A DNA stretch of 64,000 nt from Candidatus Saccharimonadota bacterium (GTDB taxonomy: Bacteria; Patescibacteriota; Saccharimonadia; Saccharimonadales; UBA4665). Positions 1 to 64,000 of the stretch are shown one piece after another. A program made the position numbers and the translations under genes. The notes under the pieces are model-generated. The model was not told where the DNA came from. It made no database searches and saw only the letters and a program-made list of their open reading frames with translations. Each line of letters opens with the position of its first letter. Within the stretch, counting starts at the first letter, position 1. The DNA lies in assembly GCA_024635495.1 (NCBI GenBank), contig JAGXIT010000004.1, positions 248,001 to 312,000 on the forward strand. Reading direction: 5' to 3'.

Positions 1-1
1 T

Positions 2-310
2 TTGGCTGGTGCAGCAGATTTATGGCAGCACCACAGTGTTATTACGAGCTGGCTCACCGAGCTCAGTCGTGATGCTCTCGCTGAAGACCCAGAGCTTAGT
101 ACAGTAAGTGGCTACGTCGCTGAAAGCGGTGAGGCGCGTTGGACCCTAGAGGCAGCTAAAGAACTTGGTATTGACCTCCCGGCAATTCAATCTGCTTTCG
201 ACGTACGACTGGCGTCTCAGAATGGTGAGACAAACTTTGCTACCAAAGTTGTTGCAGCACAACGAAATAAATTCGGCGGGCACAATCTAAACGGCGAAGG
301 TCGAGCATGA
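2..310 (+). CDS. gnd: 6-phosphogluconate dehydrogenase, C-terminal part (5' truncated by window edge)
   Basis: This is the C-terminal helical domain of 6-phosphogluconate dehydrogenase, the enzyme that decarboxylates 6-phosphogluconate to ribulose 5-phosphate in the oxidative pentose phosphate pathway. The visible 102 residues contain the late-family sequence ending in AAQRNKFGGHN, typical of the short (about 300 residue) 6PGDH form. The reading frame is open to the left edge, so the real start lies outside the window. The TGA stop overlaps the ATG of zwf (ATGA), which implies translational coupling with the preceding step of the same pathway. Identification is by recognised C-terminal similarity only; the NAD(P)-binding domain is not in view. 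Confidence 0.88.
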   Translation: MAGAADLWQHHSVITSWLTELSRDALAEDPELSTVSGYVAESGEARWTLEAAKELGIDLPAIQSAFDVRLASQNGETNFATKVVAAQRNKFGGHNLNGEGRA

Positions 311-1692
311 ATGAACAGCTAGACACCCCTCTAATCATTATAATATTTGGCATAAGCGGCGACTTGTCTCAGCGTAAGTTATTGCCAGCTCTCTACCACC
401 TCATGAAACGCGATGAACTACCAAGTGATTTACGGATTGTTGGCGTTAGCCGACGCAATATTGAAGTCGCAAGCGTATACGAAAATCTGCATGAGCGTAT
501 CGCCGAAGATGACCTTGATAGCGAAACACTGAGCCGCCTACAAGCATCTACTGAAATGTTTCAACTCGATACCGAATCCAAGGAAGCTTATGCAGCGTTC
601 AAGGAACATCTCCGTAATGTGTCGGATAAACTTGGCGATGGAGTTAGCCGTATCTACTACCTCTCTATCCCGGCGCAGGCGTTTATGACTGCGGTGCACT
701 ATCTAGGCGAGACCGGTCACCACGAACCCTTCGCAAGCGACAGCGAACGTCCACGAATCCTCATCGAAAAACCATTTGGTTATGACACTCATTCCGCGAA
801 AGAACTAGTCAGCGTCGTCGACGAGCACTTTGGTGAGCTTCAGGCTTATCGAATCGACCACTATCTCGCAAAAGAGACGGCTCAAAATATCCTGACATTT
901 CGATTCCGTAATCCGCTTTTCAAATCAATTTGGAACGCCAAACATATCGAGCAAATAAAAATTGTAGCGCATGAATCAATAGGCATCGAGAACCGTGTCT
1001 CTTTTTACGAACAAACGGGGGCCCTACGTGACTTTATTCAGAGCCACCTCATACAATTACTTGCCTTGGTTGTCATGGAAGAGCCTGACAGTTTCGAGAG
1101 CCATGACATACACGCCGCAAAGTTGCGACTTCTTGAAGACATCAAGACTATTTCTACAGATGAAGTTTCTGCGATAGCACTCAGGGGCCAATACGATAGC
1201 TACCGGCATGAGGTCGGCAACAAAGACAGCCTAACCGAAACGTTTGCACGGTTGACGCTGCACGTGCACAACGCACAGTGGCGGGACATTCCTATGGTAC
1301 TTGAGACCGGCAAAGGTCTGCGCGACAAGACATCCAAGATACTAGTTACCTTCAAAAATGAAGATCCCGAATGTGGGCCAAATATACTTACCTTCCGTAT
1401 TCAGCCGAGAGAAGGCATCACCATGTCACTTCAGGCAAAACGACCGGGTCTCGATAAAGACACCGAGACCGTAGAAATGGAATTTGATTACGAAAAATCC
1501 TATGGCAATACAACCGAAGCGTACGAAAGAGTGATTATCGATGCGATTCGGGCCGACCAGTCGTTGTTTGCCTCTGCTGACGAAGTTCTTTCGAGTTGGA
1601 GAATTATGGAAAATGTACTTACCTCATGGCAAAAAAATAGCCATGATTTGCGTATTTATCCTATCGGATCACCTGCTGAAGAAATAAACTAA
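307..1692 (+). CDS. zwf: Glucose-6-phosphate 1-dehydrogenase
   Basis: This cytosolic enzyme oxidises glucose 6-phosphate to 6-phosphogluconolactone with reduction of NAD(P)+, the entry step of the oxidative pentose phosphate pathway. The 461-residue length is normal. The N-terminal dinucleotide-binding motif reads GISGDLSQRKLLPALY (about residues 15-30) and the substrate-site signature reads RIDHYLAKE (about residues 182-190) with the catalytic His. The start overlaps the stop of gnd, so both are read from one mRNA. The downstream 6-phosphogluconolactonase gene is not visible here. The following glycogen cluster has its own promoter, so zwf is probably the last gene of its operon. Confidence 0.97.
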   Translation: MNEQLDTPLIIIIFGISGDLSQRKLLPALYHLMKRDELPSDLRIVGVSRRNIEVASVYENLHERIAEDDLDSETLSRLQASTEMFQLDTESKEAYAAFKEHLRNVSDKLGDGVSRIYYLSIPAQAFMTAVHYLGETGHHEPFASDSERPRILIEKPFGYDTHSAKELVSVVDEHFGELQAYRIDHYLAKETAQNILTFRFRNPLFKSIWNAKHIEQIKIVAHESIGIENRVSFYEQTGALRDFIQSHLIQLLALVVMEEPDSFESHDIHAAKLRLLEDIKTISTDEVSAIALRGQYDSYRHEVGNKDSLTETFARLTLHVHNAQWRDIPMVLETGKGLRDKTSKILVTFKNEDPECGPNILTFRIQPREGITMSLQAKRPGLDKDTETVEMEFDYEKSYGNTTEAYERVIIDAIRADQSLFASADEVLSSWRIMENVLTSWQKNSHDLRIYPIGSPAEEIN

Positions 1693-1694
1693 TT

Positions 1695-1718
1695 ATTTTG
1701 TAATTTCTCTTACAAAAT
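1695..1718. repeat. Perfect 9-bp inverted repeat next to a promoter
   Basis: ATTTTGTAA (1695-1703) and TTACAAAAT (1710-1718) are separated by six bases. The repeat lies just after the zwf stop and immediately upstream of the -35 box of the glycogen cluster promoter. It could be an operator for a dimeric regulator or a weak AT-rich terminator of zwf. There is no GC-rich stem or following T-run, so I favour an operator. Confidence 0.45.
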
Positions 1719-1721
1719 TGC

Positions 1722-1750
1722 TTGTGCTTGTATCGAGAGAAGCGTATAAT
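1722..1750 (+). promoter_or_regulatory. Sigma70-type promoter of the glycogen cluster
   Basis: TTGTGC (1722-1727), a 17-base spacer and a perfect TATAAT (1745-1750) predict a transcript starting near 1757, leaving a leader of about 42 bases before the ATG at 1799. This placement excludes upstream in-frame start codons that fall inside the promoter. Confidence 0.75.
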
Positions 1751-1798
1751 TCTCGTTGTAAACACAACCGCAATGCGGAAAAGAGAACAGACAAACAT

Positions 1799-3049
1799 AT
1801 GAAGGTACTTATGCTAGGGTGGGAGCTTCCCCCACATCATACAGGTGGAATGGGTATCGTATGCTATCAAATGTGTAGAGAACTTGCAAAAACTGGTGCC
1901 GAAATTGAATTTGTCCTCCCCTATACTGCCGATTTCTCACATATTAATTTTATGAAGATTAACCCCGCTGTACCTCATGATGTCGATGAAATTCACGGTG
2001 GGCCTGTTGGCATAGGCAGTACCTACGACAGCCAAGAATTTGAATATATCATGCAGGATGGCACTAAACGTGTTACTCCTATGAACGAGCATCAGTCAAA
2101 CTACGCAAAGTATGCCGCACAGTTAGTCACGCTTGGAGAATACGATGTCATTCACGCCCACGATTGGCTGACGTTCAGAGCTGCTCTTGCGGCGAAGCAA
2201 GTCAGTGGAAAGCCATTATTTGTCCATATCCACTCGACTGAATATGATCGAGCGGGCGGCAAGCATGGCAACCCTCTTGTCGAAGAAATAGAATATATTG
2301 GCCTACATCTCGCAGACCGAATTTTCGCTATCAGCGAAGCGACTAAGGCAACTATTATTCGTCACTACGGCATTCCGGCAAGCAAGATCGAGGTTGTACA
2401 TAACGCAATGGAGTTTGAACCACACGAGCTAGAGTCAGGCACAAATACGAATTCTTTCGTCTACGCTGATACGATGCGTAAAGCCGGCTATCATATCCTC
2501 GTGAGTGCTGGTCGTCTTACCGTACAAAAAGGATTGACTCAACTACTGCACGCCTTCCGTAAGGTGGTTGATTTGCGCCCGAAGAGTTTACTCCTCGTCG
2601 TTGGATCGGGAGACCAGTACGAAGAGCTTATCGAACTTGCTGCTGATTTAGGCTTGAGTGGAAATGTCATCTTCACTGGTCGACTAAATGGTACTGGGCA
2701 GGAATGGCGAGATGCTTTCGCTGTTGGTGATCTATTTATCATGCCAAGCGTATCGGAACCATTTGGTATCACACCGTTTGAGGCACTTGCCCAGAATACG
2801 CCGGCGCTCATTAGCCTGCAATCGGGCGTTAGCGAGATACTAAAACATGTACTTAAAGTTGATTTCTGGGACATCGACGAGATGGCAAACAAAATAGTCG
2901 CCGTCTTCGACAACCCTGACCTTGCACAAGAATTGACACTCAACGGCCGACGTGAAATGTTCTCACAGTCATGGAAGAAATCTGCTGACTTGATGATGCA
3001 CCACTATCACCACCATGTTGCATACAGAGCGGAGCCTGCATATGTCTAA
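1799..3049 (+). CDS. GT4-type glycosyltransferase, glycogen/starch synthase-like
   Basis: This 416-residue protein is a GT-B fold glycosyltransferase. The N-terminus MKVLMLGWELPPHHTGGMG carries the glycine-rich acceptor loop of glycogen/starch synthases, HAHDWLT lies near residue 120, and the C-terminal donor site has SEPFGITPFEAL (the E-x7-E motif). It probably elongates an alpha-glucan from a nucleotide-activated glucose. I chose the ATG at 1799 because it starts the conserved domain and follows the promoter at 1722-1750. It overlaps the GH57 gene by 8 bases. The protein ends in a histidine cluster (HHYHHH) of unknown meaning. The exact donor and product are inferred from the GH57/GH15 neighbours. 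Confidence 0.85.
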   Translation: MKVLMLGWELPPHHTGGMGIVCYQMCRELAKTGAEIEFVLPYTADFSHINFMKINPAVPHDVDEIHGGPVGIGSTYDSQEFEYIMQDGTKRVTPMNEHQSNYAKYAAQLVTLGEYDVIHAHDWLTFRAALAAKQVSGKPLFVHIHSTEYDRAGGKHGNPLVEEIEYIGLHLADRIFAISEATKATIIRHYGIPASKIEVVHNAMEFEPHELESGTNTNSFVYADTMRKAGYHILVSAGRLTVQKGLTQLLHAFRKVVDLRPKSLLLVVGSGDQYEELIELAADLGLSGNVIFTGRLNGTGQEWRDAFAVGDLFIMPSVSEPFGITPFEALAQNTPALISLQSGVSEILKHVLKVDFWDIDEMANKIVAVFDNPDLAQELTLNGRREMFSQSWKKSADLMMHHYHHHVAYRAEPAYV

Positions 3050-4256
3050 CGCTCGTGCAATCGTACTATATCTGCACGTTCACCAGCCTTATCGTATTCG
3101 CCACTATACCGCCTTCGACGCGGGCAACAAACACGACTATTTTGCTGCGCCCGATGGTAGCCCCCAAAGTAACGCGGACATTGTTCATAAAGTAGCTCAA
3201 AAGTCATATCTGCCAACCAACGAGCGTCTTATGCGTATGATTCAGGATAACCCAGAGTTTAAGTTGTCCCTGTCTATCACTGGCACAGTACTTGAACAGT
3301 TAGAGCAATATGCCCCAGAAGTCTTGAAAAGTTTTCAAGACTTAGTCGCAACCGGAAAGGTTGAGATAGTTGGCGAGACATATCACCACTCGCTCGCCTT
3401 CTTCTATGATAGGAATGAGTTTGAGATCCAGGTACAAATGCACCGCGAAATTATTCAGCGGTTATTTGGGCAGACACCCACAGCCTTCCGAAACACCGAG
3501 CTTAGCTACAATAACGATCTTGCCTTTTGGGCCGATCAAGCCGGCTACAAAGCAATTCTGAGCGAGGGTTGGGACCCAGTACTCGCCTGGCGCAGTCCAA
3601 ACTTCTTGTATCGACCAAAAAACACTGAAAATATACGATTACTTACCAAGAACTATAAACTCAGCGATGATATAGCCTTCCGCTTTAGTAACCAAGATTG
3701 GAAAGAATATCCAATGACGGTCACTAAGTTCATGTCTTGGACGAAAGATTCCTGGGATCAACCATTACTCAACCTGTTTATGGACTATGAGACGTTTGGC
3801 GAGCACCAGTGGGCTGATAGCGGTATCTTTGACTTCCTTGAGGAACTGCCGAAACAATGGCTGGCCACACCAGAACACACCTTCATGACCGTGTCTGAGG
3901 CCTCTGAGGCCTTTGAGCCATCCGATGAGATTGATTGCCCTCAGACAATTACTTGGGCGGATAACGAGCGTGACCTATCTGCTTGGATCGGTAATAGCAT
4001 GCAACAAGGTGCTATTCACAGTCTCTATGGTCTACATAGCCAGATATTAGGTACGAACGACTTAGTGCTTATCGAAGATTGGCGTAAGCTGCAAACAAGT
4101 GACCATTTCTACTACATGTGCACCAAGTGGTTCAATGATGGCGATGTTCATGCCTATTTCAGCCCTTACAAGACCCCCTACGAAGCCTACATATCATTTA
4201 TCAATTCATATCATGACCTTAAGTTTAGGCTGCACGAAAAAGGCATAGAGGTATAA
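3042..4256 (+). CDS. Glycoside hydrolase family 57 (alpha-amylase/4-alpha-glucanotransferase type)
   Basis: This 404-residue enzyme belongs to GH57, whose members hydrolyse or transfer alpha-1,4 (or form alpha-1,6) glucan bonds. Conserved regions visible are the start of the (beta/alpha)7 barrel at LYLHVHQPYRIR, the histidine motif ETYHHSLAF, FRNTELSYNN with the likely catalytic Glu, and LFMDYETFGEH with the likely catalytic Asp. The ATG at 3042 starts the conserved N-terminus, overlaps the glycosyltransferase stop and is preceded by CGGAG. The pairing of a GT4 enzyme with GH57 and GH15 suggests an intracellular glycogen or maltodextrin cycle. I cannot tell amylase from branching or transferase activity by eye. 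Confidence 0.9.
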   Translation: MSNARAIVLYLHVHQPYRIRHYTAFDAGNKHDYFAAPDGSPQSNADIVHKVAQKSYLPTNERLMRMIQDNPEFKLSLSITGTVLEQLEQYAPEVLKSFQDLVATGKVEIVGETYHHSLAFFYDRNEFEIQVQMHREIIQRLFGQTPTAFRNTELSYNNDLAFWADQAGYKAILSEGWDPVLAWRSPNFLYRPKNTENIRLLTKNYKLSDDIAFRFSNQDWKEYPMTVTKFMSWTKDSWDQPLLNLFMDYETFGEHQWADSGIFDFLEELPKQWLATPEHTFMTVSEASEAFEPSDEIDCPQTITWADNERDLSAWIGNSMQQGAIHSLYGLHSQILGTNDLVLIEDWRKLQTSDHFYYMCTKWFNDGDVHAYFSPYKTPYEAYISFINSYHDLKFRLHEKGIEV

Positions 4257-4303
4257 GTTTGCTGGGTGGGCAACATAATTTTTGCGACAAGAGGCTTAAT
4301 TAG

Positions 4304-6235
4304 ATGGGGCGCTCTGTAATACTCGGCAATGGCAGTTTGACGGTTGGCCTTGATGAGTTTGGCCTTGTACATGATTTTTATTACCCATATGTTGGTCTTG
4401 ATAATCTCACGACCGCTCGAAGCTCACAACACAAGATTGGCGTCTATGTTGATGGCATTTTTTCGTGGACTGACACCGATGAATGGGACACGACGGTTGA
4501 TTTTGATGCAGATGCACTGATTAGTCATATCAATATGACAAACAAGACGCTACAGATTGAGCTTATCCTTCAAGACTTTGTCGATCTAGAGTTCAATGCT
4601 TTGTGCAGAAAAATTGAGATTAAAAATAACGCAAACACGCAGCGAACCGTGCGTCTATTTATGCACCAAGTATTCGAGATCTCTCGCGCTGGCCGCGGAG
4701 ATACTGCTTTGTATGTCCCAGACGGTCCTTATGTACTTGACTACAAGGGTCGTTGCAGCCTGCTCATATATAGCCGCACAGCTGAAGGAACGCCATTTGA
4801 TAAGTATTCTGTCGGGAACTACGGTATAGAGGGCAAAGAAGGCACCTGGCGAGATGCAGAGGATGGTAAACTCGAAGGCAATCCAGTCGAACATGGGGGA
4901 GTTGATTCGGTTATTTCCAATGAGACGACCATCAGCCCAAATGGCAGTGGTGTTATAGAATACTGGGTCATAGCCGCTGATTCTCAATATAACGCAGAGC
5001 GTATTCACGAAAAACTAGCATCTTCTGGTGTTCAGAATCGACTTGATGCGACCCGAGCGGGTTGGCACACATGGCTTGGCACAGCCGAAGCAACCATAAA
5101 CTCTATGCCTCATAGCGACCAGACAGCCATCAGAAAATCACTGCTAGTCATCAAAGCACACACCGATAGGCGTGGCGGAGTTATTGCGAGCTGTGATTCG
5201 AGCATCTATAACTATGGTCGTGATTATTATAGTTATGTGTGGCCACGCGATGGTGCCTACGCGATGTGGCCATTAATACGGCTTGGGTATACCGAAGAGC
5301 CAAAGCGATTTTTTGAGTTTTGCCGAGACATTATGAACCCAGAGGGCTATATGATGCATAAATACCAACCTGACCGTGCAATTGGTAGTACCTGGCACCC
5401 ACTAGTCCACGGCAAGCATAGTGAACTTGCCATACAAGAAGATGAAACTGCCATAGTACTATTTATGCTGGCTGAATTTTATGAAGAGACTGAGGATACT
5501 GATTTTGTCGAAAGTTTGTACGTCACGATGATACAACCAATGGCAAATTTTATGGCAAGCTATATAGATGAGCAAACAGGGCTTCCGCACGCCAGTTATG
5601 ATTTATGGGAAGAAAAGTTTCTCACTCACAGCTATACGGCCCTCCTTGTCCACCGTGCACTGGTTGAAGCTGCTGATTTTGCAGAATTATTCAATTATCC
5701 AGATGATGCTGTCCGCTGGAAATCTGCTGCTGAAACGATTGCCAAGAACTTTGGAGTATTCATAGACCCTGAACGCAAGCTCATACGCAAAGGCTTCCTC
5801 CTGAACGAGAACGGATCACTGACCTTCGATAACACTCTGGACGTCTCGAGTGCCTATGGGGCCTTCATGTTTGCCGCGCGACCTTTTGGCGCAGAACATG
5901 TACATAAGTCTTTCTCAGGCATAGAGAAGCTGCTTATGTCCGAAACTCCAGCTGGAGGAAGCCCTCGCTACGAGAATGATACCTATTTCCAGTCTGAACC
6001 TGCTCATATGGGGAACCCGTGGTTTGTGACGTCGCTCTGGGTCGCACAGTACTATACTCAAACAAAACGAAACGACGATGCCCGTAGGATTATCGACTGG
6101 GCGCTAGCTCACGCTTATTCTAGTGGCGTATTGAGTGAACAAGTAAATCCTAGCAATGGCAGTCCCTTATCCGTTATGCCTCTCGTTTGGAGCCATGCAG
6201 AGCTAGTAAACACGTTACTTGATATACACAGCTAA
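4304..6235 (+). CDS. Glycoside hydrolase family 15 (glucoamylase-like)
   Basis: This 643-residue protein has the bacterial GH15 two-domain layout: an N-terminal beta-sandwich starting GNGSLTVGLDEFGLVHDFYYP, then the (alpha/alpha)6 barrel. Barrel motifs include YVWPRDGAYAMWP, ASYDLWEEK (catalytic acid Glu) and GVLSEQVNP (catalytic base Glu). Such enzymes release glucose from non-reducing ends of alpha-glucans or cleave trehalose-type substrates. There is no signal peptide, so it should act in the cytosol. It follows GH57 by 47 bases with AAGAGG about 9 bases before the ATG, and is the last gene of the cluster. The released glucose could feed zwf and gnd after phosphorylation. Confidence 0.93.
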   Translation: MGRSVILGNGSLTVGLDEFGLVHDFYYPYVGLDNLTTARSSQHKIGVYVDGIFSWTDTDEWDTTVDFDADALISHINMTNKTLQIELILQDFVDLEFNALCRKIEIKNNANTQRTVRLFMHQVFEISRAGRGDTALYVPDGPYVLDYKGRCSLLIYSRTAEGTPFDKYSVGNYGIEGKEGTWRDAEDGKLEGNPVEHGGVDSVISNETTISPNGSGVIEYWVIAADSQYNAERIHEKLASSGVQNRLDATRAGWHTWLGTAEATINSMPHSDQTAIRKSLLVIKAHTDRRGGVIASCDSSIYNYGRDYYSYVWPRDGAYAMWPLIRLGYTEEPKRFFEFCRDIMNPEGYMMHKYQPDRAIGSTWHPLVHGKHSELAIQEDETAIVLFMLAEFYEETEDTDFVESLYVTMIQPMANFMASYIDEQTGLPHASYDLWEEKFLTHSYTALLVHRALVEAADFAELFNYPDDAVRWKSAAETIAKNFGVFIDPERKLIRKGFLLNENGSLTFDNTLDVSSAYGAFMFAARPFGAEHVHKSFSGIEKLLMSETPAGGSPRYENDTYFQSEPAHMGNPWFVTSLWVAQYYTQTKRNDDARRIIDWALAHAYSSGVLSEQVNPSNGSPLSVMPLVWSHAELVNTLLDIHS

Positions 6236-6260
6236 ATAACACTGCACTTACTCAATACTA

Positions 6261-6280
6261 AAAAACCGGCTCACTGCCGG
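6261..6280 (-). terminator. Intrinsic terminator of rpmG
   Basis: On the minus strand a CCGGC/GCCGG stem with a 5-base loop is followed by TTTTT. It lies 25 bases after the rpmG stop and may also slow transcription from the converging GH15 gene. Confidence 0.75.
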
Positions 6281-6305
6281 ATTATTAGTTGCAAGAATGC
6301 ACTAC

Positions 6306-6509
6306 CTACTTCTTTGGTTTAACTTCGTTACGACCGAGATTCTTCTTTGTTTCAGTGAAGATAACATGCTTACGCAGCCTCTTGCTGTACTTCTTTAAAG
6401 AGAGCTTCTCGGGTGTGTTCTGAGTGTTCTTGCTTGTATAATAAATACGCTCACCAGACTCTTCGCTCACGAGTCCAATCAATTTGCGCTTTTCACCTTT
6501 TTTTGCCAT
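6306..6509 (-). CDS. rpmG: 50S ribosomal protein L33 (bL33), cysteine-free form
   Basis: This 67-residue basic protein carries the L33 signature [11 protein letters not shown] followed by [21 protein letters not shown]. It binds 23S rRNA near the E site. The zinc-binding form of L33 has two CxxC pairs; here no cysteine is present, so this is the zinc-independent form. It is slightly longer than usual through a C-terminal [11 protein letters not shown] tail. It is a single-gene unit with a promoter 9 bases upstream and a terminator downstream. The short promoter-to-ATG distance predicts an almost leaderless mRNA. Confidence 0.93.
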
Positions 6510-6518
6510 ATCTCAAGC

Positions 6519-6547
6519 ATTCTAACAGATTCAAGAGTGATTGTAAA
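6519..6547 (-). promoter_or_regulatory. Promoter of rpmG
   Basis: TTTACA (6542-6547), a 17-base spacer and TAGAAT (6519-6524) on the minus strand. Only 9 bases separate the -10 box from the ATG (6509), so the transcript should begin 2-3 bases before the start codon. Confidence 0.8.
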
Positions 6548-6549
6548 AC

Positions 6550-6730
6550 AAAAATACCGGTTGATCAGACCGGTATTTTTGCTTCCTGCAGAAATTGGAG
6601 GAGTTTTGCAAAGGTAGGCACCTGTTTTTGCAGATGATTAGTTTGCTTCTGTGCATCTTTGGTTTAGCTTTTGGCCATTCCTAAATGCAACTTTGGTAAG
6701 TCTCCGCTTTTTTATGTTCGATTACTTACT
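6550..6730 (-). ncRNA. Candidate structured small RNA of unknown class with its own promoter and terminator
   Basis: The minus strand has a perfect -35 TTGACA (6760-6765), 17 bases, then a weak -10 TAATGT (6737-6742), predicting a start near 6730. It ends with a strong terminator: an 11-bp perfect stem (6550-6560 with 6570-6580) containing ACCGG and a T-run. The roughly 180-base transcript has no ORF but can fold: TGCAT+TTTAG pairs with CTAAA+ATGCA, TGCAA+AGGT pairs with ACCT+TTGCA, and GGAG pairs with a downstream CTCC. I found no conserved motif of SRP RNA, RNase P RNA or tmRNA. The size would fit a 6S-like regulator, but a 6S fold is not evident. Confidence 0.45.
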
Positions 6731-6736
6731 AATTTC

Positions 6737-6765
6737 ACATTACTACTATGCTTATGCTTTGTCAA
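6737..6765 (-). promoter_or_regulatory. Putative promoter of the 6550-6730 small RNA
   Basis: Perfect TTGACA at 6760-6765 on the minus strand, a 17-base spacer and a weak TAATGT at 6737-6742. It starts 11 bases after the encoded CCA of the upstream tRNA-Thr. Confidence 0.5.
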
Positions 6766-6775
6766 GTCTATATTA

Positions 6776-6850
<75 letters not shown>

Positions 6851-6928
6851 CAATTCATTCGCTTAACAGATAGAATTGTACCAACATATATAGGCTGTGC
6901 CAAGTGTATTGTAGACGAATAGGATATC

Positions 6929-7020
6929 GCCACCTTCGTGGCTCCGCCACTCAAGCGTGCTCGGAGCAAGCTCCTGTGCGTGCTTTCGTTCTGCCGAACC
7001 TCTGCTACGCAGTACGGTTC
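6929..7020. other. Array of small hairpins between two tRNA loci
   Basis: Three unrelated hairpins follow one another. The first is GCCAC-CTTC-GTGGC (6929-6942), whose GTGGC can alternatively pair with a second GCCAC ending at 6950. The second is GGAG-CAAG-CTCC (6963-6974). The third is GAACC/GGTTC enclosing CTGC-TAC-GCAG (6996-7020). No ORF is credible. Similar arrays occur at 10859-10961, 33564-33650 and 45267-45352. Confidence 0.5.
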
Positions 7021-7035
7021 TCATATCTTACACGT

Positions 7036-7078
7036 ACCAATTAAAATACCCTAGGCAAGCTAGGGCGTTTTAATTGGT
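7036..7078 (-). terminator. Long stem-loop ending the tRNA-Thr/Tyr transcript
   Basis: ACCAATTAAAA (7036-7046) pairs with TTTTAATTGGT (7068-7078), and inside it CCCTAG pairs with CTAGGG around a GCAAG loop. The stem overlaps the encoded CCA and discriminator of tRNA-Tyr, so on the minus strand it would form directly at the tRNA 3' end. The T-run is short, so it may serve in processing as well as termination. Confidence 0.6.
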
Positions 7079-7159
7079 GCGGGGTGTAGGATTCGAACCT
7101 ACGAACTCGTAGAGGGCAGATTTACAGTCTGCTGTGTTTGACCGCTTCACTAACCCCGC
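7075..7159 (-). tRNA. tRNA-Tyr (anticodon GUA), CCA encoded
   Basis: The minus strand shows a class II tRNA with a long variable arm. The acceptor is GCGGGGT/ACCCCGC, the anticodon stem is GCAGA/TCTGC around CTGTAAA (anticodon GTA in DNA), the T loop is TTCGAAT, the discriminator is A and CCA is encoded. It lies 7 bases after tRNA-Thr(UGU) and is probably processed from the same transcript. Confidence 0.96.
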
Positions 7160-7166
7160 ATAGCAC

Positions 7167-7243
7167 TGGAGCCACCTGTCGGATTCGAACCGACGACCCT
7201 CGGTTTACAAAACCGATGCTCTAGCCAACTGAGCTAAGGTGGC
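7167..7243 (-). tRNA. tRNA-Thr (anticodon UGU), CCA encoded
   Basis: The minus strand gives a standard cloverleaf: acceptor GCCACCT/AGGTGGC, anticodon stem TCGGT/ACCGA around TTTGTAA (anticodon TGT in DNA), T arm with TTCGAAT, discriminator T and encoded CCA (7167-7169). It is the first gene of the tRNA-Thr/tRNA-Tyr pair. Confidence 0.96.
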
Positions 7244-7250
7244 ATTTTCT

Positions 7251-7278
7251 TTTATACGAACAGAGCATAGTGTACCAA
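7251..7278 (-). promoter_or_regulatory. Promoter of the tRNA-Thr(UGU)/tRNA-Tyr unit
   Basis: TTGGTA (7273-7278), a 16-base spacer and TATAAA (7251-7256) on the minus strand, placing the start a few bases before the mature 5' end of tRNA-Thr at 7243. Confidence 0.65.
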
Positions 7279-7286
7279 AACAGGGG

Positions 7287-7937
7287 TTATATGACAACCC
7301 GACGGGGACGCAAAATTCTTTTGGACTTGCCTGCTGGTACTACTAGTTTTTTAAGTTTTTCTGTTACCATGTCCGCCTCAGCTTCCATTCCACGTTCGAC
7401 ATACGCTTTTCGTAGCAATGTGTACGTTTCATGGTTTGGCTCAAGCTCAATGGCTCTTTGAAGGGCTGCAAACATTAGTTTTTCATTACCAAGCTTCTCA
7501 TTGACTTTTGCGTAGGCAACGTGACGAGCCGCCAAGCTTTCCTCGAGTTTGAGGGCTTGTTCAAAGGCGATGCCAGCCTTTTCATAGTTTTCAGTTTCGT
7601 AATATATAAGGCCAAGGTTATGCAGACTTGAAGGAGTTGCCTCTATACTGCTGGCAATCTCGAAACAATCAATCGCATCACGAAACTCTTTTTGTTTAGC
7701 ATAGAGAATTCCAAGTCGGTTGTAGGCGGCCGCATTCTTCTCGTCTATCTTGAGAATCGTAAGTAAAGCCTTCTCAGCCCGCAGAAAACGGTTTTCACGC
7801 ATGCCCTGATGCGCAATATCCCAGAGTTTACCAATCTTATCGCCAACTCTGCGAGAAACATTATCTTCTTCGTGGCGTTTGCGAGTGTGAAACAGTCCTA
7901 ACAGACCGAAGCTACTTACTATTAAGAGTTCATACAT
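7287..7937 (-). CDS. TPR-repeat protein, possibly membrane-anchored
   Basis: This 216-residue protein starts with a short hydrophobic stretch (YELLIVSSFGLLGLF, residues 2-16) that could anchor it to the membrane. At least three tetratricopeptide repeats follow: AAAYNRLGILYAKQKEFRDAIDCF, SSLHNLGLIYYETENYEKAGIAFEQAL and a less regular one after it. TPRs mediate protein-protein contacts, and no catalytic domain is seen. The C-terminus is basic (KSKRILRPRRVVI). The gene follows holB by 24 bases and has an extended -10 box (TGC TACAAT, 7949-7954) just 11 bases before its ATG, so it can be read separately. Its partner is unknown. Confidence 0.75.
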   Translation of the reverse strand: MYELLIVSSFGLLGLFHTRKRHEEDNVSRRVGDKIGKLWDIAHQGMRENRFLRAEKALLTILKIDEKNAAAYNRLGILYAKQKEFRDAIDCFEIASSIEATPSSLHNLGLIYYETENYEKAGIAFEQALKLEESLAARHVAYAKVNEKLGNEKLMFAALQRAIELEPNHETYTLLRKAYVERGMEAEADMVTEKLKKLVVPAGKSKRILRPRRVVI

Positions 7938-7961
7938 ATCGTTTTCCTATTGTAGCATAGA

Positions 7962-8846
7962 TTATAGGGTCAGAAATAGCTCACTAAGTATAAGCTTAAG
8001 ATTACCATTTTTTGCAACTGCTTCTTGTGCAGTCAACACGTGTTTGAGCACTCTAGCCCAACGTTCTACAGCTTCTTCGTCAGATTTTTTAGCGGCTGAC
8101 TGTATACCCGCGCTAGCGATAGTACTCAGAGCATCAATTAAATCGATTGAATACGTCTTATCTTTCGAAAGTGCTTCGACCTTCAATAATCGGGTATACG
8201 CGTCGTCGCGAAGAATTTCTTTTGCGAGGGCTAGGTAGTCTGTAGTCTCGTCTGTTTCGTTACCTTCAAGTAATGCGACTGCTTTGCTGATGTTGCCTTC
8301 GCTTTTACGCATAGCTAGCTCTATGTCAGCCGAGCCATAGCCTTTTGGCTCAAGCATACGTACTATCTGACCATTTTCTGGCTGCTGTACGCGTATCGTT
8401 TGTGCCCGGGAGCGAATAGTGGGCAGTATGCCGCCTAATCTTGAGGTTGTCATGATGCACACTGTGTTTTCTGGTGGCTCTTCGAGTAGTTTCAAAAAAG
8501 CATTTTGTGCCTCTCGAGTCATAGTGTCGATGTCTTCAATTATCACAATGCGCTCAACTGCATGTTTTGCTTGGCTGACAACTTTCAAAGCATAGAAATT
8601 GTACAATTCACGAATAGCAGAAATTTTGATAGCGCCATCTTGCGGTGAGATGATGCGGACATGCGGGCTTGATAAAACTTTTGATGGATCTAGCTCAAGT
8701 AATGCACTTGCACACTGGTTTGCTATGAGTGTCTTTCCAAGCCCCGAAGGGCCTGCTAGTAACATTGCTTGTGTTGGTTGAGCTACATACTCTTTGAGTG
8801 CTTGTTCTGTATCTGGGTGTACTGCAAAATCTTTAAAAGAAATCAT
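7962..8846 (-). CDS. holB: DNA polymerase III, delta-prime subunit-like AAA+ ATPase
   Basis: This 294-residue clamp-loader type AAA+ protein has Walker A GPSGLGKT (about residues 33-40), a Walker B-like IIEDID and sensor 1 TTSR followed by the SRA sequence IRSRAQTIRV. Delta-prime is the structural clamp-loader subunit that helps open the beta clamp at the replication fork. The length fits delta-prime and is too short for DnaX. No zinc-binding cysteine cluster is present, although many DnaX/HolB proteins carry one. The start overlaps the stop of the preceding pseudouridine synthase gene by 4 bases (ATGA), which indicates coupling. Confidence 0.85.
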   Translation of the reverse strand: MISFKDFAVHPDTEQALKEYVAQPTQAMLLAGPSGLGKTLIANQCASALLELDPSKVLSSPHVRIISPQDGAIKISAIRELYNFYALKVVSQAKHAVERIVIIEDIDTMTREAQNAFLKLLEEPPENTVCIMTTSRLGGILPTIRSRAQTIRVQQPENGQIVRMLEPKGYGSADIELAMRKSEGNISKAVALLEGNETDETTDYLALAKEILRDDAYTRLLKVEALSKDKTYSIDLIDALSTIASAGIQSAAKKSDEEAVERWARVLKHVLTAQEAVAKNGNLKLILSELFLTL

Positions 8847-9700
8847 GCTGACATTAAATCCTCAAATACATCGGGTAGCGGCGCCTCGAACGTCACTCGT
8901 TCGCTGTTTTTAGGAATAGTTATTTCGAGCTTATGTGCGTGTAGGAATAAACGCTCTGCTGGTTCTCCTTTATACAGTGCGTCACCGACGATAGGATGAC
9001 CTTGCTTCAGTAAATGTACGCGCAATTGGTGAGTACGACCCGTTTCAGGCTTGAGCTCCAAGAGTGAGTAGCCGTTTTTGTGCTCTAGAGTTTCGTACTG
9101 TGTCTGGGCAGATTTGCCATTTGGACCAACACGAAATGTCGAAGGCAGCTTGGGGTTACGCTCAATAGGCATATCGATAAGTGCTGCCGGAGGATCCATT
9201 TCTCCCTTCACGATTGCAATGTAAGATTTCTTGGTCTTGCGCTGAGAGAACTGCTTTTGGAGCATACTGAGCGCTGCAGGGTTTTTAGCGCAAATCATCA
9301 CGCCACTAGTCGCACGGTCGAGGCGGTGAACTATGCCAGCTCGTTCCCCTTCCATTTCAGCTACTCTTTTGCGCACGAAGCTAGCGACGCTTGCCTCATC
9401 CCAGTACCGACCTCTTGCATGGCTGATAACGCCTGTTGGCTTATTGATTACGATGACATCATCATCTTCGTATAAAATCGGTAGATCAATATCCGGTATG
9501 ACATCCAGCTCAGCTTCGTCGAAGTTAATCTCTACAGTATCACTCGCCCGTATCTTATAGCCAGCTTTCTGTGTCTGCCCATTTACCTTCACCTGGCCTT
9601 CTTCTATGAGCTTAACCGCAAAAGATCGGCTGAGGCGTGGGCGTTCTTGCACGACGAACTGATCGAGACGCATTGACCGGGATATTTCGATATCTGACAC
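8843..9700 (-). CDS. RluA/RluD-family 23S rRNA pseudouridine synthase
   Basis: This 285-residue protein has an N-terminal S4 RNA-binding domain (RLDQFVVQERPRLSRSFAVK, about residues 12-60) and a catalytic domain with the HRLDRATSG motif holding the catalytic Asp. Further family motifs are VINKPTG and GRTHQLRVHL. It isomerises uridines in rRNA; in the RluD type these are positions in helix 69 of 23S rRNA. The exact target cannot be read from the sequence, so I give no symbol. It starts four bases after trpS and overlaps holB, forming a trpS - rlu - holB unit. Confidence 0.93.
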   Translation of the reverse strand: MSDIEISRSMRLDQFVVQERPRLSRSFAVKLIEEGQVKVNGQTQKAGYKIRASDTVEINFDEAELDVIPDIDLPILYEDDDVIVINKPTGVISHARGRYWDEASVASFVRKRVAEMEGERAGIVHRLDRATSGVMICAKNPAALSMLQKQFSQRKTKKSYIAIVKGEMDPPAALIDMPIERNPKLPSTFRVGPNGKSAQTQYETLEHKNGYSLLELKPETGRTHQLRVHLLKQGHPIVGDALYKGEPAERLFLHAHKLEITIPKNSERVTFEAPLPDVFEDLMSA

Positions 9701-9704
9701 TGAG

Positions 9705-10733
9705 TTACCTTAGGCCAATTGCTTTTTGGACCCGTAGAAGTGACTCGCTGGCGATACTATTCATTTTGGCTTCACTCTCTTCGAGCTTGGCGAGTAGCGC
9801 ACCACCATCAACTGCAATGAGACGCTCTTGGAAGCTCTGCAAGAAGCTCTGGACGGCTTCTGCTGTATCTGTCTTGAGCGGGCCGTATTGCTCTTGCCCT
9901 GCGTAGCTGGCCGTAACTTCATCAAGTGGCGTACCCGTCGTGAGACTCAATATCTGCAGTAGGTTCTGGATACCGGCTTGATCTTGGTTCGCTACATCGA
10001 TTTTACCAAAGCTATCTGTTGTAGCGCCGCGAATTTTCTTGGCAGCTGCTTCTGGTGAGTCGCCGAGGAATATGATGCCTTTGTCTGAGTCATCGCTCTT
10101 GCTCATTTTCTTGGCTGGGTCTACAAGGTCTTTGATACGGAGGCCTTGGTCTTTGCCGAAGAATTCGTGCTGCTTAGCAACTGGCTCTGGCACCGTGAAG
10201 AGCTCACCGAACTTGCTATTCATACGCTCAGCGATATCTCGCGTAAACTCCAAGTGCTGACTCTGATCATCACCAACAGGGATAAACTTAGCACCATATA
10301 GCAAAATATCCGCCGCCATGAGGACTGGATAATCAAATAGTCCAACTGAAATTTGGTCATCACCAAGCTTCATAGACTTATCTTTATACTGAATCATACG
10401 ATTCATATGGCCCATGCCACTGAATGAATTTAATATAACCGTCAATTCGCTGTGAGCTGGGATATAGCTCTGGCGGTAGATGTGGACGTTTGAATTGTCG
10501 AGTGGGAGGCCAGCAGCGACGAAGAGTCGCAGATTGTGCATGATTTGAGCCTGAAGCTGGCTGTGGTCAATTGGGGTCGTAAAACTGTGCAAGTCTGGCA
10601 CGAAGAGATTGATTTGGTACTCATCGGACTTATTTTTGGCCATGTCAATAATCGGCAGCAGTGCGCCGAAGTAGTTACCGATGTGCAAATCATTGTTTGC
10701 ACGAAGCCCAGTTAAAATCACCTGTTTACTCAT
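9705..10733 (-). CDS. trpS: Tryptophan--tRNA ligase
   Basis: This class Ic synthetase of 342 residues charges tRNA-Trp. The HIGH-type motif appears in LRANNDLHIGNYFGAL (about residues 9-24) and the KMSKS loop in KKMSKSDDSDKG. The length is standard for bacterial TrpRS. The -10 box TATACT (10741-10746) lies only 7 bases before the ATG, so the main transcript should be leaderless. A second promoter-like element with a palindrome lies further upstream (10803-10831). The rpsI terminator at 10859-10892 separates this operon from the ribosomal block. Confidence 0.97.
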   Translation of the reverse strand: MSKQVILTGLRANNDLHIGNYFGALLPIIDMAKNKSDEYQINLFVPDLHSFTTPIDHSQLQAQIMHNLRLFVAAGLPLDNSNVHIYRQSYIPAHSELTVILNSFSGMGHMNRMIQYKDKSMKLGDDQISVGLFDYPVLMAADILLYGAKFIPVGDDQSQHLEFTRDIAERMNSKFGELFTVPEPVAKQHEFFGKDQGLRIKDLVDPAKKMSKSDDSDKGIIFLGDSPEAAAKKIRGATTDSFGKIDVANQDQAGIQNLLQILSLTTGTPLDEVTASYAGQEQYGPLKTDTAEAVQSFLQSFQERLIAVDGGALLAKLEESEAKMNSIASESLLRVQKAIGLR

Positions 10734-10740
10734 ATTTATA

Positions 10741-10831
10741 AGTATACCTTATAAAGCTACCAAAATTACAGTCGCACAATAACAGATAGCGTAAGGGGTA
10801 GTGACATAAGCGCTATTACCACCCCTGTCAA
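10741..10831 (-). promoter_or_regulatory. trpS promoter region, two candidate start sites
   Basis: The proximal -10 is TATACT at 10741-10746, 7 bases before the ATG. A distal element has TTGACA (10826-10831), 17 bases, then TATGTC (10803-10808). The distal element overlaps an imperfect palindrome (GGGGTAGT near 10796 with ACCACCCC ending near 10825, AGCGCT in the centre), which could be an operator. Confidence 0.5.
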
Positions 10832-10858
10832 TACCCCATTCTTCATAGCTATTCAATC

Positions 10859-10892
10859 AAAAACAACACCAGCGATATTCTGATGTTGTTTT
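10859..10892 (-). terminator. Terminator at the end of the rplM-rpsI unit
   Basis: AAAAACAACA plus CAG (left arm from 10859) pairs with CTG plus TGTTGTTTT (right arm to 10892). On the minus strand the stem ends in TGTTGTTTTTG, giving the U-rich tail of an intrinsic terminator. Confidence 0.65.
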
Positions 10893-10969
10893 CGGGAAGA
10901 GCAGCCCGCCAAAATGTGAACCATTTTGCCGGCGCGATGAGAAACCCAGAATGGGTGTCTCATGCTGTT
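10893..10969. other. Two further hairpins between rpsI and its terminator
   Basis: CAAAATG/CATTTTG pair around TGAAC, and GAGAAACCCA (10939-10948) pairs with TGGGTGTCTC (10952-10961) with one mismatch. With the terminator they form a three-hairpin array. Confidence 0.5.
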
Positions 10970-11389
10970 TTAACGCTTTGTAAACTGGCGCTGCTTACGA
11001 GCACCCTTGAGACCAAATTTCTTACGCTCACGTTCACGACTGTCGCGACCAAGCAACTCCGCACGACGCAGTGTTGACTTGTAGTTCTCATCCTTCTCAA
11101 CCAAAGCCTTTGCAATACCGAGACGGATTGCATCGATTTGGCCAGCGTGGCCGCCACCGCTAACGACAACGGTGATATCAAACTTATCGGCAGACAGCTC
11201 GAGAGCTGCAAATGGCTTCTGGAGTTCGCTGAGCAACATCTTGCTTTCAGCGAAATACTCGCCTGCTGGCTTGTTGTTTACAACGATTGAGCCTTTACCG
11301 TTCATCAGGCGAATACGAGCTGTAGCGCTCTTACGACGTCCGAGAGCGTAATAATAGTGACCTTTTGCAGTTGTTTTAGCTTCAGCCAT
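10970..11389 (-). CDS. rpsI: 30S ribosomal protein S9 (uS9)
   Basis: S9 (139 residues) lines the 30S head, and its basic C-terminal tail reaches the P-site tRNA. The family features YYALGRRKSATARIRL near the N-terminus and the C-terminal tail LKGARKQRQFTKR are clear. It overlaps the rplM stop by one base (TAATG), the usual rplM-rpsI pair. It closes the long ribosomal block, with a terminator array downstream. Confidence 0.98.
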   Translation of the reverse strand: MAEAKTTAKGHYYYALGRRKSATARIRLMNGKGSIVVNNKPAGEYFAESKMLLSELQKPFAALELSADKFDITVVVSGGGHAGQIDAIRLGIAKALVEKDENYKSTLRRAELLGRDSRERERKKFGLKGARKQRQFTKR

Positions 11390-11829
11390 TACTTTGCTCC
11401 TTTCAAGCTCAATGTTTCCGGTTTCTGTGGAGCGTGATCGTGCTCTGGCCCAGCGTATAGCTTCAGACGTGCAAGACGACCATCTCGTAGCTTGTTGATT
11501 GGAAGCATACCACGCACAGCTGCAAAGAATACTCGAGTAGAATCCTTCTCCATGACATCTTTGAGCGATGGTGATTTCAAGCCACTTGGGTAGCCACTAT
11601 AACGGTAGTATTTCTTGCTTTCCATCTTATCACCGGTAGCGATGAGCTTGTCAGTGTTTACGATGATGACGTAGTCACCACAGTCAATGTGACTAGTGAA
11701 CATTGGCTTTCCCTTACCGGTAAGAAGTGTTGCTGCCCGAGTTGCAATACGACCGATTGGAGCTTCGCTCGCATCAATCACATACCACTTGCGGGTAACC
11801 TCATCTGGTTTTGCTGAATAGGTTTTCAT
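11389..11829 (-). CDS. rplM: 50S ribosomal protein L13 (uL13)
   Basis: L13 (146 residues) is an early-assembly protein of the large subunit that binds 23S rRNA. The typical start KWYVIDASEAPIGRIATRAA and the central CGDYVIIVNTDKL region are present, as is the GMLP.NKLRD segment. It overlaps rplQ upstream by one base and rpsI downstream by one base. This fuses the rplM-rpsI pair to the alpha operon, an arrangement also seen in Gram-positive bacteria. Confidence 0.98.
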   Translation of the reverse strand: MKTYSAKPDEVTRKWYVIDASEAPIGRIATRAATLLTGKGKPMFTSHIDCGDYVIIVNTDKLIATGDKMESKKYYRYSGYPSGLKSPSLKDVMEKDSTRVFFAAVRGMLPINKLRDGRLARLKLYAGPEHDHAPQKPETLSLKGAK

Positions 11830-12245
11830 TATTTTGTCTCCTTCTCTGTGACTACAGCAGCAGCTTTTGCAACTGGTGCATCAGTAAGACTGTCGACAAA
11901 GCTGACTCGAGCTAGTTTTGCATTGTCACCACGACGACTGACAGTACGCTCGATGCGAAGGTGTCCACTCGTGCGGCCAGTAAGCTTTGGTGCAATTTCA
12001 TCTACGAGCCTGTGTGCGGTAGCGATGGTCTGTAGGTCGGCGATAATTTGGCGACGACTGTGCAGATCGCCTCTCTTTGCTTTCGTAATGAGACGCTCAA
12101 CATAAGGCGCAACTGCCTTAGCTTTTGGAAGCGTAGTCTCAATACTACCGTGAATAATGAGTGCTTCAGCGAGGCTCTGTATAAGAGCTTCACGTTGGTC
12201 ACGCTCACGATGGAATTTCGTTCCTTTATATCCGTGTCTGTGCAT
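11829..12245 (-). CDS. rplQ: 50S ribosomal protein L17 (bL17)
   Basis: L17 (138 residues) sits near the exit tunnel of the large subunit. The conserved start is MHRHGYKGTKFHRERDQREAL, with the LITKAKRGDLHSRRQI segment following. The C-terminus has a lineage-specific Ala/Lys-rich tail (APVAKAAAVVTEKETK). The gene starts directly after the rpoA stop and overlaps rplM by one base. Confidence 0.97.
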   Translation of the reverse strand: MHRHGYKGTKFHRERDQREALIQSLAEALIIHGSIETTLPKAKAVAPYVERLITKAKRGDLHSRRQIIADLQTIATAHRLVDEIAPKLTGRTSGHLRIERTVSRRGDNAKLARVSFVDSLTDAPVAKAAAVVTEKETK

Positions 12246-13199
12246 CTAGAGCTCCAGTTCCGCCAATTTATCTTTGACTTCATCAAGTGCTTTGCTGCCA
12301 AAACCTTTCAGGTCTCGAAGTTCAGCATCACTTAGTGCAAACAAATCTTGAATGGTGTGGATATCATTGTTGATGAGAGCGTTCGTAGTACGAGCTGTAA
12401 GATTGAGGTCTTCTATGCTCGTATTTAAGATTGAACCTTCATCAACTGCTGCTTCGTCTTCACTTTCTTGTGCGGCTGCAACATCTTGCATAGGCAAGCG
12501 AGTTGTACCTGCAAGTGCAGAATACTGGTTAACCAAGATTGCAGCTGCTTCTTCAAATGCGTCATGAGGAGTAATAGTACCGTCGGTGTCGACAGTAAGG
12601 CTCAGGCGGTCCAGGTCAATAACCTGACCAACACGAGTCTTATCAACCTTATATCGTACTCGTACAACTGGACTAAATATCGCGTCGATAGCAACAAAGT
12701 CACTTTGTTTCTTGGCCGTGCTTTCTTCGATAGTACGATAGCCGCGACCGGTCTCAATAACGAGGTCCATTATAAGGGTCGACTTATCATCATCTATAGT
12801 TGCAATCTCTTGATCGGTATTTACGACTTCGACATCAGCGTTTAGTTGAATATCCTTAGCAGTTACAACGCCTTTGCCTTTTTTGACAATACGTACGGTC
12901 TGCGCGTCATCACCGTATACACGGAAACGAAGACGCTTGAGGTTTAACATAATAGCGATTACATCTTCTTTTACACCTTTGATTGTGGTGAATTCGTGAG
13001 TGATGCCATCGATCTTGAAGCTTGTGACAGCAGCGCCACCAATGCTTGAAAGCAATACACGACGAAGGCTATTGCCGAGCGTCATACCGTAGCCGGTCTG
13101 TAGTGGTTCAATGACAAATGTGCTGCTACCCGCGCTGTGGTCATCGACGGCAACAAGTCCTGGAGTGTGAATCATCTTTGACATATTGTTATTTCGCAT
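12246..13199 (-). CDS. rpoA: DNA-directed RNA polymerase subunit alpha
   Basis: Alpha (317 residues) dimerises to nucleate RNA polymerase assembly and contacts upstream DNA and regulators. The N-terminal domain includes PLQTGYGMTLGNSLRRVLLSS. A flexible acidic linker (about residues 235-255) follows, and the C-terminal domain has the helix-hairpin-helix region LRDLKGFGSKALDEVKDKL. The start is uncertain: AGGAAGG touches the ATG at 13199, while the ATG at 13184 (MSKMIHTPG) begins the conserved part but lies 15 bases from that element. It follows rpsD by 9 bases in the usual alpha operon order. Confidence 0.97.
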   Translation of the reverse strand: MRNNNMSKMIHTPGLVAVDDHSAGSSTFVIEPLQTGYGMTLGNSLRRVLLSSIGGAAVTSFKIDGITHEFTTIKGVKEDVIAIMLNLKRLRFRVYGDDAQTVRIVKKGKGVVTAKDIQLNADVEVVNTDQEIATIDDDKSTLIMDLVIETGRGYRTIEESTAKKQSDFVAIDAIFSPVVRVRYKVDKTRVGQVIDLDRLSLTVDTDGTITPHDAFEEAAAILVNQYSALAGTTRLPMQDVAAAQESEDEAAVDEGSILNTSIEDLNLTARTTNALINNDIHTIQDLFALSDAELRDLKGFGSKALDEVKDKLAELEL

Positions 13200-13208
13200 C
13201 CTTCCTAA

Positions 13209-13826
13209 TTAGCGTGAGTAGTACTCTACGATTAGTTGTTCTTTAATCTCCGGCTCAGCGTCTTCGCGGACCGGAAGGTTGGTAATCTTAACTTGTATTT
13301 TCTTGCGTTCGACAGCCAACCAGGTTGGAACTGTGCTCGGAGCTGGGCTTACATCATCAAGCTTCTTGAAGTACTCATTTGTCTTGCTGTGTTCGCGGAG
13401 CTCAAAACTGTCACCGATACGTAATCGGATTGATGGGATGTCGACACGGCGACCGTTTAGCATAAAGTGACCGTGGGTCACTAGCTGTCGGGCAGCTCGG
13501 CGACTTGTCGCAAAACCAGCGCGGTAAACAGCATTGTCTAAGCGGCGCTCAAGGTACTGTAGCAATGTTGAGCCAGATTGACCTGGCGTGCGTGATGCTT
13601 CAGCCATGAGGTTGCTGAATTGCTTCTCGAGCAAACCATACAAACGCTTAACTTTTTGCTTCTCACGAAGTTGCAATGAATACTGACTTGGCTTGTTGCG
13701 CATACGGCTGTTGGCAGCTTGGCCAGGCATAGTTGTACGCTTCGCAAGTGCTTTGTGAGCCTTAGGGTGAAGGGCATAACCTTCACGCCGTGACATTTTG
13801 ACGATAGATTGTGTATCTCGTGCCAT
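13209..13826 (-). CDS. rpsD: 30S ribosomal protein S4 (uS4), cysteine-free
   Basis: S4 (205 residues) is a primary 16S rRNA-binding protein at the 5' domain. In E. coli it also represses its own alpha operon by binding the leader mRNA. The S4 domain is clear (LERRLDNAVYRAGFATSRRAARQLVTHGH, about residues 88-116). The N-terminal region MSRREGYALHPKAHKALAKR has no cysteines, so the zinc knuckle found in some S4 proteins is absent. It lies 2 bases after rpsK. Possible autoregulation is discussed at the rpmJ leader. Confidence 0.98.
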   Translation of the reverse strand: MARDTQSIVKMSRREGYALHPKAHKALAKRTTMPGQAANSRMRNKPSQYSLQLREKQKVKRLYGLLEKQFSNLMAEASRTPGQSGSTLLQYLERRLDNAVYRAGFATSRRAARQLVTHGHFMLNGRRVDIPSIRLRIGDSFELREHSKTNEYFKKLDDVSPAPSTVPTWLAVERKKIQVKITNLPVREDAEPEIKEQLIVEYYSR

Positions 13827-13828
13827 GG

Positions 13829-14227
13829 CTATACTCTCCTTGCCTTCTTAGGACGAACACCGCCGTGGGGCACGCCGGTTACATCGGTAATACTTTCGAC
13901 TTGAATGCCGACGGTTTGCATCGCACGAATTGATGCGTCGCGACCAAGGCCAACACCCTTAACGAAAGCATTTACCTTTGAAAGACCGTATGTTTGCTTT
14001 GCGAGATTACCGGCCTTTTCTGCAGCAACTTGGGCTGCATAGGCGGTACCCTTCTTTGAACCACGAAAACCACATGCGCCTGCGCTTGAAGCGGCAAGTG
14101 CGCCGCCGTTTACGTCAGTAAGTGTCACGATGGTGTTATTGAAGGTTGCTTGAATATGAAGGTGTCCAGCTGATACGCTGCGCTTCGTCTTTTTCTTCTT
14201 TACTGGTGTAGTAGTTGTCTCTGCCAT
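13829..14227 (-). CDS. rpsK: 30S ribosomal protein S11 (uS11)
   Basis: S11 (132 residues) lies on the 30S platform near the mRNA exit. Family features are HIQATFNNTIVTLTDVNG, the GFRGSKKGTAYAAQ segment and the C-terminal GVPHGGVRPKKARRV. A short Thr/Lys-rich N-terminal extension precedes the fold. The gene is 8 bases after rpsM and 2 bases before rpsD. Confidence 0.98.
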   Translation of the reverse strand: MAETTTTPVKKKKTKRSVSAGHLHIQATFNNTIVTLTDVNGGALAASSAGACGFRGSKKGTAYAAQVAAEKAGNLAKQTYGLSKVNAFVKGVGLGRDASIRAMQTVGIQVESITDVTGVPHGGVRPKKARRV

Positions 14228-14235
14228 ATTAGTTC

Positions 14236-14622
14236 CTATGTCTTCGATGCTACTTTCTTAGCGGTGCCACCCACAGTTACTTTCTTACCACGGCGTGTAC
14301 GAGCATTTGTTTTCGTACGTTGACCGCGAGCTGGCAAATTTTGCTTGTGACGAATGCCACGATAGCTTCCAATGTCTTTGAGTCGCTTAATGTTGCCACT
14401 GACAACACGCTGCAATTCGCCTTCGACGACTAGTCGCTCGTTGATGTGGTCCTGAATGCGTGCAATTTCTGCATCTGTCAGGTCCTTGGTTCTAACAGTT
14501 CGTTCAACCTTAGCGTCAGCCAAGATAGTTTCTGCTGTTTTCGGGCCAACCCCATAGACGTAGGTAAGTGCTACCCATATCTGCTTATCAGCGGGGATGG
14601 TTACTCCAGATATTCTTGCCAT
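14236..14622 (-). CDS. rpsM: 30S ribosomal protein S13 (uS13)
   Basis: S13 (128 residues) bridges the 30S head to the large subunit and touches P-site tRNA. It starts MARISGVTIPADKQIWVALTYVYG and carries the family segment SYRGIRHKQNLPARGQRTKTNARTRRG. The C-terminal tail is basic, as expected. It begins 2 bases after the rpmJ stop. Confidence 0.98.
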   Translation of the reverse strand: MARISGVTIPADKQIWVALTYVYGVGPKTAETILADAKVERTVRTKDLTDAEIARIQDHINERLVVEGELQRVVSGNIKRLKDIGSYRGIRHKQNLPARGQRTKTNARTRRGKKVTVGGTAKKVASKT

Positions 14623-14624
14623 GA

Positions 14625-14741
14625 CTAACCCTGCCTTTGCTTATGCTTTGGCTTAAATTTATTGATAACATAAACACGCCCCTTGCGACGGACGATTTTA
14701 TCGTCGGGACTGATTTTTTTAACGCTTGCACGTACTTTCAT
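14625..14741 (-). CDS. rpmJ: 50S ribosomal protein L36 (bL36), cysteine-free form
   Basis: This 38-residue protein, too short for most ORF cut-offs, reads [15 protein letters not shown] near the start and ends [11 protein letters not shown]36 binds 23S rRNA near the factor-binding region. Standard L36 carries a Cys3-His or Cys4 zinc site (CxxC...C...H); here no cysteine remains ([19 protein letters not shown]), so this is the zinc-independent form. The start is supported by AAGGAG about 12 bases upstream and by position between infA and rpsM. A 140-base leader with competing inverted repeats precedes it. Confidence 0.93.
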
Positions 14742-14881
14742 GTACGGATCATGCTCCTTCCAGCGATGACTCACTGCTTAATAATTGATAGATTGTCGGC
14801 CGAACACTCCCTTGGATTGATCCGTACTTCGATACATCATAACTAGAGTATCAGTCCGGATGAATCAATCCGAAGGAAAGT
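14742..14881 (-). promoter_or_regulatory. Leader of the alpha operon with competing inverted repeats
   Basis: Three segments can pair in two ways. Segment A, TGATCCGTAC on the mRNA (14742-14751), lies between the Shine-Dalgarno AAGGAG and the rpmJ ATG. Segment B (14812-14827) contains GTACGGATCA, perfectly complementary to A over 10 bases. Segment C (14856-14873) contains GGATTGAT, which can pair with ATCAATCC of B. A -10-like TATGAT (14836-14841) lies between C and B. This is the layout of a translational switch; in E. coli S4 controls this operon through such a leader. Confidence 0.55.
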
Positions 14882-15103
14882 TCAGCCTTTTCGGTACGTT
14901 ATACGACCTTTTGTGAGGTCGTAAGGAGTTAACTCCACCGTAACCTTGTCACCAGGCACGATACGAATAAAATATTTCCGCATCTTACCAGCGACATGCG
15001 CAATAATTCGATGACCATTTTCAAGTTCTACTCGAAATTGAGCCCCTGGTAGGGTCTCGACGATAACGCCTGTTAATTCGATTACTTCTTTACTACTCGC
15101 CAT
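14882..15103 (-). CDS. infA: Translation initiation factor IF-1
   Basis: IF-1 (73 residues) binds the 30S A site and helps IF-2 and IF-3 select the initiator tRNA. The OB-fold sequence is complete: [19 protein letters not shown] at the start, [14 protein letters not shown] in the middle and [10 protein letters not shown] at the end. It has its own strong promoter and lies between secY and rpmJ. adk and map, often found between secY and infA, are absent here. Confidence 0.98.
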
Positions 15104-15120
15104 AATTACAACGTCAAGTG

Positions 15121-15150
15121 ATTATAGCAGTTTTTACTACGAGTTGTAAA
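15121..15150 (-). promoter_or_regulatory. Promoter of infA
   Basis: TTTACA (15145-15150), an 18-base spacer and a perfect TATAAT (15121-15126), with an extended TGC directly before the -10 box, on the minus strand. It sits between the secY stop and infA and may drive the whole alpha operon. Confidence 0.8.
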
Positions 15151-15166
15151 GGGTTTTTTATACTCG

Positions 15167-16693
15167 TTACTTCTTCGTCTTACTAGATTTTTTCTTTGGT
15201 AGGCTTGGATTCATGAATGGTGGAAGGAATCGACGCTTCTTTTTACCACCTAGGGGTCCGTCTTCTCCTTCTGGATCGTGGAAGAAATCATTGCGGCTAT
15301 ATTGGTCATACGTTATCATCAAGGCCTTAGACTCGAGAGCACGCATTGTCTCAAGCGAGACTGCAACAAGGATGAGCACGCTCGTACCACCTATGGCGAT
15401 ATTACCACCAAAATACAACTGTCCGACTATAGGCATGACTGCAAGCAACCCTAGGCTCAACGCACCGAACAGAGTAAGCTTATTGACCGTCTTAGCTAGA
15501 TAACGTTCGGTTTGGTTTCCTGATCGGACTCCTTCTATGAAGCCTCCCTGTTTTTGTAGGTTCTCTGATATTTCCTGGGTATTAAAGGTGATGCTTGTAT
15601 AGAAGAAAGTAAAGAGGAAAACGAGCGCGAAATAAGTCATCATATAGATATATGAATGCCAGTCACTAGCGATGAATGTCGACGAGGTTGGCGATTGGAA
15701 CCAAGTGACGAGCTGTTGGCCAAATTGCTGCCATTGTGGGCTGCCACTCGAACTAAGTAGTGATCCAACGAAACTAGGTACGCTTAAGAATGCTACTGCA
15801 AAGATAATTGGGATCACACCTGCGGTAATCAACTTGACCGGCAACATCGTAGTAACGCCACCGTAAGCTCGATTGCCTTGAATTCTTTTGGCGTAATTGA
15901 CTGTCAACTGCCTTCTAGCCTCATTCAACATTACGACCGCCCACGTCACCAGCAGTACCATAGCTATGACCGCTAAAGAGATCCAAAAGGCTTGTTCGTT
16001 AATCGGTAACTCACGGCCAAATAGCTGCCATTTGTCGCCAGTGCCAAATACACTTGAAGATAGCTGGCCGATCAACCCCGGCAGACTGCTAACTATACCT
16101 ACGGTGATTAATAGGCTGATACCGTTACCGACTGATTTCTCGGTGATTTGCTCACCCATCCACATAAGGAGCATTGAGCCGCCCGTAAGAGCTGCTACCA
16201 TCAACACCCACTGTCCTATGGAGCTCGTTGCGGTAATATCGCCAATACCGCCAATCTGTTGAGCATACTGTCTGATAAGATAAATCGCGCCAACTGATTG
16301 GATGATAGCGAGAGGGAATGTAAGTAAACGCGTGTACTGATTGATCTTCTTCTGGCCGGATTCGCCGTCTTTTCGAAGCTGCTCGAGTTTCGGAATAGCC
16401 TTCGTAAGAAGTTGCATGATAATGCTGGCATTAATGTATGGACCAAGACCCACAATCATGATTGAGAAGTTCGCGAGTGCGCCACCACTTAAAATGTTAA
16501 TAAAACTCAGCAACTCAGGTGTTGAATCTGAGGAGAAAAGATTCTTCAGAACTTGTTGTAGGGTCTCAGGATCGGCAAGAGGCACAGGAATATGCGCCAA
16601 AATACGGAAAATAACGATAATAATCAAAACACCGAAAATGCGTTTCCGCATATCGGCCTCTTTGAATGATGCAGCAATAACTTTCCAGTTCAC
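15167..16693 (-). CDS. secY: Preprotein translocase subunit SecY
   Basis: SecY (508 residues) is the ten-helix pore of the Sec translocon in the cytoplasmic membrane. Clear features are VIIVIFRILAHIPVP in the first transmembrane helix, the plug-side GGALANFSIMIVGLGPYINASI region and the cytoplasmic loop GFIEGVRSGNQTERYL. It is longer than the usual 430 residues because of loop insertions and a basic C-terminal tail (KKKRRFLPPFMN and PKKKSSKTKK). The start is GTG, with AAGGGT about 10 bases upstream and a good promoter before that. A terminator isolates it from rplO. Confidence 0.97.
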   Translation of the reverse strand: MNWKVIAASFKEADMRKRIFGVLIIIVIFRILAHIPVPLADPETLQQVLKNLFSSDSTPELLSFINILSGGALANFSIMIVGLGPYINASIIMQLLTKAIPKLEQLRKDGESGQKKINQYTRLLTFPLAIIQSVGAIYLIRQYAQQIGGIGDITATSSIGQWVLMVAALTGGSMLLMWMGEQITEKSVGNGISLLITVGIVSSLPGLIGQLSSSVFGTGDKWQLFGRELPINEQAFWISLAVIAMVLLVTWAVVMLNEARRQLTVNYAKRIQGNRAYGGVTTMLPVKLITAGVIPIIFAVAFLSVPSFVGSLLSSSGSPQWQQFGQQLVTWFQSPTSSTFIASDWHSYIYMMTYFALVFLFTFFYTSITFNTQEISENLQKQGGFIEGVRSGNQTERYLAKTVNKLTLFGALSLGLLAVMPIVGQLYFGGNIAIGGTSVLILVAVSLETMRALESKALMITYDQYSRNDFFHDPEGEDGPLGGKKKRRFLPPFMNPSLPKKKSSKTKK

Positions 16694-16728
16694 TTTTGTA
16701 TCTACCCTTTTCTAAACAATCTCTAGAG

Positions 16729-16757
16729 AGTATACAGGGAAAGAAGGCATTTGGCAA
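16729..16757 (-). promoter_or_regulatory. Promoter of secY
   Basis: TTGCCA (16752-16757), 17 bases and TATACT (16729-16734) on the minus strand, about 30 bases upstream of the GTG start. secY is therefore uncoupled from the ribosomal genes before it. Confidence 0.82.
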
Positions 16758-16787
16758 AGACCAGAGATTGTTTTGTTTAAGCTAGCA

Positions 16788-16814
16788 AAATGACCACCCC
16801 TTAGAGTGGTCATT
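16788..16814 (-). terminator. Intrinsic terminator after rplO
   Basis: AATGACCAC (16788-16797 region) pairs with GTGGTCATT (ending 16814), with an 8-base loop. On the minus strand it ends CATTTTG. It closes the S10-spc block before secY. Confidence 0.75.
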
Positions 16815-16840
16815 CATATATAGTAAGCTGCCTACTATGC

Positions 16841-17311
16841 TTATTTTTCTTCTTTTTTGGAAGTCTTTGGACGCATTTGTTGAGGAATTTGCGTAAAAGA
16901 GCCACCGGCTGTTTGCACAGCTTCGAGCGCTTTCAAGCTTGTACCCTGCAGTTGCACGTTCACGGCTTTGCTCACTTCGCCACGATACAAGAGCTTTACT
17001 CGAACGAAGGGGCTTGAAGTAAGTCCTTTTTCTGCAAGCTTATTGTTGTCAACTGACGCACCAACTTCTGCAAGTTGATCAGTATAGACATTTTCGGCCT
17101 TGACTGCGAAGCTACGAAAGCCCCGTAGTTTTGGTAAACGTTGCATAAGTGGGTTCTGACCACCTTCAAATCCCGGTCGTTTACTAAAGCCAGTTCGGGA
17201 GCCTTGGCCTTTCGTGCCACGACCTGCCGTTTTACCTTGTCCGGCAGCGATGCCACGACCAACACGTCGACCTGATTTCTTCTTGATGGAAGTGAGATCA
17301 TGATATTTCAT
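16841..17311 (-). CDS. rplO: 50S ribosomal protein L15 (uL15)
   Basis: L15 (156 residues) joins late steps of 50S assembly. The glycine/arginine-rich N-terminus is typical (KKSGRRVGRGIAAGQGKTAG followed by RGTKGQGSR), then GFEGGQNPLMQRLPKLRGF. It starts 2 bases after rpsE. The usual rpmD (L30) gene between rpsE and rplO is missing. A terminator follows. Confidence 0.98.
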   Translation of the reverse strand: MKYHDLTSIKKKSGRRVGRGIAAGQGKTAGRGTKGQGSRTGFSKRPGFEGGQNPLMQRLPKLRGFRSFAVKAENVYTDQLAEVGASVDNNKLAEKGLTSSPFVRVKLLYRGEVSKAVNVQLQGTSLKALEAVQTAGGSFTQIPQQMRPKTSKKEEK

Positions 17312-17313
17312 GG

Positions 17314-17931
17314 TTACTTCTCCTCTTTCTTAGTCGACTTCTTTGCTGCTTTTGTTTCAGCTGCATGTCTTGTGGTGATCCAATTCTTGCTCTCAACAAG
17401 ACTGTTGAGTGCTTCAATAGTTGCATAGGCAACGTTTGTCTTGTTCGAAGAACCAAGTGATTTACTGAGCGCATTGCTCACACCACCGACTTCAAGGATT
17501 GTGCGGACAACACCACCGGCAATAAGACCAGTACCTGGCGCCGCTGGCATAATCAATATGCGCGCACCACTGACTTTTGCATCAACTTCGTGAGGTAAGG
17601 TACCCTTGTAGAGTACAACCTTGATGAAGTGCTTCTTTGCAGTTTCAGTCGCTTTGTTGACTGCTGCAGTCACATCAGCACCCTTAGCAGTACCAATGCC
17701 GACTTTACCCTTACGGTCGCCAACGACGACGAGCGCACGGAAACGGAAACGGCGACCGCCTTTTACGACACGGGCGACTCGGTCAATACTGAGAACTCTT
17801 TCATCAAATTGCTTTTCCTCAGGTGGAACCTGTCCTCGACCACGTGGTGGTCGTGATTCGCGACGTGGAGCTCGCGCTGGAGCAGCCGCATTGTTGGTAG
17901 CTGGTGTGCCTGTAGTTTGTGCTTCAGCCAT
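17314..17931 (-). CDS. rpsE: 30S ribosomal protein S5 (uS5)
   Basis: S5 (205 residues) acts in translational accuracy and mRNA unwinding at the 30S entry site. The dsRNA-binding-like domain is seen at RVARVVKGGRRFRFRALVVVGD with GKVGIGTAKGADV after it, and the second domain at PAAPGTGLIAGGVVRTILE. An N-terminal extension of about 45 residues is rich in Ala, Pro and Arg. I chose the ATG at 17931 because it follows the rplR stop; an in-frame upstream start would overlap rplR. Confidence 0.97.
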   Translation of the reverse strand: MAEAQTTGTPATNNAAAPARAPRRESRPPRGRGQVPPEEKQFDERVLSIDRVARVVKGGRRFRFRALVVVGDRKGKVGIGTAKGADVTAAVNKATETAKKHFIKVVLYKGTLPHEVDAKVSGARILIMPAAPGTGLIAGGVVRTILEVGGVSNALSKSLGSSNKTNVAYATIEALNSLVESKNWITTRHAAETKAAKKSTKKEEK

Positions 17932-17932
17932 A

Positions 17933-18289
17933 TTAGAACTCCAATCCCTTCTCTCGTGCCGCTTCGGCAAGAGCTTTTACGCGACCGTGGTATTTGCGAC
18001 CACCTCGGTCGAATACAACGGCTTTAATCTTTGCAGTCTTTGCTTTGCTAGCGATTTGCTCGCCAACCCAAATTGCTTTTTCGGTCAAATTGCCCTTGGC
18101 ATCTTTTGAGCCAACGGTTGTGACAGCGACAAGTGTCTTGTGCTCATCATCATTAACAATCTGTGCGCTAACGTTGAGATTGCTGATGTAGATGCTCAGG
18201 CGAGGACGCTCGGCGGTGCCAGCAACTGTTGCGCGAATTCGATTCTTGCGCTGAAGACGGTTTTTGCGCTTTTGTGCGAGATCACTCAT
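17933..18289 (-). CDS. rplR: 50S ribosomal protein L18 (uL18)
   Basis: L18 (118 residues) binds 5S rRNA and the central protuberance. Features are RKNRIRATVAGTAERPRLSI, IVNDDEHKTLVAVTTVGSK and the C-terminal FDRGGRKYHGRVKALAEAARE. The ATG at 18289 lies right after the rplF stop; an earlier in-frame ATG would overlap rplF and lies before the conserved start. Confidence 0.97.
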   Translation of the reverse strand: MSDLAQKRKNRLQRKNRIRATVAGTAERPRLSIYISNLNVSAQIVNDDEHKTLVAVTTVGSKDAKGNLTEKAIWVGEQIASKAKTAKIKAVVFDRGGRKYHGRVKALAEAAREKGLEF

Positions 18290-18290
18290 C

Positions 18291-18830
18291 CTATTTGTCC
18301 TTTCCTGACTTACCAGACTTGCGCAAAATGCGTTCGCCTGCATATTTAATACCTTTGCCCTTGTATGGTTCGGGCTTCTTGAGGGAACGAATTTCTGCTG
18401 CTACCTGGCCAACTTGTTGCTTGTCTATACCACTGACAGTCATATTGTTTTGTTCAACCAAAACCTGTACACCTTGAGGTACTTTGTACATAACATCGTG
18501 GCTAAAGCCAAGATTTAGTTTCAGGTCAGTGCCTTGTGCCGCGACACGATAGCCAACACCATTTAGCTCGAGCTTCTTGCTGTAACCTTCAGTGACACCG
18601 ACTACCATATTATTGATAAGTGCACGAATTAATCCGTGTTTCGCACGAACCTTTGGTTCGTCGTTTGCACGAGAAACGACAATCTGGCCGTCCACTTGTG
18701 CGACGGTAATGCCATCTAGTTGTGGTGTACTCAGCTCACCTTTAGACCCCGCAACCTTGATGGTGCTTGGGTCGAGAGTGATTGTCACACCGCTCGGGAT
18801 AGCGATTGGTAGTTTTCCAACTCGACTCAT
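18291..18830 (-). CDS. rplF: 50S ribosomal protein L6 (uL6)
   Basis: L6 (179 residues) lies near the sarcin-ricin loop and factor-binding site. It starts MSRVGKLPIAIPSGVTITLD. The second domain carries GVGYRVAAQGTDLKLNLGFSH, and the C-terminus has KKPEPYKGKGIKYAGERILRK, the diagnostic L6 signature. The gene order rpsH-rplF-rplR is standard. Confidence 0.98.
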   Translation of the reverse strand: MSRVGKLPIAIPSGVTITLDPSTIKVAGSKGELSTPQLDGITVAQVDGQIVVSRANDEPKVRAKHGLIRALINNMVVGVTEGYSKKLELNGVGYRVAAQGTDLKLNLGFSHDVMYKVPQGVQVLVEQNNMTVSGIDKQQVGQVAAEIRSLKKPEPYKGKGIKYAGERILRKSGKSGKDK

Positions 18831-18850
18831 ACTAGTACCTTTCTTATTCC

Positions 18851-19252
18851 TTAATAAACCTTACAAATTAATTCGCCGCCAAGACCTTTTGTCTTAGCTT
18901 CAACGCCAGTCATCAAGCCCTTGGAAGTACTGACGATGAGGATACCACGACCGTGTTTGACCGTAGGAATTTCGCGTGCATTTGCATACGCACGACGCCC
19001 CGGCTTGCTAAGTCGCTTGATCTCTGTAATTCGGGAGTTCTCACCTTCTGAAGTGATAGTGATGTGCAGCTGTTTGCCGACGCTTAAGTCTGTCGTGCTG
19101 ACGTCCTTCAAGAAACCATTATTTCGTAGGCTTCTAGCAACACTTTCTTTAATCTTACTGTGTGGCAAGCTAATCTCGTGTTTACCGACTGCAATTGCAT
19201 TGCGGATACGGGTAAGCATATCTGCGATTGGATCTGTTGTAGTGACGCTCAT
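18851..19252 (-). CDS. rpsH: 30S ribosomal protein S8 (uS8)
   Basis: S8 (133 residues) binds the central domain of 16S rRNA; in E. coli it also represses the spc operon. The start TDPIADMLTRIRNAIAVGK and the C-terminal STSKGLMTGVEAKTKGLGGEL are characteristic. It begins 1 base after rpsN and is separated from rplF by 20 bases. Confidence 0.98.
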   Translation of the reverse strand: MSVTTTDPIADMLTRIRNAIAVGKHEISLPHSKIKESVARSLRNNGFLKDVSTTDLSVGKQLHITITSEGENSRITEIKRLSKPGRRAYANAREIPTVKHGRGILIVSTSKGLMTGVEAKTKGLGGELICKVY

Positions 19253-19253
19253 A

Positions 19254-19523
19254 TTACCAGCTCGCTTTCGTTACACCAGGGATTTCACCCTTGCTTGCGT
19301 GTTCCCTGAAGGAAATACGGCTCAGACCAAACTGACGCATGTAGCCACGTGGACGACCTGTCTCAACACAGCGATTTTTGCGGCGGGTTGGTGAGCTGTT
19401 GCGTGGAAGCTTCGCGAGTCCATCAAAGTCACCTAATTCTTTTAGCTCAGCTCGCTTTGCAGCGTACTGATCAATCATTTTGGCTCGTTTTGCGTCACGA
19501 GCAAGCATAGATTTCTTGGCCAT
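19254..19523 (-). CDS. rpsN: 30S ribosomal protein S14 (uS14), zinc-independent long form
   Basis: S14 (89 residues) completes the 30S head. This is the long form without the CxxC-x12-CxxC zinc ribbon: only one Cys occurs ([20 protein letters not shown]). The conserved C-terminus [19 protein letters not shown] is intact. It overlaps rplE by one base. The zinc-free form agrees with L36 and L33 in this window. Confidence 0.97.
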
Positions 19524-20131
19524 TACTTGTTCTCCTTCTCGAACGGCATTCCGAACTTAATTAATAATGCTTTGCTATGTTCGCGCTCTGCGGCTTTAAT
19601 CACAAAGACAGCTTGCATACCATGTGCGGTTGTCGTTTCTTCAAATGTTAATTCTGGAAATACTGATTGGTCGGTTAGACCAATAGAGAAGTTACCAGAT
19701 TTGTCAAAGGCCTTGTTGCTGACGCCGTGAAAGTCACGGAGGCGAGGCAAGACAATGTTAATCAAACGGTCCATGAATTCGTACATACGTTCACCACGGA
19801 GGGTCAACTTGAGTCCAATCATGTTTCCGTCACGAAGTTTAAAGCCAGCAATAGATTTCTTGGCTACCGTTTCAACTGGTTCTTGGCCAGTAATCTTACG
19901 GAGAGTATTCTTGGCAGTTTCTATGACTTTTTTGTCATCCTTCGCACGACCCAATCCGACGTTTATGACGATCTTCTCGAGGCGTGGTACCTGGTGTGGA
20001 TTAGTTAGCTTCAGTTCCTTCTGGAGCTCAGCGGCATAGGTATCTTTGTAGAGAGCCTTCAGGCGTGAGACATAAGCGATAGACTTCTCAGTCTTCTTGA
20101 CAGCCGGTTTCTTTGTAGTTGTTTCAGCCAT
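19523..20131 (-). CDS. rplE: 50S ribosomal protein L5 (uL5)
   Basis: L5 (202 residues) binds 5S rRNA and contacts P-site tRNA. Family motifs are [40 protein letters not shown] and RDFHGVS. A lysine/threonine-rich N-terminal extension of about 20 residues precedes the fold. It overlaps rplX and rpsN by one base each. Confidence 0.97.
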
Positions 20132-20460
20132 TACTTGATCTCCTTTCCTGATGCTTTAAATACACGAGTTTTATTGCCATCCTTGTCGATCTTGTATCCG
20201 ATACGGCTTGGCTTCTTGGCGGTTGTATCAACGATAGCAACCTTGCTAACCCAAATTGGTTTCGTAATCTCTAGGATGCCACCTTGTGGGTGAGCGTTGT
20301 TTGGCTTCTGGTGTTTCTTGACAATGTTGATACCTTCTACGGTAACTTTGTTTTCACTTGGATGAGTTGCAACGATCTTGCCTTGCTTACCTTTGTACTT
20401 ACCAGCGAGAACCTGTACGAGGTCTCCCTTTTTGAGTCTAATCTTGAATATTTTGTTCAT
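20131..20460 (-). CDS. rplX: 50S ribosomal protein L24 (uL24)
   Basis: L24 (109 residues) starts 50S assembly and sits at the tunnel exit. The KOW motif [20 protein letters not shown] is near the N-terminus, followed by [20 protein letters not shown]. The gene is one base after rplN and overlaps rplE by one base. Confidence 0.97.
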
Positions 20461-20461
20461 A

Positions 20462-20830
20462 CTAGAGTACCTCCGGAGCTAAGCTAACGATTTTGGCATA
20501 GCCCAAATCACGCAATTCACGTGGAACTGGGCCAAAAATACGAGTACCCTTTGGTTGCTTGTCGTCACCAATGATAACTGCTGCATTGTCGTCAAACTTG
20601 ATAGTTGAGCCATCTTTACGAGTGATTTCCTTGCGTGTACGAACAACAACTGCACGTACGACAGTCTTTCGCTTAACAGTGCCCGTAGGACTTGCAGCCT
20701 TCACGGTTGCGGTGATAATATCGCCAACTCGTGCGTAGCGTCGACGTGTTCCGCCAAGTACGCGGATACAGAGGATTTCTTTAGCGCCGCTGTTATCACA
20801 AACGCCGAGACGTGTTTCTTGTTGTATCAT
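20462..20830 (-). CDS. rplN: 50S ribosomal protein L14 (uL14)
   Basis: L14 (122 residues) forms an intersubunit bridge and is the docking site of RsfS. It starts [20 protein letters not shown] and holds [20 protein letters not shown]. The length is exactly the family norm. It overlaps rpsQ by one base. Confidence 0.98.
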
Positions 20831-21138
20831 TACGCCTTCTCCTCTGTCTTTTCGGTCTTCTTGGCGATTATCTCAGGCTCTGCTTCGACATGTGCAACAC
20901 CACCGTGCTCAAGAATCGATGCAAGTTTGAAGCTTTTGCGCTTACTGATTGGACGGGTTTCGATGATCACAACCTTATCGCCAACTTGGGCTTCGTTGTT
21001 CTCATCATGCGCCATGAACTTTGTATTAGTTGTGTACTGCTTACGATACAGTGGGTGTGTCTTTCGCTCACGAACGGTTACGACAATAGTCTTGTCGGTC
21101 TTGTTGCTGCTGACGACACCAGTGATTGATTTCGCCAT
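20830..21138 (-). CDS. rpsQ: 30S ribosomal protein S17 (uS17)
   Basis: S17 (102 residues) is a primary 16S rRNA binder with an OB fold. Features are [36 protein letters not shown] and the loop [18 protein letters not shown]. It has a Glu/Lys-rich C-terminal extension. It starts one base after rpmC. Confidence 0.97.
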
Positions 21139-21139
21139 C

Positions 21140-21340
21140 TTACTTGGCCTCCTTAACTAGTTGTTCGCTTAAAACCGTCAGCATACGAGCGAGATCTTTA
21201 CGCTTATTGCGTACCGACCGGACATTCTGGTTGTCACCCATATAAATATGGCGACGAAGTTCGGCAATCTCATCTTTAAGCTTCACGGTTTCTTTCGTCA
21301 ATTCTTCGGTGCTAAATTTACGAATATCTGCAAGTTTCAT
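21140..21340 (-). CDS. rpmC: 50S ribosomal protein L29 (uL29)
   Basis: L29 (66 residues) sits next to L23 at the tunnel exit and forms part of the docking site for trigger factor and SRP. It starts MKLADIRKFSTEELTKETVK and has the two-helix coiled-coil layout with RSVRNKRKDLARMLTVL. It is adjacent to rplP with no gap. Confidence 0.97.
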   Translation of the reverse strand: MKLADIRKFSTEELTKETVKLKDEIAELRRHIYMGDNQNVRSVRNKRKDLARMLTVLSEQLVKEAK

Positions 21341-21754
21341 CTATGCACCCTCCTTCACCAGGAACTTTGTCTTAATTGGAAGTTTGTGTGCAGCGAGACG
21401 CATAGCCTCTCGTGCAACCTCTTCGCTTACGCCCTGCATTTCAAATAGAATTGTGCCAGGACGTACTTTTGCTACGAAAAATTCTGGGTTACCCTTGCCA
21501 CTACCCATCTTAACGTCGAGTGGTTTACGAGTAACTGGCGTATGAGGAAATATTCGAATCCAGATTTTACCACCACGCTTGATGTAGCGAGTCATCGCTT
21601 GTCGAGCTGCCTCGATTTGGCGGCTGGTGATTCTTTCACGACCTTGAGCCTGCAACGCAAACTCACCATAAGCAATGTAATTACCGGATGTCGCAACACC
21701 TCGGATTTTGCCCTTACGGACCTTTCGGAATTTGGTTCTCTTTGGAAGCAACAT
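21341..21754 (-). CDS. rplP: 50S ribosomal protein L16 (uL16)
   Basis: L16 (137 residues) helps position A-site tRNA. It starts [19 protein letters not shown] and holds [20 protein letters not shown] and [20 protein letters not shown]. The ATG at 21754 begins the conserved sequence and follows the rpsC stop by 1 base; upstream in-frame starts would overlap rpsC. Confidence 0.98.
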
Positions 21755-21755
21755 C

Positions 21756-22382
21756 TTAGTTATCTCCCTTGTAGATCCATACCTTAACGCCAATAACACC
21801 TGCAATTGTCTGAGCGCGAACACCCGCATAGTCAATGTTTGCACGTATTGTGTGCAACGGAACTGAGCCTTGAGCTTCTTTTTCGCGTCGGCTCATTTCT
21901 GCACCGTTCAAACGGCCAGCGACTTCGATACGAATGCCTTTTGCACCGGCACGCATCGTGGCACCTGCAGCGCTTTTAACGGCACGTCGGAAGCTCATTC
22001 GTCGCTCAAGCTGATACGCAATGTTTTCTGCAACGAGCTTAGCGTAGAGGTCGGGCTTCTTGACTTCTTCAATGTTTACACGAGTAGCGATACCAAAAAT
22101 CTTTTCGATTGCAGCCTTGAGCTCTTGTGCGCCTTGACCACCGCGACCGATAACTACACCTGCTTTTGCAGTTGCAATCGTAACAGTAACGAGGTTGGTT
22201 GAACGTTCTATATCTACTTTATTGATAGCACCACGCGAGCCAAACTTATCTTGTATAAGCTTACGAACCTTAAGGTCCTGGCCTAAGTAGGTGGCGTAAT
22301 CACGCTTACCTACAAACCACTTGCTTCGCCAATCCTTGTTGACTTGCAGGCGCATGCTGATGGGATTTACTTTTTGGCCCAT
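21756..22382 (-). CDS. rpsC: 30S ribosomal protein S3 (uS3)
   Basis: S3 (208 residues) lines the mRNA entry channel. It starts [20 protein letters not shown], has the KH domain loop [19 protein letters not shown] and the C-terminal domain [20 protein letters not shown]. It overlaps rplV by one base. Confidence 0.98.
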
Positions 22383-22771
22383 TACTTGCCCTCCTTCTTT
22401 TCTACAGCCTTAGTGGTAGCTGGTTTCTTTGCAGGGCGCTGCTCGCCGTCGACGAGTACGCGAATATGACTGCTGCGCTTCATGAATGGCAAGGCGCGGC
22501 CCATTGCAGCCGGACGGAAACGCTTCATACGAGGACCGTGGTTGACTGTAATCTCGGTGATACGAAGTGTCTCAGGCTTGTAATTGTGGTTGTGAGCGGC
22601 ATTTGCCTGTGCACTCTTGATAGTCTTAATGACTGGCAGCGCGGCATGACGTGGGGTATGTTCAAGTATGACAATCGCGTCAGCAACCGTGTGGCCACGG
22701 ACGAGCGATGCAACTGCGGCCACCTTGCGGGGGCTCATGCGGACACCTTTTGATTCTGCTTTAACTGACAT
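22382..22771 (-). CDS. rplV: 50S ribosomal protein L22 (uL22)
   Basis: L22 (129 residues) reaches into the exit tunnel with a long beta-hairpin. The start VRMSPRKVAAVASLVRGHTV and the hairpin region ITVNHGPRMKRFRPAAMGRA are typical. A basic C-terminal tail (KKPATTKAVEKKEGK) extends it. It lies 3 bases after rpsS. Confidence 0.97.
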   Translation of the reverse strand: MSVKAESKGVRMSPRKVAAVASLVRGHTVADAIVILEHTPRHAALPVIKTIKSAQANAAHNHNYKPETLRITEITVNHGPRMKRFRPAAMGRALPFMKRSSHIRVLVDGEQRPAKKPATTKAVEKKEGK

Positions 22772-22774
22772 ATC

Positions 22775-23047
22775 CTATTTCCCCTTCGCCAGTTTACCGC
22801 CGTGGCTACGGAATTTACGTGTTGGGCTGAATTCACCAAGCTTGTGGCCAACCATGTTTTCAGTCACAAAGACTGGAACATGTACTTTGCCGTTGTGTAC
22901 GGCGAAAGTCTTACCAACAAAGTCAGGTGCAATCGTGCTAGCACGTGCCCAAGTTTTGATAATTGTGCGATCCTCTGAGCCAAGCGCCGCGACTTTCTTC
23001 GCGAGCTTCGGATCTATAAATGGCCCTTTTTTCAGTGAACGACTCAT
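22775..23047 (-). CDS. rpsS: 30S ribosomal protein S19 (uS19)
   Basis: S19 (90 residues) forms the 30S head with S13. It starts [19 protein letters not shown] and has the motif [19 protein letters not shown]. The length is normal. It follows rplB by 3 bases. Confidence 0.98.
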
Positions 23048-23050
23048 AGT

Positions 23051-23881
23051 TTATTTCCTCTTGGCCGAGTGACGGCTTCTTACGATCATATTATTAGTAG
23101 ACTTACGGCGACGAGTCTTGTATCCCAAGGTCTTTTGACCCCAAGGTGTACGAGGCGCTTTCGCCATACGGTGACGACCACCATCTCCACCACCGTGTGG
23201 GTGATCAACTGCGTTCATCACGACACCACGAACTGAAGGACGCTTACCAAGGTGACGATTACGACCAGCTTTACCAATCTTGATGTTCTGGTGCTGTTCG
23301 TTACCTACAGTACCGATAGTGGCAGTACAAGTCAGGTTAATCTTGCGGACTTCGTTGCTTGGTAGCTTCAAAAATGCATAATCGCCTTCTTTTGCCATAA
23401 GTTGAGCGCCGTTACCAGCACTACGAACCATCTGTGCTCCTCGGCCAGGCTTGATTTCAATACCATGGACGGTTGCTCCGACTGGAATATTCTTAAGGGG
23501 CAAACGGTTGCCACTCTCGATTGGTGCTTCTTCGTGACCAGCTATTTTCTGGCCAACGTGCATACCGACAGCTGCAAGTATGTAGTGATACGTACCCTTA
23601 GTGTCTTTGACACGAGCGATACGAGCTGAGCGGTTTGGATCGTACTCAATGTGCTCAATAGTACCTTCGCCCTGGAAGTTAAAGTTCATAATACGGTAGT
23701 GCCTACGAGCACCACCACCCTGGTGACGAGTCGTGATCCGACCCTGGTTGTTCCGACCATTACCGCGACGCTTCGTAACAAGCAATGAACGCACTGGGTG
23801 CTTGGTTGTCACCGCGTCAAAGTCTTGGCTGCTCATACCGCGTCGGCCAGGAGTAGTTGGGTTGTATTGCTTAATAGCCAT
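23051..23881 (-). CDS. rplB: 50S ribosomal protein L2 (uL2)
   Basis: L2 (276 residues) is required for subunit association and supports the peptidyl transferase centre. It starts MAIKQYNPTTPGRRGMSSQD and contains the C-terminal signature VMNAVDHPHGGGDGGRH with the conserved histidine, then WGQKTLGYKTRRRK. It overlaps rplW by one base. Confidence 0.98.
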   Translation of the reverse strand: MAIKQYNPTTPGRRGMSSQDFDAVTTKHPVRSLLVTKRRGNGRNNQGRITTRHQGGGARRHYRIMNFNFQGEGTIEHIEYDPNRSARIARVKDTKGTYHYILAAVGMHVGQKIAGHEEAPIESGNRLPLKNIPVGATVHGIEIKPGRGAQMVRSAGNGAQLMAKEGDYAFLKLPSNEVRKINLTCTATIGTVGNEQHQNIKIGKAGRNRHLGKRPSVRGVVMNAVDHPHGGGDGGRHRMAKAPRTPWGQKTLGYKTRRRKSTNNMIVRSRHSAKRK

Positions 23882-24354
23882 TACTTACTCTCCTTTTTTG
23901 CCTTGGCCGGCTTCTTTTCGGCTTTCTTATCTTCTTTTACAGCCTTAGCATCGGTCTTCTTGTCGGTCTTCTTGTCGGTCTTCTTGTCGGTCTTCTTGTC
24001 GGTCTTCTTGGCGGCGGATTTCTTTGATTCTTCGTCTGCCTTGGCAATTTCTGCTTCTTCTGCCTCGAAGAATGGCAAGTGACTATCTTTTGCGAGCGTC
24101 ACATATGCCTTATGTAAGTCAGACTGAGAACCGAGGCGGTTAGTGCTGCGTTTGCCAGTTAAGTTTAGGACGCGCTTGGCCTTGCCCTTGCGGTTAATCG
24201 TTCGAACGCGAATAACCTTCACTTCAAACTGTTTTTCGACTGCGTCTGCAATTTCGTGTTTGTTGAGTCCACCCGGAACATCCAATACATACGTATTGTG
24301 TGCTTGGCTCAGAGCAAATGCTTTCTCGCTCAGTCGTGGTTTGATGTAATGCAT
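23881..24354 (-). CDS. rplW: 50S ribosomal protein L23 (uL23) with a lysine-rich repeat tail
   Basis: L23 (157 residues) sits at the tunnel exit and is the main ribosomal dock for trigger factor. The core HYIKPRLSEKAFALSQ...VKVIRVRTINRKGKAKR is clear. The family is normally about 95-105 residues; here a C-terminal tail of about 50 residues follows, built on a KKTD tetrapeptide repeated about five times (DNA 23952-24011, 12-bp unit) and then Lys/Ala-rich sequence. The ATG at 24354 overlaps the rplD stop by one base; the upstream ATG would overlap rplD further and adds non-conserved residues. Confidence 0.96.
   Translation of the reverse strand: MHYIKPRLSEKAFALSQAHNTYVLDVPGGLNKHEIADAVEKQFEVKVIRVRTINRKGKAKRVLNLTGKRSTNRLGSQSDLHKAYVTLAKDSHLPFFEAEEAEIAKADEESKKSAAKKTDKKTDKKTDKKTDKKTDAKAVKEDKKAEKKPAKAKKESK
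23952..24011 (-). repeat. 12-bp tandem repeat, five units, inside rplW
   Basis: The plus-strand unit CGGTCTTCTTGT repeats at 23952, 23964, 23976, 23988 and 24000 (the last unit ends GG). In frame it encodes KKTD. Being a multiple of three, copy-number change would lengthen or shorten the L23 tail without frameshift. Confidence 0.9.
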
Positions 24355-24992
24355 TATTTTGTGCCTCCCAACCAAGTCTCAACACTTTTCAGTGCGTCGG
24401 TGGTTATTACGATGTGATGAGCATTCAATAGATCATACACATTTAGGTACTGTGCATTTACAAGGTTAACTTCCTGCAAGTTTTGGCTGGCTCGTACGAG
24501 CTCTGGAGTCTTATCGTCTACGATGACAAGTGTTTTTCTAACGGCGCCAAGCTTTGTCATAAGTTTTGCAAAGTCAGCCGTCTTACCTTCTTTGCTTACA
24601 AGTTTATCTATGACCATAATTTTATCGTCACTGTTGGCAAGGCTTAGTGCTTGTCGCAATGCGACTCGCTTACTAGTCGTAGAAAGTTTCTTGGTATAGT
24701 TTTCTTCGCCGGTTGGACCGAATACGATACCACCGCCACGCCAGATTGGGTTACGGCTAGAGCCGAAACGTGCGCGTCCAGTACCTTTTTGCTTCCATGG
24801 CTTCTTACCACCGCCACGGACGAGACCACGAGTCTTGACGACTGCGAGGTTATCACGACCATTGGAGAGATAGGTATCATAGGCTTGCTTGAGTAATTCG
24901 TGATTTGTAACGTTCACGTCAAAGATTTCTTTGCTAAGCTTTGCGGCAGTTGTTGCCTTCGCGCCACTTGCGGTGTATGTAGGTACAGACAT
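24354..24992 (-). CDS. rplD: 50S ribosomal protein L4 (uL4)
   Basis: L4 (212 residues) has a globular domain and a long loop that reaches the exit tunnel; in E. coli it represses the S10 operon. The loop region KTRGLVRGGGKKPWKQKGTG with RARFGSSRNPIWRGGG after it is unmistakable. It overlaps rplC by one base and rplW by one base. Confidence 0.98.
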   Translation of the reverse strand: MSVPTYTASGAKATTAAKLSKEIFDVNVTNHELLKQAYDTYLSNGRDNLAVVKTRGLVRGGGKKPWKQKGTGRARFGSSRNPIWRGGGIVFGPTGEENYTKKLSTTSKRVALRQALSLANSDDKIMVIDKLVSKEGKTADFAKLMTKLGAVRKTLVIVDDKTPELVRASQNLQEVNLVNAQYLNVYDLLNAHHIVITTDALKSVETWLGGTK

Positions 24993-25612
24993 TATGCGTC
25001 TCCCTTCAAAATTACAATGCCCTTGCGTGGACCTGGCACAGCGCCAACGACACCGATATAGCCTTTTTCTGTATCAACAATCGCAACCTTGAGGTTACGA
25101 ACGGTAACCTGTTCGTGGCCCATATGACCGGCCATTCTCTTACCCTTCAAAATGTGCTGAGGGTACATAGAGCCTATTGAACCAGGCTTACGAGTGTTGC
25201 CCTTGCCACCGTGCGTTTTACGCTGTCGGTGGAAGTTGTGTCGTTTGATTGTTCCTGCCCAGCCCTTACCTTTACTTGTACCGGTAACATGCACGTTATC
25301 ACCAATTGAAAAGACCTCTGCGGTGAGTTCGGAACCAACCTTGAGGTCATCAGTGATTTCTTCGACGCGGAATTCGCGGATAATCTTCGGCATCTTGCCA
25401 GAAGGCTTTAGATGATGTTGCTGTGGTTTTGCCACATTGTTTTCCTTAGCGTCTTCAAAACCTACCTGTACAGCGGTATACCCGTCTGTCTCTGCAGTTT
25501 TGACCTGTGTAACGACACAGGGACTAGCGGAAAGCAAGGTGACAGCTTGAACCGTACCGTCATCTGCGATGGTACTGGTCATGCCAATCTTTCTTGTAAT
25601 AAGTGCTTTCAT
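24992..25612 (-). CDS. rplC: 50S ribosomal protein L3 (uL3)
   Basis: L3 (206 residues) starts 50S assembly and its loop reaches the peptidyl transferase centre. It starts MKALITRKIGMTSTIADDG and contains GKGWAGTIKRHNFHRQRKTHG, with GSIGSMYPQHILKGKRMAGH following. It is the first gene of this ribosomal block because rpsJ lies elsewhere. A long leader precedes it. Confidence 0.98.
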   Translation of the reverse strand: MKALITRKIGMTSTIADDGTVQAVTLLSASPCVVTQVKTAETDGYTAVQVGFEDAKENNVAKPQQHHLKPSGKMPKIIREFRVEEITDDLKVGSELTAEVFSIGDNVHVTGTSKGKGWAGTIKRHNFHRQRKTHGGKGNTRKPGSIGSMYPQHILKGKRMAGHMGHEQVTVRNLKVAIVDTEKGYIGVVGAVPGPRKGIVILKGDA

Positions 25613-25938
25613 AGTGCTTGGTGCTCCACTAGTTCTATCTCTGTTGGCGCTCGATTGCTACTGGGCCGCGGATTACATACCGCGCTTGTCGCGTATCGAC
25701 GGCCGAGAGATGTATACTCTTGGCGCACTCTTCCTTCGTAGTTTTATGTAATATTTTTACAAACGCCTCTTGATGTCTTGTACATTGACATTAAGAAAAT
25801 GGTGGCCGGCGGTTTCACCTCTGTTATTTTCATAACTTTTCGGGACCTACCTCACATCACCAATGTGGAAAATGTTTGTATGTACCTAACAGATTACCAT
25901 GCTGACGTTACATCTGTCAACCCGTTGCAAAAAGTACA
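25613..25938 (-). promoter_or_regulatory. Long non-coding leader and putative promoter of the rplC operon
   Basis: No credible ORF is seen in these 326 bases. On the minus strand TTGACA (25915-25920), 18 bases and a weak TAATCT (25891-25896) could start a leader of about 270 bases. The promoter overlaps a 6-bp inverted repeat (ACAGAT/ATCTGT). The leader has a GC-rich branched region at about 25664-25704, with CGCGG/CCGCG (25667-25671 with 25680-25684) enclosed by GGC/GCC. This could be an autoregulatory ribosomal-protein leader, for example for L4, but I recognise no known motif. Confidence 0.45.
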
Positions 25939-26226
25939 TTATAGATTAACGTATAAGCCATACGGGGCAACGAAGCCGAAGAGTGCGGCTATAACAAGAA
26001 CTGCGTATTCGATCTTGCGATCTATCACAAAGTGCTCGTGACTCGTGAAGAATATGCCTATAAGGAGACCAACGGGGATCGGCACTGTCAGGTCGGTACC
26101 TGTTTTCGTAACCTTAATCCAAAGAGAACCCAAAATAACGTAGAGAATCAATTTAAACATAAAAGAACTGTCGTTTTCAGGCTTTTTAGTTCTAGGTTTT
26201 GTGGTTGCTTTACGTTTTTTTGCCAT
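25939..26226 (-). CDS. Small membrane protein of unknown function
   Basis: I do not recognise this 95-residue protein. It has a lysine-rich cytoplasmic N-terminus (MAKKRKATTKPRTKK), then three hydrophobic segments (about residues 24-38, 48-60 and 72-92) that suggest two or three membrane helices. It lies between a gene of unknown function and the rplC operon leader, where S10 operons normally have rpsJ. An extended -10 box (TGC TACACT, 26233-26238) stands 6 bases before the ATG, so its mRNA may be leaderless. The ORF is open, starts well and has plausible composition. Confidence 0.65.
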   Translation of the reverse strand: MAKKRKATTKPRTKKPENDSSFMFKLILYVILGSLWIKVTKTGTDLTVPIPVGLLIGIFFTSHEHFVIDRKIEYAVLVIAALFGFVAPYGLYVNL

Positions 26227-26247
26227 GCCTTAAGTGTAGCATAATGC

Positions 26248-27168
26248 CTATGCTTGTGATGGGTTTTTAACCATAGCTACAAGCTGTGCGCCAATTGGGA
26301 TTATATCTTTCGTCTCACCGGCAGTTTCAATAATCGCAGCCTCAATACGCGGAGCAATTGCTGCTGCTGCCAAAGTTCTTTTTGCTTTGTCCCAAGTCGG
26401 CACGTTTAGAGTACGTTTCTCGTCGTCATTAAAGCGTTGATTTAAATTAAGCATCGTTGAACGCTTAAAAATCAAAATAGGCGATTCGATTCCTGCTATC
26501 TCTACATCTGCAACGCGACGGTAACGATCGACCGTAGAGTATCGAACCGCTATCAGATTCCCTCTTTCGTTCATTTCTGGATATGGATAGTATTTGTAGC
26601 TAGGAAAGCTTGTGTCGTTTTTGTCATGAAAAGTGACACTATTAATTAAATCCGATCCCTCTAATGTGTCCTCGAGCTTTTCTGTTTCTGCATCTAGTGT
26701 TTCCGTAGACTCCCAGTCTCCCCACTGCTGTACAGTTAGTCCCGGGAAGACGGCAAGCCCAACTTTGTTTGGGGCATGGAGATTCACGTAACCTCCACCA
26801 ATGTTGGTTTTTTCAGTTTTCTCAAATAATACTTTTGAGGCCAAGCCAAGCCAGTGTAAATATTTCGCTACATTTCGGGGGTCTGAAGACAGCTGCTCAT
26901 ATACATCGGCAGCACCTTCACCGAGGAAAGCGAGTGTGTCTGTGGTTTTATTGGTCCCATGAATACTCTGCTTCATAGTGGCAATATGCACTTTCTCAAT
27001 AATTTCTTCTGATCTATATGGTGACATATCCGTACCATCAAAGCGATCTTGCAATGCTTGTCGGGCGTTATCGGGCATGTGAAACCCATTGGATATCGAA
27101 CAGGTCTGATCTATATAATCAATACCTGATTCTGATTCTATCTGTCTATTAATTGCTTCTTGGGACAT
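26248..27168 (-). CDS. Protein of unknown function
   Basis: I do not recognise this 306-residue protein. It has no signal peptide or membrane segment and is acidic overall. Predicted features are alpha/beta mixed sequence with a hydrophobic stretch near VGLAVFPGLTV and a helical Ala-rich C-terminus (LAAAAIAPRIEAAIIETAGE). It is preceded by a promoter (27244-27272) and a perfect 8-bp hairpin in the leader (27181-27208). It is placed between rpsJ and rplC, breaking the S10 operon. No catalytic motif is evident. Confidence 0.7.
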   Translation of the reverse strand: MSQEAINRQIESESGIDYIDQTCSISNGFHMPDNARQALQDRFDGTDMSPYRSEEIIEKVHIATMKQSIHGTNKTTDTLAFLGEGAADVYEQLSSDPRNVAKYLHWLGLASKVLFEKTEKTNIGGGYVNLHAPNKVGLAVFPGLTVQQWGDWESTETLDAETEKLEDTLEGSDLINSVTFHDKNDTSFPSYKYYPYPEMNERGNLIAVRYSTVDRYRRVADVEIAGIESPILIFKRSTMLNLNQRFNDDEKRTLNVPTWDKAKRTLAAAAIAPRIEAAIIETAGETKDIIPIGAQLVAMVKNPSQA

Positions 27169-27180
27169 GGTCTTTTCTTT

Positions 27181-27208
27181 GAGCCGAATTTAATAATCGT
27201 TTCGGCTC
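27181..27208 (-). other. Leader hairpin before the 26248-27168 gene
   Basis: GAGCCGAA (27181-27188) pairs perfectly with TTCGGCTC (27201-27208) around a 12-base loop. There is no T-run on either side, so it is more likely an mRNA-stabilising or regulatory hairpin than a terminator. Confidence 0.5.
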
Positions 27209-27243
27209 GGATTTTAAACACGTTAATTACTTCAATATAGTAT

Positions 27244-27272
27244 ATTTTAGCATGTTTTGTAGTTTTTGTCTA
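27244..27272 (-). promoter_or_regulatory. Promoter of the 26248-27168 gene
   Basis: TAGACA (27267-27272), 17 bases and TAAAAT (27244-27249) with an extended TGC on the minus strand. The same TAGACA plus TGC extended -10 pattern precedes the 61673-62374 gene. Confidence 0.6.
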
Positions 27273-27284
27273 TTCTTAGACTGT

Positions 27285-27617
27285 CTACATCTTGATTTCG
27301 ACGTCACAGCCGGCTGGCAATGAAAGGTTCATCAAGTTATCAATCGTCTTTGGCGTTGGCTCAAATACGTCGATAAGGCGCTTGTGTACGCGCATCTCAA
27401 ACTGCTCACGGCCCTTCTTGTAGACGTGTGGGCTCTTGACCACGGTAAACGTGCTACGACGAGTCGGTAGCGGGATTGGACCAGCTAGGCTAGCGCCGGT
27501 GCGTAGTGCAGTGTCTACAATCTGCTTTGCTGCTTGGTCAATGATTTTGTGATCATAAGCCTTGAGACGAATACGAATTCGCTGCTTACCTGGTTCTGGT
27601 ACTTTGGCATCTGCCAT
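27285..27617 (-). CDS. rpsJ: 30S ribosomal protein S10 (uS10)
   Basis: S10 (110 residues) lies in the 30S head and doubles as NusE in antitermination. Family features are [40 protein letters not shown] and the C-terminal [11 protein letters not shown]. The ATG at 27617 has AAAGGAG 7 bases upstream; the longer in-frame ORF would include leader sequence. It is isolated from rplC by two genes and has its own promoter. A GCCAG/CTGGC hairpin abuts the Shine-Dalgarno and could influence initiation. Confidence 0.97.
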
Positions 27618-27724
27618 GATATGACTCCTTTGCCAGTTGGCCTGGCTTAGTGCTGTAACATCTTGACGACTCAATAAGTGAACCGGCACGACTTTTAGTC
27701 AGCACGATTAGTTTACAAGGGTTG

Positions 27725-27753
27725 ATTATACAAGATAGCGGCCAAAATTGAAA
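27725..27753 (-). promoter_or_regulatory. Promoter of rpsJ
   Basis: TTTCAA (27748-27753), 17 bases and a perfect TATAAT (27725-27730) on the minus strand, giving a leader of about 100 bases. Confidence 0.7.
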
Positions 27754-27806
27754 GAATATCAGACATCAACTTACCTATTCTATAAATGAAGTATACTTAT
27801 TGTACT

Positions 27807-28175
27807 ATGCAGCCAGAAGACGTCAGTAACCAAATTATCTCAGATGTCGAAGCTCATTGGCCTAATTTTAATGTAGAAAAAACCGGTGGGCTGACCTTGC
27901 ACTATACAGGCGCATTGGCGCGAACTGCATTTCACTTTATGCTTAAGGATGAAGGTCCTGACTCACGATATAGATTAGAGCCTGCTACACCTTTTGTAAA
28001 AAGAATTATTGAGTTGAACCTAGAAAAATGGGATTTTTCATTCAGTGCCAAACAACATCAAACTCCTCTTTATAGATTAGGCCGTATAGTTGGCATCCAT
28101 AGCGTAGAATACAGTATGCGAGTCGGCGTACTACCGCCGCATCCAGGACCAATACCTCTGAATCCTTCAGAATAA
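27807..28175 (+). CDS. Protein of unknown function
   Basis: I do not recognise this 122-residue soluble protein. It contains two aromatic-rich segments (HYTGALARTAFHFML and KRIIELNLEKWDFSF) and a proline-rich C-terminus (LPPHPGPIPLNP). It lies opposite to its neighbours, between rpsJ and tuf. I prefer the ATG at 27807 because a TATACT box (27792-27797) overlaps the upstream in-frame ATG at 27786; this places the start 9 bases after the -10 box and predicts a leaderless mRNA. A strong bidirectional terminator follows. Confidence 0.65.
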   Translation: MQPEDVSNQIISDVEAHWPNFNVEKTGGLTLHYTGALARTAFHFMLKDEGPDSRYRLEPATPFVKRIIELNLEKWDFSFSAKQHQTPLYRLGRIVGIHSVEYSMRVGVLPPHPGPIPLNPSE

Positions 28176-28207
28176 AAAATACCCCTCCAGTAATGGAGGG
28201 GTATTTT
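28176..28207. terminator. Bidirectional terminator between converging genes
   Basis: A 13-bp perfect stem (28176-28188 with 28195-28207) with core ACCCCTCC/GGAGGGGT, a 6-base loop and A/T runs on both sides. It serves the 27807-28175 gene on the plus strand and tuf on the minus strand. Confidence 0.92.
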
Positions 28208-28225
28208 CGTGTAAGTTAGAACTGG

Positions 28226-29410
28226 TTACTTAACAACCTTGGTAACAACACCAGCACCAACAGTACGACCACCTTCACGGATAGCAATACGTTGACCCTG
28301 AGCCATTGCGATTGGAGTAAGAAGCTTAACCTTAAACGTTACAGTATCACCAGGCATGACCATTTCTTTGTCAGCTGGGAGTTCAACTTCACCAGTTACA
28401 TCCGTAGTTTGGAAGTAGAACTGAGGCTTGTAGCCCTTGAAGAATGGTGTGTGACGACCGCCCTCTTCTTTACTGAGGATGTAGACTTCTGCATCAAACT
28501 CAGTGTGAGGAGTGACTGTACCAGGCTTACAAATAACCTGACCACGTTCGATGTCATCACGCTCGATACCGCGGAGAAGGATACCAGCGTTGTCGCCAGC
28601 TTGACCTTGGTCAAGTGACTTCTTGAACGCTTCGATACCAGTTACAACTGATTTTCGAGTATCTCGGATACCGACGATTTCAACTTCGTCGTTGACCTTG
28701 ACGATACCTGTTTCAATACGGCCCGTAGCAACGGTGCCACGACCCTTGATTGAGAATACGTCTTCAACTGGCATCATGAAAGGCTTATCAAGATCGCGTA
28801 CTGGCTGTGGAACATAGTCGTCCATAGCTTTTACGAGTTCCATGACAGCGTCTTCGTTTGCTGCATCGCCTTCGAGGGCTTTAGTAGCTGAACCCTTGAT
28901 AATAGGACAATCTCGGTCAAAACCGTTCTTCTCTAGGAGATCACGAATTTCTTCTTCGACGAGCTCAACGAGGTCAGCATCAGCGAGGTCCATCTTGTTC
29001 ATGAAAACAAGAATCTTTGGCACACCAACTTGCTTAGCAAGTAGGACGTGCTCACGAGTCTGTGGCATAGGGCCATCAGCTGCTGATACGACAAGGATAG
29101 CACCGTCAACTTGGGCAGCACCGGTAATCATGTTCTTGACGTAGTCGGCGTGACCTGGCATGTCAACGTGAGCGTAGTGACGCTTTTCGCTTTCATACTC
29201 TTGGTGTGAGGTAGCAATGGTAATACCACGTGCTTTTTCCTCTGGTGCGTTATCGATTTGGTCATAAGCAATTGGCTTATTTACTTCACCTGGAAGTTTC
29301 TTTGCGAGCACAGAAGTGATCGCTGCTGTGAGAGTTGTCTTGCCGTGGTCAACGTGGCCCATAGTACCAACGTTAACGTGAGGCTTAGTTCGGTCAAATT
29401 TGCCTGCCAT
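28226..29410 (-). CDS. tuf: Elongation factor Tu
   Basis: EF-Tu (394 residues) delivers aminoacyl-tRNA to the ribosome with GTP hydrolysis. Motifs are the P-loop GHVDHGKTT (residues 18-26), the switch [13 protein letters not shown] with catalytic His, and NKMD. Domains 2 and 3 follow in standard order, ending [22 protein letters not shown] lies about 11 bases before the ATG. It has its own promoter and a leader of about 110 bases, so it can be expressed apart from fusA. Confidence 0.99.
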
Positions 29411-29525
29411 AAGAGGTAGAACTCCTTATTTGATTAATTATTACGTTTATCTAGTTGTTCACGCGGTCCATATTGCTTTAGATTAATCCACTAGAGCAAC
29501 GCCCTCACGCGAGATACCGAAAATA

Positions 29526-29554
29526 GTATAGGGGAAACATGCCTATTTGTAAAG
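29526..29554 (-). promoter_or_regulatory. Promoter of tuf
   Basis: TTTACA (29549-29554), 17 bases and TATACT (29526-29531) on the minus strand. The leader contains a TTGCT/AGCAA hairpin around 29480 before the Shine-Dalgarno. Confidence 0.85.
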
Positions 29555-29588
29555 CAACTTTTGATCCCCCTACATCTGTCAAATATTG

Positions 29589-31676
29589 CTATTTGCTGTT
29601 TTTTGCAATGATTGCTTCAGCGACGTGATTTGGCACGTCAGAATAGTGAGCCAGCTCCATGCTTGAGCTTGCTCGACCTTGCGTGTTTGAACGCAGGGTC
29701 GTCGTGTAGCCAAACATTTCACCAAGTGGTACAAAGGCGGTTATTTCCTTGATACCAGAACTCAGATCTTCCATCGATTCGATACGGCCACGTTTACTGT
29801 TTAGGTCGCCGATAACGTCACCCATGAATGCTTCTGGGGTTACGACAACGACTTTCATGACAGGTTCGAGTAATGTTGGAGATGCCTTTTTGACACCTTC
29901 TTGTAGCGCCATAGATCCAGCGATTGAAAAGGCCATTTCGCTCGAGTCAACATCGTGATAGCTTCCGTCATAGAGTTCAGCTTTGATATCAACGACTGGG
30001 TAACCAGCGATAACGCCGTTACTCATAGCTTCCTCGATACCTTTACGAACTGGTGTGATGTATTCACTTGGAACGACACCACCCTTGATAGCATTGATGA
30101 ACTCGAAACCTTTACCCGCTTCATTTTGGCTCAGGCGAAGCCAAACGTCACCATATTGGCCGCGACCACCGGATTGACGGACAAATTTACCCTGAACTTC
30201 AACGGCATCTTTGCGAATCGTTTCGCGGTATGCAACTTGTGGTTGCCCGATGTTTGCCTCGACGGTAAACTCACGTTTCATACGGTCAACGAGGATTTCA
30301 AGGTGAAGCTCACCCATGCCAGAGATAATCGTCTGGCCAGTCTCGTCATCGACACGAACACGGAACGTTGGGTCTTCTTCTGCGAGTCTCTGCAGTGCAA
30401 GACTCATCTTTTCCTGGTCAGCCTTCGTTTTTGGCTCAATTGCAATAGACACAGGAGGCTCTGGGAATGTGATATTTTCAAGTACGATTGGGTCCGTTAG
30501 GTCTGAAAGTGTATGACCAGTCGTCGTTCCCTTCAGGCCTACAATTGCAGCAATATCGCCTGCGACAACTTGTTCGATTTCTTCTCGCTTATCAGCTTGC
30601 ATACGGACGATACGTCCAACGCGCTCTTTTGTGCCAGTAGAACTATTGAGTACGTACGAGCCCGCCTTCAGCACACCAGAGTAAACTCGGAAATATGCAA
30701 GTTTACCAACAAATGGATCTGTCGTAATCTTGAAAGCTAAACCGGCAAGCGGCTCAGCTTCTGAGGCTTTACGCTCGATTTTATCACCAGTTTTTGGATG
30801 CGTTCCCCAAGTAGAACCAGTTTCACTAGGACTTGGAAGAAAGTCATTCACCATATCGAGTACTTTCTCGACGATAACGCCACGACCATCACCACCGGTG
30901 ACAGCATAGAATTTACCACCAAGTACGGCAGCACGAACTGCGTGACGGACTTCATCCTCGGTAAGACCATCCTCACCAACTTCGAAATACTTCTCAAGCA
31001 TAGCTTCGTCTTCTGAAACGGCATTTTCGATAAGCAAGCTACGATATTTTTTAACCTGATCCATCATGTCGGCTGGGATTTCGCCCATAACCAACTCATG
31101 GTCATGAAACTCAGTGTAGGTATATGCTTTCATGCTGACGAGATCAACGATACCGTTGATACTCTGCTCAAAGCCGATTGGCAGGTGTACAGGAAATGCA
31201 CGCTTGCTCAAGCGGTTGTGAATACTTTCGAGTGACTTGTAGAAATCACCACCAGTTTGGTTGATCTTGTTGATGAAGCAGATACGTGGCACTTTGTACT
31301 TATCAGCCTGACGCCAAACAGTCTCGGATTGACTTTCTACGCCCATCTTACCGTCAAAAACGACACAGGCACCGTCAAGCACACGCAATGAGCGTTCTAC
31401 TTCTGCAGTGAAGTCAATGTGACCTGGAGTATCAATAATGTTGATTTGATGACCCTTCCAGTAGCAGGTTACGGCCGCTGACACGATAGTAATGCCACGT
31501 TCGCGCTCTTGATCCATCCAGTCAGTGGTCGTTCCACCTTCGTGAACGGCACCAATTTTGTGCTTCAGACCAGTACGATAGAGGATACCCTCTGTAGTTG
31601 TGGTCTTGCCTGCGTCAATATGAGCAATAATGCCAATATTACGGATTTTGCCCATTTCTGGTTTCTTTTCAGCCAT
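29589..31676 (-). CDS. fusA: Elongation factor G
   Basis: EF-G (695 residues) drives translocation and, with RRF, ribosome recycling. Motifs are the P-loop AHIDAGKTTTTE, switch I RGITIVSAAVTC, switch II DTPGHIDF and NKIN for the G domain, then domains II-V ending YSDVPNHVAEAII. It is the third gene of the str operon, 5 bases after rpsG. Confidence 0.99.
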   Translation of the reverse strand: MAEKKPEMGKIRNIGIIAHIDAGKTTTTEGILYRTGLKHKIGAVHEGGTTTDWMDQERERGITIVSAAVTCYWKGHQINIIDTPGHIDFTAEVERSLRVLDGACVVFDGKMGVESQSETVWRQADKYKVPRICFINKINQTGGDFYKSLESIHNRLSKRAFPVHLPIGFEQSINGIVDLVSMKAYTYTEFHDHELVMGEIPADMMDQVKKYRSLLIENAVSEDEAMLEKYFEVGEDGLTEDEVRHAVRAAVLGGKFYAVTGGDGRGVIVEKVLDMVNDFLPSPSETGSTWGTHPKTGDKIERKASEAEPLAGLAFKITTDPFVGKLAYFRVYSGVLKAGSYVLNSSTGTKERVGRIVRMQADKREEIEQVVAGDIAAIVGLKGTTTGHTLSDLTDPIVLENITFPEPPVSIAIEPKTKADQEKMSLALQRLAEEDPTFRVRVDDETGQTIISGMGELHLEILVDRMKREFTVEANIGQPQVAYRETIRKDAVEVQGKFVRQSGGRGQYGDVWLRLSQNEAGKGFEFINAIKGGVVPSEYITPVRKGIEEAMSNGVIAGYPVVDIKAELYDGSYHDVDSSEMAFSIAGSMALQEGVKKASPTLLEPVMKVVVVTPEAFMGDVIGDLNSKRGRIESMEDLSSGIKEITAFVPLGEMFGYTTTLRSNTQGRASSSMELAHYSDVPNHVAEAIIAKNSK

Positions 31677-31681
31677 ATGAA

Positions 31682-32161
31682 TTAGCTCCTCGCGAAGTGC
31701 GCAAACGCACGGTTAGCATCTGCCATCTTATGCGTATCTTCACGCTTCTTGACGGCTGAACCCTGGTTGTTATAGGCATCCATCAGCTCTGCTGCGATGC
31801 GGTCAGCCATACTAATACCCTTGCGGGCACGGCAGGCGGCGACAAACCACATAGTGGTGAGGTGATTCTGGCGTTGACCCTTCACTTCGAAAGGAATTTG
31901 GTAGTTTGCACCACCAACACGACGAGAACGAGTTTCGACATTTGGGCGAATGTTTGCAAATGCTTGATCAAAAACTTCGACAGGATTTTCTACCTTAAGT
32001 TTCTTCGCAGCGGTCTGCATACCATCGTATACAAGTCGTTCTGCGATTTGCTTCTTACCATCGCGCATCACACGGTTGATAAGACGCTGAACCTGCACGC
32101 TACCGTAGATACGGTCTGCAGGAATATCTCGAACAAGTGAGGATGTGACTTTTCGTGGCAT
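31682..32161 (-). CDS. rpsG: 30S ribosomal protein S7 (uS7)
   Basis: S7 (159 residues) nucleates 30S head assembly; in E. coli it represses the str operon. Features are [40 protein letters not shown] and SRRVGGANYQIPFEV. It overlaps rpsL by one base. Confidence 0.98.
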   Translation of the reverse strand: MPRKVTSSLVRDIPADRIYGSVQVQRLINRVMRDGKKQIAERLVYDGMQTAAKKLKVENPVEVFDQAFANIRPNVETRSRRVGGANYQIPFEVKGQRQNHLTTMWFVAACRARKGISMADRIAAELMDAYNNQGSAVKKREDTHKMADANRAFAHFARS

Positions 32162-32574
32162 TACTTGCTCTCCTTCTTAGCGCCGTACTTAGAACGGCCT
32201 TGTTTACGGCCCTGTACACCCTGGAGGTCGAGTGCACCACGGACGATGTGATAACGAACACCTGGAAGGTCCTTTACGCGACCACCACGTACCATGACAA
32301 CTGCGTGTTCCTGTAGGTTGTGACCTTCGCCGCCGATGTATGCCCATACTTCGTAGCCATTGCCGAGACGTACACGAGCAACTTTACGAAGTGCTGAGTT
32401 TGGCTTCTTTGGTGTTTTAGTAGTGACCTTGACACAAACACCGCGCTTAAATGGCGCAGCCTTCTCGTAGTTTCTGGTCTTTAGTGTGTTAGTGACGCGT
32501 TGCAACGCTGGCGACTTACTCTTAGTTGTCACCTTCTTGCGTGGTTTACGCACCAACTGATTAATTGTTGGCAT
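32161..32574 (-). CDS. rpsL: 30S ribosomal protein S12 (uS12)
   Basis: S12 (137 residues) controls decoding accuracy and is the site of streptomycin-resistance mutations. Family motifs are [29 protein letters not shown] (with the decoding-site Lys) and [20 protein letters not shown]. The ATG at 32574 begins the conserved protein; the ATG 30 bases earlier lies in a leader hairpin (GAGCGT/ACGCTC). It is the first gene of the str operon. Confidence 0.98.
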
Positions 32575-32700
32575 AGGCCAATTCCTTTCCTGAGCGTAGT
32601 ACACGCTCCCACTTATATTCGCTGAAGAGAATACTTCTCCTCTACCGCCAAGATCTGAGTGTTACCCCAAATCAGCTCGAATTTGATAGTTAACAGATGT

Positions 32701-32729
32701 ATTGTACGCTATTTGATGCTGTTTCGCAA
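32701..32729 (-). promoter_or_regulatory. Promoter of the str operon (rpsL-rpsG-fusA)
   Basis: TTGCGA (32724-32729), 17 bases and TACAAT (32701-32706) on the minus strand. The leader is about 120 bases long and has two hairpins, GAGAA/TTCTC and GAGCGT/ACGCTC, the latter next to the Shine-Dalgarno. Confidence 0.82.
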
Positions 32730-32742
32730 TGGCCAGAGTGTA

Positions 32743-33465
32743 TTAACGAGTTTCGATTTTTAGGAGGGCATCGTAGGTACTGAATGGTTGTGGGCCGGTG
32801 ACTTTGCGGGCTCCGATGATAATTGATGGCGTCGCTTGCACCGAATCGGGTCCGGCGAGGGCAACTGCCGCGTTATAGGTGTCGCCATAAGTTTTACCAC
32901 CGGCACACGTAGTAAAGCTAGCTTTATCCAAGCCAGCTTCTCCGGCGAGCTTTCCGAGTTTCTCTATAGAGAATATTTGTTTTGATTCGACGCTATAGTC
33001 ACCGTCTTTGTAATAATTCTGCCACATGAAGTCAAACAATCTATCGTGATAGGCAGTGAACTTACCCTGCTCTGCTGCGCAGTATGAAGCGTAGAGTGCG
33101 AGACCAGAATCTTCACCAAAGAGTGGAAATGGGCGAAACTCTATATTTGCCTTGCCTGTGTCGACGTACTGTTTCCGAATATCCTTGCCAGCTCCTTGGT
33201 ACAATTTGTTGCACTCCGGGCACTTGTAATCTGAGTATTCGATGATCGTTACTGGAGCATCGGGGCTACCAATAATAAGCTTTGAGATGGTCTTATCCTC
33301 AGCCATTTTTTTTGAGGTAGACGCATCTACAGTTGACGTTTCTGGTTGCGTGCTCTTCATCGCGTCATTCGCTGGCTCGTCTTGTCGGCTACTATACGAT
33401 AGCCAGTATAGGCCTCCGACACCTACAATGAATAGCACAATTGATACGACGTAAATTTTCTTCAT
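32743..33465 (-). CDS. Membrane-anchored DsbA-like thiol-disulfide oxidoreductase
   Basis: This 240-residue protein has one N-terminal membrane anchor (residues 4-22), a Ser/Thr-rich linker, and a DsbA/BdbD-type thioredoxin domain outside the cell. The active site is C82-P-E-C85 (SDYKCPECNKLY) and the cis-proline loop is ATPSIIIG. Two further cysteines occur in SYCAAEQ and TTCAGG and could form a structural disulfide. It probably oxidises exported proteins. The ATG at 33465 lies 8 bases after a TACAAT box, predicting a leaderless mRNA. It is not clearly linked to rpsL or rpoC. Confidence 0.9.
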   Translation of the reverse strand: MKKIYVVSIVLFIVGVGGLYWLSYSSRQDEPANDAMKSTQPETSTVDASTSKKMAEDKTISKLIIGSPDAPVTIIEYSDYKCPECNKLYQGAGKDIRKQYVDTGKANIEFRPFPLFGEDSGLALYASYCAAEQGKFTAYHDRLFDFMWQNYYKDGDYSVESKQIFSIEKLGKLAGEAGLDKASFTTCAGGKTYGDTYNAAVALAGPDSVQATPSIIIGARKVTGPQPFSTYDALLKIETR

Positions 33466-33473
33466 ATCCGGCC

Positions 33474-33501
33474 ATTGTATCATATAGAAATAACCCCGCA
33501 A
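33474..33501 (-). promoter_or_regulatory. Promoter of the DsbA-like gene, overlapping a terminator
   Basis: TTGCGG (33496-33501), 16 bases and TACAAT (33474-33479) on the minus strand. The -35 box lies inside the stem-loop of the upstream terminator at 33488-33515. Confidence 0.65.
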
Positions 33502-33515
33502 TGACGGGGTTATTT
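33488..33515. terminator. Terminator downstream of rpoC
   Basis: AAATAACCCCG (33488-33498) pairs perfectly with CGGGGTTATTT (33505-33515), with a 6-base loop. It ends the rpoBC transcript on the minus strand. Confidence 0.88.
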
Positions 33516-33563
33516 TGCTGAATTATATAATCACTTATATAACTCTCTCAGTTGAGCAAAGCG

Positions 33564-33650
33564 AACCTGCGCCATACGCAGGTTTTAGCTCGGGTGGATA
33601 GCTCTTTTGAGTATATTTCAAAAGAGTGAGGAGGGCTGCTAAGCCCTCCT
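33564..33650. other. Three-hairpin array after rpoC
   Basis: AACCTGCG/CGCAGGTT (33564-33584), CTCTTTTGA/TCAAAAGAG (33602-33626) and AGGAGGGCT/AGCCCTCCT (33629-33650) follow one another, each a perfect 8-9 bp stem. They precede the terminator at 33488-33515 on the minus strand. Confidence 0.7.
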
Positions 33651-33660
33651 GTACGCACTG

Positions 33661-36600
33661 CTATCCTTCAGCGCGGAATATCTGGTCGTTGTGATATCCC
33701 TCTGTCTCCTCAGGTTCGTCACCTTCATCGAGTGCATTTGATGCACCGTAGCCAGTACCGACAGGAATCTTACGACCAAGGATAACGTTCTCCTTGAGAC
33801 CGAAGAGCTTGTCGACACGACCACTAGTTGCAGCGCCAATCAGTACACGGGTTGTGTCCTGGAAACTGGCGGCACTCAAGAATGAGTCTGTGCTCAAGCT
33901 TGCCTTGGTGATACCAAGGAGAAGCTGTGTGACCTTAGCTGGGGTCTTCTTAGCGTTAACAAGTGCTTCGTTAGCCTCAGCTACAGCGAGCTTGCTGACT
34001 ACATCGCCAGTCACGAATTCGCTATCACCAGCATCTTCGACTTGAACACGGCTGAACATCTGACGCACAATGATTTCAAGGTGCTTGTCTGAGATGTTTT
34101 GACCCTGACCGGCAAAGATACCGAGAATTTCGTTCATGATGTAGCGCTGAGTTTGTTCAACACCCTGTAATCGAACGAGGTCATGCAAGTTAATTGAACC
34201 ATTCGTCAGGCGCTGACCAGGGACTACGTTGTCGCCGTCTTTGACCATCAACTGTTTGAAGCCAGGGATTTCGTAGCGAACAAGGCTCTTGGCGGTTGGT
34301 GTAATGACAACTGTTTTGTCGGTAAATTCAACCTTACCACTCATAGGTGCAATGATTGGTTGTTCACCGCCATCTTCAGCTGCGACGACATCGCCGATAG
34401 CGACATCACTACCACCAGCTACCATTGCAATGCGAACGCCAAGTTCAATCGAGACAATGTCTTCATCTTCAGCAGTGACTTGTACGATGTAGTGATCACC
34501 CTCTTCCCATGCATTGACGTTGCCACCGATATCAGTCAAGTAAGCTTGACCCTTAGGTGTACGAGCTTCGAAGAGTTCTTCGATACGGCTCAAGCCTTGG
34601 GCAGTATCATCAGCAACAGCTGCACCAGAACGGTGCTTAGAGTCGAGGCTTAGCTGTGTACCTGGCTCACCAATACTCTGTGCGGCAATCACACCGATTG
34701 GGTTATGGCTCGTGACAAGATTACCAGTTGCGGGGTCGACTCCGTAGCTCTTTTGCGGTACACCGTGAACCGATGTTGCACTGAGAGCGCTACGAATCTT
34801 AATACCATCGATTGCGTCATTCGCATCGATTGTGGCTGCAATCTCAGGAGTGAATAGTTCACCAGATTTGATGAGACCCTTGACATCTTCAGCGGCAAAA
34901 CGACCTTCGAGGCGGCTTGCATAGCTGACGCCAATTGCGGCCGCATCGATGCGAAGCAGTGCAAATCCTGGATCGCTTTCACTACCAGCCTCGTCATCAA
35001 TCGTAAACACATCTTGTGAAACGTCGACGAGACGACGAGTTAAGTAACCTGCATCGGCAGTTTTAAGAGCAATATCGATGACGGCTTTTCGGGTACCACG
35101 AGTACCAGTAAAGTACTCAAGTGGTGTCAGGCCCTGCATGTAACCAGACTTCACTGGCAGCTCAATGATGTTTCCACCAGCATCCTGGAAGACTCCAAGC
35201 ATACCGACTGACATCTTCATCTGCGAGATGTTACCACGAGCACCAGAGGTGATAGCAATCGCCATCGAACCATCTTGGTCTTTCATCTGATCGGCAAGCA
35301 TATTTTGAACTTTGCTATCGATTTTGGTCCAGTTTTCAACAGTCAGACGGTGACGTTCATCATTCGTAATGAAACCTTGTTCAAACTGATCGCTAATCGC
35401 TGCACTCTTGTCTTCACCATCAGAGATGACACCTTCAAGCCCATTGATTGGTTCAAAGTCACCCATGCCCATACTGAGTCCAGACAGGGTTGCATAACGG
35501 AACCCAAGGTCTTTGAGGTTGTCGGCAATTTCAGCAGTCTTATCTTGACCGTATTCTTGATAGACTTCTGCCATTACTTTTTGGAGACGTTTCTTCGTCA
35601 TAGGCTCGTCCTGGAACGCAAAGTCTTCTGGCAAAATTTCGTTGAAATAGAGACGACCGAGTGTTGTATCACGGATTTCACCACGGAATGGTACAAGCAC
35701 GCGACTTTGCAGTGTTATCGCACCACCATCAAATGCCATCGAAGCTTCATTGAGGCTTGAAAGCGGTCGTGGCTTTGGATCGTTACTTGGACGCTCATAT
35801 GTAAGGTAGTAACAACCAAGCACGATATCTTGTTCGATGTGCAGGATTGGTGAGCCATCAGCTGGCTTCAATAGGTTGCGGTTTGCTGCCATGATATCTC
35901 GAGCCTCAGCCTGAGCTGCGTCTGATAGCGGCAAGTGAACCGCCATCTGGTCACCATCGAAGTCGGCGTTGAAGCCCTTACAAACGAGTGGGTGAAGCTG
36001 GATGGCACGTCCCTCGATGAGTACTGGCTGGAAGGCCTGAATGCTCAAGCGGTGGAGTGATGGCGCACGGTTGAGAAGTACATATTTATTTTTAATGACT
36101 TCATCGAGTGCATCCCATACTTCGATCTCGCCCATTTCAATCATGCGAGTTGCAGATCGAATGTTGTGCGCTTGCTCACGAGCAATCAATTCACCAATAA
36201 CAAACGGTTTAAACAGTTCAAGCGCCATCATCTTAGGCATACCACACTGATTAATCTTCAGCTCTGGTCCGGCTACGATAACTGAACGACCAGAATAGTC
36301 GACACGCTTACCGAGCAAGTTCTGTCGGAAACGACCCTGCTTACCCTTAAGCATATCGCTCAAGCTCTTGAGGCGACGACGTTGACCGGTAGCAGCTACG
36401 GCGCGACCTGAACGGGCATTATTATTGTCGATGAGTGCATCAACAGCTTCTTGAAGCATACGTTGCTCGTTGCGACGGATAACTTCAGGTGCATTGAGCT
36501 CCATAAGTTTCTTAAGGCGGTTATTTCGGTTAATGACACGACGGTACAGGTCATTTAGGTCTGATGTTGCAAAACGACCACCTGTGAGTTGAACCATTGG

Positions 36601-37518
36601 ACGTAGGTCAGGAGGAATTACCGGTAATACAGTTAGGCACATACTTTCTGGCTCGATACCGGCGCGCTGCATACTCTCGAGTAGTCGAAGACGCTTCATG
36701 AGTTTCTTCTTGCGTTGACCTTTGGCTTCTTCAGCTTCTGCACTCAATGTTTCGATGAGCGTATCGAGATCAATCTCAATCAATAGATCGCGCAATGCTG
36801 CGCCACCCATACCCACGCTAACCATACTACGAAGGTCAGATGGCAGATTACGATATTCAGTTTCACCAATGAGGCTGCACTTCACGAGGCCATCAAGTTG
36901 CGCCTTGAGCACTTCCCAGTCTTTAGCTAGGTCTTCGAGTTCTTTCGTCTGAGCCTCGGCGAGTGCCTTGACGTCAGCGTTTTCAGCTTCGGCTTCTTTC
37001 TCATAGCGAATCTTAATGGCTTGCTGTCCAGCTTGCCATTCAGCTTCTTTGTCAGTGCGATACTGGTCACGGACTGCCTTATCGACAGATTTGATGACAT
37101 AGCTTGCAAAGTAAGCAACGCGCTCAAGATTCTTAACTGTCATACCGAGTAGGAGACCAACAGCACTTGGCGTTCCGCGAAGGAACCAAATGTGTGCAAC
37201 GGGCACTGCGAGGTTGATGTGGCCCATTCGCTCACGACGGACGATGCTACGAGTTACCAGCTCACCGTTTTTATCAACGGCAGCTTCGCGACTACGTACA
37301 CCTTTGTACTTTGCGTCGTGTGGGTTGATATCTTTGACTGGGCCAAAGATACGCTCACAGAAAAGACCATCACGCTCAGGCTTTTGCGTACGATAGTTAA
37401 TCGTCTCAGGCTTGAGTACTTCGCCGTAGCTCCATGCCTCAATATCCTTTGAGCTAGCAACTGCTAGTCGGACTGCATTAAAGTCAGCAATATTTGTTCC
37501 GTATGAATAGCGTCGCAT
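33661..37518 (-). CDS. rpoC: DNA-directed RNA polymerase subunit beta-prime, both zinc sites lost
   Basis: Beta-prime (1285 residues) holds the catalytic Mg2+ in NADFDGDQM (about residues 515-523). Conserved regions such as [12 protein letters not shown] and [15 protein letters not shown] are intact, so the enzyme should be active. The N-terminal zinc site is not: where most bacteria have two CxC/CxxC pairs, this protein reads [16 protein letters not shown] and then [14 protein letters not shown] (about residues 59-90), with no cysteine. The second site has also lost its four cysteines; the usual GVCxxCYG reads GVPQKSYG (about residue 920). It starts one base after rpoB. Function is certain; the zinc loss is read directly. 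Confidence 0.99.
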
Positions 37519-37519
37519 A

Positions 37520-40500
37520 TTAGACCTCCTCCCCTTCGTCAGTGTCTGTTGTATCTTTATCTCCAGGTGTGCTCACGAGAGTTTCTTCTTCGTCGCCAAA
37601 TTCTTCGCTTGGATTACCTTTTGAATCTTGTAGTTCAAAACCTTCACTGGCTGCTTCTTCGTTCGTAACATCAATATCTGATATTGAAGAGGTTGGTGCT
37701 TCGACATTAGCAGGATGTAATGCTTCGTCTTCAATGTTCGAGGCAAGGACCGCTTCTGCATCGACAAGTTGATCGGATGATATGAGATCAACCTTGAGCC
37801 CCAAGCCTTGCAGCTCTTTCACGAGCACATTGAAGCTCTCAGGGACTTTCGGACCAACGATCTGTGTCTGCTTGATGATGCTTTCGTAAGCCTTTGAGCG
37901 CCCGTAGACGTCGTCGGATTTAATTGTAAGCATCTCCTGAAGAGTGTTGGCTGCGCCATACGCTTCAAGTGCCCACACCTCCATCTCACCAAATCGCTGT
38001 CCACCATTTTGCGCTTTACCACCGAGTGGTTGCTGCGTGACCATAGTGTACGGACCGGTTGAACGGGCGTGAATCTTATCTGCAACCATGTGGTTGAGCT
38101 TAATCATGTACATACAACCAACGGTTGTGCGTTCCTTGAAGGCGCCACCGGTACGGCCGTCGAAGAGTTGTTGCTTACCGTCTTCTGGGAAACCGGCTTC
38201 CTTGAGCAGTTCTTGGATCTTAGATACTGGTACACCATTGAATGATGGACTAGCTACTTTCATACCAAGAGCTTGCGCGGCCATACCTAGGTGAGTCTCA
38301 AATAGCTGACCAATGTTCATACGACTTGGCACACCGAGCGGGTTAAGCACGATGTCAACAGGTGTACCGTCTTCCATGAACGGCATGTCTTCGACAGGAA
38401 GGATTCGGGCAATAACACCCTTGTTACCATGACGACCACCGAGTTTGTCACCAACGCTAATCTTACGCATTTGTGCAACGAAAACCTGGATCTGCATGAG
38501 TACACCAGCTTTGAGCTCGTGACCATTTTCACGACTGAATACTTTTACGCCGACAACTTTGCCGTGCTTGCCATTGCTCATGCGTTGTGAAGTATCACGG
38601 ACTTCTTTTGCTTTCTCGCCGAAGATTGCGCGAAGCAATCGTTCTTCTGAGCTGAGCTCTTGTTCACCCTTAGGAGTAATCTTACCTACGAGGATGTCAC
38701 CTGGGTGCACTTCGGCACCGATGCGAACAATGCCGTCATCATCAAGGTGGCGCAGAGCGTCTTCAGATACATTTGGAATGTCTCGAGTAACAATTTCTGG
38801 ACCAAGCTTCGTTTCACGAACCTCAATCATGTAGTCAACAATGTGAACACTTGTCAACGTATCGTCTTCGACAAGTTTGCGACTAATAACGATAGCATCT
38901 TCGAAGTTATACCCTGCCCATGGCATAAATGCCACGACGAGGTCTTTTCCAAGTGCGAGTTCGCCACCTTGGATGCTCATACCTTCGATGAGCGGGTCAC
39001 CGGCTTTGACTTTGTCGCCAGTATTCACGACAACCGTCTGGTTGATGCTCGTACCTTCGTTGCTGCGAACAAAGTGCTGTGGACGATAGGTAACATTACC
39101 TTCTTTGTAGGCTACGGTGACTTCTTCGGCTGTTGCCTTCAAGACTTCACCACTTCCCTCTGCTACGATCAGCTGACCGGTATTGTGTGCAGCAGCGGTT
39201 TCAACGCCAGTACCTACAATTGGTGACTCTGGCTTGATGAGTGGTACCGCTTGGCGTTGCTGGTTACTACCCATAAGTGCTCGATACACATAGTTCTTTT
39301 CAATGAATGGGATGAGCCCAGCGCTTGTACCAATAATCTGGTTTTGTGCGCCATCGACGTGAGTTACATCATCAGAATCGACTTCACCTGCCTTGAGGTT
39401 ACTACGAGCGCTAACGCGTTCTTGCACGAAGTAGCCATCCTTAGTAGGGACACCTGCTCCGGCGATTGCGGCGGTTTCTTCATCAGCTGCATCTAGATAC
39501 TCAATTTCGTCGGTAATTTTTGCTTTGACTGGCCATGTTTTCTGAGTGGTTACTTTTGCGAGCTTGTCGGCATCAGCCTTGGTAATTTTTGCCCCAGCTT
39601 TGACGACGACTCTACCTTTTTCGTCTTCAAGGTTCACTGATGCAATATGACCAGGTAGATCCTTGGGTACTGCGGCGTTAATGACCTTACGATATGGCGT
39701 CTCGATGAAACCATAGTCATTGATACGGGCAAAGTTTGCGAGGTTCAGTACGAGCCCAACGTTAGCGCCTTCTGGGGTCTCAACGGCACAGATACGGCCG
39801 TAGTGAGTTGCATGAGCGTCACGTACTTCGAAACCTGCACGTTCACGGCTCAATCCACCGGGACCCATTGAGCTCAAGCGACGCTTGTGAGCAAGCTCGC
39901 TGAGTGGGTTAATCTGGTCCATGAACTGGCTTAGCTGAGAGCTGGCGAAGAATTCGCGAACAGCTGCGACAACTGGACGAGCGTTGATAAGCTGACCAGG
40001 TTGTACTGTTTCAATTTCGCTCATGCTCATACGGTCTTGAGTATTGCGAACCATACGAAGCAGACCAATGCGGAATTGGCGCTGTACAAGCTCGCCAACC
40101 ATCTTGATACGACGGTTACTTAGTGAATCGATGTCGTCACCTGGTTCTTGTGTCACATTCATTCGGATAAGTTCTCCGATGATGGCTACAAGATCTTCAA
40201 GTCGCATGACACGATTCTCTGTAGTGTTTGCGATGTCGAGGTTGAGACGCTTATTTATCTTGTAGCGGCCAACACGGCTAAAGTCGAAGCGTTTGAAGTT
40301 GTAAAACATGTTTTCCAACAAGCTGCGTGCGTTATCGACAGTTGCAAGGTCTCCCGGGCGAAGGCGTCGGTACACTTCGATGAGTGCTTCGGCGTGACCC
40401 TTGGTTGGATCTTTTTCGAGGGTAGCGTCGAGGTAGCTTGAGTCGGCGTTATCAACATGCTTGAAGGCTTCCTTCATGTGTGAGTCGGTCATACCGAGGG

Positions 40501-41086
40501 CACGAAGCAGTGTCGTAACGGGAATTTTACGCTTACGGTCAATCTTTACGTAGAGTGCGTGGTTTGCAGCAGTCTCAAACTCAAGCCATGCGCCACGGCC
40601 TGGAATGACCTTTGCTGAGTAGAGATTATGCGTACCACTTAGTTCTGCAGTATAAAAAACACCAGCTGATCGAATCAACTGGCTTACAACTACACGCTCT
40701 GCGCCATTAATCACAAAAGTACCGCGATCAGTCATCCAAGGGAAATCACCTAGGTAGATCTCCTGCTCTTTGACTTCGCCGGTGACTTTGTTCGTCAGCT
40801 CAACAGTAGCTTTAAGCGGAGCGTCAAAGCTAATATTGTTTTCTTTGGCTTCCGCCTCAGTTGTTTTAGGATCTTCAAAGTGATAGTCCTTGAAGGCAAG
40901 ACTTAGTTTTGTACCGGTGTAGTCGTCGATTGGGCTGATTTCGGCAAGCAATTCACCGAGACCTTCGTCTACTAACCATTGAAATGATTTATTTTGGTGG
41001 TCTACAAGATTAGGTAGCTTCAGACCGTCGTCTGGGCTATCAGTAAAGTAGACACGAGTTGCTTTAGTGGTAGTACTATTTGGCAT
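37520..41086 (-). CDS. rpoB: DNA-directed RNA polymerase subunit beta
   Basis: Beta (1188 residues from the ATG at 41086; a TTG at 41095 is closer to GAGGGG and cannot be excluded). The rifampicin region reads SQFMDQINPLSELAHKRR, then LSSMGPGGLSRERAGFEVRD. An Ile replaces the usual first Asn of the NNP sequence (E. coli N518). The C-terminal clamp region GGKAQNGGQRFGEMEVWALE is standard, and an acidic tail of about 100 residues (ending DKDTTDTDEGEEV) extends the protein. It starts an rpoBC unit with its own promoter and structured leader, apart from rplJL. Confidence 0.99.
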   Translation of the reverse strand: MPNSTTTKATRVYFTDSPDDGLKLPNLVDHQNKSFQWLVDEGLGELLAEISPIDDYTGTKLSLAFKDYHFEDPKTTEAEAKENNISFDAPLKATVELTNKVTGEVKEQEIYLGDFPWMTDRGTFVINGAERVVVSQLIRSAGVFYTAELSGTHNLYSAKVIPGRGAWLEFETAANHALYVKIDRKRKIPVTTLLRALGMTDSHMKEAFKHVDNADSSYLDATLEKDPTKGHAEALIEVYRRLRPGDLATVDNARSLLENMFYNFKRFDFSRVGRYKINKRLNLDIANTTENRVMRLEDLVAIIGELIRMNVTQEPGDDIDSLSNRRIKMVGELVQRQFRIGLLRMVRNTQDRMSMSEIETVQPGQLINARPVVAAVREFFASSQLSQFMDQINPLSELAHKRRLSSMGPGGLSRERAGFEVRDAHATHYGRICAVETPEGANVGLVLNLANFARINDYGFIETPYRKVINAAVPKDLPGHIASVNLEDEKGRVVVKAGAKITKADADKLAKVTTQKTWPVKAKITDEIEYLDAADEETAAIAGAGVPTKDGYFVQERVSARSNLKAGEVDSDDVTHVDGAQNQIIGTSAGLIPFIEKNYVYRALMGSNQQRQAVPLIKPESPIVGTGVETAAAHNTGQLIVAEGSGEVLKATAEEVTVAYKEGNVTYRPQHFVRSNEGTSINQTVVVNTGDKVKAGDPLIEGMSIQGGELALGKDLVVAFMPWAGYNFEDAIVISRKLVEDDTLTSVHIVDYMIEVRETKLGPEIVTRDIPNVSEDALRHLDDDGIVRIGAEVHPGDILVGKITPKGEQELSSEERLLRAIFGEKAKEVRDTSQRMSNGKHGKVVGVKVFSRENGHELKAGVLMQIQVFVAQMRKISVGDKLGGRHGNKGVIARILPVEDMPFMEDGTPVDIVLNPLGVPSRMNIGQLFETHLGMAAQALGMKVASPSFNGVPVSKIQELLKEAGFPEDGKQQLFDGRTGGAFKERTTVGCMYMIKLNHMVADKIHARSTGPYTMVTQQPLGGKAQNGGQRFGEMEVWALEAYGAANTLQEMLTIKSDDVYGRSKAYESIIKQTQIVGPKVPESFNVLVKELQGLGLKVDLISSDQLVDAEAVLASNIEDEALHPANVEAPTSSISDIDVTNEEAASEGFELQDSKGNPSEEFGDEEETLVSTPGDKDTTDTDEGEEV

Positions 41087-41173
41087 ACGCGTCAATAATC
41101 CCCTCTTATTGTAAGGTTTGATAAATATATTGTTTTTAGTTGTTCGCTTCGAAGATACCTAAGCGGGAGATTT

Positions 41174-41218
41174 TGGTGCTGACAACTCAATACTGAGTTG
41201 TTGACTGCTTTGGCGCCA
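41174..41218 (-). other. Strong hairpin in the rpoB leader
   Basis: ACAACTCA (41182-41189) pairs perfectly with TGAGTTGT (41194-41201) around ATAC, and TGGTGC (41174-41179) pairs with GCGCCA (41213-41218) at the base. It lies mid-way in the roughly 165-base leader between promoter and start codon, and no T-run follows. Confidence 0.6.
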
Positions 41219-41258
41219 CAGCAGCACAGCCCCAACTTACACTACTTCTTAACAGATA

Positions 41259-41288
41259 AGTCTACAGTAGTTCGTCCGGTGTTGTCAA
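41259..41288 (-). promoter_or_regulatory. Promoter of rpoBC
   Basis: Perfect TTGACA (41283-41288), 18 bases and TAGACT (41259-41264) on the minus strand, giving a leader of about 165 bases. Confidence 0.8.
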
Positions 41289-41299
41289 GCGCCCACCAT

Positions 41300-41893
41300 C
41301 TACGATTTTGGTGGGTTTGAGATGACTTTGTCCACGAGGCCGTATTTGAGCGCTTCTTCTGATGTCATCCAGCGGTCACGTTCCATATCTTCGTGTATCT
41401 GGGCGTGCTTCTGGCCAGTATTTTTAGCCATGATATCTTCAAGCAGCTTTTTGATACGGAGAGATTCACGGAGATCAATCTCTTGATCCGTAACTTTACC
41501 CCTGGTGCCACTACTGGGTTGGTGAATCATAACAGTGCTATTTGGTAGGAGTGAACGTTTGCCCTTAGTTCCGCTACTCAGCAAGAACGCGGCTGCACTT
41601 GCTTGCACACCGATACCAACTGTTTGCACGTCATTAGTGATGTACTGCATCGTGTCATAGATGGCCAGTGCATCGTATACGCTACCTCCAGGGCTATTTA
41701 TGTATAGATAAATGTCTTTTTTCGCATCCTCAGCCTGTAGGAATAACAGTTGCGCCACAATCAGGTTTGCCGATGTTTCGTTCACGTCGGTGCCCATAAA
41801 GATGATGCGGTCCTTCAACAGTCGGCTATAAATATCATAAGCGCGCTCGTAGCGGCCTTCACTTTCAATCACGGTTGGGATTAATACGCTCAT
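41300..41893 (-). CDS. clpP: ATP-dependent Clp protease proteolytic subunit
   Basis: ClpP (197 residues) is the serine protease chamber used with ClpC or ClpX. The triad is S99 ([14 protein letters not shown]), H124 (VMIHQPSSG) and D173 (RDRWM). The oxyanion region [19 protein letters not shown] is intact. A CIRCE element with the -35 box inside its spacer precedes the gene, so HrcA heat-shock control is expected. clpC in this window has the same element. The gene follows tig by 80 bases. Confidence 0.98.
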
Positions 41894-41917
41894 TCAAGTA
41901 CTCCTAGTTATGTATCT

Positions 41918-41955
41918 ATGATAAGAAATTAGCACTCAAAGGTCAAGAGTGCTAA
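41918..41955 (-). promoter_or_regulatory. CIRCE operator and promoter of clpP
   Basis: TTAGCACTC-N9-GAGTGCTAA (41929-41955) is a perfect CIRCE, the binding site of the HrcA repressor. On the minus strand the spacer contains TTGACC (41941-41946) which, with a 17-base spacing, matches TATCAT (41918-41923). Bound HrcA would directly cover the -35 box. Confidence 0.93.
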
Positions 41956-41973
41956 TTGTTTTTTTACCGGATT

Positions 41974-43257
41974 CTATTTTGTGGCGTACTGGAGTAGCTT
42001 CGTGATAGTCTTTTCGGTCAGAATGCGACTCGCAATATCGCGCTGGTTTTCTGGCTTGTCGAGCTCAGCTCGCATCTGTTGGTCTTCATACTGCTGCTTG
42101 AGTTCTGCGATCCGAGCTTGTAGCTCCTGATCGTTTACATCAATCTTCTCAATTTGCGCTACTTCTCCGAGTACGATGCCGGTTTTAACTCGTTGCAATG
42201 CATCAGTTTTAAGACCATCATGATGTTGTTCTTCAGTTTTGCCTTCTGCATCTAGGTGTTCTTGCCAAGTTTGGCCACGATACATGAGATTTCGCTTTTC
42301 TTCGGTTTCCATTCGTTCAACTTCGGCTTCGATAAGCGCCTCGGGCACTTCAACTTTTGACTTGTCGGCCAGCGTTTGTAGCATATCGTTCTCGATTTTT
42401 CGTTGGGCTTGAGTGTCTTTCTCAGCTTCGATTTGCTTACGGATATCAGCCTTTAGCTCGGCGACTGTCTTGAACGGACCAACTTTGCTGGCGAATGTAT
42501 CGTCAAGCTTAGGCTTAATAACAGATTTCACTATTTTTACAGTGACCGTAAACGTGACTTTCTTATTCTGTAACGCTTCTGCGCCATAGTTCTTTGGAAA
42601 TGTGACATCAAATGTTTTCTCTTCTCCAGCCTTAAGGCCGATAAGTTCAGGTTCGAATCCTGGGATAAAGGTGTTACTTCCGATGATAAGCGGAAAATCA
42701 TTGCCGGAGCCTCCAGAAATTGCCTCTTTAGATTTAGCGTCAACGCCACTGAAGTCTACGGTGACTTCGTCACCTTCTACTGCTGCTTGTGTTACTTCTT
42801 TTTTCTCTGCATCACGAGACAATAAATCATTCAGCACTGCATCAATATCTTTGTCAGTTGTGGCCTCTACCTGCTTAATGAATGACAGTTTTTTGTAGTC
42901 ACCGAGTGTTACGGCCCCAACTGCCTCTACAGTTGCTTTGATCTCAACTTCTGTAAATGGTACAAACTTGCTAACATTTACTTCTGGTTGTGCAACAGCT
43001 CGAATCTGCTCCTTAGCGAGAGCTTGTGAATACATGTCATTAAGCAAGACATCGAGGAATTTGCTTTGCAATAAGTTTTGATCTACGGATTTTTCGACAA
43101 GGTGCATTGGAGCGTGTCCCTTGCGGAAACCTGCAAGGCTAACGTCTTTGCCAAGTTCTTTGAGGGCATTTGACTTTGCGCCGTCAATTTGCGACTGGTC
43201 AGCTACAAGTGTGAGCTCTATTTTAGTAGGGTTGAGTTTCTTGGTAGTGATTTGCAT
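41974..43257 (-). CDS. tig: Trigger factor
   Basis: Trigger factor (427 residues) is the ribosome-bound chaperone and prolyl isomerase. The ribosome-binding signature lies in AGFRKGHAPMHLVEK (about residues 42-56; GFRxGxxP core). The FKBP-type domain spans about residues 150-245 and the helical C-terminal domain follows. It docks on L23, which here has an unusual tail. It is upstream of clpP, but clpP has its own CIRCE promoter. Confidence 0.97.
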   Translation of the reverse strand: MQITTKKLNPTKIELTLVADQSQIDGAKSNALKELGKDVSLAGFRKGHAPMHLVEKSVDQNLLQSKFLDVLLNDMYSQALAKEQIRAVAQPEVNVSKFVPFTEVEIKATVEAVGAVTLGDYKKLSFIKQVEATTDKDIDAVLNDLLSRDAEKKEVTQAAVEGDEVTVDFSGVDAKSKEAISGGSGNDFPLIIGSNTFIPGFEPELIGLKAGEEKTFDVTFPKNYGAEALQNKKVTFTVTVKIVKSVIKPKLDDTFASKVGPFKTVAELKADIRKQIEAEKDTQAQRKIENDMLQTLADKSKVEVPEALIEAEVERMETEEKRNLMYRGQTWQEHLDAEGKTEEQHHDGLKTDALQRVKTGIVLGEVAQIEKIDVNDQELQARIAELKQQYEDQQMRAELDKPENQRDIASRILTEKTITKLLQYATK

Positions 43258-43276
43258 AAGTACATACTCTAACAGA

Positions 43277-43741
43277 TTAGCTTATGATTTGCCACAGCAC
43301 CGAAAGAGTCACCACAAGCCAAACGCCTTCTATCCAGATTCCCCATGGTCTTTCGCCCCACTGGATGTTGTGATGAAACTGAGAGAACCAGTCTTTACTT
43401 ATCGATGTATCACCACTACCTACAAACCGAATGTAACGAGTCACTGACCAAAGGTCAGGGCTCGCGCATAGCACGCCAGCGGCCACGATGATTGGCCAAC
43501 TGTCTGGTCGAAGAATAAATATACCTGCAAGTACGATAAGCGCTATGGTCGCGTCAAGTGGCAGAAACCACCGTAGGCGGTGGAGTGCCTTGTCGGGGTG
43601 TTTGAGATCACCGTAGTGTGGTAATGAATCCAAAACAAAGTGGAGTAGAAATGCCACCGGCAAGATAACCCACCAGGGCAAGACGCTCACTGTCACCGCA
43701 GCAAATAGAGCCCCTGTCGTGACGTGATTAGTAGCTATCAT
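43277..43741 (-). CDS. Membrane protein resembling the DUF457/YdjM family
   Basis: This 154-residue protein has about four hydrophobic segments (residues 8-25, 26-40, 64-82 and 135-152). It contains histidines spaced as in membrane-bound metal-dependent hydrolase-like proteins: NHVTTG near the start, LLHFVLDSLPHYGD and QFHHNIQWG. The family assignment is tentative, and biochemical function is unknown for most members. It overlaps hisS by 4 bases and precedes tig, but I see no functional link. Confidence 0.6.
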   Translation of the reverse strand: MIATNHVTTGALFAAVTVSVLPWWVILPVAFLLHFVLDSLPHYGDLKHPDKALHRLRWFLPLDATIALIVLAGIFILRPDSWPIIVAAGVLCASPDLWSVTRYIRFVGSGDTSISKDWFSQFHHNIQWGERPWGIWIEGVWLVVTLSVLWQIIS

Positions 43742-45090
43742 GCGTCTTGGTCGTTATCAGAGCTAGCATTAGGGGCTATGTGGCCGCGGCGTGAATCGAG
43801 CAGATTCGCAACGATTCGCTCGACACTGTGCGAGTCTTCTTTTCCCGATACTAGATTCTTGAGTTTGTAGCGCTTATCTGCGAGCTCTGTTTCACCTATG
43901 AAAATAACGTGCTCGATACCTTTTTTAGACGCAGCTTTGATCTGCTTTTCTACCTTGCGCCCAGTCGTATCGACCGCGAGTCGCACACCCTCGGCTCGAA
44001 GAGTGTCGAGTACTGGCTGCACCTGTTCGTAGGTGTTCTCACCGAGCAAGATGACATATGCGTCCACTTCTGTCTGAAGCTTCGGTAGCAGCTCGTGTGC
44101 CTCGAGGAAGTTCTGTAGTGTCACGTCGCCCATGCCAAAACCAACTGTCGGCACTGGCTCTACGCCAAAAAGCCCAACCAAGCCGTCATAACGACCACCG
44201 CCAAACATGGCTCGATTATTACTTGGGTCTGTATCGAATACTTCAAATACGACATCAGTATAGTAATCAAACCCGCGCATGAGGCTTACATCGAACTTCA
44301 CATTCGTGACATGTGAAGCATCGAGCAGGTCCTGTAATTGCATGAGTCCTAGGACTGACGGCAGTTTCTCGGCTCCAGACGGCAAATCATTGAGTTTCTC
44401 GGCTTTCAACAGTTGCAAAAGACTATCCAGTGCGCCTGATTCGCGTTGTTCTGGGGTGAATATTGCATCTGCCTGGGCAATGAAACTATCCTGCTCAATT
44501 TTGTGCATTCGGTCGATAAGACGGATGATTGTGCTTTGTTGAGTCTCGCTTAGCTTGAGGTATGTGCCAAAAAGCCAGTTCGTGAGCTGCCTGCTATTCA
44601 CCCGAACGGTATACATGTCTGGTGTGGCTCCAAACGCTTTCATGATACGATCGGCGACGACAATCATTTCGTGGTCAGCTTCGATGCCTTGCACACCGAA
44701 GATATCGACATTGAGTTGCCAGAATTCTCGGAGTCGACCACGCTGGGTGCGCTCGTAGCGCCAAAGGTTCGGGATGCTGTACCAACGCAGAGGATAGGCC
44801 AGCTCTTGACGCTTGGCTGCCACCATACGACTAACGGTCGGTGTCATCTCAGTGCGAATCGTGACGCTGCGCTTGCCACGGTCCTGGAAGGTATACGTCT
44901 GTTCGTCGATAATCTCTTGATTTCCTTTAGCAAGGAATAGATCTGTTGGCTCTAAGATTGGGGCATCATATGGCTCATAGCCGAAGCTTTCACATACTTG
45001 CCGCATAGTGCTAAACATATAGTTTTGGATACGTTTGTCTTCTGGATAGAAATCCCGGGCGCCTTTGTATGGTTGGGTCGAGAGTGTCAT
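43738..45090 (-). CDS. hisS: Histidine--tRNA ligase
   Basis: HisRS (450 residues) is a class II synthetase charging tRNA-His. Motif 2 appears as RYERTQRGRLREFWQLNVD, the histidine A motif as MRGFDYYTDVVFEVF, and motif 3 as GGGRYDGLVGLFG. The C-terminal anticodon-binding domain follows. The promoter TTCACA-16-TATACT (45100-45127) lies only 9 bases before the ATG, predicting a leaderless mRNA. It may be cotranscribed with the downstream membrane protein gene. Confidence 0.97.
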   Translation of the reverse strand: MTLSTQPYKGARDFYPEDKRIQNYMFSTMRQVCESFGYEPYDAPILEPTDLFLAKGNQEIIDEQTYTFQDRGKRSVTIRTEMTPTVSRMVAAKRQELAYPLRWYSIPNLWRYERTQRGRLREFWQLNVDIFGVQGIEADHEMIVVADRIMKAFGATPDMYTVRVNSRQLTNWLFGTYLKLSETQQSTIIRLIDRMHKIEQDSFIAQADAIFTPEQRESGALDSLLQLLKAEKLNDLPSGAEKLPSVLGLMQLQDLLDASHVTNVKFDVSLMRGFDYYTDVVFEVFDTDPSNNRAMFGGGRYDGLVGLFGVEPVPTVGFGMGDVTLQNFLEAHELLPKLQTEVDAYVILLGENTYEQVQPVLDTLRAEGVRLAVDTTGRKVEKQIKAASKKGIEHVIFIGETELADKRYKLKNLVSGKEDSHSVERIVANLLDSRRGHIAPNASSDNDQDA

Positions 45091-45099
45091 ATTGCTATT

Positions 45100-45127
45100 A
45101 GTATACCTGTTTTTACGCTTATGTGAA
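45100..45127 (-). promoter_or_regulatory. Promoter of hisS
   Basis: TTCACA (45122-45127), 16 bases and TATACT (45100-45105) on the minus strand, 9 bases from the ATG at 45090. Confidence 0.75.
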
Positions 45128-45137
45128 TGTTTCTAGT

Positions 45138-45165
45138 CAAAACAAAAGCCAGCCTTACGGCTGGC
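45138..45165 (-). terminator. Terminator after tRNA-Leu
   Basis: GCCAGCC (45148-45154) pairs with GGCTGGC (45159-45165) with a 4-base loop, followed on the minus strand by TTTTGTTTTG. Confidence 0.85.
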
Positions 45166-45173
45166 ACTTGTTT

Positions 45174-45257
45174 TGGTGCGTGAGAGAGGACTTGAACCTC
45201 CACGCCTTGCGGCACCAGTTCCTAAAACTGGCGTGTCTACCATTCCACCACTCACGC
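45174..45257 (-). tRNA. tRNA-Leu (anticodon UAG), CCA encoded
   Basis: The minus strand folds as a class II tRNA with a long variable arm (TGCCGCAAGGCG). The acceptor is GCGTGAG/CTCACGC, the anticodon stem is CCAGT/ACTGG around TTTAGGA (anticodon TAG in DNA), the T arm has TTCAAGT, the discriminator is A and CCA is encoded. It reads CUA and probably other CUN codons. Confidence 0.95.
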
Positions 45258-45266
45258 GCGCTATCT

Positions 45267-45352
45267 GGAGACAAACCTACGGTTTTTCTCCACGCGCGGG
45301 GCAAAAAATGCGATTTTTGCTCCGACTCTCTTTTCCCTAAACTCAGGAAAAG
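45267..45352. other. Three-hairpin array between rsmD and tRNA-Leu
   Basis: GGAGA-C-AAACC pairs with GGTTT-T-TCTCC (45267-45291), GGGGCAAAAA pairs with TTTTTGCTCC (45298-45323, one wobble), and CTTTTCC pairs with GGAAAAG (45330-45352). No promoter for the tRNA could be resolved here, so the tRNA may be read from the rsmD transcript. Confidence 0.6.
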
Positions 45353-45368
45353 ACATTGAGGTAGTTTA

Positions 45369-45899
45369 CTAAATTTTGCGGTAAAAGACTAGCTGTATAT
45401 CACCGAGAGATTTGTGCGCAACCTGCTCAGTAGTTGGAAAGGCGCGGATTTTTTCTTTGCCTGGCCACGAGAGGACGAAGAGGCCTCCAGGTTTAACGTG
45501 TACTATAAGCTTTGCGAGCACAGATGGGATAATGTCATGATACGGCGGGTCTGCCACGACGATGTCAAATGCGTCAGCCTTATGGTTCGAGGACCAGCCG
45601 CTAATGTTTTTGCGCAGGACTCGTATGTCATCTTCTAGCCCGAATGTTTCTACAGCCGCACTTATGGATTTAACTGCATCAATATCGATGTCGATTGCGA
45701 GAGCTGAGGTCGCGCCTCGGCTTATCGCCTCGATCGCGATAGCACCACTGCCCGCATAGGCATCGAGGAATGTCAGGCCGGTGACATCACCAAGCGCGTT
45801 GAAGAGCGCACCTCGCGCCTTTTCACTCATAGGGTGTGTACGATTACCGCGCGGGCTGTCAAATGTCCTACCGCCGAGTCGGCCAGCTATGACTCTCAT
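45369..45899 (-). CDS. rsmD: 16S rRNA (guanine(966)-N(2))-methyltransferase RsmD
   Basis: This 176-residue SAM-dependent methyltransferase modifies G966 of 16S rRNA in the P-site region. It starts MRVIAGRLGGRTFDSPRGNR, has the SAM motif FLDAYAGSGAIAIEAISRG and the catalytic VVADPPYHD (DPPY). The length fits the family. It overlaps the 45896-46735 gene by 4 bases. Confidence 0.95.
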   Translation of the reverse strand: MRVIAGRLGGRTFDSPRGNRTHPMSEKARGALFNALGDVTGLTFLDAYAGSGAIAIEAISRGATSALAIDIDIDAVKSISAAVETFGLEDDIRVLRKNISGWSSNHKADAFDIVVADPPYHDIIPSVLAKLIVHVKPGGLFVLSWPGKEKIRAFPTTEQVAHKSLGDIQLVFYRKI

Positions 45900-46735
45900 T
45901 TCTTCTTCCTTTGCTGCGAAGCTTCCAGTACGGCGCCATACCAGTAGACGACTAGTGTTTCTATGATGATAGGCAACAGCTCGCGTCGTATTCGTTTAGC
46001 AAGGCCGATAGTCCATGCGCGCTTATAATATTGTTCGTAGAGATTGAGATTTGCGATTCGCTTTGCTTGACCAGCAAAATATTCTTCATAATTATCCTTT
46101 TCCGCAACAGCTTTGATGCGTCTTTTTGGCACAGCAAACTTATCAGTCCTCATTGGCTTAAGTAATATTGCAATCCCCCACTCAAAGGATAAGTGTGTAG
46201 CCAGCAGACCTTTGTCTCCCCACATTTCCCAATTATTGTTCATCCTCTCTCTTATAGTATTGCCGGGCAAAACTAATTTATCCTTTGGTGTTACCCTTGT
46301 TTCGAGGCTTTTACCACCACGAAGTCTAATAAGCTCTTTTTCATACGGATAATGATGTGCTGGAGTCAGACCGTCAACAAGCGCGTGAGCAAGCCAGGCT
46401 GCCTCAAAACTTGCTCTGGTAGTGTTCTCCTCTTTTAGTGCCGCCATCAACTTACCTCGATGCTCTGCCAGAATCTCGAATAGCTTAGTGTCGGATTTGT
46501 CGTATGGGTCAAAATAGTGCCACGGCTCATCCTGGGCTGGCGTCTTCCGCTTGATAGCATCTGGGCCATCCATACCCTCGAAGCTAACTATCTGTTTCGC
46601 GTTTGGAAACTTTTGGTCCAACTCATCAGTCAACAATTGTGATAGTAATTTTCGGGCATGACGATCTATATTCTGGTGTGCGCCAAACCAAGAATCAAGA
46701 TTGCGAAATTGCTTTAGAGTTGTGCCTGCGTACAT
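45896..46735 (-). CDS. Protein of unknown function with a His/Asp-rich motif (possible zinc-dependent phospholipase C-like fold)
   Basis: This 279-residue protein is not clearly assignable. The segment AAWLAHALVDGLTPAHHYPYE (about residues 111-131) has the H-x3-D-x5-HH spacing seen in zinc-dependent phospholipase C and S1/P1 nuclease-type helical folds. An earlier GAHQNIDRHARKLL (about residues 18-31) could add ligands. The C-terminus has a hydrophobic helix (LLPIIIETLVVYWYGAVLEA) that may touch the membrane. It sits between recG and rsmD with overlapping or adjacent ends. The enzymatic role is a guess from the motif only. Confidence 0.55.
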   Translation of the reverse strand: MYAGTTLKQFRNLDSWFGAHQNIDRHARKLLSQLLTDELDQKFPNAKQIVSFEGMDGPDAIKRKTPAQDEPWHYFDPYDKSDTKLFEILAEHRGKLMAALKEENTTRASFEAAWLAHALVDGLTPAHHYPYEKELIRLRGGKSLETRVTPKDKLVLPGNTIRERMNNNWEMWGDKGLLATHLSFEWGIAILLKPMRTDKFAVPKRRIKAVAEKDNYEEYFAGQAKRIANLNLYEQYYKRAWTIGLAKRIRRELLPIIIETLVVYWYGAVLEASQQRKKK

Positions 46736-48766
46736 TTAGTTCAAATTCGTAACAGCGCGCAGTTTAGTGATGCGCTCTGAAAGTTCCTTGTATTGTACCA
46801 AATCCTCCCTGGTTTCGATGAATCGAGTTACAGCCGCTCGAGCGTCGGCCAGCAATTGCGTGTCACTAAGCTGCACAATGCGAAGGTCAAGCTCACCATG
46901 CTGAAAAGCTCCATAAATAGCGCCCGGCCCACGAATTTCTAGATCGAGCTCAGCCAAACGGAAGCCGTCATTGCTGCTTTCGATAGCCCGTAAACGGCGA
47001 GTCGGCTGCTTGTCGGCATCGAGCAGTAGATAACACTGCGCCGCGTCACTGCCTCTTCCGATTCGTCCCCTGAGCTGATGGAGTTGGCTCAGGCCAAAGC
47101 TATCAGCAGACTCGATGACCATGATAGAGGCATTTGGCACGTCGACGCCGACTTCTATTACTGTAGTAGCCACCAACACGTCTAGTTTTTGCGCTACAAA
47201 GGCTTGCATGATTGCATCTTTCTCTTCAGCACTAAGTCTCCCATGCAATAAACCGATGCGATAGCCCTTAAGCAGCTTGTCATGTAGCTCGGCGTAGACA
47301 GCCTCGACTGAGCTTTTATCAAGTGCGGTCGACTCGGCGATAAGTGGACATACTACGAATGCCTGTCGTCCGACAGACAGCTCTGTGGCGAGAGATTTGT
47401 ATAGCTTCTCTCTTTTTAGTACCGGTACAAGCTCAGTGTGAATGGGTTGGCGCCCAGCCGGCTTCTCTTTGAGCAATGAAATATCGAGTTCCCCATAAAG
47501 CGTCAGTGCCAAACTTCGTGGGATTGGTGTCGCGGTAAAGGAGAGGACATGCGGCATATGACCAGCCTTCGCCATCAAGGTTTTACGCTGCTGCACACCG
47601 AACCGGTGTTGCTCATCGACTATGACAAGTCCGAGCTTGTGCATATCGACCTTATCTTGGATAAGTGCGTGCGTACCGACAATCATACCTGCTTTGCCGC
47701 TGGCAATTAGCTCATGGGCTGCGCGCTTTTTGCTGGCGCTCAGACTGCCGACGAGTAGGTGAGGCTCAACGCCAAGAGGCTTGAGTAAAGTGGCCAGTGT
47801 CTTGTCATGTTGGCGAGCGAGCAGCTCGGTCGGTGCCATGAATGCCACCTGATAGCCTTCTTTGATTGCCATGAGCGCCGCCATCACTGCGACGACCGTC
47901 TTGCCAGAACCGACATCGCCTTCAACCAGTCGATTCATTGGCTGGGTTTTTTGCATATCTTGATAAATCTGCCAAACGACCTTCCGTTGGTCGTCGGTCA
48001 GTGTAAATGGCAAGTTCGCTACAAATTCTTTGGCCAGTCTCTCGTCAAATGGAATCTGCAAGGAGCTTTCTGAAGAATTCTCTAGCTTGTTAAGTTGGCT
48101 AGCCAGTATCAGCTCAAACGCTTCCTCGAAGCCCAGGCGACGCCTGGCTGCAGCAAGCTGTTCGCTCGACTCGGGGAAATGCATCGCCCGAATCGCCTCG
48201 TTCCGCGCTTGCAACCGATACTTCGTCAATAGCCAGGTGGGCAGCGTTTCTGGGAGCTCGTCAAGTAGCTGCACGCATGCACCGATAAATTTGCGTATCT
48301 GATTCGAGGTAACCGTTTTGGATTGTTTATAGATAGGGACGATGCGGGCAGTATTAAGCGGGAAATCTTTTACGAGCTCTGCACTCGGATTCATAATCTG
48401 GAAACGTTGGTTACTTAATTCATATTTTCCAGATATGTAGTATTCCTGACCAATTTTGAGTGCTGCCGCTCTATACGGCTGGTTGAACCACACGACCCGC
48501 ATACTGTCTGAATCGTCACTTACGACCGCTTCGGTGATGTGCATGCCACGGCGTACATAATGTCCCTTCGCATGCTTGATAACAGCTCGAATAGTGACTG
48601 GGCCTGGTCGAAGCTGCTTTATAGAGGTTATTTCAGAATAATCTTCGTATTTTCGTGGCAAATAGTCGAGCAAATCAAAAACAGTTTGCAGCTTAAGCAG
48701 GTGCAATTGTTTTGCAGTACTTGGGCCGACACCCGGCACAAACTCGATACTATCCGATAGTTTCAC
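46736..48766 (-). CDS. recG: ATP-dependent DNA helicase RecG
   Basis: RecG (676 residues) remodels stalled replication forks and branch-migrates recombination intermediates. The N-terminal wedge OB domain covers about residues 50-150. Helicase motifs are GDVGSGKTVVAVMAALMA (Walker A), VDEQHRFGVQQR (DExH), SFTATPIPRSLAL (motif III) and QLRGRIGRGSDAAQCYLL (motif VI). The start is GTG at 48766. It follows gatD by 15 bases and abuts the next gene. Confidence 0.97.
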   Translation of the reverse strand: MKLSDSIEFVPGVGPSTAKQLHLLKLQTVFDLLDYLPRKYEDYSEITSIKQLRPGPVTIRAVIKHAKGHYVRRGMHITEAVVSDDSDSMRVVWFNQPYRAAALKIGQEYYISGKYELSNQRFQIMNPSAELVKDFPLNTARIVPIYKQSKTVTSNQIRKFIGACVQLLDELPETLPTWLLTKYRLQARNEAIRAMHFPESSEQLAAARRRLGFEEAFELILASQLNKLENSSESSLQIPFDERLAKEFVANLPFTLTDDQRKVVWQIYQDMQKTQPMNRLVEGDVGSGKTVVAVMAALMAIKEGYQVAFMAPTELLARQHDKTLATLLKPLGVEPHLLVGSLSASKKRAAHELIASGKAGMIVGTHALIQDKVDMHKLGLVIVDEQHRFGVQQRKTLMAKAGHMPHVLSFTATPIPRSLALTLYGELDISLLKEKPAGRQPIHTELVPVLKREKLYKSLATELSVGRQAFVVCPLIAESTALDKSSVEAVYAELHDKLLKGYRIGLLHGRLSAEEKDAIMQAFVAQKLDVLVATTVIEVGVDVPNASIMVIESADSFGLSQLHQLRGRIGRGSDAAQCYLLLDADKQPTRRLRAIESSNDGFRLAELDLEIRGPGAIYGAFQHGELDLRIVQLSDTQLLADARAAVTRFIETREDLVQYKELSERITKLRAVTNLN

Positions 48767-48781
48767 TCTACTATGGTAGCA

Positions 48782-49507
48782 CTAGCGCGGCCGTTTTGCC
48801 GCTGTCTGTTGTGCTTGTAGCTCTACTGCATCATCTAACAGCTCTAGAGTGAGCGGACCGTATTTGCGCTCAAGAGCAAGCTTGAGTAGTTCATCGGCAA
48901 ATTCTGGGTTCTTAACAAGCATCGGGCCATGGCTATAGGAGCCAAACACATTGTGGACGCGACAGCCCTCGGTTTTATCCGTGCCATTATTGCCATCACC
49001 GTGCACGACAGAGCCAAAAGCCAGTGAGGTATCGTCAAGTACTGTCACTCCACTATGGTTTTCGTAGCCGACGATTCGCCCAAATGGCGTGTCATATACA
49101 GTATTGCCGATCATACGCACATCACCGCCAGATGTTTCGAGCGGTAAGATGCCGACACCTTTTATAGTTTCGTCTTCGTGGGTTTGGAATTGCCGACCAA
49201 AAAGTTGATACATGCCACAAATCATCAACATGACTGTGCCTGCATTGGCCAATTCATGCAGCTTTTTCGATTTAGTTTGCAAATCGTCTTGAATTTTACC
49301 TTGGCCAGCGTCTTGTCCGCCACCGCCAATAATAATATCAACACCCTCTGGTATAGCATCACCCGCACTAATATGGTGTATATCTACTTTGATTCCGCGC
49401 CATTCGGCCCGCTTCTGAAGCACTAATCGATTGCCTGTATCGCCGTAAATATTCATCTCCTTAGGGTAAAGGTGTGCGATCGTAAGCTGCATTTGTGTAT
49501 CGCTCAT
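48782..49507 (-). CDS. gatD: Lipid II isoglutaminyl synthase, glutaminase subunit GatD
   Basis: GatD (241 residues) releases ammonia from glutamine for MurT, which amidates the D-Glu of lipid II. The class I amidotransferase nucleophile is C97 in MLMICGMYQLFG and the catalytic His is H193 in GSYSHGPML. GGGGQDAGQ near residue 61 is typical of GatD/CobQ-like proteins. I chose the ATG at 49507, which overlaps the murT stop (ATGA); the longer frame would run into murT. The murT-gatD order matches Gram-positive bacteria. Confidence 0.95.
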   Translation of the reverse strand: MSDTQMQLTIAHLYPKEMNIYGDTGNRLVLQKRAEWRGIKVDIHHISAGDAIPEGVDIIIGGGGQDAGQGKIQDDLQTKSKKLHELANAGTVMLMICGMYQLFGRQFQTHEDETIKGVGILPLETSGGDVRMIGNTVYDTPFGRIVGYENHSGVTVLDDTSLAFGSVVHGDGNNGTDKTEGCRVHNVFGSYSHGPMLVKNPEFADELLKLALERKYGPLTLELLDDAVELQAQQTAAKRPR

Positions 49508-50790
49508 ACACTGTCCTCCTCGTCTAGGCCGGAGTGATTGCCGAGATATAATCCCCGTAGTTTTAGCATTGCGGTATAGGTACAAAACAAGATAGCATTT
49601 GTTCCGGCTGGCACAGCGGCATCAAGCTGCTCGGCATACTTTTCAAGACGTGATTCTGTGCTTGCAGATTTCACGTCGTCATATTTCAATCTGTTTGCCA
49701 TATCGGCTGCTCGAGTACCACCACATAGGATCGGTGCCCCGCCCGTCAGACCAGTGAAATCTACATCCCATAGCCAGGAAACGTCACGGCCATCGGGATA
49801 ATCATCATTGATAGCAATCGCGACGGTTTCATAATGTTTGAGGCTCAACATGCGAAGTGCCTGGGTGAAACCTCCTGGATTTTTGACAAGCTGCAAAGTC
49901 AAACCGCCGCCCGATGGCAACTCTACAATCTCACCTCGGCCAAATGCAGGGCGTAAGTCCCGTAAACACTGAGTTACTTCAGCCTCGTCCAGCTTAGGTA
50001 CTACAGCTACTAGCACCGATAGTGCTGCGGCTAGATTTTGGGCGTTGTGCCCACCCTGAAGAGCAAATTCATAGTGCTGTTTCTTTTTACCTACTTGTAG
50101 CGTGACATGACCATTATCGTACGATTCAAGTAAAACTATCGGCTTGGCGGCCAGTGCATAGGCGGTCGACTCGGCATGATAGAGTTGATCGTCAGTTAAG
50201 AAATTCTGCTGCAAGTCTTCGTGGTGGGCGTACCAATATGCCTGAACACCTTTATCGGGGGTGAGTTGACTTATTCGCTCGTCATTTGCATTCAAGACAA
50301 CCCATTCGGTTGCCGCCGAGACAAGTTGCTGCAGCATTTGCCTAGTTGTATCGATTTCACCAAATCTATCCATTTGGTCGCGCATCACGTTGAGCGCGAC
50401 GACTCCGCGCGGTTTTACTATATGTGCAAATTTAACTGCATGAGCCTCGTCCTGTTCGAATACCGCTATATCGTATGGCAATGTGCCCGCCCACATCGTT
50501 TTATCGACGACCGCACTGATGACACCCCTCACGAAATTGCTTCCCGTTCGGTTTGTAAGCACCCTGAGCCCCTGTGATTCCAGTAATGACACCGCGATTT
50601 TCGTAGTCGTGGTTTTGCCGTTTGTACCGGAGATGATAATGACACCTTGTGGTAATCGTGCGAGTTGATGCACTAAGAAAGTCGGATTAAACTTTTCGAT
50701 AACAAGCCCGGGTAATGCAGAGCCGGTACGACCTAGCAGGCGTAGCAGCGCAAAAATTGTTTTACCAAGTGCAATAGTTATAAGTTGCAT
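49504..50790 (-). CDS. murT: Lipid II isoglutaminyl synthase, Mur ligase subunit MurT (zinc ribbon absent)
   Basis: MurT (428 residues) is a Mur ligase-like ATPase that activates the alpha-carboxyl of D-Glu in lipid II. Features are the hydrophobic start (LITIALGKTIFALLRLLG), the P-loop ISGTNGKTTTTKI, HNAQNLAAALSVL and DDYPDGRDVSWLWDVDF with the catalytic Asp. Well-studied MurT proteins carry a Cys4 zinc ribbon in the middle domain; the corresponding stretch here (about residues 170-245) has no cysteine. It starts 9 bases after tyrS and is coupled to gatD. Confidence 0.95.
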   Translation of the reverse strand: MQLITIALGKTIFALLRLLGRTGSALPGLVIEKFNPTFLVHQLARLPQGVIIISGTNGKTTTTKIAVSLLESQGLRVLTNRTGSNFVRGVISAVVDKTMWAGTLPYDIAVFEQDEAHAVKFAHIVKPRGVVALNVMRDQMDRFGEIDTTRQMLQQLVSAATEWVVLNANDERISQLTPDKGVQAYWYAHHEDLQQNFLTDDQLYHAESTAYALAAKPIVLLESYDNGHVTLQVGKKKQHYEFALQGGHNAQNLAAALSVLVAVVPKLDEAEVTQCLRDLRPAFGRGEIVELPSGGGLTLQLVKNPGGFTQALRMLSLKHYETVAIAINDDYPDGRDVSWLWDVDFTGLTGGAPILCGGTRAADMANRLKYDDVKSASTESRLEKYAEQLDAAVPAGTNAILFCTYTAMLKLRGLYLGNHSGLDEEDSV

Positions 50791-50799
50791 ACCGTATAG

Positions 50800-52053
50800 T
50801 TACCCAAGCTCGACAAGGGCACTATCTTTATATGCCTTGCCTCGACGCAGCAATATACGACCGTTCTGGAAGTCAGCCGGCTCAAACTGTTCACGAGAGA
50901 TTTTCGCGCCGTTGAGCGCAATGGCATTACCAGAAATTAAACGGCGAGCCTCGCTATTTGAGCTAGCAAGGCCAGTACTGACAAGCGCTTCAACCACCGA
51001 ACCGGATTCTTGGCTCGCGAAAGATGGAATCTCCTCACGAAGCACAGCGATTGCTTCATCGCTCGCTTCGGCAATATTTGTACGTCCCGTCAGACAGTCG
51101 GTAGCCTGCTTCGCACTATTCAAGGCATCGTCGCCGTGGATAAGACGCGTGACCTCTTCGGCCAAGCGAGTTTGTGCGTATCGTGCACCCGGGCTGTCTT
51201 GCTGAATACGGAGTATATCCTCGATTTCATCTTTACTAAGCAAGGTAAATATCTTCAGGTAATTTTCAACACCTATATCATCTGCGCTAATCCAGAATTG
51301 ATAAAACTTAGTCGGCGAGGTTTTCGCGGAGTCGAGCCATACAGCACCGCCTTCAGACTTGCCAAATTTCACCCCTGTGGCCTTATTGACAATAAGTGGC
51401 ATAGACCATACGTTTGCTTCACCACCTTCGATACGGCGAATCAGGTCGACGCCAGCGATACTATTACCCCACTGGTCAGCGCCACAGAGCTGCAGTGTTG
51501 CATTCTTTTCACGGTACAAGTGAAGAAAATCAAAGCCCTGAATGAGTGAGTAGCTAAACTCTGCATAGGATATACCAGCACCGTCTTCACTGAGTCGTGA
51601 TTGTACGAATTCCCGACCAAGCATCTGTCGTATTGGGACATGCTTGCCGATATCTCGCAAGAATTCTAGATAGCTCATGCCCTTAAACCAATCGTAATTG
51701 TCAACCACTTCAAACTCTTGATCAGCATAGACTGTTTTATATTGCGCGGCGATTACCGCCTTGTTGTGTTCTACTTCTTCGACGGTCCTTGGTTTGCGTT
51801 CTTCTTTTTTGCCATCGGGGTCACCAATAAGCCCGGTTGCACCGCCAACGAGCAAGATAGCTTTATGCCCGTGGTCTATAAAGTGCCTGGTCATCATAGC
51901 TGCTGCCAGGTTCCCAATTTGTAAACTATCTGCGCTCGGGTCGACGCCAAAGTAGAAAGTTATTGGATTGGACTTGTCATCAAGTGCGGTAGAGTCTTTA
52001 TAGGTTGTTTGGTTGGTGAAGCCGCGCCACACCAGTTCTTCTGATAATGTCAT
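50800..52053 (-). CDS. tyrS: Tyrosine--tRNA ligase
   Basis: TyrRS (417 residues) is a class I synthetase. The HIGH-type motif lies in DPSADSLQIGNLAAAM, the KMSKS-type motif is KFGKSEGGAVWLD, and a C-terminal S4 domain (residues about 350-410) binds tRNA. It charges tRNA-Tyr, whose gene is at 7075-7159. TATACT (52061-52066) lies 7 bases before the ATG, predicting a leaderless mRNA. It leads a tyrS-murT-gatD-recG run. Confidence 0.97.
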   Translation of the reverse strand: MTLSEELVWRGFTNQTTYKDSTALDDKSNPITFYFGVDPSADSLQIGNLAAAMMTRHFIDHGHKAILLVGGATGLIGDPDGKKEERKPRTVEEVEHNKAVIAAQYKTVYADQEFEVVDNYDWFKGMSYLEFLRDIGKHVPIRQMLGREFVQSRLSEDGAGISYAEFSYSLIQGFDFLHLYREKNATLQLCGADQWGNSIAGVDLIRRIEGGEANVWSMPLIVNKATGVKFGKSEGGAVWLDSAKTSPTKFYQFWISADDIGVENYLKIFTLLSKDEIEDILRIQQDSPGARYAQTRLAEEVTRLIHGDDALNSAKQATDCLTGRTNIAEASDEAIAVLREEIPSFASQESGSVVEALVSTGLASSNSEARRLISGNAIALNGAKISREQFEPADFQNGRILLRRGKAYKDSALVELG

Positions 52054-52106
52054 GCCTGTAAGTATACCCGATAATTTACTGGCTCACAGCCCACTATTTG
52101 TATTAC

Positions 52107-52128
52107 TGAGTGTTTGCTGAGTGTTTGC
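52107..52128. repeat. 11-bp direct repeat in the tyrS/PBP intergenic region
   Basis: TGAGTGTTTGC occurs twice in tandem (52107-52117 and 52118-52128), between the divergent tyrS and PBP promoters. It might be a regulator site or a local duplication. Confidence 0.6.
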
Positions 52129-52171
52129 TGTAAAAACCATAGGTACTATTGCGTGAAATAGCCTGCGATTT

Positions 52172-52179
52172 GCTATACT
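52172..52179 (+). promoter_or_regulatory. Extended -10 promoter of the class A PBP gene
   Basis: TGC TATACT (TATACT at 52174-52179) is an extended -10 element about 44 bases before the ATG. A possible -35 TTGCGT lies 19 bases upstream. Confidence 0.6.
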
Positions 52180-52223
52180 GTGTGGGATATATTAGTGGAG
52201 AAACAACTTAGTCCAATACGCTT

Positions 52224-55184
52224 ATGAGTGAAAAATCATCTCGACCACGCCGTTCAAAGGCGAAGAAGAATACGTTTATTACCCGCAGTGGTAAATCTAT
52301 CAAGATTAACCACTCCTTTAAGGACCGCTATCAGGCTAGCAAAGAGGCAAAAGCCAAGCGAAGAGCTGTGTATCTCAGCGGCCTTCCAAAAGAACCATTA
52401 AAGCGGTTTTTGTACCGCATAAACCCTAAAAGATTGTCGAAATTTTGGTTTAGCCGAGAGGGCGCTCTTACGGCGCTCAAGATTACTGGCGTTGCTTTTG
52501 TTATTGGCTTTTTGCTGATTGTCGGTATTTTTGCATATTTCCGAAAAGATTTGCCTCAGATTAAGGACATATCAGGTAATAATTTTGGTGGCAGCATTAC
52601 ATATTACGACCGCACCGGTAAAACTGTGCTGTTCCAAGATTATACTGACCGAAAAAGAATACCTGTTGAAGGCGATAACATTGCGCAATATATGAGAGAT
52701 GCGACTGTAGCAGTAGAAGATAAAAACTTCTATAACCATGGAGCATTCGATACAAAAGGTATCTTGAGAGCCGCCTGGCGTGACGTAACAAAAGCTAGCG
52801 GTCCGGTCGAAGGTGGATCTACTATTACTCAGCAACTGGTCAAGATTAATGAAGGTTGGACAAACGATCAAACCATATCTCGTAAAGTGAAAGAGCTAAT
52901 TCTTGCCGTTGAGCTTGAACGCGAGTACAGCAAGGAAGATATCCTCACTGGCTATCTCAATATGGCTCCTTACGGTGGCGTCGACTACGGGGTAGAGGCT
53001 GCAGCGCAAGATTACTTCGCTACAACGGCGAAGGAACTGTCACTTGCCGAGGCGGCGATGTTGGCAGCCATCCCGAAAGCACCAGGGAGTTTTTCGCCGT
53101 ATAGCAGCCCTGTATACAACAAGGGAGTTGCCACGAATTATTTTGATAGCATTGGGCTTATTGATAGGCAGCATTACATTCTTGACCTCATGGTGGATCA
53201 AGGTTATATCAACAAAGAGCAAGCCGCTGATGCCAAAGATGTCGATATCCTTGCAGAAGTACAACCACTCAAATCCCACTACGCCAACATCAAAGCACCG
53301 TATTTTGTGCTTGAGGCTCGTAGTCAGCTCCGTGGCGAGTTCCCTGCAGCTGTCGTAGACAGAGGTGGCTGGAAGATAACAACCACGCTTGATATGGATA
53401 TGCAGAAGATCGCTGAAAAGGCGGTCAGTGACGGCAAAGCCCAAATGGACCGCCAGAATGCTGATAGCGTCGCTTTCATCGCAGAAGATAATGTTACTGG
53501 ACAAGTTGTTGCGCTCATCGGTGGATCCGACTTCAACAACCCAAATTATGGTCAAATAAATTACGCAACAGATGTGAATATATCACCGGGTTCGAGTATC
53601 AAGCCATACGACTACGTCACGTTTATAGATAACAATAAAAGCGTCGGTGCGGGTAGTATATTGTACGATACGGTTGGTCCGCTGCCTGGCTATCCGTGTA
53701 CCCAGAAAGAACGAAGTGGTGGTAACTGTCTCAATAACTTTGACTTCCGTTCGATAGGCCCGACGACGCTTCGTTATGCGCTTGGTGGTTCACGAAACAT
53801 CCCTGCAGTCAAAGCAATGCTTTCGGCAGTGCCCGATGACACGAGTAGCCTCAAAACTACCTCTATCAATAAGGTTGTCGATACCGCGAGTGCTCTCATG
53901 GCTAAAGAAGATGGTTATCGCTGTTACGTTCCAGGCACAGATGTGACGACCGCTACTAAAGCAGACCAGACGCAGTGTTATGCAGCAGCCGGTATTGGTG
54001 ATGGCGCCTACCTTCACCTTTCCGATCACGTGAATGGTATCGCAAGCATCGCTCGCATGGGCAAGGCTATCCCTCAGAGCTATATACTCGAAGTTAAGAA
54101 CTCAAGCGGTAAGGTCTTGAAGAAATGGGAACAATCAGAGGGCAAGCAAGTCGTAAAACCCGACTCAGCTTATATCATCAACGATATAGCCTCAGATCCG
54201 TACGCTTCATATCTTGGCGGTAGTTGTACTAGTACTAACTGTTACGGCAATAAGTTCCACCTGTATAAGGGTTGGAAAAACGGTATCAAAACTGGTACGA
54301 CAAATGACCAGTACGACGGTCTGATGATGAGTTGGAACACAAAATATACGGCAGGAATTTGGGTTGGTAACCACTCAAGAACTGTTTCATATAGCGGCCA
54401 GCCAGAGTATATGACTGATCCAATCATGCAACAGTTTATGAAGGGCGCGATCGACAAACTCGGCAACGTACCTGCAGCCAACTGGCAAAAACCTGATGGG
54501 CTTAAAACTCTGCCGGCTTACGTGATGTACAATCCGCCATATTCAACTCAAAGACGCCCTTCACCAAGCACCGATTTGTTCCCATCATGGTACGTCGGTA
54601 GTAGTGCTGCCGCTAAAAGCCAGGAATTTGACAAAGTAAGCGGCTTACTCGCCACAAGCTGTACACCTGACGCCGCGAAAGAAAAACGGAATAATAGTAA
54701 TGTTGCAAAATGGAACGTTGATATCTTCAAGGGCGGCACGACATCAGGCACCTCGACGACTACTGACGCGACAGATAACGTACATAATTGTAACGATACA
54801 AAACCTAGTGCCCAGATTACGTCCGTCAACGTGGGCAACTCTCCTGTGCTTGATAGTTCGGGCAACTATACTTGTCCCCTCACTGGTTGTACAATCATGA
54901 TTCGTGTCGATCAAGGTACTCATTCGCTGACGGATAGCAAATATGCTGAGTTCCCGGGTACTGTCTCTCTTCTCATTAACGGCAAATCAGTGCAGTCTAA
55001 AGCCGTTAGCTCAAATAGCACCGTGCAGTTCACCTATGTACCTTCGTCATCGGGAACTATTACTATTGGGGCCCAAGTCACCGACAGCGTACTATACGCA
55101 GGCACTGACAGCGTCAAAGCTACGGTACCTGATGAGGCCCCACCTTCTGATAGCGGCACTCCTCCACCCTCTGGCGATACCTGA
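52224..55184 (+). CDS. Class A penicillin-binding protein (GT51 transglycosylase + transpeptidase)
   Basis: This 986-residue bifunctional enzyme polymerises glycan strands and cross-links peptides outside the membrane. A basic cytoplasmic N-terminus is followed by one membrane helix (about residues 83-105). The GT51 domain has TVAVEDKNFYNHGAFD (catalytic E165) and GGSTITQQLVK. The transpeptidase has SSIK with active S457, SRN in GGSRNIPA and K689-TG (IKTGTTNDQYDG). A C-terminal Ig-like domain and Pro/Ser tail follow. Ten cysteines, all extracellular and often paired (for example YTCPLTGC), suggest disulfides. The Shine-Dalgarno (GTGGAG) is far from the ATG. Confidence 0.96.
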   Translation: MSEKSSRPRRSKAKKNTFITRSGKSIKINHSFKDRYQASKEAKAKRRAVYLSGLPKEPLKRFLYRINPKRLSKFWFSREGALTALKITGVAFVIGFLLIVGIFAYFRKDLPQIKDISGNNFGGSITYYDRTGKTVLFQDYTDRKRIPVEGDNIAQYMRDATVAVEDKNFYNHGAFDTKGILRAAWRDVTKASGPVEGGSTITQQLVKINEGWTNDQTISRKVKELILAVELEREYSKEDILTGYLNMAPYGGVDYGVEAAAQDYFATTAKELSLAEAAMLAAIPKAPGSFSPYSSPVYNKGVATNYFDSIGLIDRQHYILDLMVDQGYINKEQAADAKDVDILAEVQPLKSHYANIKAPYFVLEARSQLRGEFPAAVVDRGGWKITTTLDMDMQKIAEKAVSDGKAQMDRQNADSVAFIAEDNVTGQVVALIGGSDFNNPNYGQINYATDVNISPGSSIKPYDYVTFIDNNKSVGAGSILYDTVGPLPGYPCTQKERSGGNCLNNFDFRSIGPTTLRYALGGSRNIPAVKAMLSAVPDDTSSLKTTSINKVVDTASALMAKEDGYRCYVPGTDVTTATKADQTQCYAAAGIGDGAYLHLSDHVNGIASIARMGKAIPQSYILEVKNSSGKVLKKWEQSEGKQVVKPDSAYIINDIASDPYASYLGGSCTSTNCYGNKFHLYKGWKNGIKTGTTNDQYDGLMMSWNTKYTAGIWVGNHSRTVSYSGQPEYMTDPIMQQFMKGAIDKLGNVPAANWQKPDGLKTLPAYVMYNPPYSTQRRPSPSTDLFPSWYVGSSAAAKSQEFDKVSGLLATSCTPDAAKEKRNNSNVAKWNVDIFKGGTTSGTSTTTDATDNVHNCNDTKPSAQITSVNVGNSPVLDSSGNYTCPLTGCTIMIRVDQGTHSLTDSKYAEFPGTVSLLINGKSVQSKAVSSNSTVQFTYVPSSSGTITIGAQVTDSVLYAGTDSVKATVPDEAPPSDSGTPPPSGDT

Positions 55185-55203
55185 AAGCATAAAAAACCCT
55201 AGC

Positions 55204-55229
55204 AAAAAAGAGCACTATTCTTAGTGCTC
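55204..55229 (-). terminator. Terminator of radA
   Basis: GAGCACTA (55210-55217) pairs with TAGTGCTC (55222-55229) with a 4-base loop, followed by TTTTTT on the minus strand. The radA stop codon lies inside the stem. Confidence 0.9.
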
Positions 55230-56567
55230 TAGAAACTCGTTTAACGCCGCGCGCACATCTGGCACGCTATGGAGAAAGCTTGTTTGCTTCTTGGCGCCTC
55301 GCTGCTTCGGTCCAATAGCAACTTCGAATCCAAGTTTCTTCGCCTCGGCAATGCGCTTATCAATAGCAGGCACGTGCCGTACTTCGCCAGACAAACCAAC
55401 CTCACCGAACACGACGGCGTTCTTTTTGAGTTGCATACCTTTCGCAGCAGACGCAATCGCCATACAGACCGCCAGATCCGCTGCCTGATCTTGTAAACGT
55501 AACCCGCCCACGATATTCACATAGATATCACTATCGCTCAAACTAAGCTTGGTGCGCCGCTCAAGCATGGCTACCAGCAGGTTCAATCGGTTCAAATCAA
55601 AGCCGCTCGCGGCTCGTTTGGCATATCCGTAGCTTGTCTTGTTTACTAGTGCTTGAACTTCAACCAAGATTGGACGCGTACCTTCGACAGTTGCCAGTAC
55701 GACAGATCCATCTGTCACCTGCCGTTCTTCGAGTAGTGCCTCTGATGGATTCAAAACTGGGTGCAGGCCTTTTTCATCCATTTCCATGATTGCGGCTTCA
55801 GTCGTAGGGCCGAATCGATTTTTTGCAGCTCTGAGGAGTTTATAGCCGCCATATGCATCGCCTTCAAGCTGCAATACAACATCGACGATGTGCTCAAGCA
55901 GTTTCGGACCGGCAATACTACCCTCCTTAGTGACGTGCCCGACGATAATCAACGCAACGTTAGATTGCTTCGCAGCCTGAAGCAGCAGGTTCGTGCTATT
56001 GGTTATTTGGCTGACACTTCCGGTTGCAGAATTAACACCAGCTGCAGTCATAGTCTGGATTGAATCAACAATCACCAGGTCAAATTCTTTAGTCGAAATT
56101 GTTGCCGCTATATCATCAGCTTGGTTGCTGGCGCTTAGAGATAATCCATCACCCTGCACTCCTAATCGAGAAGCACGCATACTCACTTGATGCTCAGACT
56201 CTTCCCCACTGACGTATAGAACGCTCTTCTGCGCTGCCACAAGGCCCGCTAGCTGCATTAGCAAGGTACTTTTACCAATGCCAGGCTGTCCAGCAATAAG
56301 GACGACACTGCCACGTACAATCCCGCCACCAAGCACCAAATCGACATCTGCCATTGAAGTAGTCAGTCGTTCTTCCTGTGTTTCTTTGGCATCTTGAAGT
56401 GATTTGGGCTGCAAGACAGCAGCCTGCCTATTACTTCGAGCGGTGCTGGTAAGTTGCACTTCTTCTTGCAGAGTGTTCCACTCACCACACTGGGAGCAAC
56501 GCCCTGCCCATGCACTTGATTGTGCGCCACAATTTGTACATGCATACCGAACTGTCTGCTTGGCCAT
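55221..56567 (-). CDS. radA: DNA repair protein RadA
   Basis: RadA (448 residues) is a RecA-like ATPase that drives branch migration during recombinational repair. The N-terminal C4 zinc finger is intact (YACTNCGAQSSAWAGR then CSQCGEWNT). Other motifs are Walker A AGQPGIGKSTLLM, the RadA signature RAAKNRFGPTTEA and a Lon-like C-terminal domain (KKNAVVFGEVGLSGEVR). A TTTACC-18-TATACT promoter (-10 at 56594-56599) overlaps the end of the upstream gene, and AAGGGG precedes the ATG. Confidence 0.97.
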   Translation of the reverse strand: MAKQTVRYACTNCGAQSSAWAGRCSQCGEWNTLQEEVQLTSTARSNRQAAVLQPKSLQDAKETQEERLTTSMADVDLVLGGGIVRGSVVLIAGQPGIGKSTLLMQLAGLVAAQKSVLYVSGEESEHQVSMRASRLGVQGDGLSLSASNQADDIAATISTKEFDLVIVDSIQTMTAAGVNSATGSVSQITNSTNLLLQAAKQSNVALIIVGHVTKEGSIAGPKLLEHIVDVVLQLEGDAYGGYKLLRAAKNRFGPTTEAAIMEMDEKGLHPVLNPSEALLEERQVTDGSVVLATVEGTRPILVEVQALVNKTSYGYAKRAASGFDLNRLNLLVAMLERRTKLSLSDSDIYVNIVGGLRLQDQAADLAVCMAIASAAKGMQLKKNAVVFGEVGLSGEVRHVPAIDKRIAEAKKLGFEVAIGPKQRGAKKQTSFLHSVPDVRAALNEFLEH

Positions 56568-56604
56568 ATTCTTGAACCCCTTTTCTGCGTACTAGTATAG
56601 ATGA

Positions 56605-57597
56605 TTATTTTGCCGAAGGTAAATTCTGCGGAGACAATGCCTGCACTAGCTCTTGCTGCTCGATAGCAACGGCATTTCTTTTCTCGACGATTTGGTTATG
56701 ACGCTCTATTAGACTCTTGGTTTGTGCAAGAAGCGTATTGTAACTATCGACGGCTTGATTGTAGGCCGCAACCTTTACATTGTACTCACTGGCAGGTATT
56801 GAGTTTCGACTTGCATTTAGATCACGAGATTGTGCATTTAGCTGAGAACGTTGAGCCTCAAGTAGCGCGGTATTTGTGTCAATTTGCTGTTTCATAGATT
56901 GTAGTTCAGTATCATATGCATCGATTTGATTTGTACGCTTCGTGAATTCGTTTTCGTACCGTGCAACCGTATTAACTACGGCAGACCGATCATCAAAATA
57001 TTTGCTATAGTACGTTTCAAGTTCAGTTGGTAGGTTCGGTAATTCTGTACCGAATACTGAGTGCATTTCATTGAGTATCTCGGTCGGCTCAGACTCACGG
57101 TATGATTCAATCACCTTGCGGATACGAGCATCCTTCAAATCATTGTCATAATAATCCTGCAAGAGCGCATTGACACGCGTCTTCTCAGCTTCACTGAGCC
57201 TGTCATAGCCTGCGTGCAACATCTCATGAGCAGCGGTAGCCTCAATAACACCGTTCAGCCTTACATCTGTGACCTTATAGAGAAAGATGCCGTTGTCACC
57301 CCCTACATAACACCCGAGGACAACCGTTTTTTCTGAGCCAGCAGGACAATTGCTCGAGAAGTCAGCCCCCGAAATAATTTCGGGTTTGTTTACATAGAAT
57401 AGATGGTCGCCAAGATCAGTAAAATCATCTGCGTTTGTTATTGCTACGATTGACGCAGTTGGAGTATAGCCACGGAGTTTCAACCAATCGATAACTTCTT
57501 GGCGTCTCGTAAATACTAAGAGACCAAGCAAAATCCAGATTATCGCAAGAATCGCCAGTGCTACACCTGATGCTACCGAATGTTTCTTTGTGTGCAT
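56605..57597 (-). CDS. Membrane-anchored protein with HExxH metallopeptidase motif and coiled coil
   Basis: I do not recognise the family of this 330-residue protein. It has an N-terminal membrane helix (residues 11-30), then an extracellular region with a zincin-like HExxH: TAAHEMLHAGYDRL (H124, E125, H128). A possible third ligand is E177 in ILNEMHSVFG. Two cysteines (C84, C96) could form a disulfide. A long coiled coil (about residues 205-310) ends the protein. It may be a surface protease or wall-associated protein. It follows clpC with TATACT only 6 bases before the ATG. Confidence 0.7.
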   Translation of the reverse strand: MHTKKHSVASGVALAILAIIWILLGLLVFTRRQEVIDWLKLRGYTPTASIVAITNADDFTDLGDHLFYVNKPEIISGADFSSNCPAGSEKTVVLGCYVGGDNGIFLYKVTDVRLNGVIEATAAHEMLHAGYDRLSEAEKTRVNALLQDYYDNDLKDARIRKVIESYRESEPTEILNEMHSVFGTELPNLPTELETYYSKYFDDRSAVVNTVARYENEFTKRTNQIDAYDTELQSMKQQIDTNTALLEAQRSQLNAQSRDLNASRNSIPASEYNVKVAAYNQAVDSYNTLLAQTKSLIERHNQIVEKRNAVAIEQQELVQALSPQNLPSAK

Positions 57598-57611
57598 GGA
57601 ATTAGTATAGT

Positions 57612-60104
57612 TTACTCAGCCGCGGTCGAGTAGCTCAATGTGCTATCTTTTGTAGAAACTTTGACTATGTCACCTTTATTGTACTGATCTTCGAGTAGAC
57701 TCATCGCAAGTTGATCTTCGATCGTATCTTGTATGAGACGACGCAACGGTCGCACGCCATTTCGTGGATCATAGCCATGTTTCAGTAAGTATTGCTTGGC
57801 ACTTGTCGTGAGCTGTACGCTTATACCAAGCTTTTGTAGTCGGGTTTTTAGATCTGTAATCTGGAGGTCAATGATTTTGAATATGTCCTTCTTAGTTAGA
57901 CCACGGAATACAATCACCTTGTCGATGCGATTGAGGAGCTCCGGACGCAACTCTTTTTTGAGGCGATCAAGTACATTATCTTTATTCTGTTCGTGCATGA
58001 CATCGAGGTCATCAAAGTCGCTTGGTCGCTCAGCACGGAAGCCGAAACTAGCCTCTTTTTGCAACCTATCTGCACCAATATTGCTGGTCATAATGACGAT
58101 GGTATTTGTAAAGTCGATACGTCGACCCCTTGCGTCAGTCAAATAACCATCTTCTAGCATTTGTAGCAGCATGTTGAATACATCGGGATGGGCTTTTTCG
58201 ATTTCATCAAAGAGCACAAGACTATATGGCTGGCGTCGAATCTTGTCCGTCAATTGGCCGCCATCGTCATAGCCAACATAGCCGGCAGGCGCCCCGACAA
58301 GTCGTGAAATATTATGATGCTCGCCAAATTCACTCATATCAATTTTGACGAGAGCGTTTTCTGAACCGAAAAACTCTCTAGCCAGCACGCGGGCAAGCTC
58401 TGTCTTGCCAACGCCCGTAGGACCGAGGAAAATAAACGAGCCAATCGGTCGTGTCACTGAGCTGACACCACTACGATTTCGTCGTATAGCCTTACTGACA
58501 GCCGCAACCGCTTCAGATTGTCCAATAACGTGCTTAGCAATGTTTGGCTCGAGCTGTAGCAGATACTTCGCTTCACTCTTGATAACTTTGCGCACCGGAA
58601 CTCCGGTCATTCGGGAGACTACTTCTGCGACGTCGTCGCTCGTCATGACCAACTGCTTGTCATTTTTCGATGCCTTCAGTTCTACTTCGAGTTCTTTTTG
58701 CAACTGAGATGCTCGAGTTTTGTTCCGAGCAGCTCGTTCGTAGTCTTCTTGATCAACAGCCTCGTCGATACGCGCATTCAGTAGCTTGAGTTCTTTCTGT
58801 AGTTTTCGTACCTCGGGGCTTGTCCTGCCTTTTTCTACACGGAGATGTGCTGCAGTTTCGTCGAGTAGATCTATCGCCTTATCGGGCATGAAACGATCTT
58901 GTATATAGCGCTTGGCAAAATGCACGGTATCTATCAATACCTCGTCAGGAACATCGACGCCATGGAATTTTTCGTAATGAGAGCGCAAACCTTTGAGAAT
59001 TAAGATCGACTCGGTCACGGTCGTTTCGGGCACTTGTATCGGCTGGAAGCGACGTTCGAGCGCTGCATCTTTTTCGACATGCTTCGTGTATTCAGCCGTA
59101 GTGGTCGCGCCAATAACCTGTATCTTACCCCGAGCAAGCGCTGGCTTGAGCATATTTCCTGCATCCATTGAGCCCTCGGCAGCACCCGCACCAACTATCA
59201 AATGCAGCTCATCTATAAAGACAATCGTATGGGTATCTTCCTCTAACTCGGCCATGACCTTCTTGAGGCGCTCTTCGAATTCACCACGATATTTTGTACC
59301 GGCAATCATGCTGGCGAGATCAAGTACCATGATTCGCTTGTCGAGCAAGCTATCAGGCACGTCTTCACTGATTATTCTTTGAGCAAGCCCCTCGACAATA
59401 GCTGTCTTGCCCACGCCGGGCTCACCGATTAGTACAGGGTTATTCTTTGTACGTCGGTTGAGTATAGTAACAACACGCTTGATTTGCGCTTCACGTCCGA
59501 CGACAGGATCGAGTTTGCCGCCACGAGCGAGCGCGGTCAAATCAGTGCCATAATAATCAAGAGTGCTTTTGCCATTTTTGCCACGTCGAGCGTTCTTCCT
59601 ATTGGCGGCATTTGGAGTATCACCTCGCTCGGTTTCGTCCAGCTGGCGGCTCAAGAAATTTTCGAGCTCTCTTAAGACGCTATCTGTGTTGACGCTCATG
59701 TCTCGCAATAAGACTGTCGCTCTAGCATTTTTTTGCGAAAGGATACTGTAGAGAATATGCTCAGTGCCGCAATAATCTTGGCCATAGTCTTGGGCTACAT
59801 CATAGGCCATACGTAGGGTAAGTTTTGCTGTCTCACTGTAGCCTTTTGCACCCATATTGATAATGATATTTTGTGGCGTAGTTTTCAGTGAAACACGAGC
59901 TTTTTCGAGTGTAACTCCTGATTCTTCGAGTACCTTCCCTCCGGTACTTCCGGCTTGCGCGAGTACACCCAGCAGAAGGTGTTCAGTGCCGATATATGCA
60001 TTTCCAAGTCCGCGAGCAATTGTACTGGCGTGAGCAAGGCTCTGGCGGGCATTCTCAGTCAGAAAGTTTGAAAATTCTTGATAATCAGGTGAATTTGGTT
60101 GCAT
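57612..60104 (-). CDS. clpC: ATP-dependent Clp protease ATP-binding subunit ClpC
   Basis: ClpC (830 residues) unfolds substrates for ClpP. It has an N-terminal double Clp-N domain (residues 5-145), AAA+ 1 with [15 protein letters not shown], a UVR-type coiled-coil insert ([19 protein letters not shown]), AAA+ 2 with [15 protein letters not shown], and an FGF sequence ([10 protein letters not shown]) at the ClpP-docking loop position. The ATG at 60104 has AGGG 7 bases upstream. A CIRCE identical to that of clpP overlaps its promoter. Confidence 0.98.
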
Positions 60105-60179
60105 ATACGTACCCTCATATTACTCATTGTGCCTGAGAATTACCTGTGCCTTGTAGCAACAGGAATAGACAGTGCTTTC

Positions 60180-60217
60180 ATAATACGAAATTAGCACTCA
60201 AAGGTCAAGAGTGCTAA
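60180..60217 (-). promoter_or_regulatory. CIRCE operator and promoter of clpC
   Basis: TTAGCACTC-N9-GAGTGCTAA (60191-60217) is a perfect CIRCE, identical to that of clpP including the 9-base spacer. On the minus strand TTGACC (60203-60208) in the spacer, 17 bases and TATTAT (60180-60185) make the promoter. Confidence 0.94.
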
Positions 60218-60273
60218 TTTATTGTTTTCAAGAAGGAGTAGCTCGACAAAAGTCACGTCTTTTTGACGGCGCG

Positions 60274-60301
60274 ATAAGGGAACCTATTCCGGTTCCCTTA
60301 T
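60274..60301. terminator. Hairpin after nusA
   Basis: TAAGGGAACC (60275-60284) pairs perfectly with GGTTCCCTTA (60291-60300) around TATTCC. No T-run follows on the minus strand, so it may be a stability hairpin or a weak terminator. Confidence 0.6.
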
Positions 60302-60307
60302 TACTGC

Positions 60308-61549
60308 TTACTCGCCGTGTTCTTCGATAGCCTCAAGTAGTGAGCTTTCGAGCTGCTCTTTCTTTTTCAGCTTGTGTGGTTGCTGCTGTTGTTTTGGCTT
60401 TTCGGGAGCTGCTTCAGGTGTTTTTGCTGCTGGAGCTGGAGCTGAAGCCGGTGCAGGAGCCGGAGTTGACGTTACTGCAACCTCTTCAGTCTTAGCTTCA
60501 GGTGCTGTCCCGTTTTCTGCTTCAATATCAAGCTCATATCCCGTCAACTTGCTAGCGAGTCGTACGTTTTGACCGCCACGACCGATAGCGATGCTGAGTT
60601 GATCTTCGGGGACGATGACTTTTGCTCGCTTGGTGTCTTTTTCTATAACAACCTTGCTCACCTTAGTTGGGCTTAGAGCGTTCATAATGTATTGCTCTGG
60701 ATTTTCATCCCAAACGATGATATCAATCTTCTCTTGCTCGCCGACTTCACCGACGACTGCGTTCACACGCGTACCGTGTCCACCGACGAATGTACCGACT
60801 GGGTCAACGCCTTGGACTGAACTTGCGACTGCAATTTTGCTGCGAACACCCGCTTCACGAGAAATATTTTTGATTTCAACGGCGCCGGCTTCGAGCTCTG
60901 GCACTTCTGCACGGAATAACCATTCCATAAACTCGGTGTTGCCACGGCTCACGACGAGCTGCGGACCACGCTGACCGCGCTCGACGTCTTTTAAGAATAC
61001 TTTGAGGCGTTGACTTGGGTAGTAGCGCTCACCCTGGATTTGTTCACTCTTCGGCATGATACCTTGGGCCTTACCAAGCTCTAAGCGGACAATCATGCCC
61101 TCTACGCGGGACACCATCGCATTGATAACTGTGCCGATTTTGTCTTCGTACTCAGCCAGGACGATTTCTCGCTCCGCTTCACGCAAACGCTGCAAGATAA
61201 CTTGCTTAGCAGTCTGTGCAGCTACACGACCGAAGGTCGTAACCTTTTCGTGCAGTTCGACAGTGTCACCTACTGCAGCATCTTTCTTAATTTTCTTGGC
61301 ATCAGCCACGCTGATCTCAAAATCTGCGTTTTCGACTGTCTCGACGACTTCCTTTGATACAAAGGCATCAACCTCAGCGCTGTGAAGGTTCATCGTCACG
61401 CGAACTTCTTGCTCGCGGTCTCCATAGTCACGACGATAGGCAGCTGCCAATGCCTGTTCTACTACTTCTTGCACTGCTTCTTCTGGCAAGTTTTTTTCCT
61501 CTGCGATTGCCTGAATAGCAAGCGCCAGTTGTTTAAAATCCATTTCCAT
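60308..61549 (-). CDS. nusA: Transcription termination/antitermination protein NusA
   Basis: NusA (413 residues) binds RNA polymerase and modulates pausing, termination and antitermination. It has the N-terminal polymerase-binding domain (LPEEAVQEVVEQALAAAYRRDYG), an S1 domain (about residues 130-200) and two KH domains (the second with SIAIGRGGQNVRLASKLTG). The C-terminus is a low-complexity Ala/Pro/Gln-rich tail rather than the acidic repeats of E. coli. I chose the ATG at 61549 because AAAGGAG lies 6 bases before it. nusA stands without rimP, infB or rbfA nearby. Confidence 0.96.
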   Translation of the reverse strand: MEMDFKQLALAIQAIAEEKNLPEEAVQEVVEQALAAAYRRDYGDREQEVRVTMNLHSAEVDAFVSKEVVETVENADFEISVADAKKIKKDAAVGDTVELHEKVTTFGRVAAQTAKQVILQRLREAEREIVLAEYEDKIGTVINAMVSRVEGMIVRLELGKAQGIMPKSEQIQGERYYPSQRLKVFLKDVERGQRGPQLVVSRGNTEFMEWLFRAEVPELEAGAVEIKNISREAGVRSKIAVASSVQGVDPVGTFVGGHGTRVNAVVGEVGEQEKIDIIVWDENPEQYIMNALSPTKVSKVVIEKDTKRAKVIVPEDQLSIAIGRGGQNVRLASKLTGYELDIEAENGTAPEAKTEEVAVTSTPAPAPASAPAPAAKTPEAAPEKPKQQQQPHKLKKKEQLESSLLEAIEEHGE

Positions 61550-61589
61550 TTTTATCTCCTTTACTCTTATATGTATGCGTCTTCTCATG

Positions 61590-61609
61590 AAAAAAGCCGA
61601 CCTGCCGGC
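61590..61609 (-). promoter_or_regulatory. Terminator-like hairpin in the nusA leader
   Basis: On the minus strand GCCG pairs with CGGC around GCAGGT and is followed at once by TTTTTT (61590-61595). It lies between the nusA promoter and its Shine-Dalgarno, where it could attenuate transcription. Confidence 0.55.
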
Positions 61610-61628
61610 CGACCTATCTACACCTTGA

Positions 61629-61657
61629 ATTCTACGCTATAGAGTGCCTGTTGTCAA
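61629..61657 (-). promoter_or_regulatory. Promoter of nusA with overlapping inverted repeat
   Basis: Perfect TTGACA (61652-61657), 17 bases and TAGAAT (61629-61634) on the minus strand. A 6-bp inverted repeat TGTTGT/ACAACA overlaps the -35 box and might be an operator. Confidence 0.82.
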
Positions 61658-61672
61658 ATAACAACACCCGTC

Positions 61673-62374
61673 CTAACGCACAGTTTCATGCGAACTTATG
61701 CCACTTATGCCGCCGTTGGCTATGTTCTCGATTTGCGTATGGTAAATCTGTTCCGCACGCCTACCATCATTATCAGCCATTGTCCGCAAGATCGAACCTA
61801 TTCCAACTATAACCGCACCTGCCAGCGCAGGCCCCTGTAAATCTGCATTTGCGCGAATTACCTCCATCTCAGAGCCAACTGCAAAAAGGGACCCAATCGA
61901 CCCCACGAACACGGGCGCCATCCTACTTATCATTGGTACTCCGCTTCCGTACAGCCCTGAAAATGATGCGCTCGGGTCCGCCTGTTCAGTCACTACTAGT
62001 TGCCCCTCTGCGTCGATAGATAAATGCTCTCGCGTATATGCTGCAGCCTCTTTAGATTTCGTCTTTGCGGCAAAATCCTTAATAACTTTGTCATTGTCCC
62101 TTTTGGCTCGCAGACCTTCAATACCCGCTGCTAATATAAGCACTCCAGCTGTAGCATTTGCTCCGATAAATGCATCTTGTGAATGTTCTGTGCCGCTATT
62201 TATATTCAGTCCACTTAGAGCTCCCGCCGCTACGCCCGCGACAAATAATCCACGTTGAATCTGCCTCGACACTTTTGTTCGTCTAGCTATGCGATCTTCG
62301 AGGCTTTCTTGGGGGACCTCGCCATTAGTCTCAATGGGCGTTAGGTCTCGACCTAGATTATTTTGTTCACTCAT
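61673..62374 (-). CDS. Membrane protein of unknown function
   Basis: I do not recognise this 233-residue protein. It has a charged N-terminus (SLEDRIARRTKVSRQIQRG), then small, Gly/Ala-rich hydrophobic segments (about residues 43-58, 69-86, 150-168 and 180-196) that could be membrane helices. The C-terminus is soluble. A TAGACA-16-TATAAT promoter lies 10 bases before the ATG, predicting a leaderless mRNA. It is divergent from the aminopeptidase gene, and its stop is only 15 bases from the nusA -35 box. Confidence 0.65.
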   Translation of the reverse strand: MSEQNNLGRDLTPIETNGEVPQESLEDRIARRTKVSRQIQRGLFVAGVAAGALSGLNINSGTEHSQDAFIGANATAGVLILAAGIEGLRAKRDNDKVIKDFAAKTKSKEAAAYTREHLSIDAEGQLVVTEQADPSASFSGLYGSGVPMISRMAPVFVGSIGSLFAVGSEMEVIRANADLQGPALAGAVIVGIGSILRTMADNDGRRAEQIYHTQIENIANGGISGISSHETVR

Positions 62375-62384
62375 GTTGATAATT

Positions 62385-62412
62385 ATTATAGCATTTTTTT
62401 GGATTTTGTCTA
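62385..62412 (-). promoter_or_regulatory. Promoter of the 61673-62374 gene
   Basis: TAGACA (62407-62412), 16 bases and a perfect TATAAT (62385-62390) with an extended TGC on the minus strand. CACTA-ATA-TAGTG (62416-62428) between this and the divergent promoter could be a shared operator. Confidence 0.75.
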
Positions 62413-62437
62413 TATCACTAATATAGTGGTTTTCTTC

Positions 62438-62446
62438 TGTTATACT
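62438..62446 (+). promoter_or_regulatory. Extended -10 promoter of the M1 aminopeptidase gene
   Basis: TGT TATACT (TATACT at 62441-62446) is an extended -10 element 8 bases before the ATG at 62455. No -35 is needed for such elements and none is clear. Confidence 0.7.
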
Positions 62447-62454
62447 ACTCTGAT

Positions 62455-64000
62455 ATGGGAAAAACAGTCACAAGATTATACAAACAATTTCAGCCTGAAT
62501 CATACGATATCAAGTGGAACATTGACGAAAAAACCATGCGTTTTCGTGGTCACGTCACCATCAAGGGCAAAAAAGTCGGTCGGCCAAGCCAGAGGCTCAC
62601 CTTCCACGCCAATGGACTCAAAATCAGCGAGGCAACCATCACGTCTCATAGCAAAAAGGGCGATCAAGTGCTCGCCATTACGCGTATCAATGCCCACAAA
62701 AGCTTCCATGAGCTTCGTCTCCATACCGAAGAGATGGTCTATCCAGGTGCTTACACCGTAGATATCAGCTTCGAAGCACCGATTACTGATGGCATGACGG
62801 GTATTTATCCCTGCTCCTTCAAGGACGGATCTGAAAATAAAAAACTTTTCGCAACGCAATTCGAAAGCCATCATGCCCGAGAGGCTTTCCCATGTATCGA
62901 TGAGCCGGAAGCCAAGGCAGTATTCACCACGACAGTCGTGACAGAACCCGGGCTAGTAACCCTCGGCAATACTCCCATAGCTACACAGTTAGAGGCTAAG
63001 GGCAGGCTCGTCACCACGTTTGAACCATCGCCAAAGATGAGCTCGTATCTGCTCGCGTTCGTCGTCGGCGATATGCATAAAAAATCAGCCAAGACCAAGA
63101 GCGGTGTAGACGTAAATATATGGGCTACAACCGCCCAGCCAGCCAATGCGCTCGAAGCAGCGCTGGAATTTGCCGTTGGCTCGATTGAGTACTTCGAAGA
63201 ATACTTTGACGTGCCATATCCGTTGAAGAAAGCCGACCACGTCGCACTCCCAGATTTTAGTAGCGGTGCGATGGAAAACTGGGGGCTCATCACCTACCGC
63301 GAGCGTGTACTACTCGCTTATCCGGATGAGACTTCACAGAGCACCATAGAGCAAATCGCACTTGTCATCGCACACGAAACAAGCCATCAGTGGTTTGGCA
63401 ATCTCGTGACCATGCGCTGGTGGGATGACTTATGGCTCAATGAAAGCTTCGCAAATATGATGGAATACCAGGCTATTGATTCAATGAGGCCCGACTGGCA
63501 TGTGTGGCATGAGTTTGTTGCCGCAGAGGGCTTGAGCGCCTTCCGTCGTGATGCAGTCGCAGGTGTCCAGGCCGTGCATGTAGATGTGAATCACCCCGAC
63601 GAAATCAGCTCCTTGTTTGACCCAAGTATTGTATATGCCAAGGGCGGCCGACTTCTGTACATGCTCAAGAATTACATCGGTGAAAATGCTTTCCGAGCGG
63701 GTCTCAGCGCCTACTTTGCTAAGCATAAATACAGCAATACTACTGGTGATGATCTGTGGGCCGCGTTATCTGAAGCCAGCCATAAAGACATCAGCAGTTT
63801 TATGAGTCCATGGCTTGGTCGCTCGGGCTTTCCACTTTTGACCGTAGATCAAGAGGGTTCGAACGTCACGATTTCTCAGCAACAATTCCTCGATGATCCG
63901 AGCAAAGTCGACACCGAGCGTTTGTGGCCGGTACCATTATTTTCGAATGATACTTCGCAAGACATCATGACTGAGCGCGAAACCAGCCTAACCACTAAGC
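62455..64000 (+). CDS. M1-family aminopeptidase (3' truncated by window edge)
   Basis: This open frame runs from the ATG at 62455 to the end of the window without a stop (515 codons). It is an M1 zinc aminopeptidase, releasing N-terminal residues from peptides. The N-terminal beta-sandwich leads to the exopeptidase motif GAMEN (residues 271-275) and the zinc site H307-E-T-S-H311 with E330 in WLNESFANMMEYQA. YAKGGRLLYMLKNYIG follows as usual. No signal peptide is present, so it should be cytosolic. It likely recycles peptides in this probably amino-acid-dependent organism (inference). The -10 box stands 8 bases before the ATG. Confidence 0.95.
   Translation, partial: MGKTVTRLYKQFQPESYDIKWNIDEKTMRFRGHVTIKGKKVGRPSQRLTFHANGLKISEATITSHSKKGDQVLAITRINAHKSFHELRLHTEEMVYPGAYTVDISFEAPITDGMTGIYPCSFKDGSENKKLFATQFESHHAREAFPCIDEPEAKAVFTTTVVTEPGLVTLGNTPIATQLEAKGRLVTTFEPSPKMSSYLLAFVVGDMHKKSAKTKSGVDVNIWATTAQPANALEAALEFAVGSIEYFEEYFDVPYPLKKADHVALPDFSSGAMENWGLITYRERVLLAYPDETSQSTIEQIALVIAHETSHQWFGNLVTMRWWDDLWLNESFANMMEYQAIDSMRPDWHVWHEFVAAEGLSAFRRDAVAGVQAVHVDVNHPDEISSLFDPSIVYAKGGRLLYMLKNYIGENAFRAGLSAYFAKHKYSNTTGDDLWAALSEASHKDISSFMSPWLGRSGFPLLTVDQEGSNVTISQQQFLDDPSKVDTERLWPVPLFSNDTSQDIMTERETSLTTK

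Follow-up and report, generated by a model that had tools for sequence, protein, structure and literature searches.

The window, by which we mean the whole stretch of 64,000 nucleotides that was analysed, sits in an 820-kb genome of the Saccharibacteria, bacteria with minimal genomes in which regulation has been little studied; its close relatives are Candidatus Saccharibacteria MAGs. The genes of interest are on the minus strand in the order secY - infA - rpmJ - rpsM - rpsK - rpsD - rpoA - rplQ - rplM, and the same order, including the position of rpsD, is found in the relatives checked. The landmarks are as follows.

15121..15150, minus strand: promoter-like TTTACA-18-TATAAT before infA, a pattern match only
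15103-14882, minus strand: infA
14625..14741, minus strand: rpmJ (L36), the first gene under the element described below (PF00444, 70.6 bits)
13209..13826, minus strand: rpsD (S4), in the same operon and the proposed source of the ligand, an open reading frame named from its sequence and operon position

With regard to the start of rpmJ, the conserved AUG at 14741 appears to fit better than a GTG codon at window position 14774 (minus strand), as the relatives agree better with it. The GTG is in frame with rpmJ and could add 11 residues to the protein.

The spacer between infA and rpmJ is 140 nt long, and for it the initial annotation had proposed a switch in which a segment B pairs either with segment A, just before the rpmJ start, or with segment C. 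The parts concerned are these.

14871-14864, minus strand: segment C, GGATTGAT
14827-14814, minus strand: segment B, GTACGGATCA(ATCC), also given as GTACGGATCAATCC
14761-14754, minus strand: Shine-Dalgarno sequence GGAAGGAG, read from the sequence and lying in the P2 loop of the element below
14751-14742, minus strand: segment A, TGATCCGTAC, between the Shine-Dalgarno sequence and the rpmJ ATG
14798..14887, minus strand: long hairpin that starts from the infA stop codon and holds the C:B pairing; it has covarying pairs

The complementarities were described correctly, with 10 of 10 perfect pairs for A:B on the minus strand and 8 of 8 for C:B, and segment A does occupy the gap from the Shine-Dalgarno sequence (14761-14754) to the ATG (14741-14739). 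The longest perfect inverted repeat of the spacer is one of 10 bp, a length reached in 16 of 2000 dinucleotide shuffles (about 0.8%), which is unusual but not decisive. With its flanks the spacer folds at -58 kcal/mol (z = -5.07), and none of 200 shuffles is as stable; this stability is due to the long hairpin at 14887-14798, which contains C:B and not A:B. The promoter-like site before infA is a strong one, with 11 of 12 consensus matches and a TG ahead of the -10 in the promoter scan, which is again a matter of pattern only, and the ordinary transcript would thus contain segment C.

Comparison of the infA-rpmJ spacers of relatives, picked by means of the rpmJ protein and regardless of their leaders, reveals a different structure, a three-way junction that overlaps the rpmJ start and was found as a pattern in 46 of 50 loci, counting that of the window. 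Its parts in the window are listed here.

14728..14777, minus strand: core of the three-way junction P1-P2-P3, from model match, conservation and covariation
14775..14777, minus strand: P1 5' strand, GCA, invariant in 96 sequences
14766..14770, minus strand: P2 5' strand, GUCAU, with double changes in 4 of 5 pairs
14748..14752, minus strand: P2 3' strand, AUGAU, overlapping segment A, with covariation
14742..14746, minus strand: P3 5' strand, CGUAC, the end of segment A, which covaries with rpmJ codon 3
14739..14741, minus strand: rpmJ start codon, located in the loop of P3 in the window's genus and inside the helix of P3 in most other lineages
14731..14735, minus strand: P3 3' strand, GUACG, rpmJ codons 3-4, supported by covariation and codon choice
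14728..14730, minus strand: P1 3' strand, UGC, rpmJ codons 4-5, invariant

The common pattern before rpmJ is GCAGUGNGUCAU - variable - AUGAUCCGN - AUG AAA GUN CGU GC, in which P3 has the general form CG-N-AU / GU-N-CG around the start codon, and a Shine-Dalgarno-like word is in the P2 loop in essentially all of 111 distinct sequences. RNAalifold recovers the identical 13 pairs, and our model R1 matches the window at 14718-14781 with 70.9 bits (E 3.5e-18). The claim that rpmJ, and with it the alpha operon, begins with a structured, conserved leader is therefore borne out; as to its extent, the conserved element lies partly inside the interval first given for it, 14742-14881, which misses the 3' part that runs into rpmJ to 14728. 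A hairpin GCAGUG/CAUUGC that competes with P2 in several single-sequence folds was considered and dropped, being present in 20 of 111 sequences as against 16.3 in shuffles and so not conserved.

Within the class, about 75 of 295 genomes carry the element, and they belong to 19 families or more; 73 of them score no less than 40 bits, and the other two, L003 and L121, are divergent. All sampled genomes of the window's family are among the carriers. There is one site per genome, at rpmJ, and the element consistently precedes ribosomal-protein genes. Where the matching records are named, their titles read Saccharibacteria, Saccharimonadia, Patescibacteria or an unspecific 'bacterium'. It is absent from a large family of the same order (f26; L084, L088-L095), and 287 genomes from across the phylum gave no true match beyond the order. 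Weak model matches of about 20-35 bits do occur, both in f26 and in other parts of the phylum, and those inspected were the rpmJ coding start or unrelated sites with no leader. The f26 loci have a mostly plain, short spacer, and their rpmJ codon 3 is mostly GTT. Lineages lacking the element have the identical operon order.

The most informative variants are those in which the Shine-Dalgarno sequence has moved from P2 to an enlarged P3 loop (L046, L009, L116, L117, L119 and L120). P2 still pairs after this shift, for example as CCCAGC/GCUGGG in L046, and so does P3, as CCGG/GUCCG in L117 and L120; judged by these sequences it is the fold, and not the position of the Shine-Dalgarno sequence, that selection keeps. 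In L118 and L121 the element lies ahead of a small reading frame that starts in or at P3 and has its stop near or overlapping the rpmJ start, an arrangement that suggests translational coupling of the small frame to rpmJ.

The strongest evidence for the fold comes from one pair of P3, in which a leader base (non-coding, position -1) faces the wobble base of Val codon 3 of rpmJ. A pattern scan of one genome per species in 84,980 species, with N at both of these positions, gave among the matches listed at least 78 C-G, 23 U-A and 2 G-C combinations, together with at least 6 in which UAC goes with A and 2 in which UAC goes with G, and no mismatch in at least 111 distinct sequences. In 161 distinct genes the variable pair is C-G in 107, U-A in 47, G-C in 5 and the wobble pair U-G in 2, again with no mismatch. 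On a quick tree of the infA-rpmJ-rpsM proteins the pair has changed at least 23 times; this tree is weakly resolved and has only 6 independent contrasts on well-supported branches, of which on average 5.7 go in the predicted direction and none in the opposite one. In 96 sequences there are 59 double-change cells as against 13.7 in shuffles, and the signal collapses in controls in which the strands are slid. P2 pairs 3 and 5-7 exceed shuffles. The three core P1 pairs never vary, so that support for P1 comes mainly from a weak fourth pair, which covaries (34 canonical as against 21.9 in shuffles, 0 of 10000). Alignment A4 was fitted to the model and hence leans its way; the N/N pattern scan and the pair shuffle tests are independent of it. 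A conserved secondary structure supported by covariation, as looked for in ribosomal-protein leaders, is thus present.

Codon usage tells the same story. Codon 3 of rpmJ is GTG in 109 of the 161 genes. Among the Val codons of eight neighbouring genes GTG is used least (15 of 125) and GTT most. GTT at codon 3 never occurs with the element and is found in 8 of 17 genes that are without it. The choice of codon in rpmJ follows the RNA structure. The 3' strands are partly coding and several pairs are invariant, as would be expected if the conservation were an artefact of constraint on rpmJ coding and the Shine-Dalgarno sequence alone, but that constraint does not account for covariation without exception between the -1 base and the codon 3 wobble base, for the frequent GTT in element-free genes, or for the failure of the slid and shuffled controls, and we give this explanation practically no credence.

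The proposed A/B/C switch fares little better. It holds that B alternates between A (closed) and C (open), aided by a C-less transcript that an internal promoter would yield, and in its favour A:B is perfect over 10 bp in the window and several genus mates, a repeat of that length being rare by chance. But in the seven genomes of the genus and one neighbour there is not one compensatory change for A:B, and the pairing is broken or weakened in three of them: G001 has segment A altered in a way that keeps P2 (GUCGU/ACGAU), G004 has segment B altered with C:B retained, and G014 lacks the A extension. In the same eight genomes compensatory changes are present for C:B, with one pair A-U in 4 and G-C in 4. 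The absence of compensatory changes in homologous leaders had been named beforehand as the finding that would speak against the proposal; that is what we see for A:B, and the separate three-way junction passes the same test strongly. When the transcript is full-length, A:B costs 2.6-13 kcal/mol and its probability is about 0. Only in a transcript without C would it form, and then in most genomes, with P of about 0.69-0.99 in the six that have 9-10 pairs. The internal -10 box that this transcript requires is not conserved: there is a TATGAT-like hexamer near 14841, between C and B as described, which is unscored by the promoter scan and absent from relatives. Segment A is made up of the P2 3' strand and the P3 5' strand, and its conserved partners are thus GUCAU (14770-14766) and rpmJ codons 3-4 (14735-14731) and not B. 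Both A and B are accounted for by conserved local helices of their own, and with energies, covariation and the -10 box all contrary, mutually exclusive pairing of B is very improbable.

Sequence comparison thus demonstrates the structure, position and lineage range of the element. We think it likely that the rpmJ start in many lineages of this order of Saccharibacteria is a conserved cis-acting three-way-junction RNA that serves as translational operator of rpmJ-rpsM-rpsK-rpsD-rpoA-rplQ, probably an on/off switch of the type with which other bacteria keep their ribosomal components in balance. For the element alone the mean predicted pair probabilities are 0.20 for P1, 0.50 for P2 and 0.56 for P3, with the rpmJ AUG unpaired 36% of the time, and in these predictions it is moderately stable and by itself metastable, which would suit an operator stabilised by a protein. 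The folded element, probably held by protein, would block or trap initiation at rpmJ, and through translational coupling the downstream rpsM-rpsK-rpsD-rpoA-rplQ would be lowered too; with little ligand present, the metastable fold would open and the operon be translated. If the ligand is S4, its excess would bind the junction and keep the start codon region in P3, and S4-dependent protection would be expected at GCAGUGNGU and UCCG.

For the ligand we followed Eckert and Weinberg (PMC7247131), whose heuristic is itself uncertain. S4 is favoured since it is the repeatedly established leader ligand among the products of this operon and since rpsD is downstream in all 56 testable loci, at no more than 2.6 kb. 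The S4 gene is thus inside the regulated operon, and it is plausible, as first suggested, that the leader is functionally analogous to those controlled by S4. Lineages without the element have the same operon order, and co-occurrence therefore does not indicate S4 control. By operon logic we would put S4 specifically at about even chances. The rpmJ start has words in common with the 16S rRNA, but not above chance, with 7 shared 8-mers as against 4.5 expected, and the local alignment is unremarkable. No mimicry of the 16S rRNA was found by this comparison, although its h45 in the window's genome (AUCCGUAC-GGGAAC-GUGCGGAU, L256) resembles the A and B strands. Among known S4 leaders, mimicry of rRNA is not a requirement (PMC7247131).

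A leader for another of the local proteins, L36, S13, S11, L17 or IF1 (whose gene is just upstream), is one way in which S4 could be the wrong choice: the element is directly on rpmJ, the candidate genes all flank it, and assignment of ligands in multi-gene operons is uncertain (PMC7247131). Against this, S4 is, among the products of the operon's genes, the confirmed leader ligand in Gammaproteobacteria and Firmicutes (PMC7247131), L17 leaders have been predicted for single rplQ genes, and no L36 leader was found in the literature searched, and we see these other ligands as unlikely, if the most serious competitors. Less probable again is that no protein is involved, and that the fold acts as a temperature sensor, sets basal rpmJ initiation with respect to infA, or links rpmJ to infA translation. 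A fold that is metastable alone, that has the Shine-Dalgarno sequence and AUG within it in most lineages and that has infA directly upstream could work in this way, but the invariance of the junction (GCAGNGNGU, UCCG) goes beyond what pairing needs, and the junction is preserved when the Shine-Dalgarno sequence leaves P2, both of which suggest a recognised shape.

With regard to known systems, we found no Rfam match in this region of the window, and none to RF00140 up to E 5; in 17 related loci there was nothing but one sub-threshold RF00140 match, in L003 at 1565-1653 near the rpmJ-rpsM junction, with 22 bits against a cut-off of 38, which may be chance. Membership of RF00140 (Alpha_RBS) was thus rejected, there being no covariance-model match and the structure being a nested three-way junction at rpmJ and not a pseudoknot at rpsM. 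There is a likeness to the gammaproteobacterial alpha operon leader of that family in that both are structured RNAs placed where the ribosome binds and the first gene begins, in an operon for S13, S11, S4, alpha and L17, with translational control, which for the Saccharibacteria is our proposal. In E. coli, however, it is a pseudoknot before rpsM at which S4 acts by entrapment (PMC10931766), whereas the Saccharibacteria junction is before and within rpmJ.

The S4 leaders that Eckert and Weinberg (2020, PMC7247131) predicted in Clostridia, Fusobacteriales, Bacteroidia and Flavobacteria are likewise covarying leaders of alpha-operon segments, the regulated run in Clostridia and Fusobacteriales being rpsM-rpsK-rpsD-rpoA-rplQ, but those precede rpsM or rpsD and ours precedes rpmJ, a distinction drawn from the descriptions. 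The motif of Fusobacteriales has GUAA in common with rRNA and that of Clostridia contains GAAA (PMC7247131); in our element the Met-Lys codons also dictate the GAAA. Among S15 leaders, those with a three-stem junction provide a precedent, in some lineages, for a junction fold recognised by a ribosomal protein (PMC7247131), but rpsO is not in this operon and there is no Rfam match. In Bacillus S4 represses translation of rpsD through an untranslated leader (PMC10931766), but there the leader acts on a separate rpsD and here rpsD is inside the operon, with the element on rpmJ.

On structure and position the element is most likely a ribosomal-protein leader, with protein binding as a prediction. 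It is undescribed in Rfam 15 and in the literature searched (subscription journals and supplements being outside the search), in which no ribosomal-protein leader has been described for Saccharibacteria. What is unusual among such leaders is that the element is written into the opening codons of rpmJ. We incline to the opinion that this is an undescribed class of leader in the Candidate Phyla Radiation with its binding site partly in the first five rpmJ codons, so that the start of L36 is dual-coded and synonymous codons are fixed by pairing, with the junction kept while the Shine-Dalgarno sequence shifts between loops, and preceding in two genomes a small frame that is possibly coupled to rpmJ. 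The near-perfect covariation gives a defined RNA for testing. If S4 binds, this would be one more structurally unrelated S4 operator, and alpha-operon autoregulation would be seen to reach the Candidate Phyla Radiation. With a hairpin at the start codon that dictates synonymous codons, the element also bears on codon usage and on start-site prediction in these genomes.

The C:B hairpin is present in all seven genus genomes and the neighbour G014, solely at this locus. Of the 46 pairs predicted for the 8-sequence leader alignment, 12 have double changes, pairs of the three-way junction among them, and both C:B and the outer stem covary. We infer that the hairpin is a genus-level addition, perhaps a stability or processing hairpin or an accessory binding site, and not half of a switch. 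Other long imperfect hairpins (60-220 nt) are found directly after infA in about a quarter of element-bearing loci (L022, L023, L025, L038, L059, L063, L070, L080, L101, L112 and L163). Those tested had no match in Rfam, and several share a GCACAU..CGGG / CCCA.GCUGUAC-like pattern.
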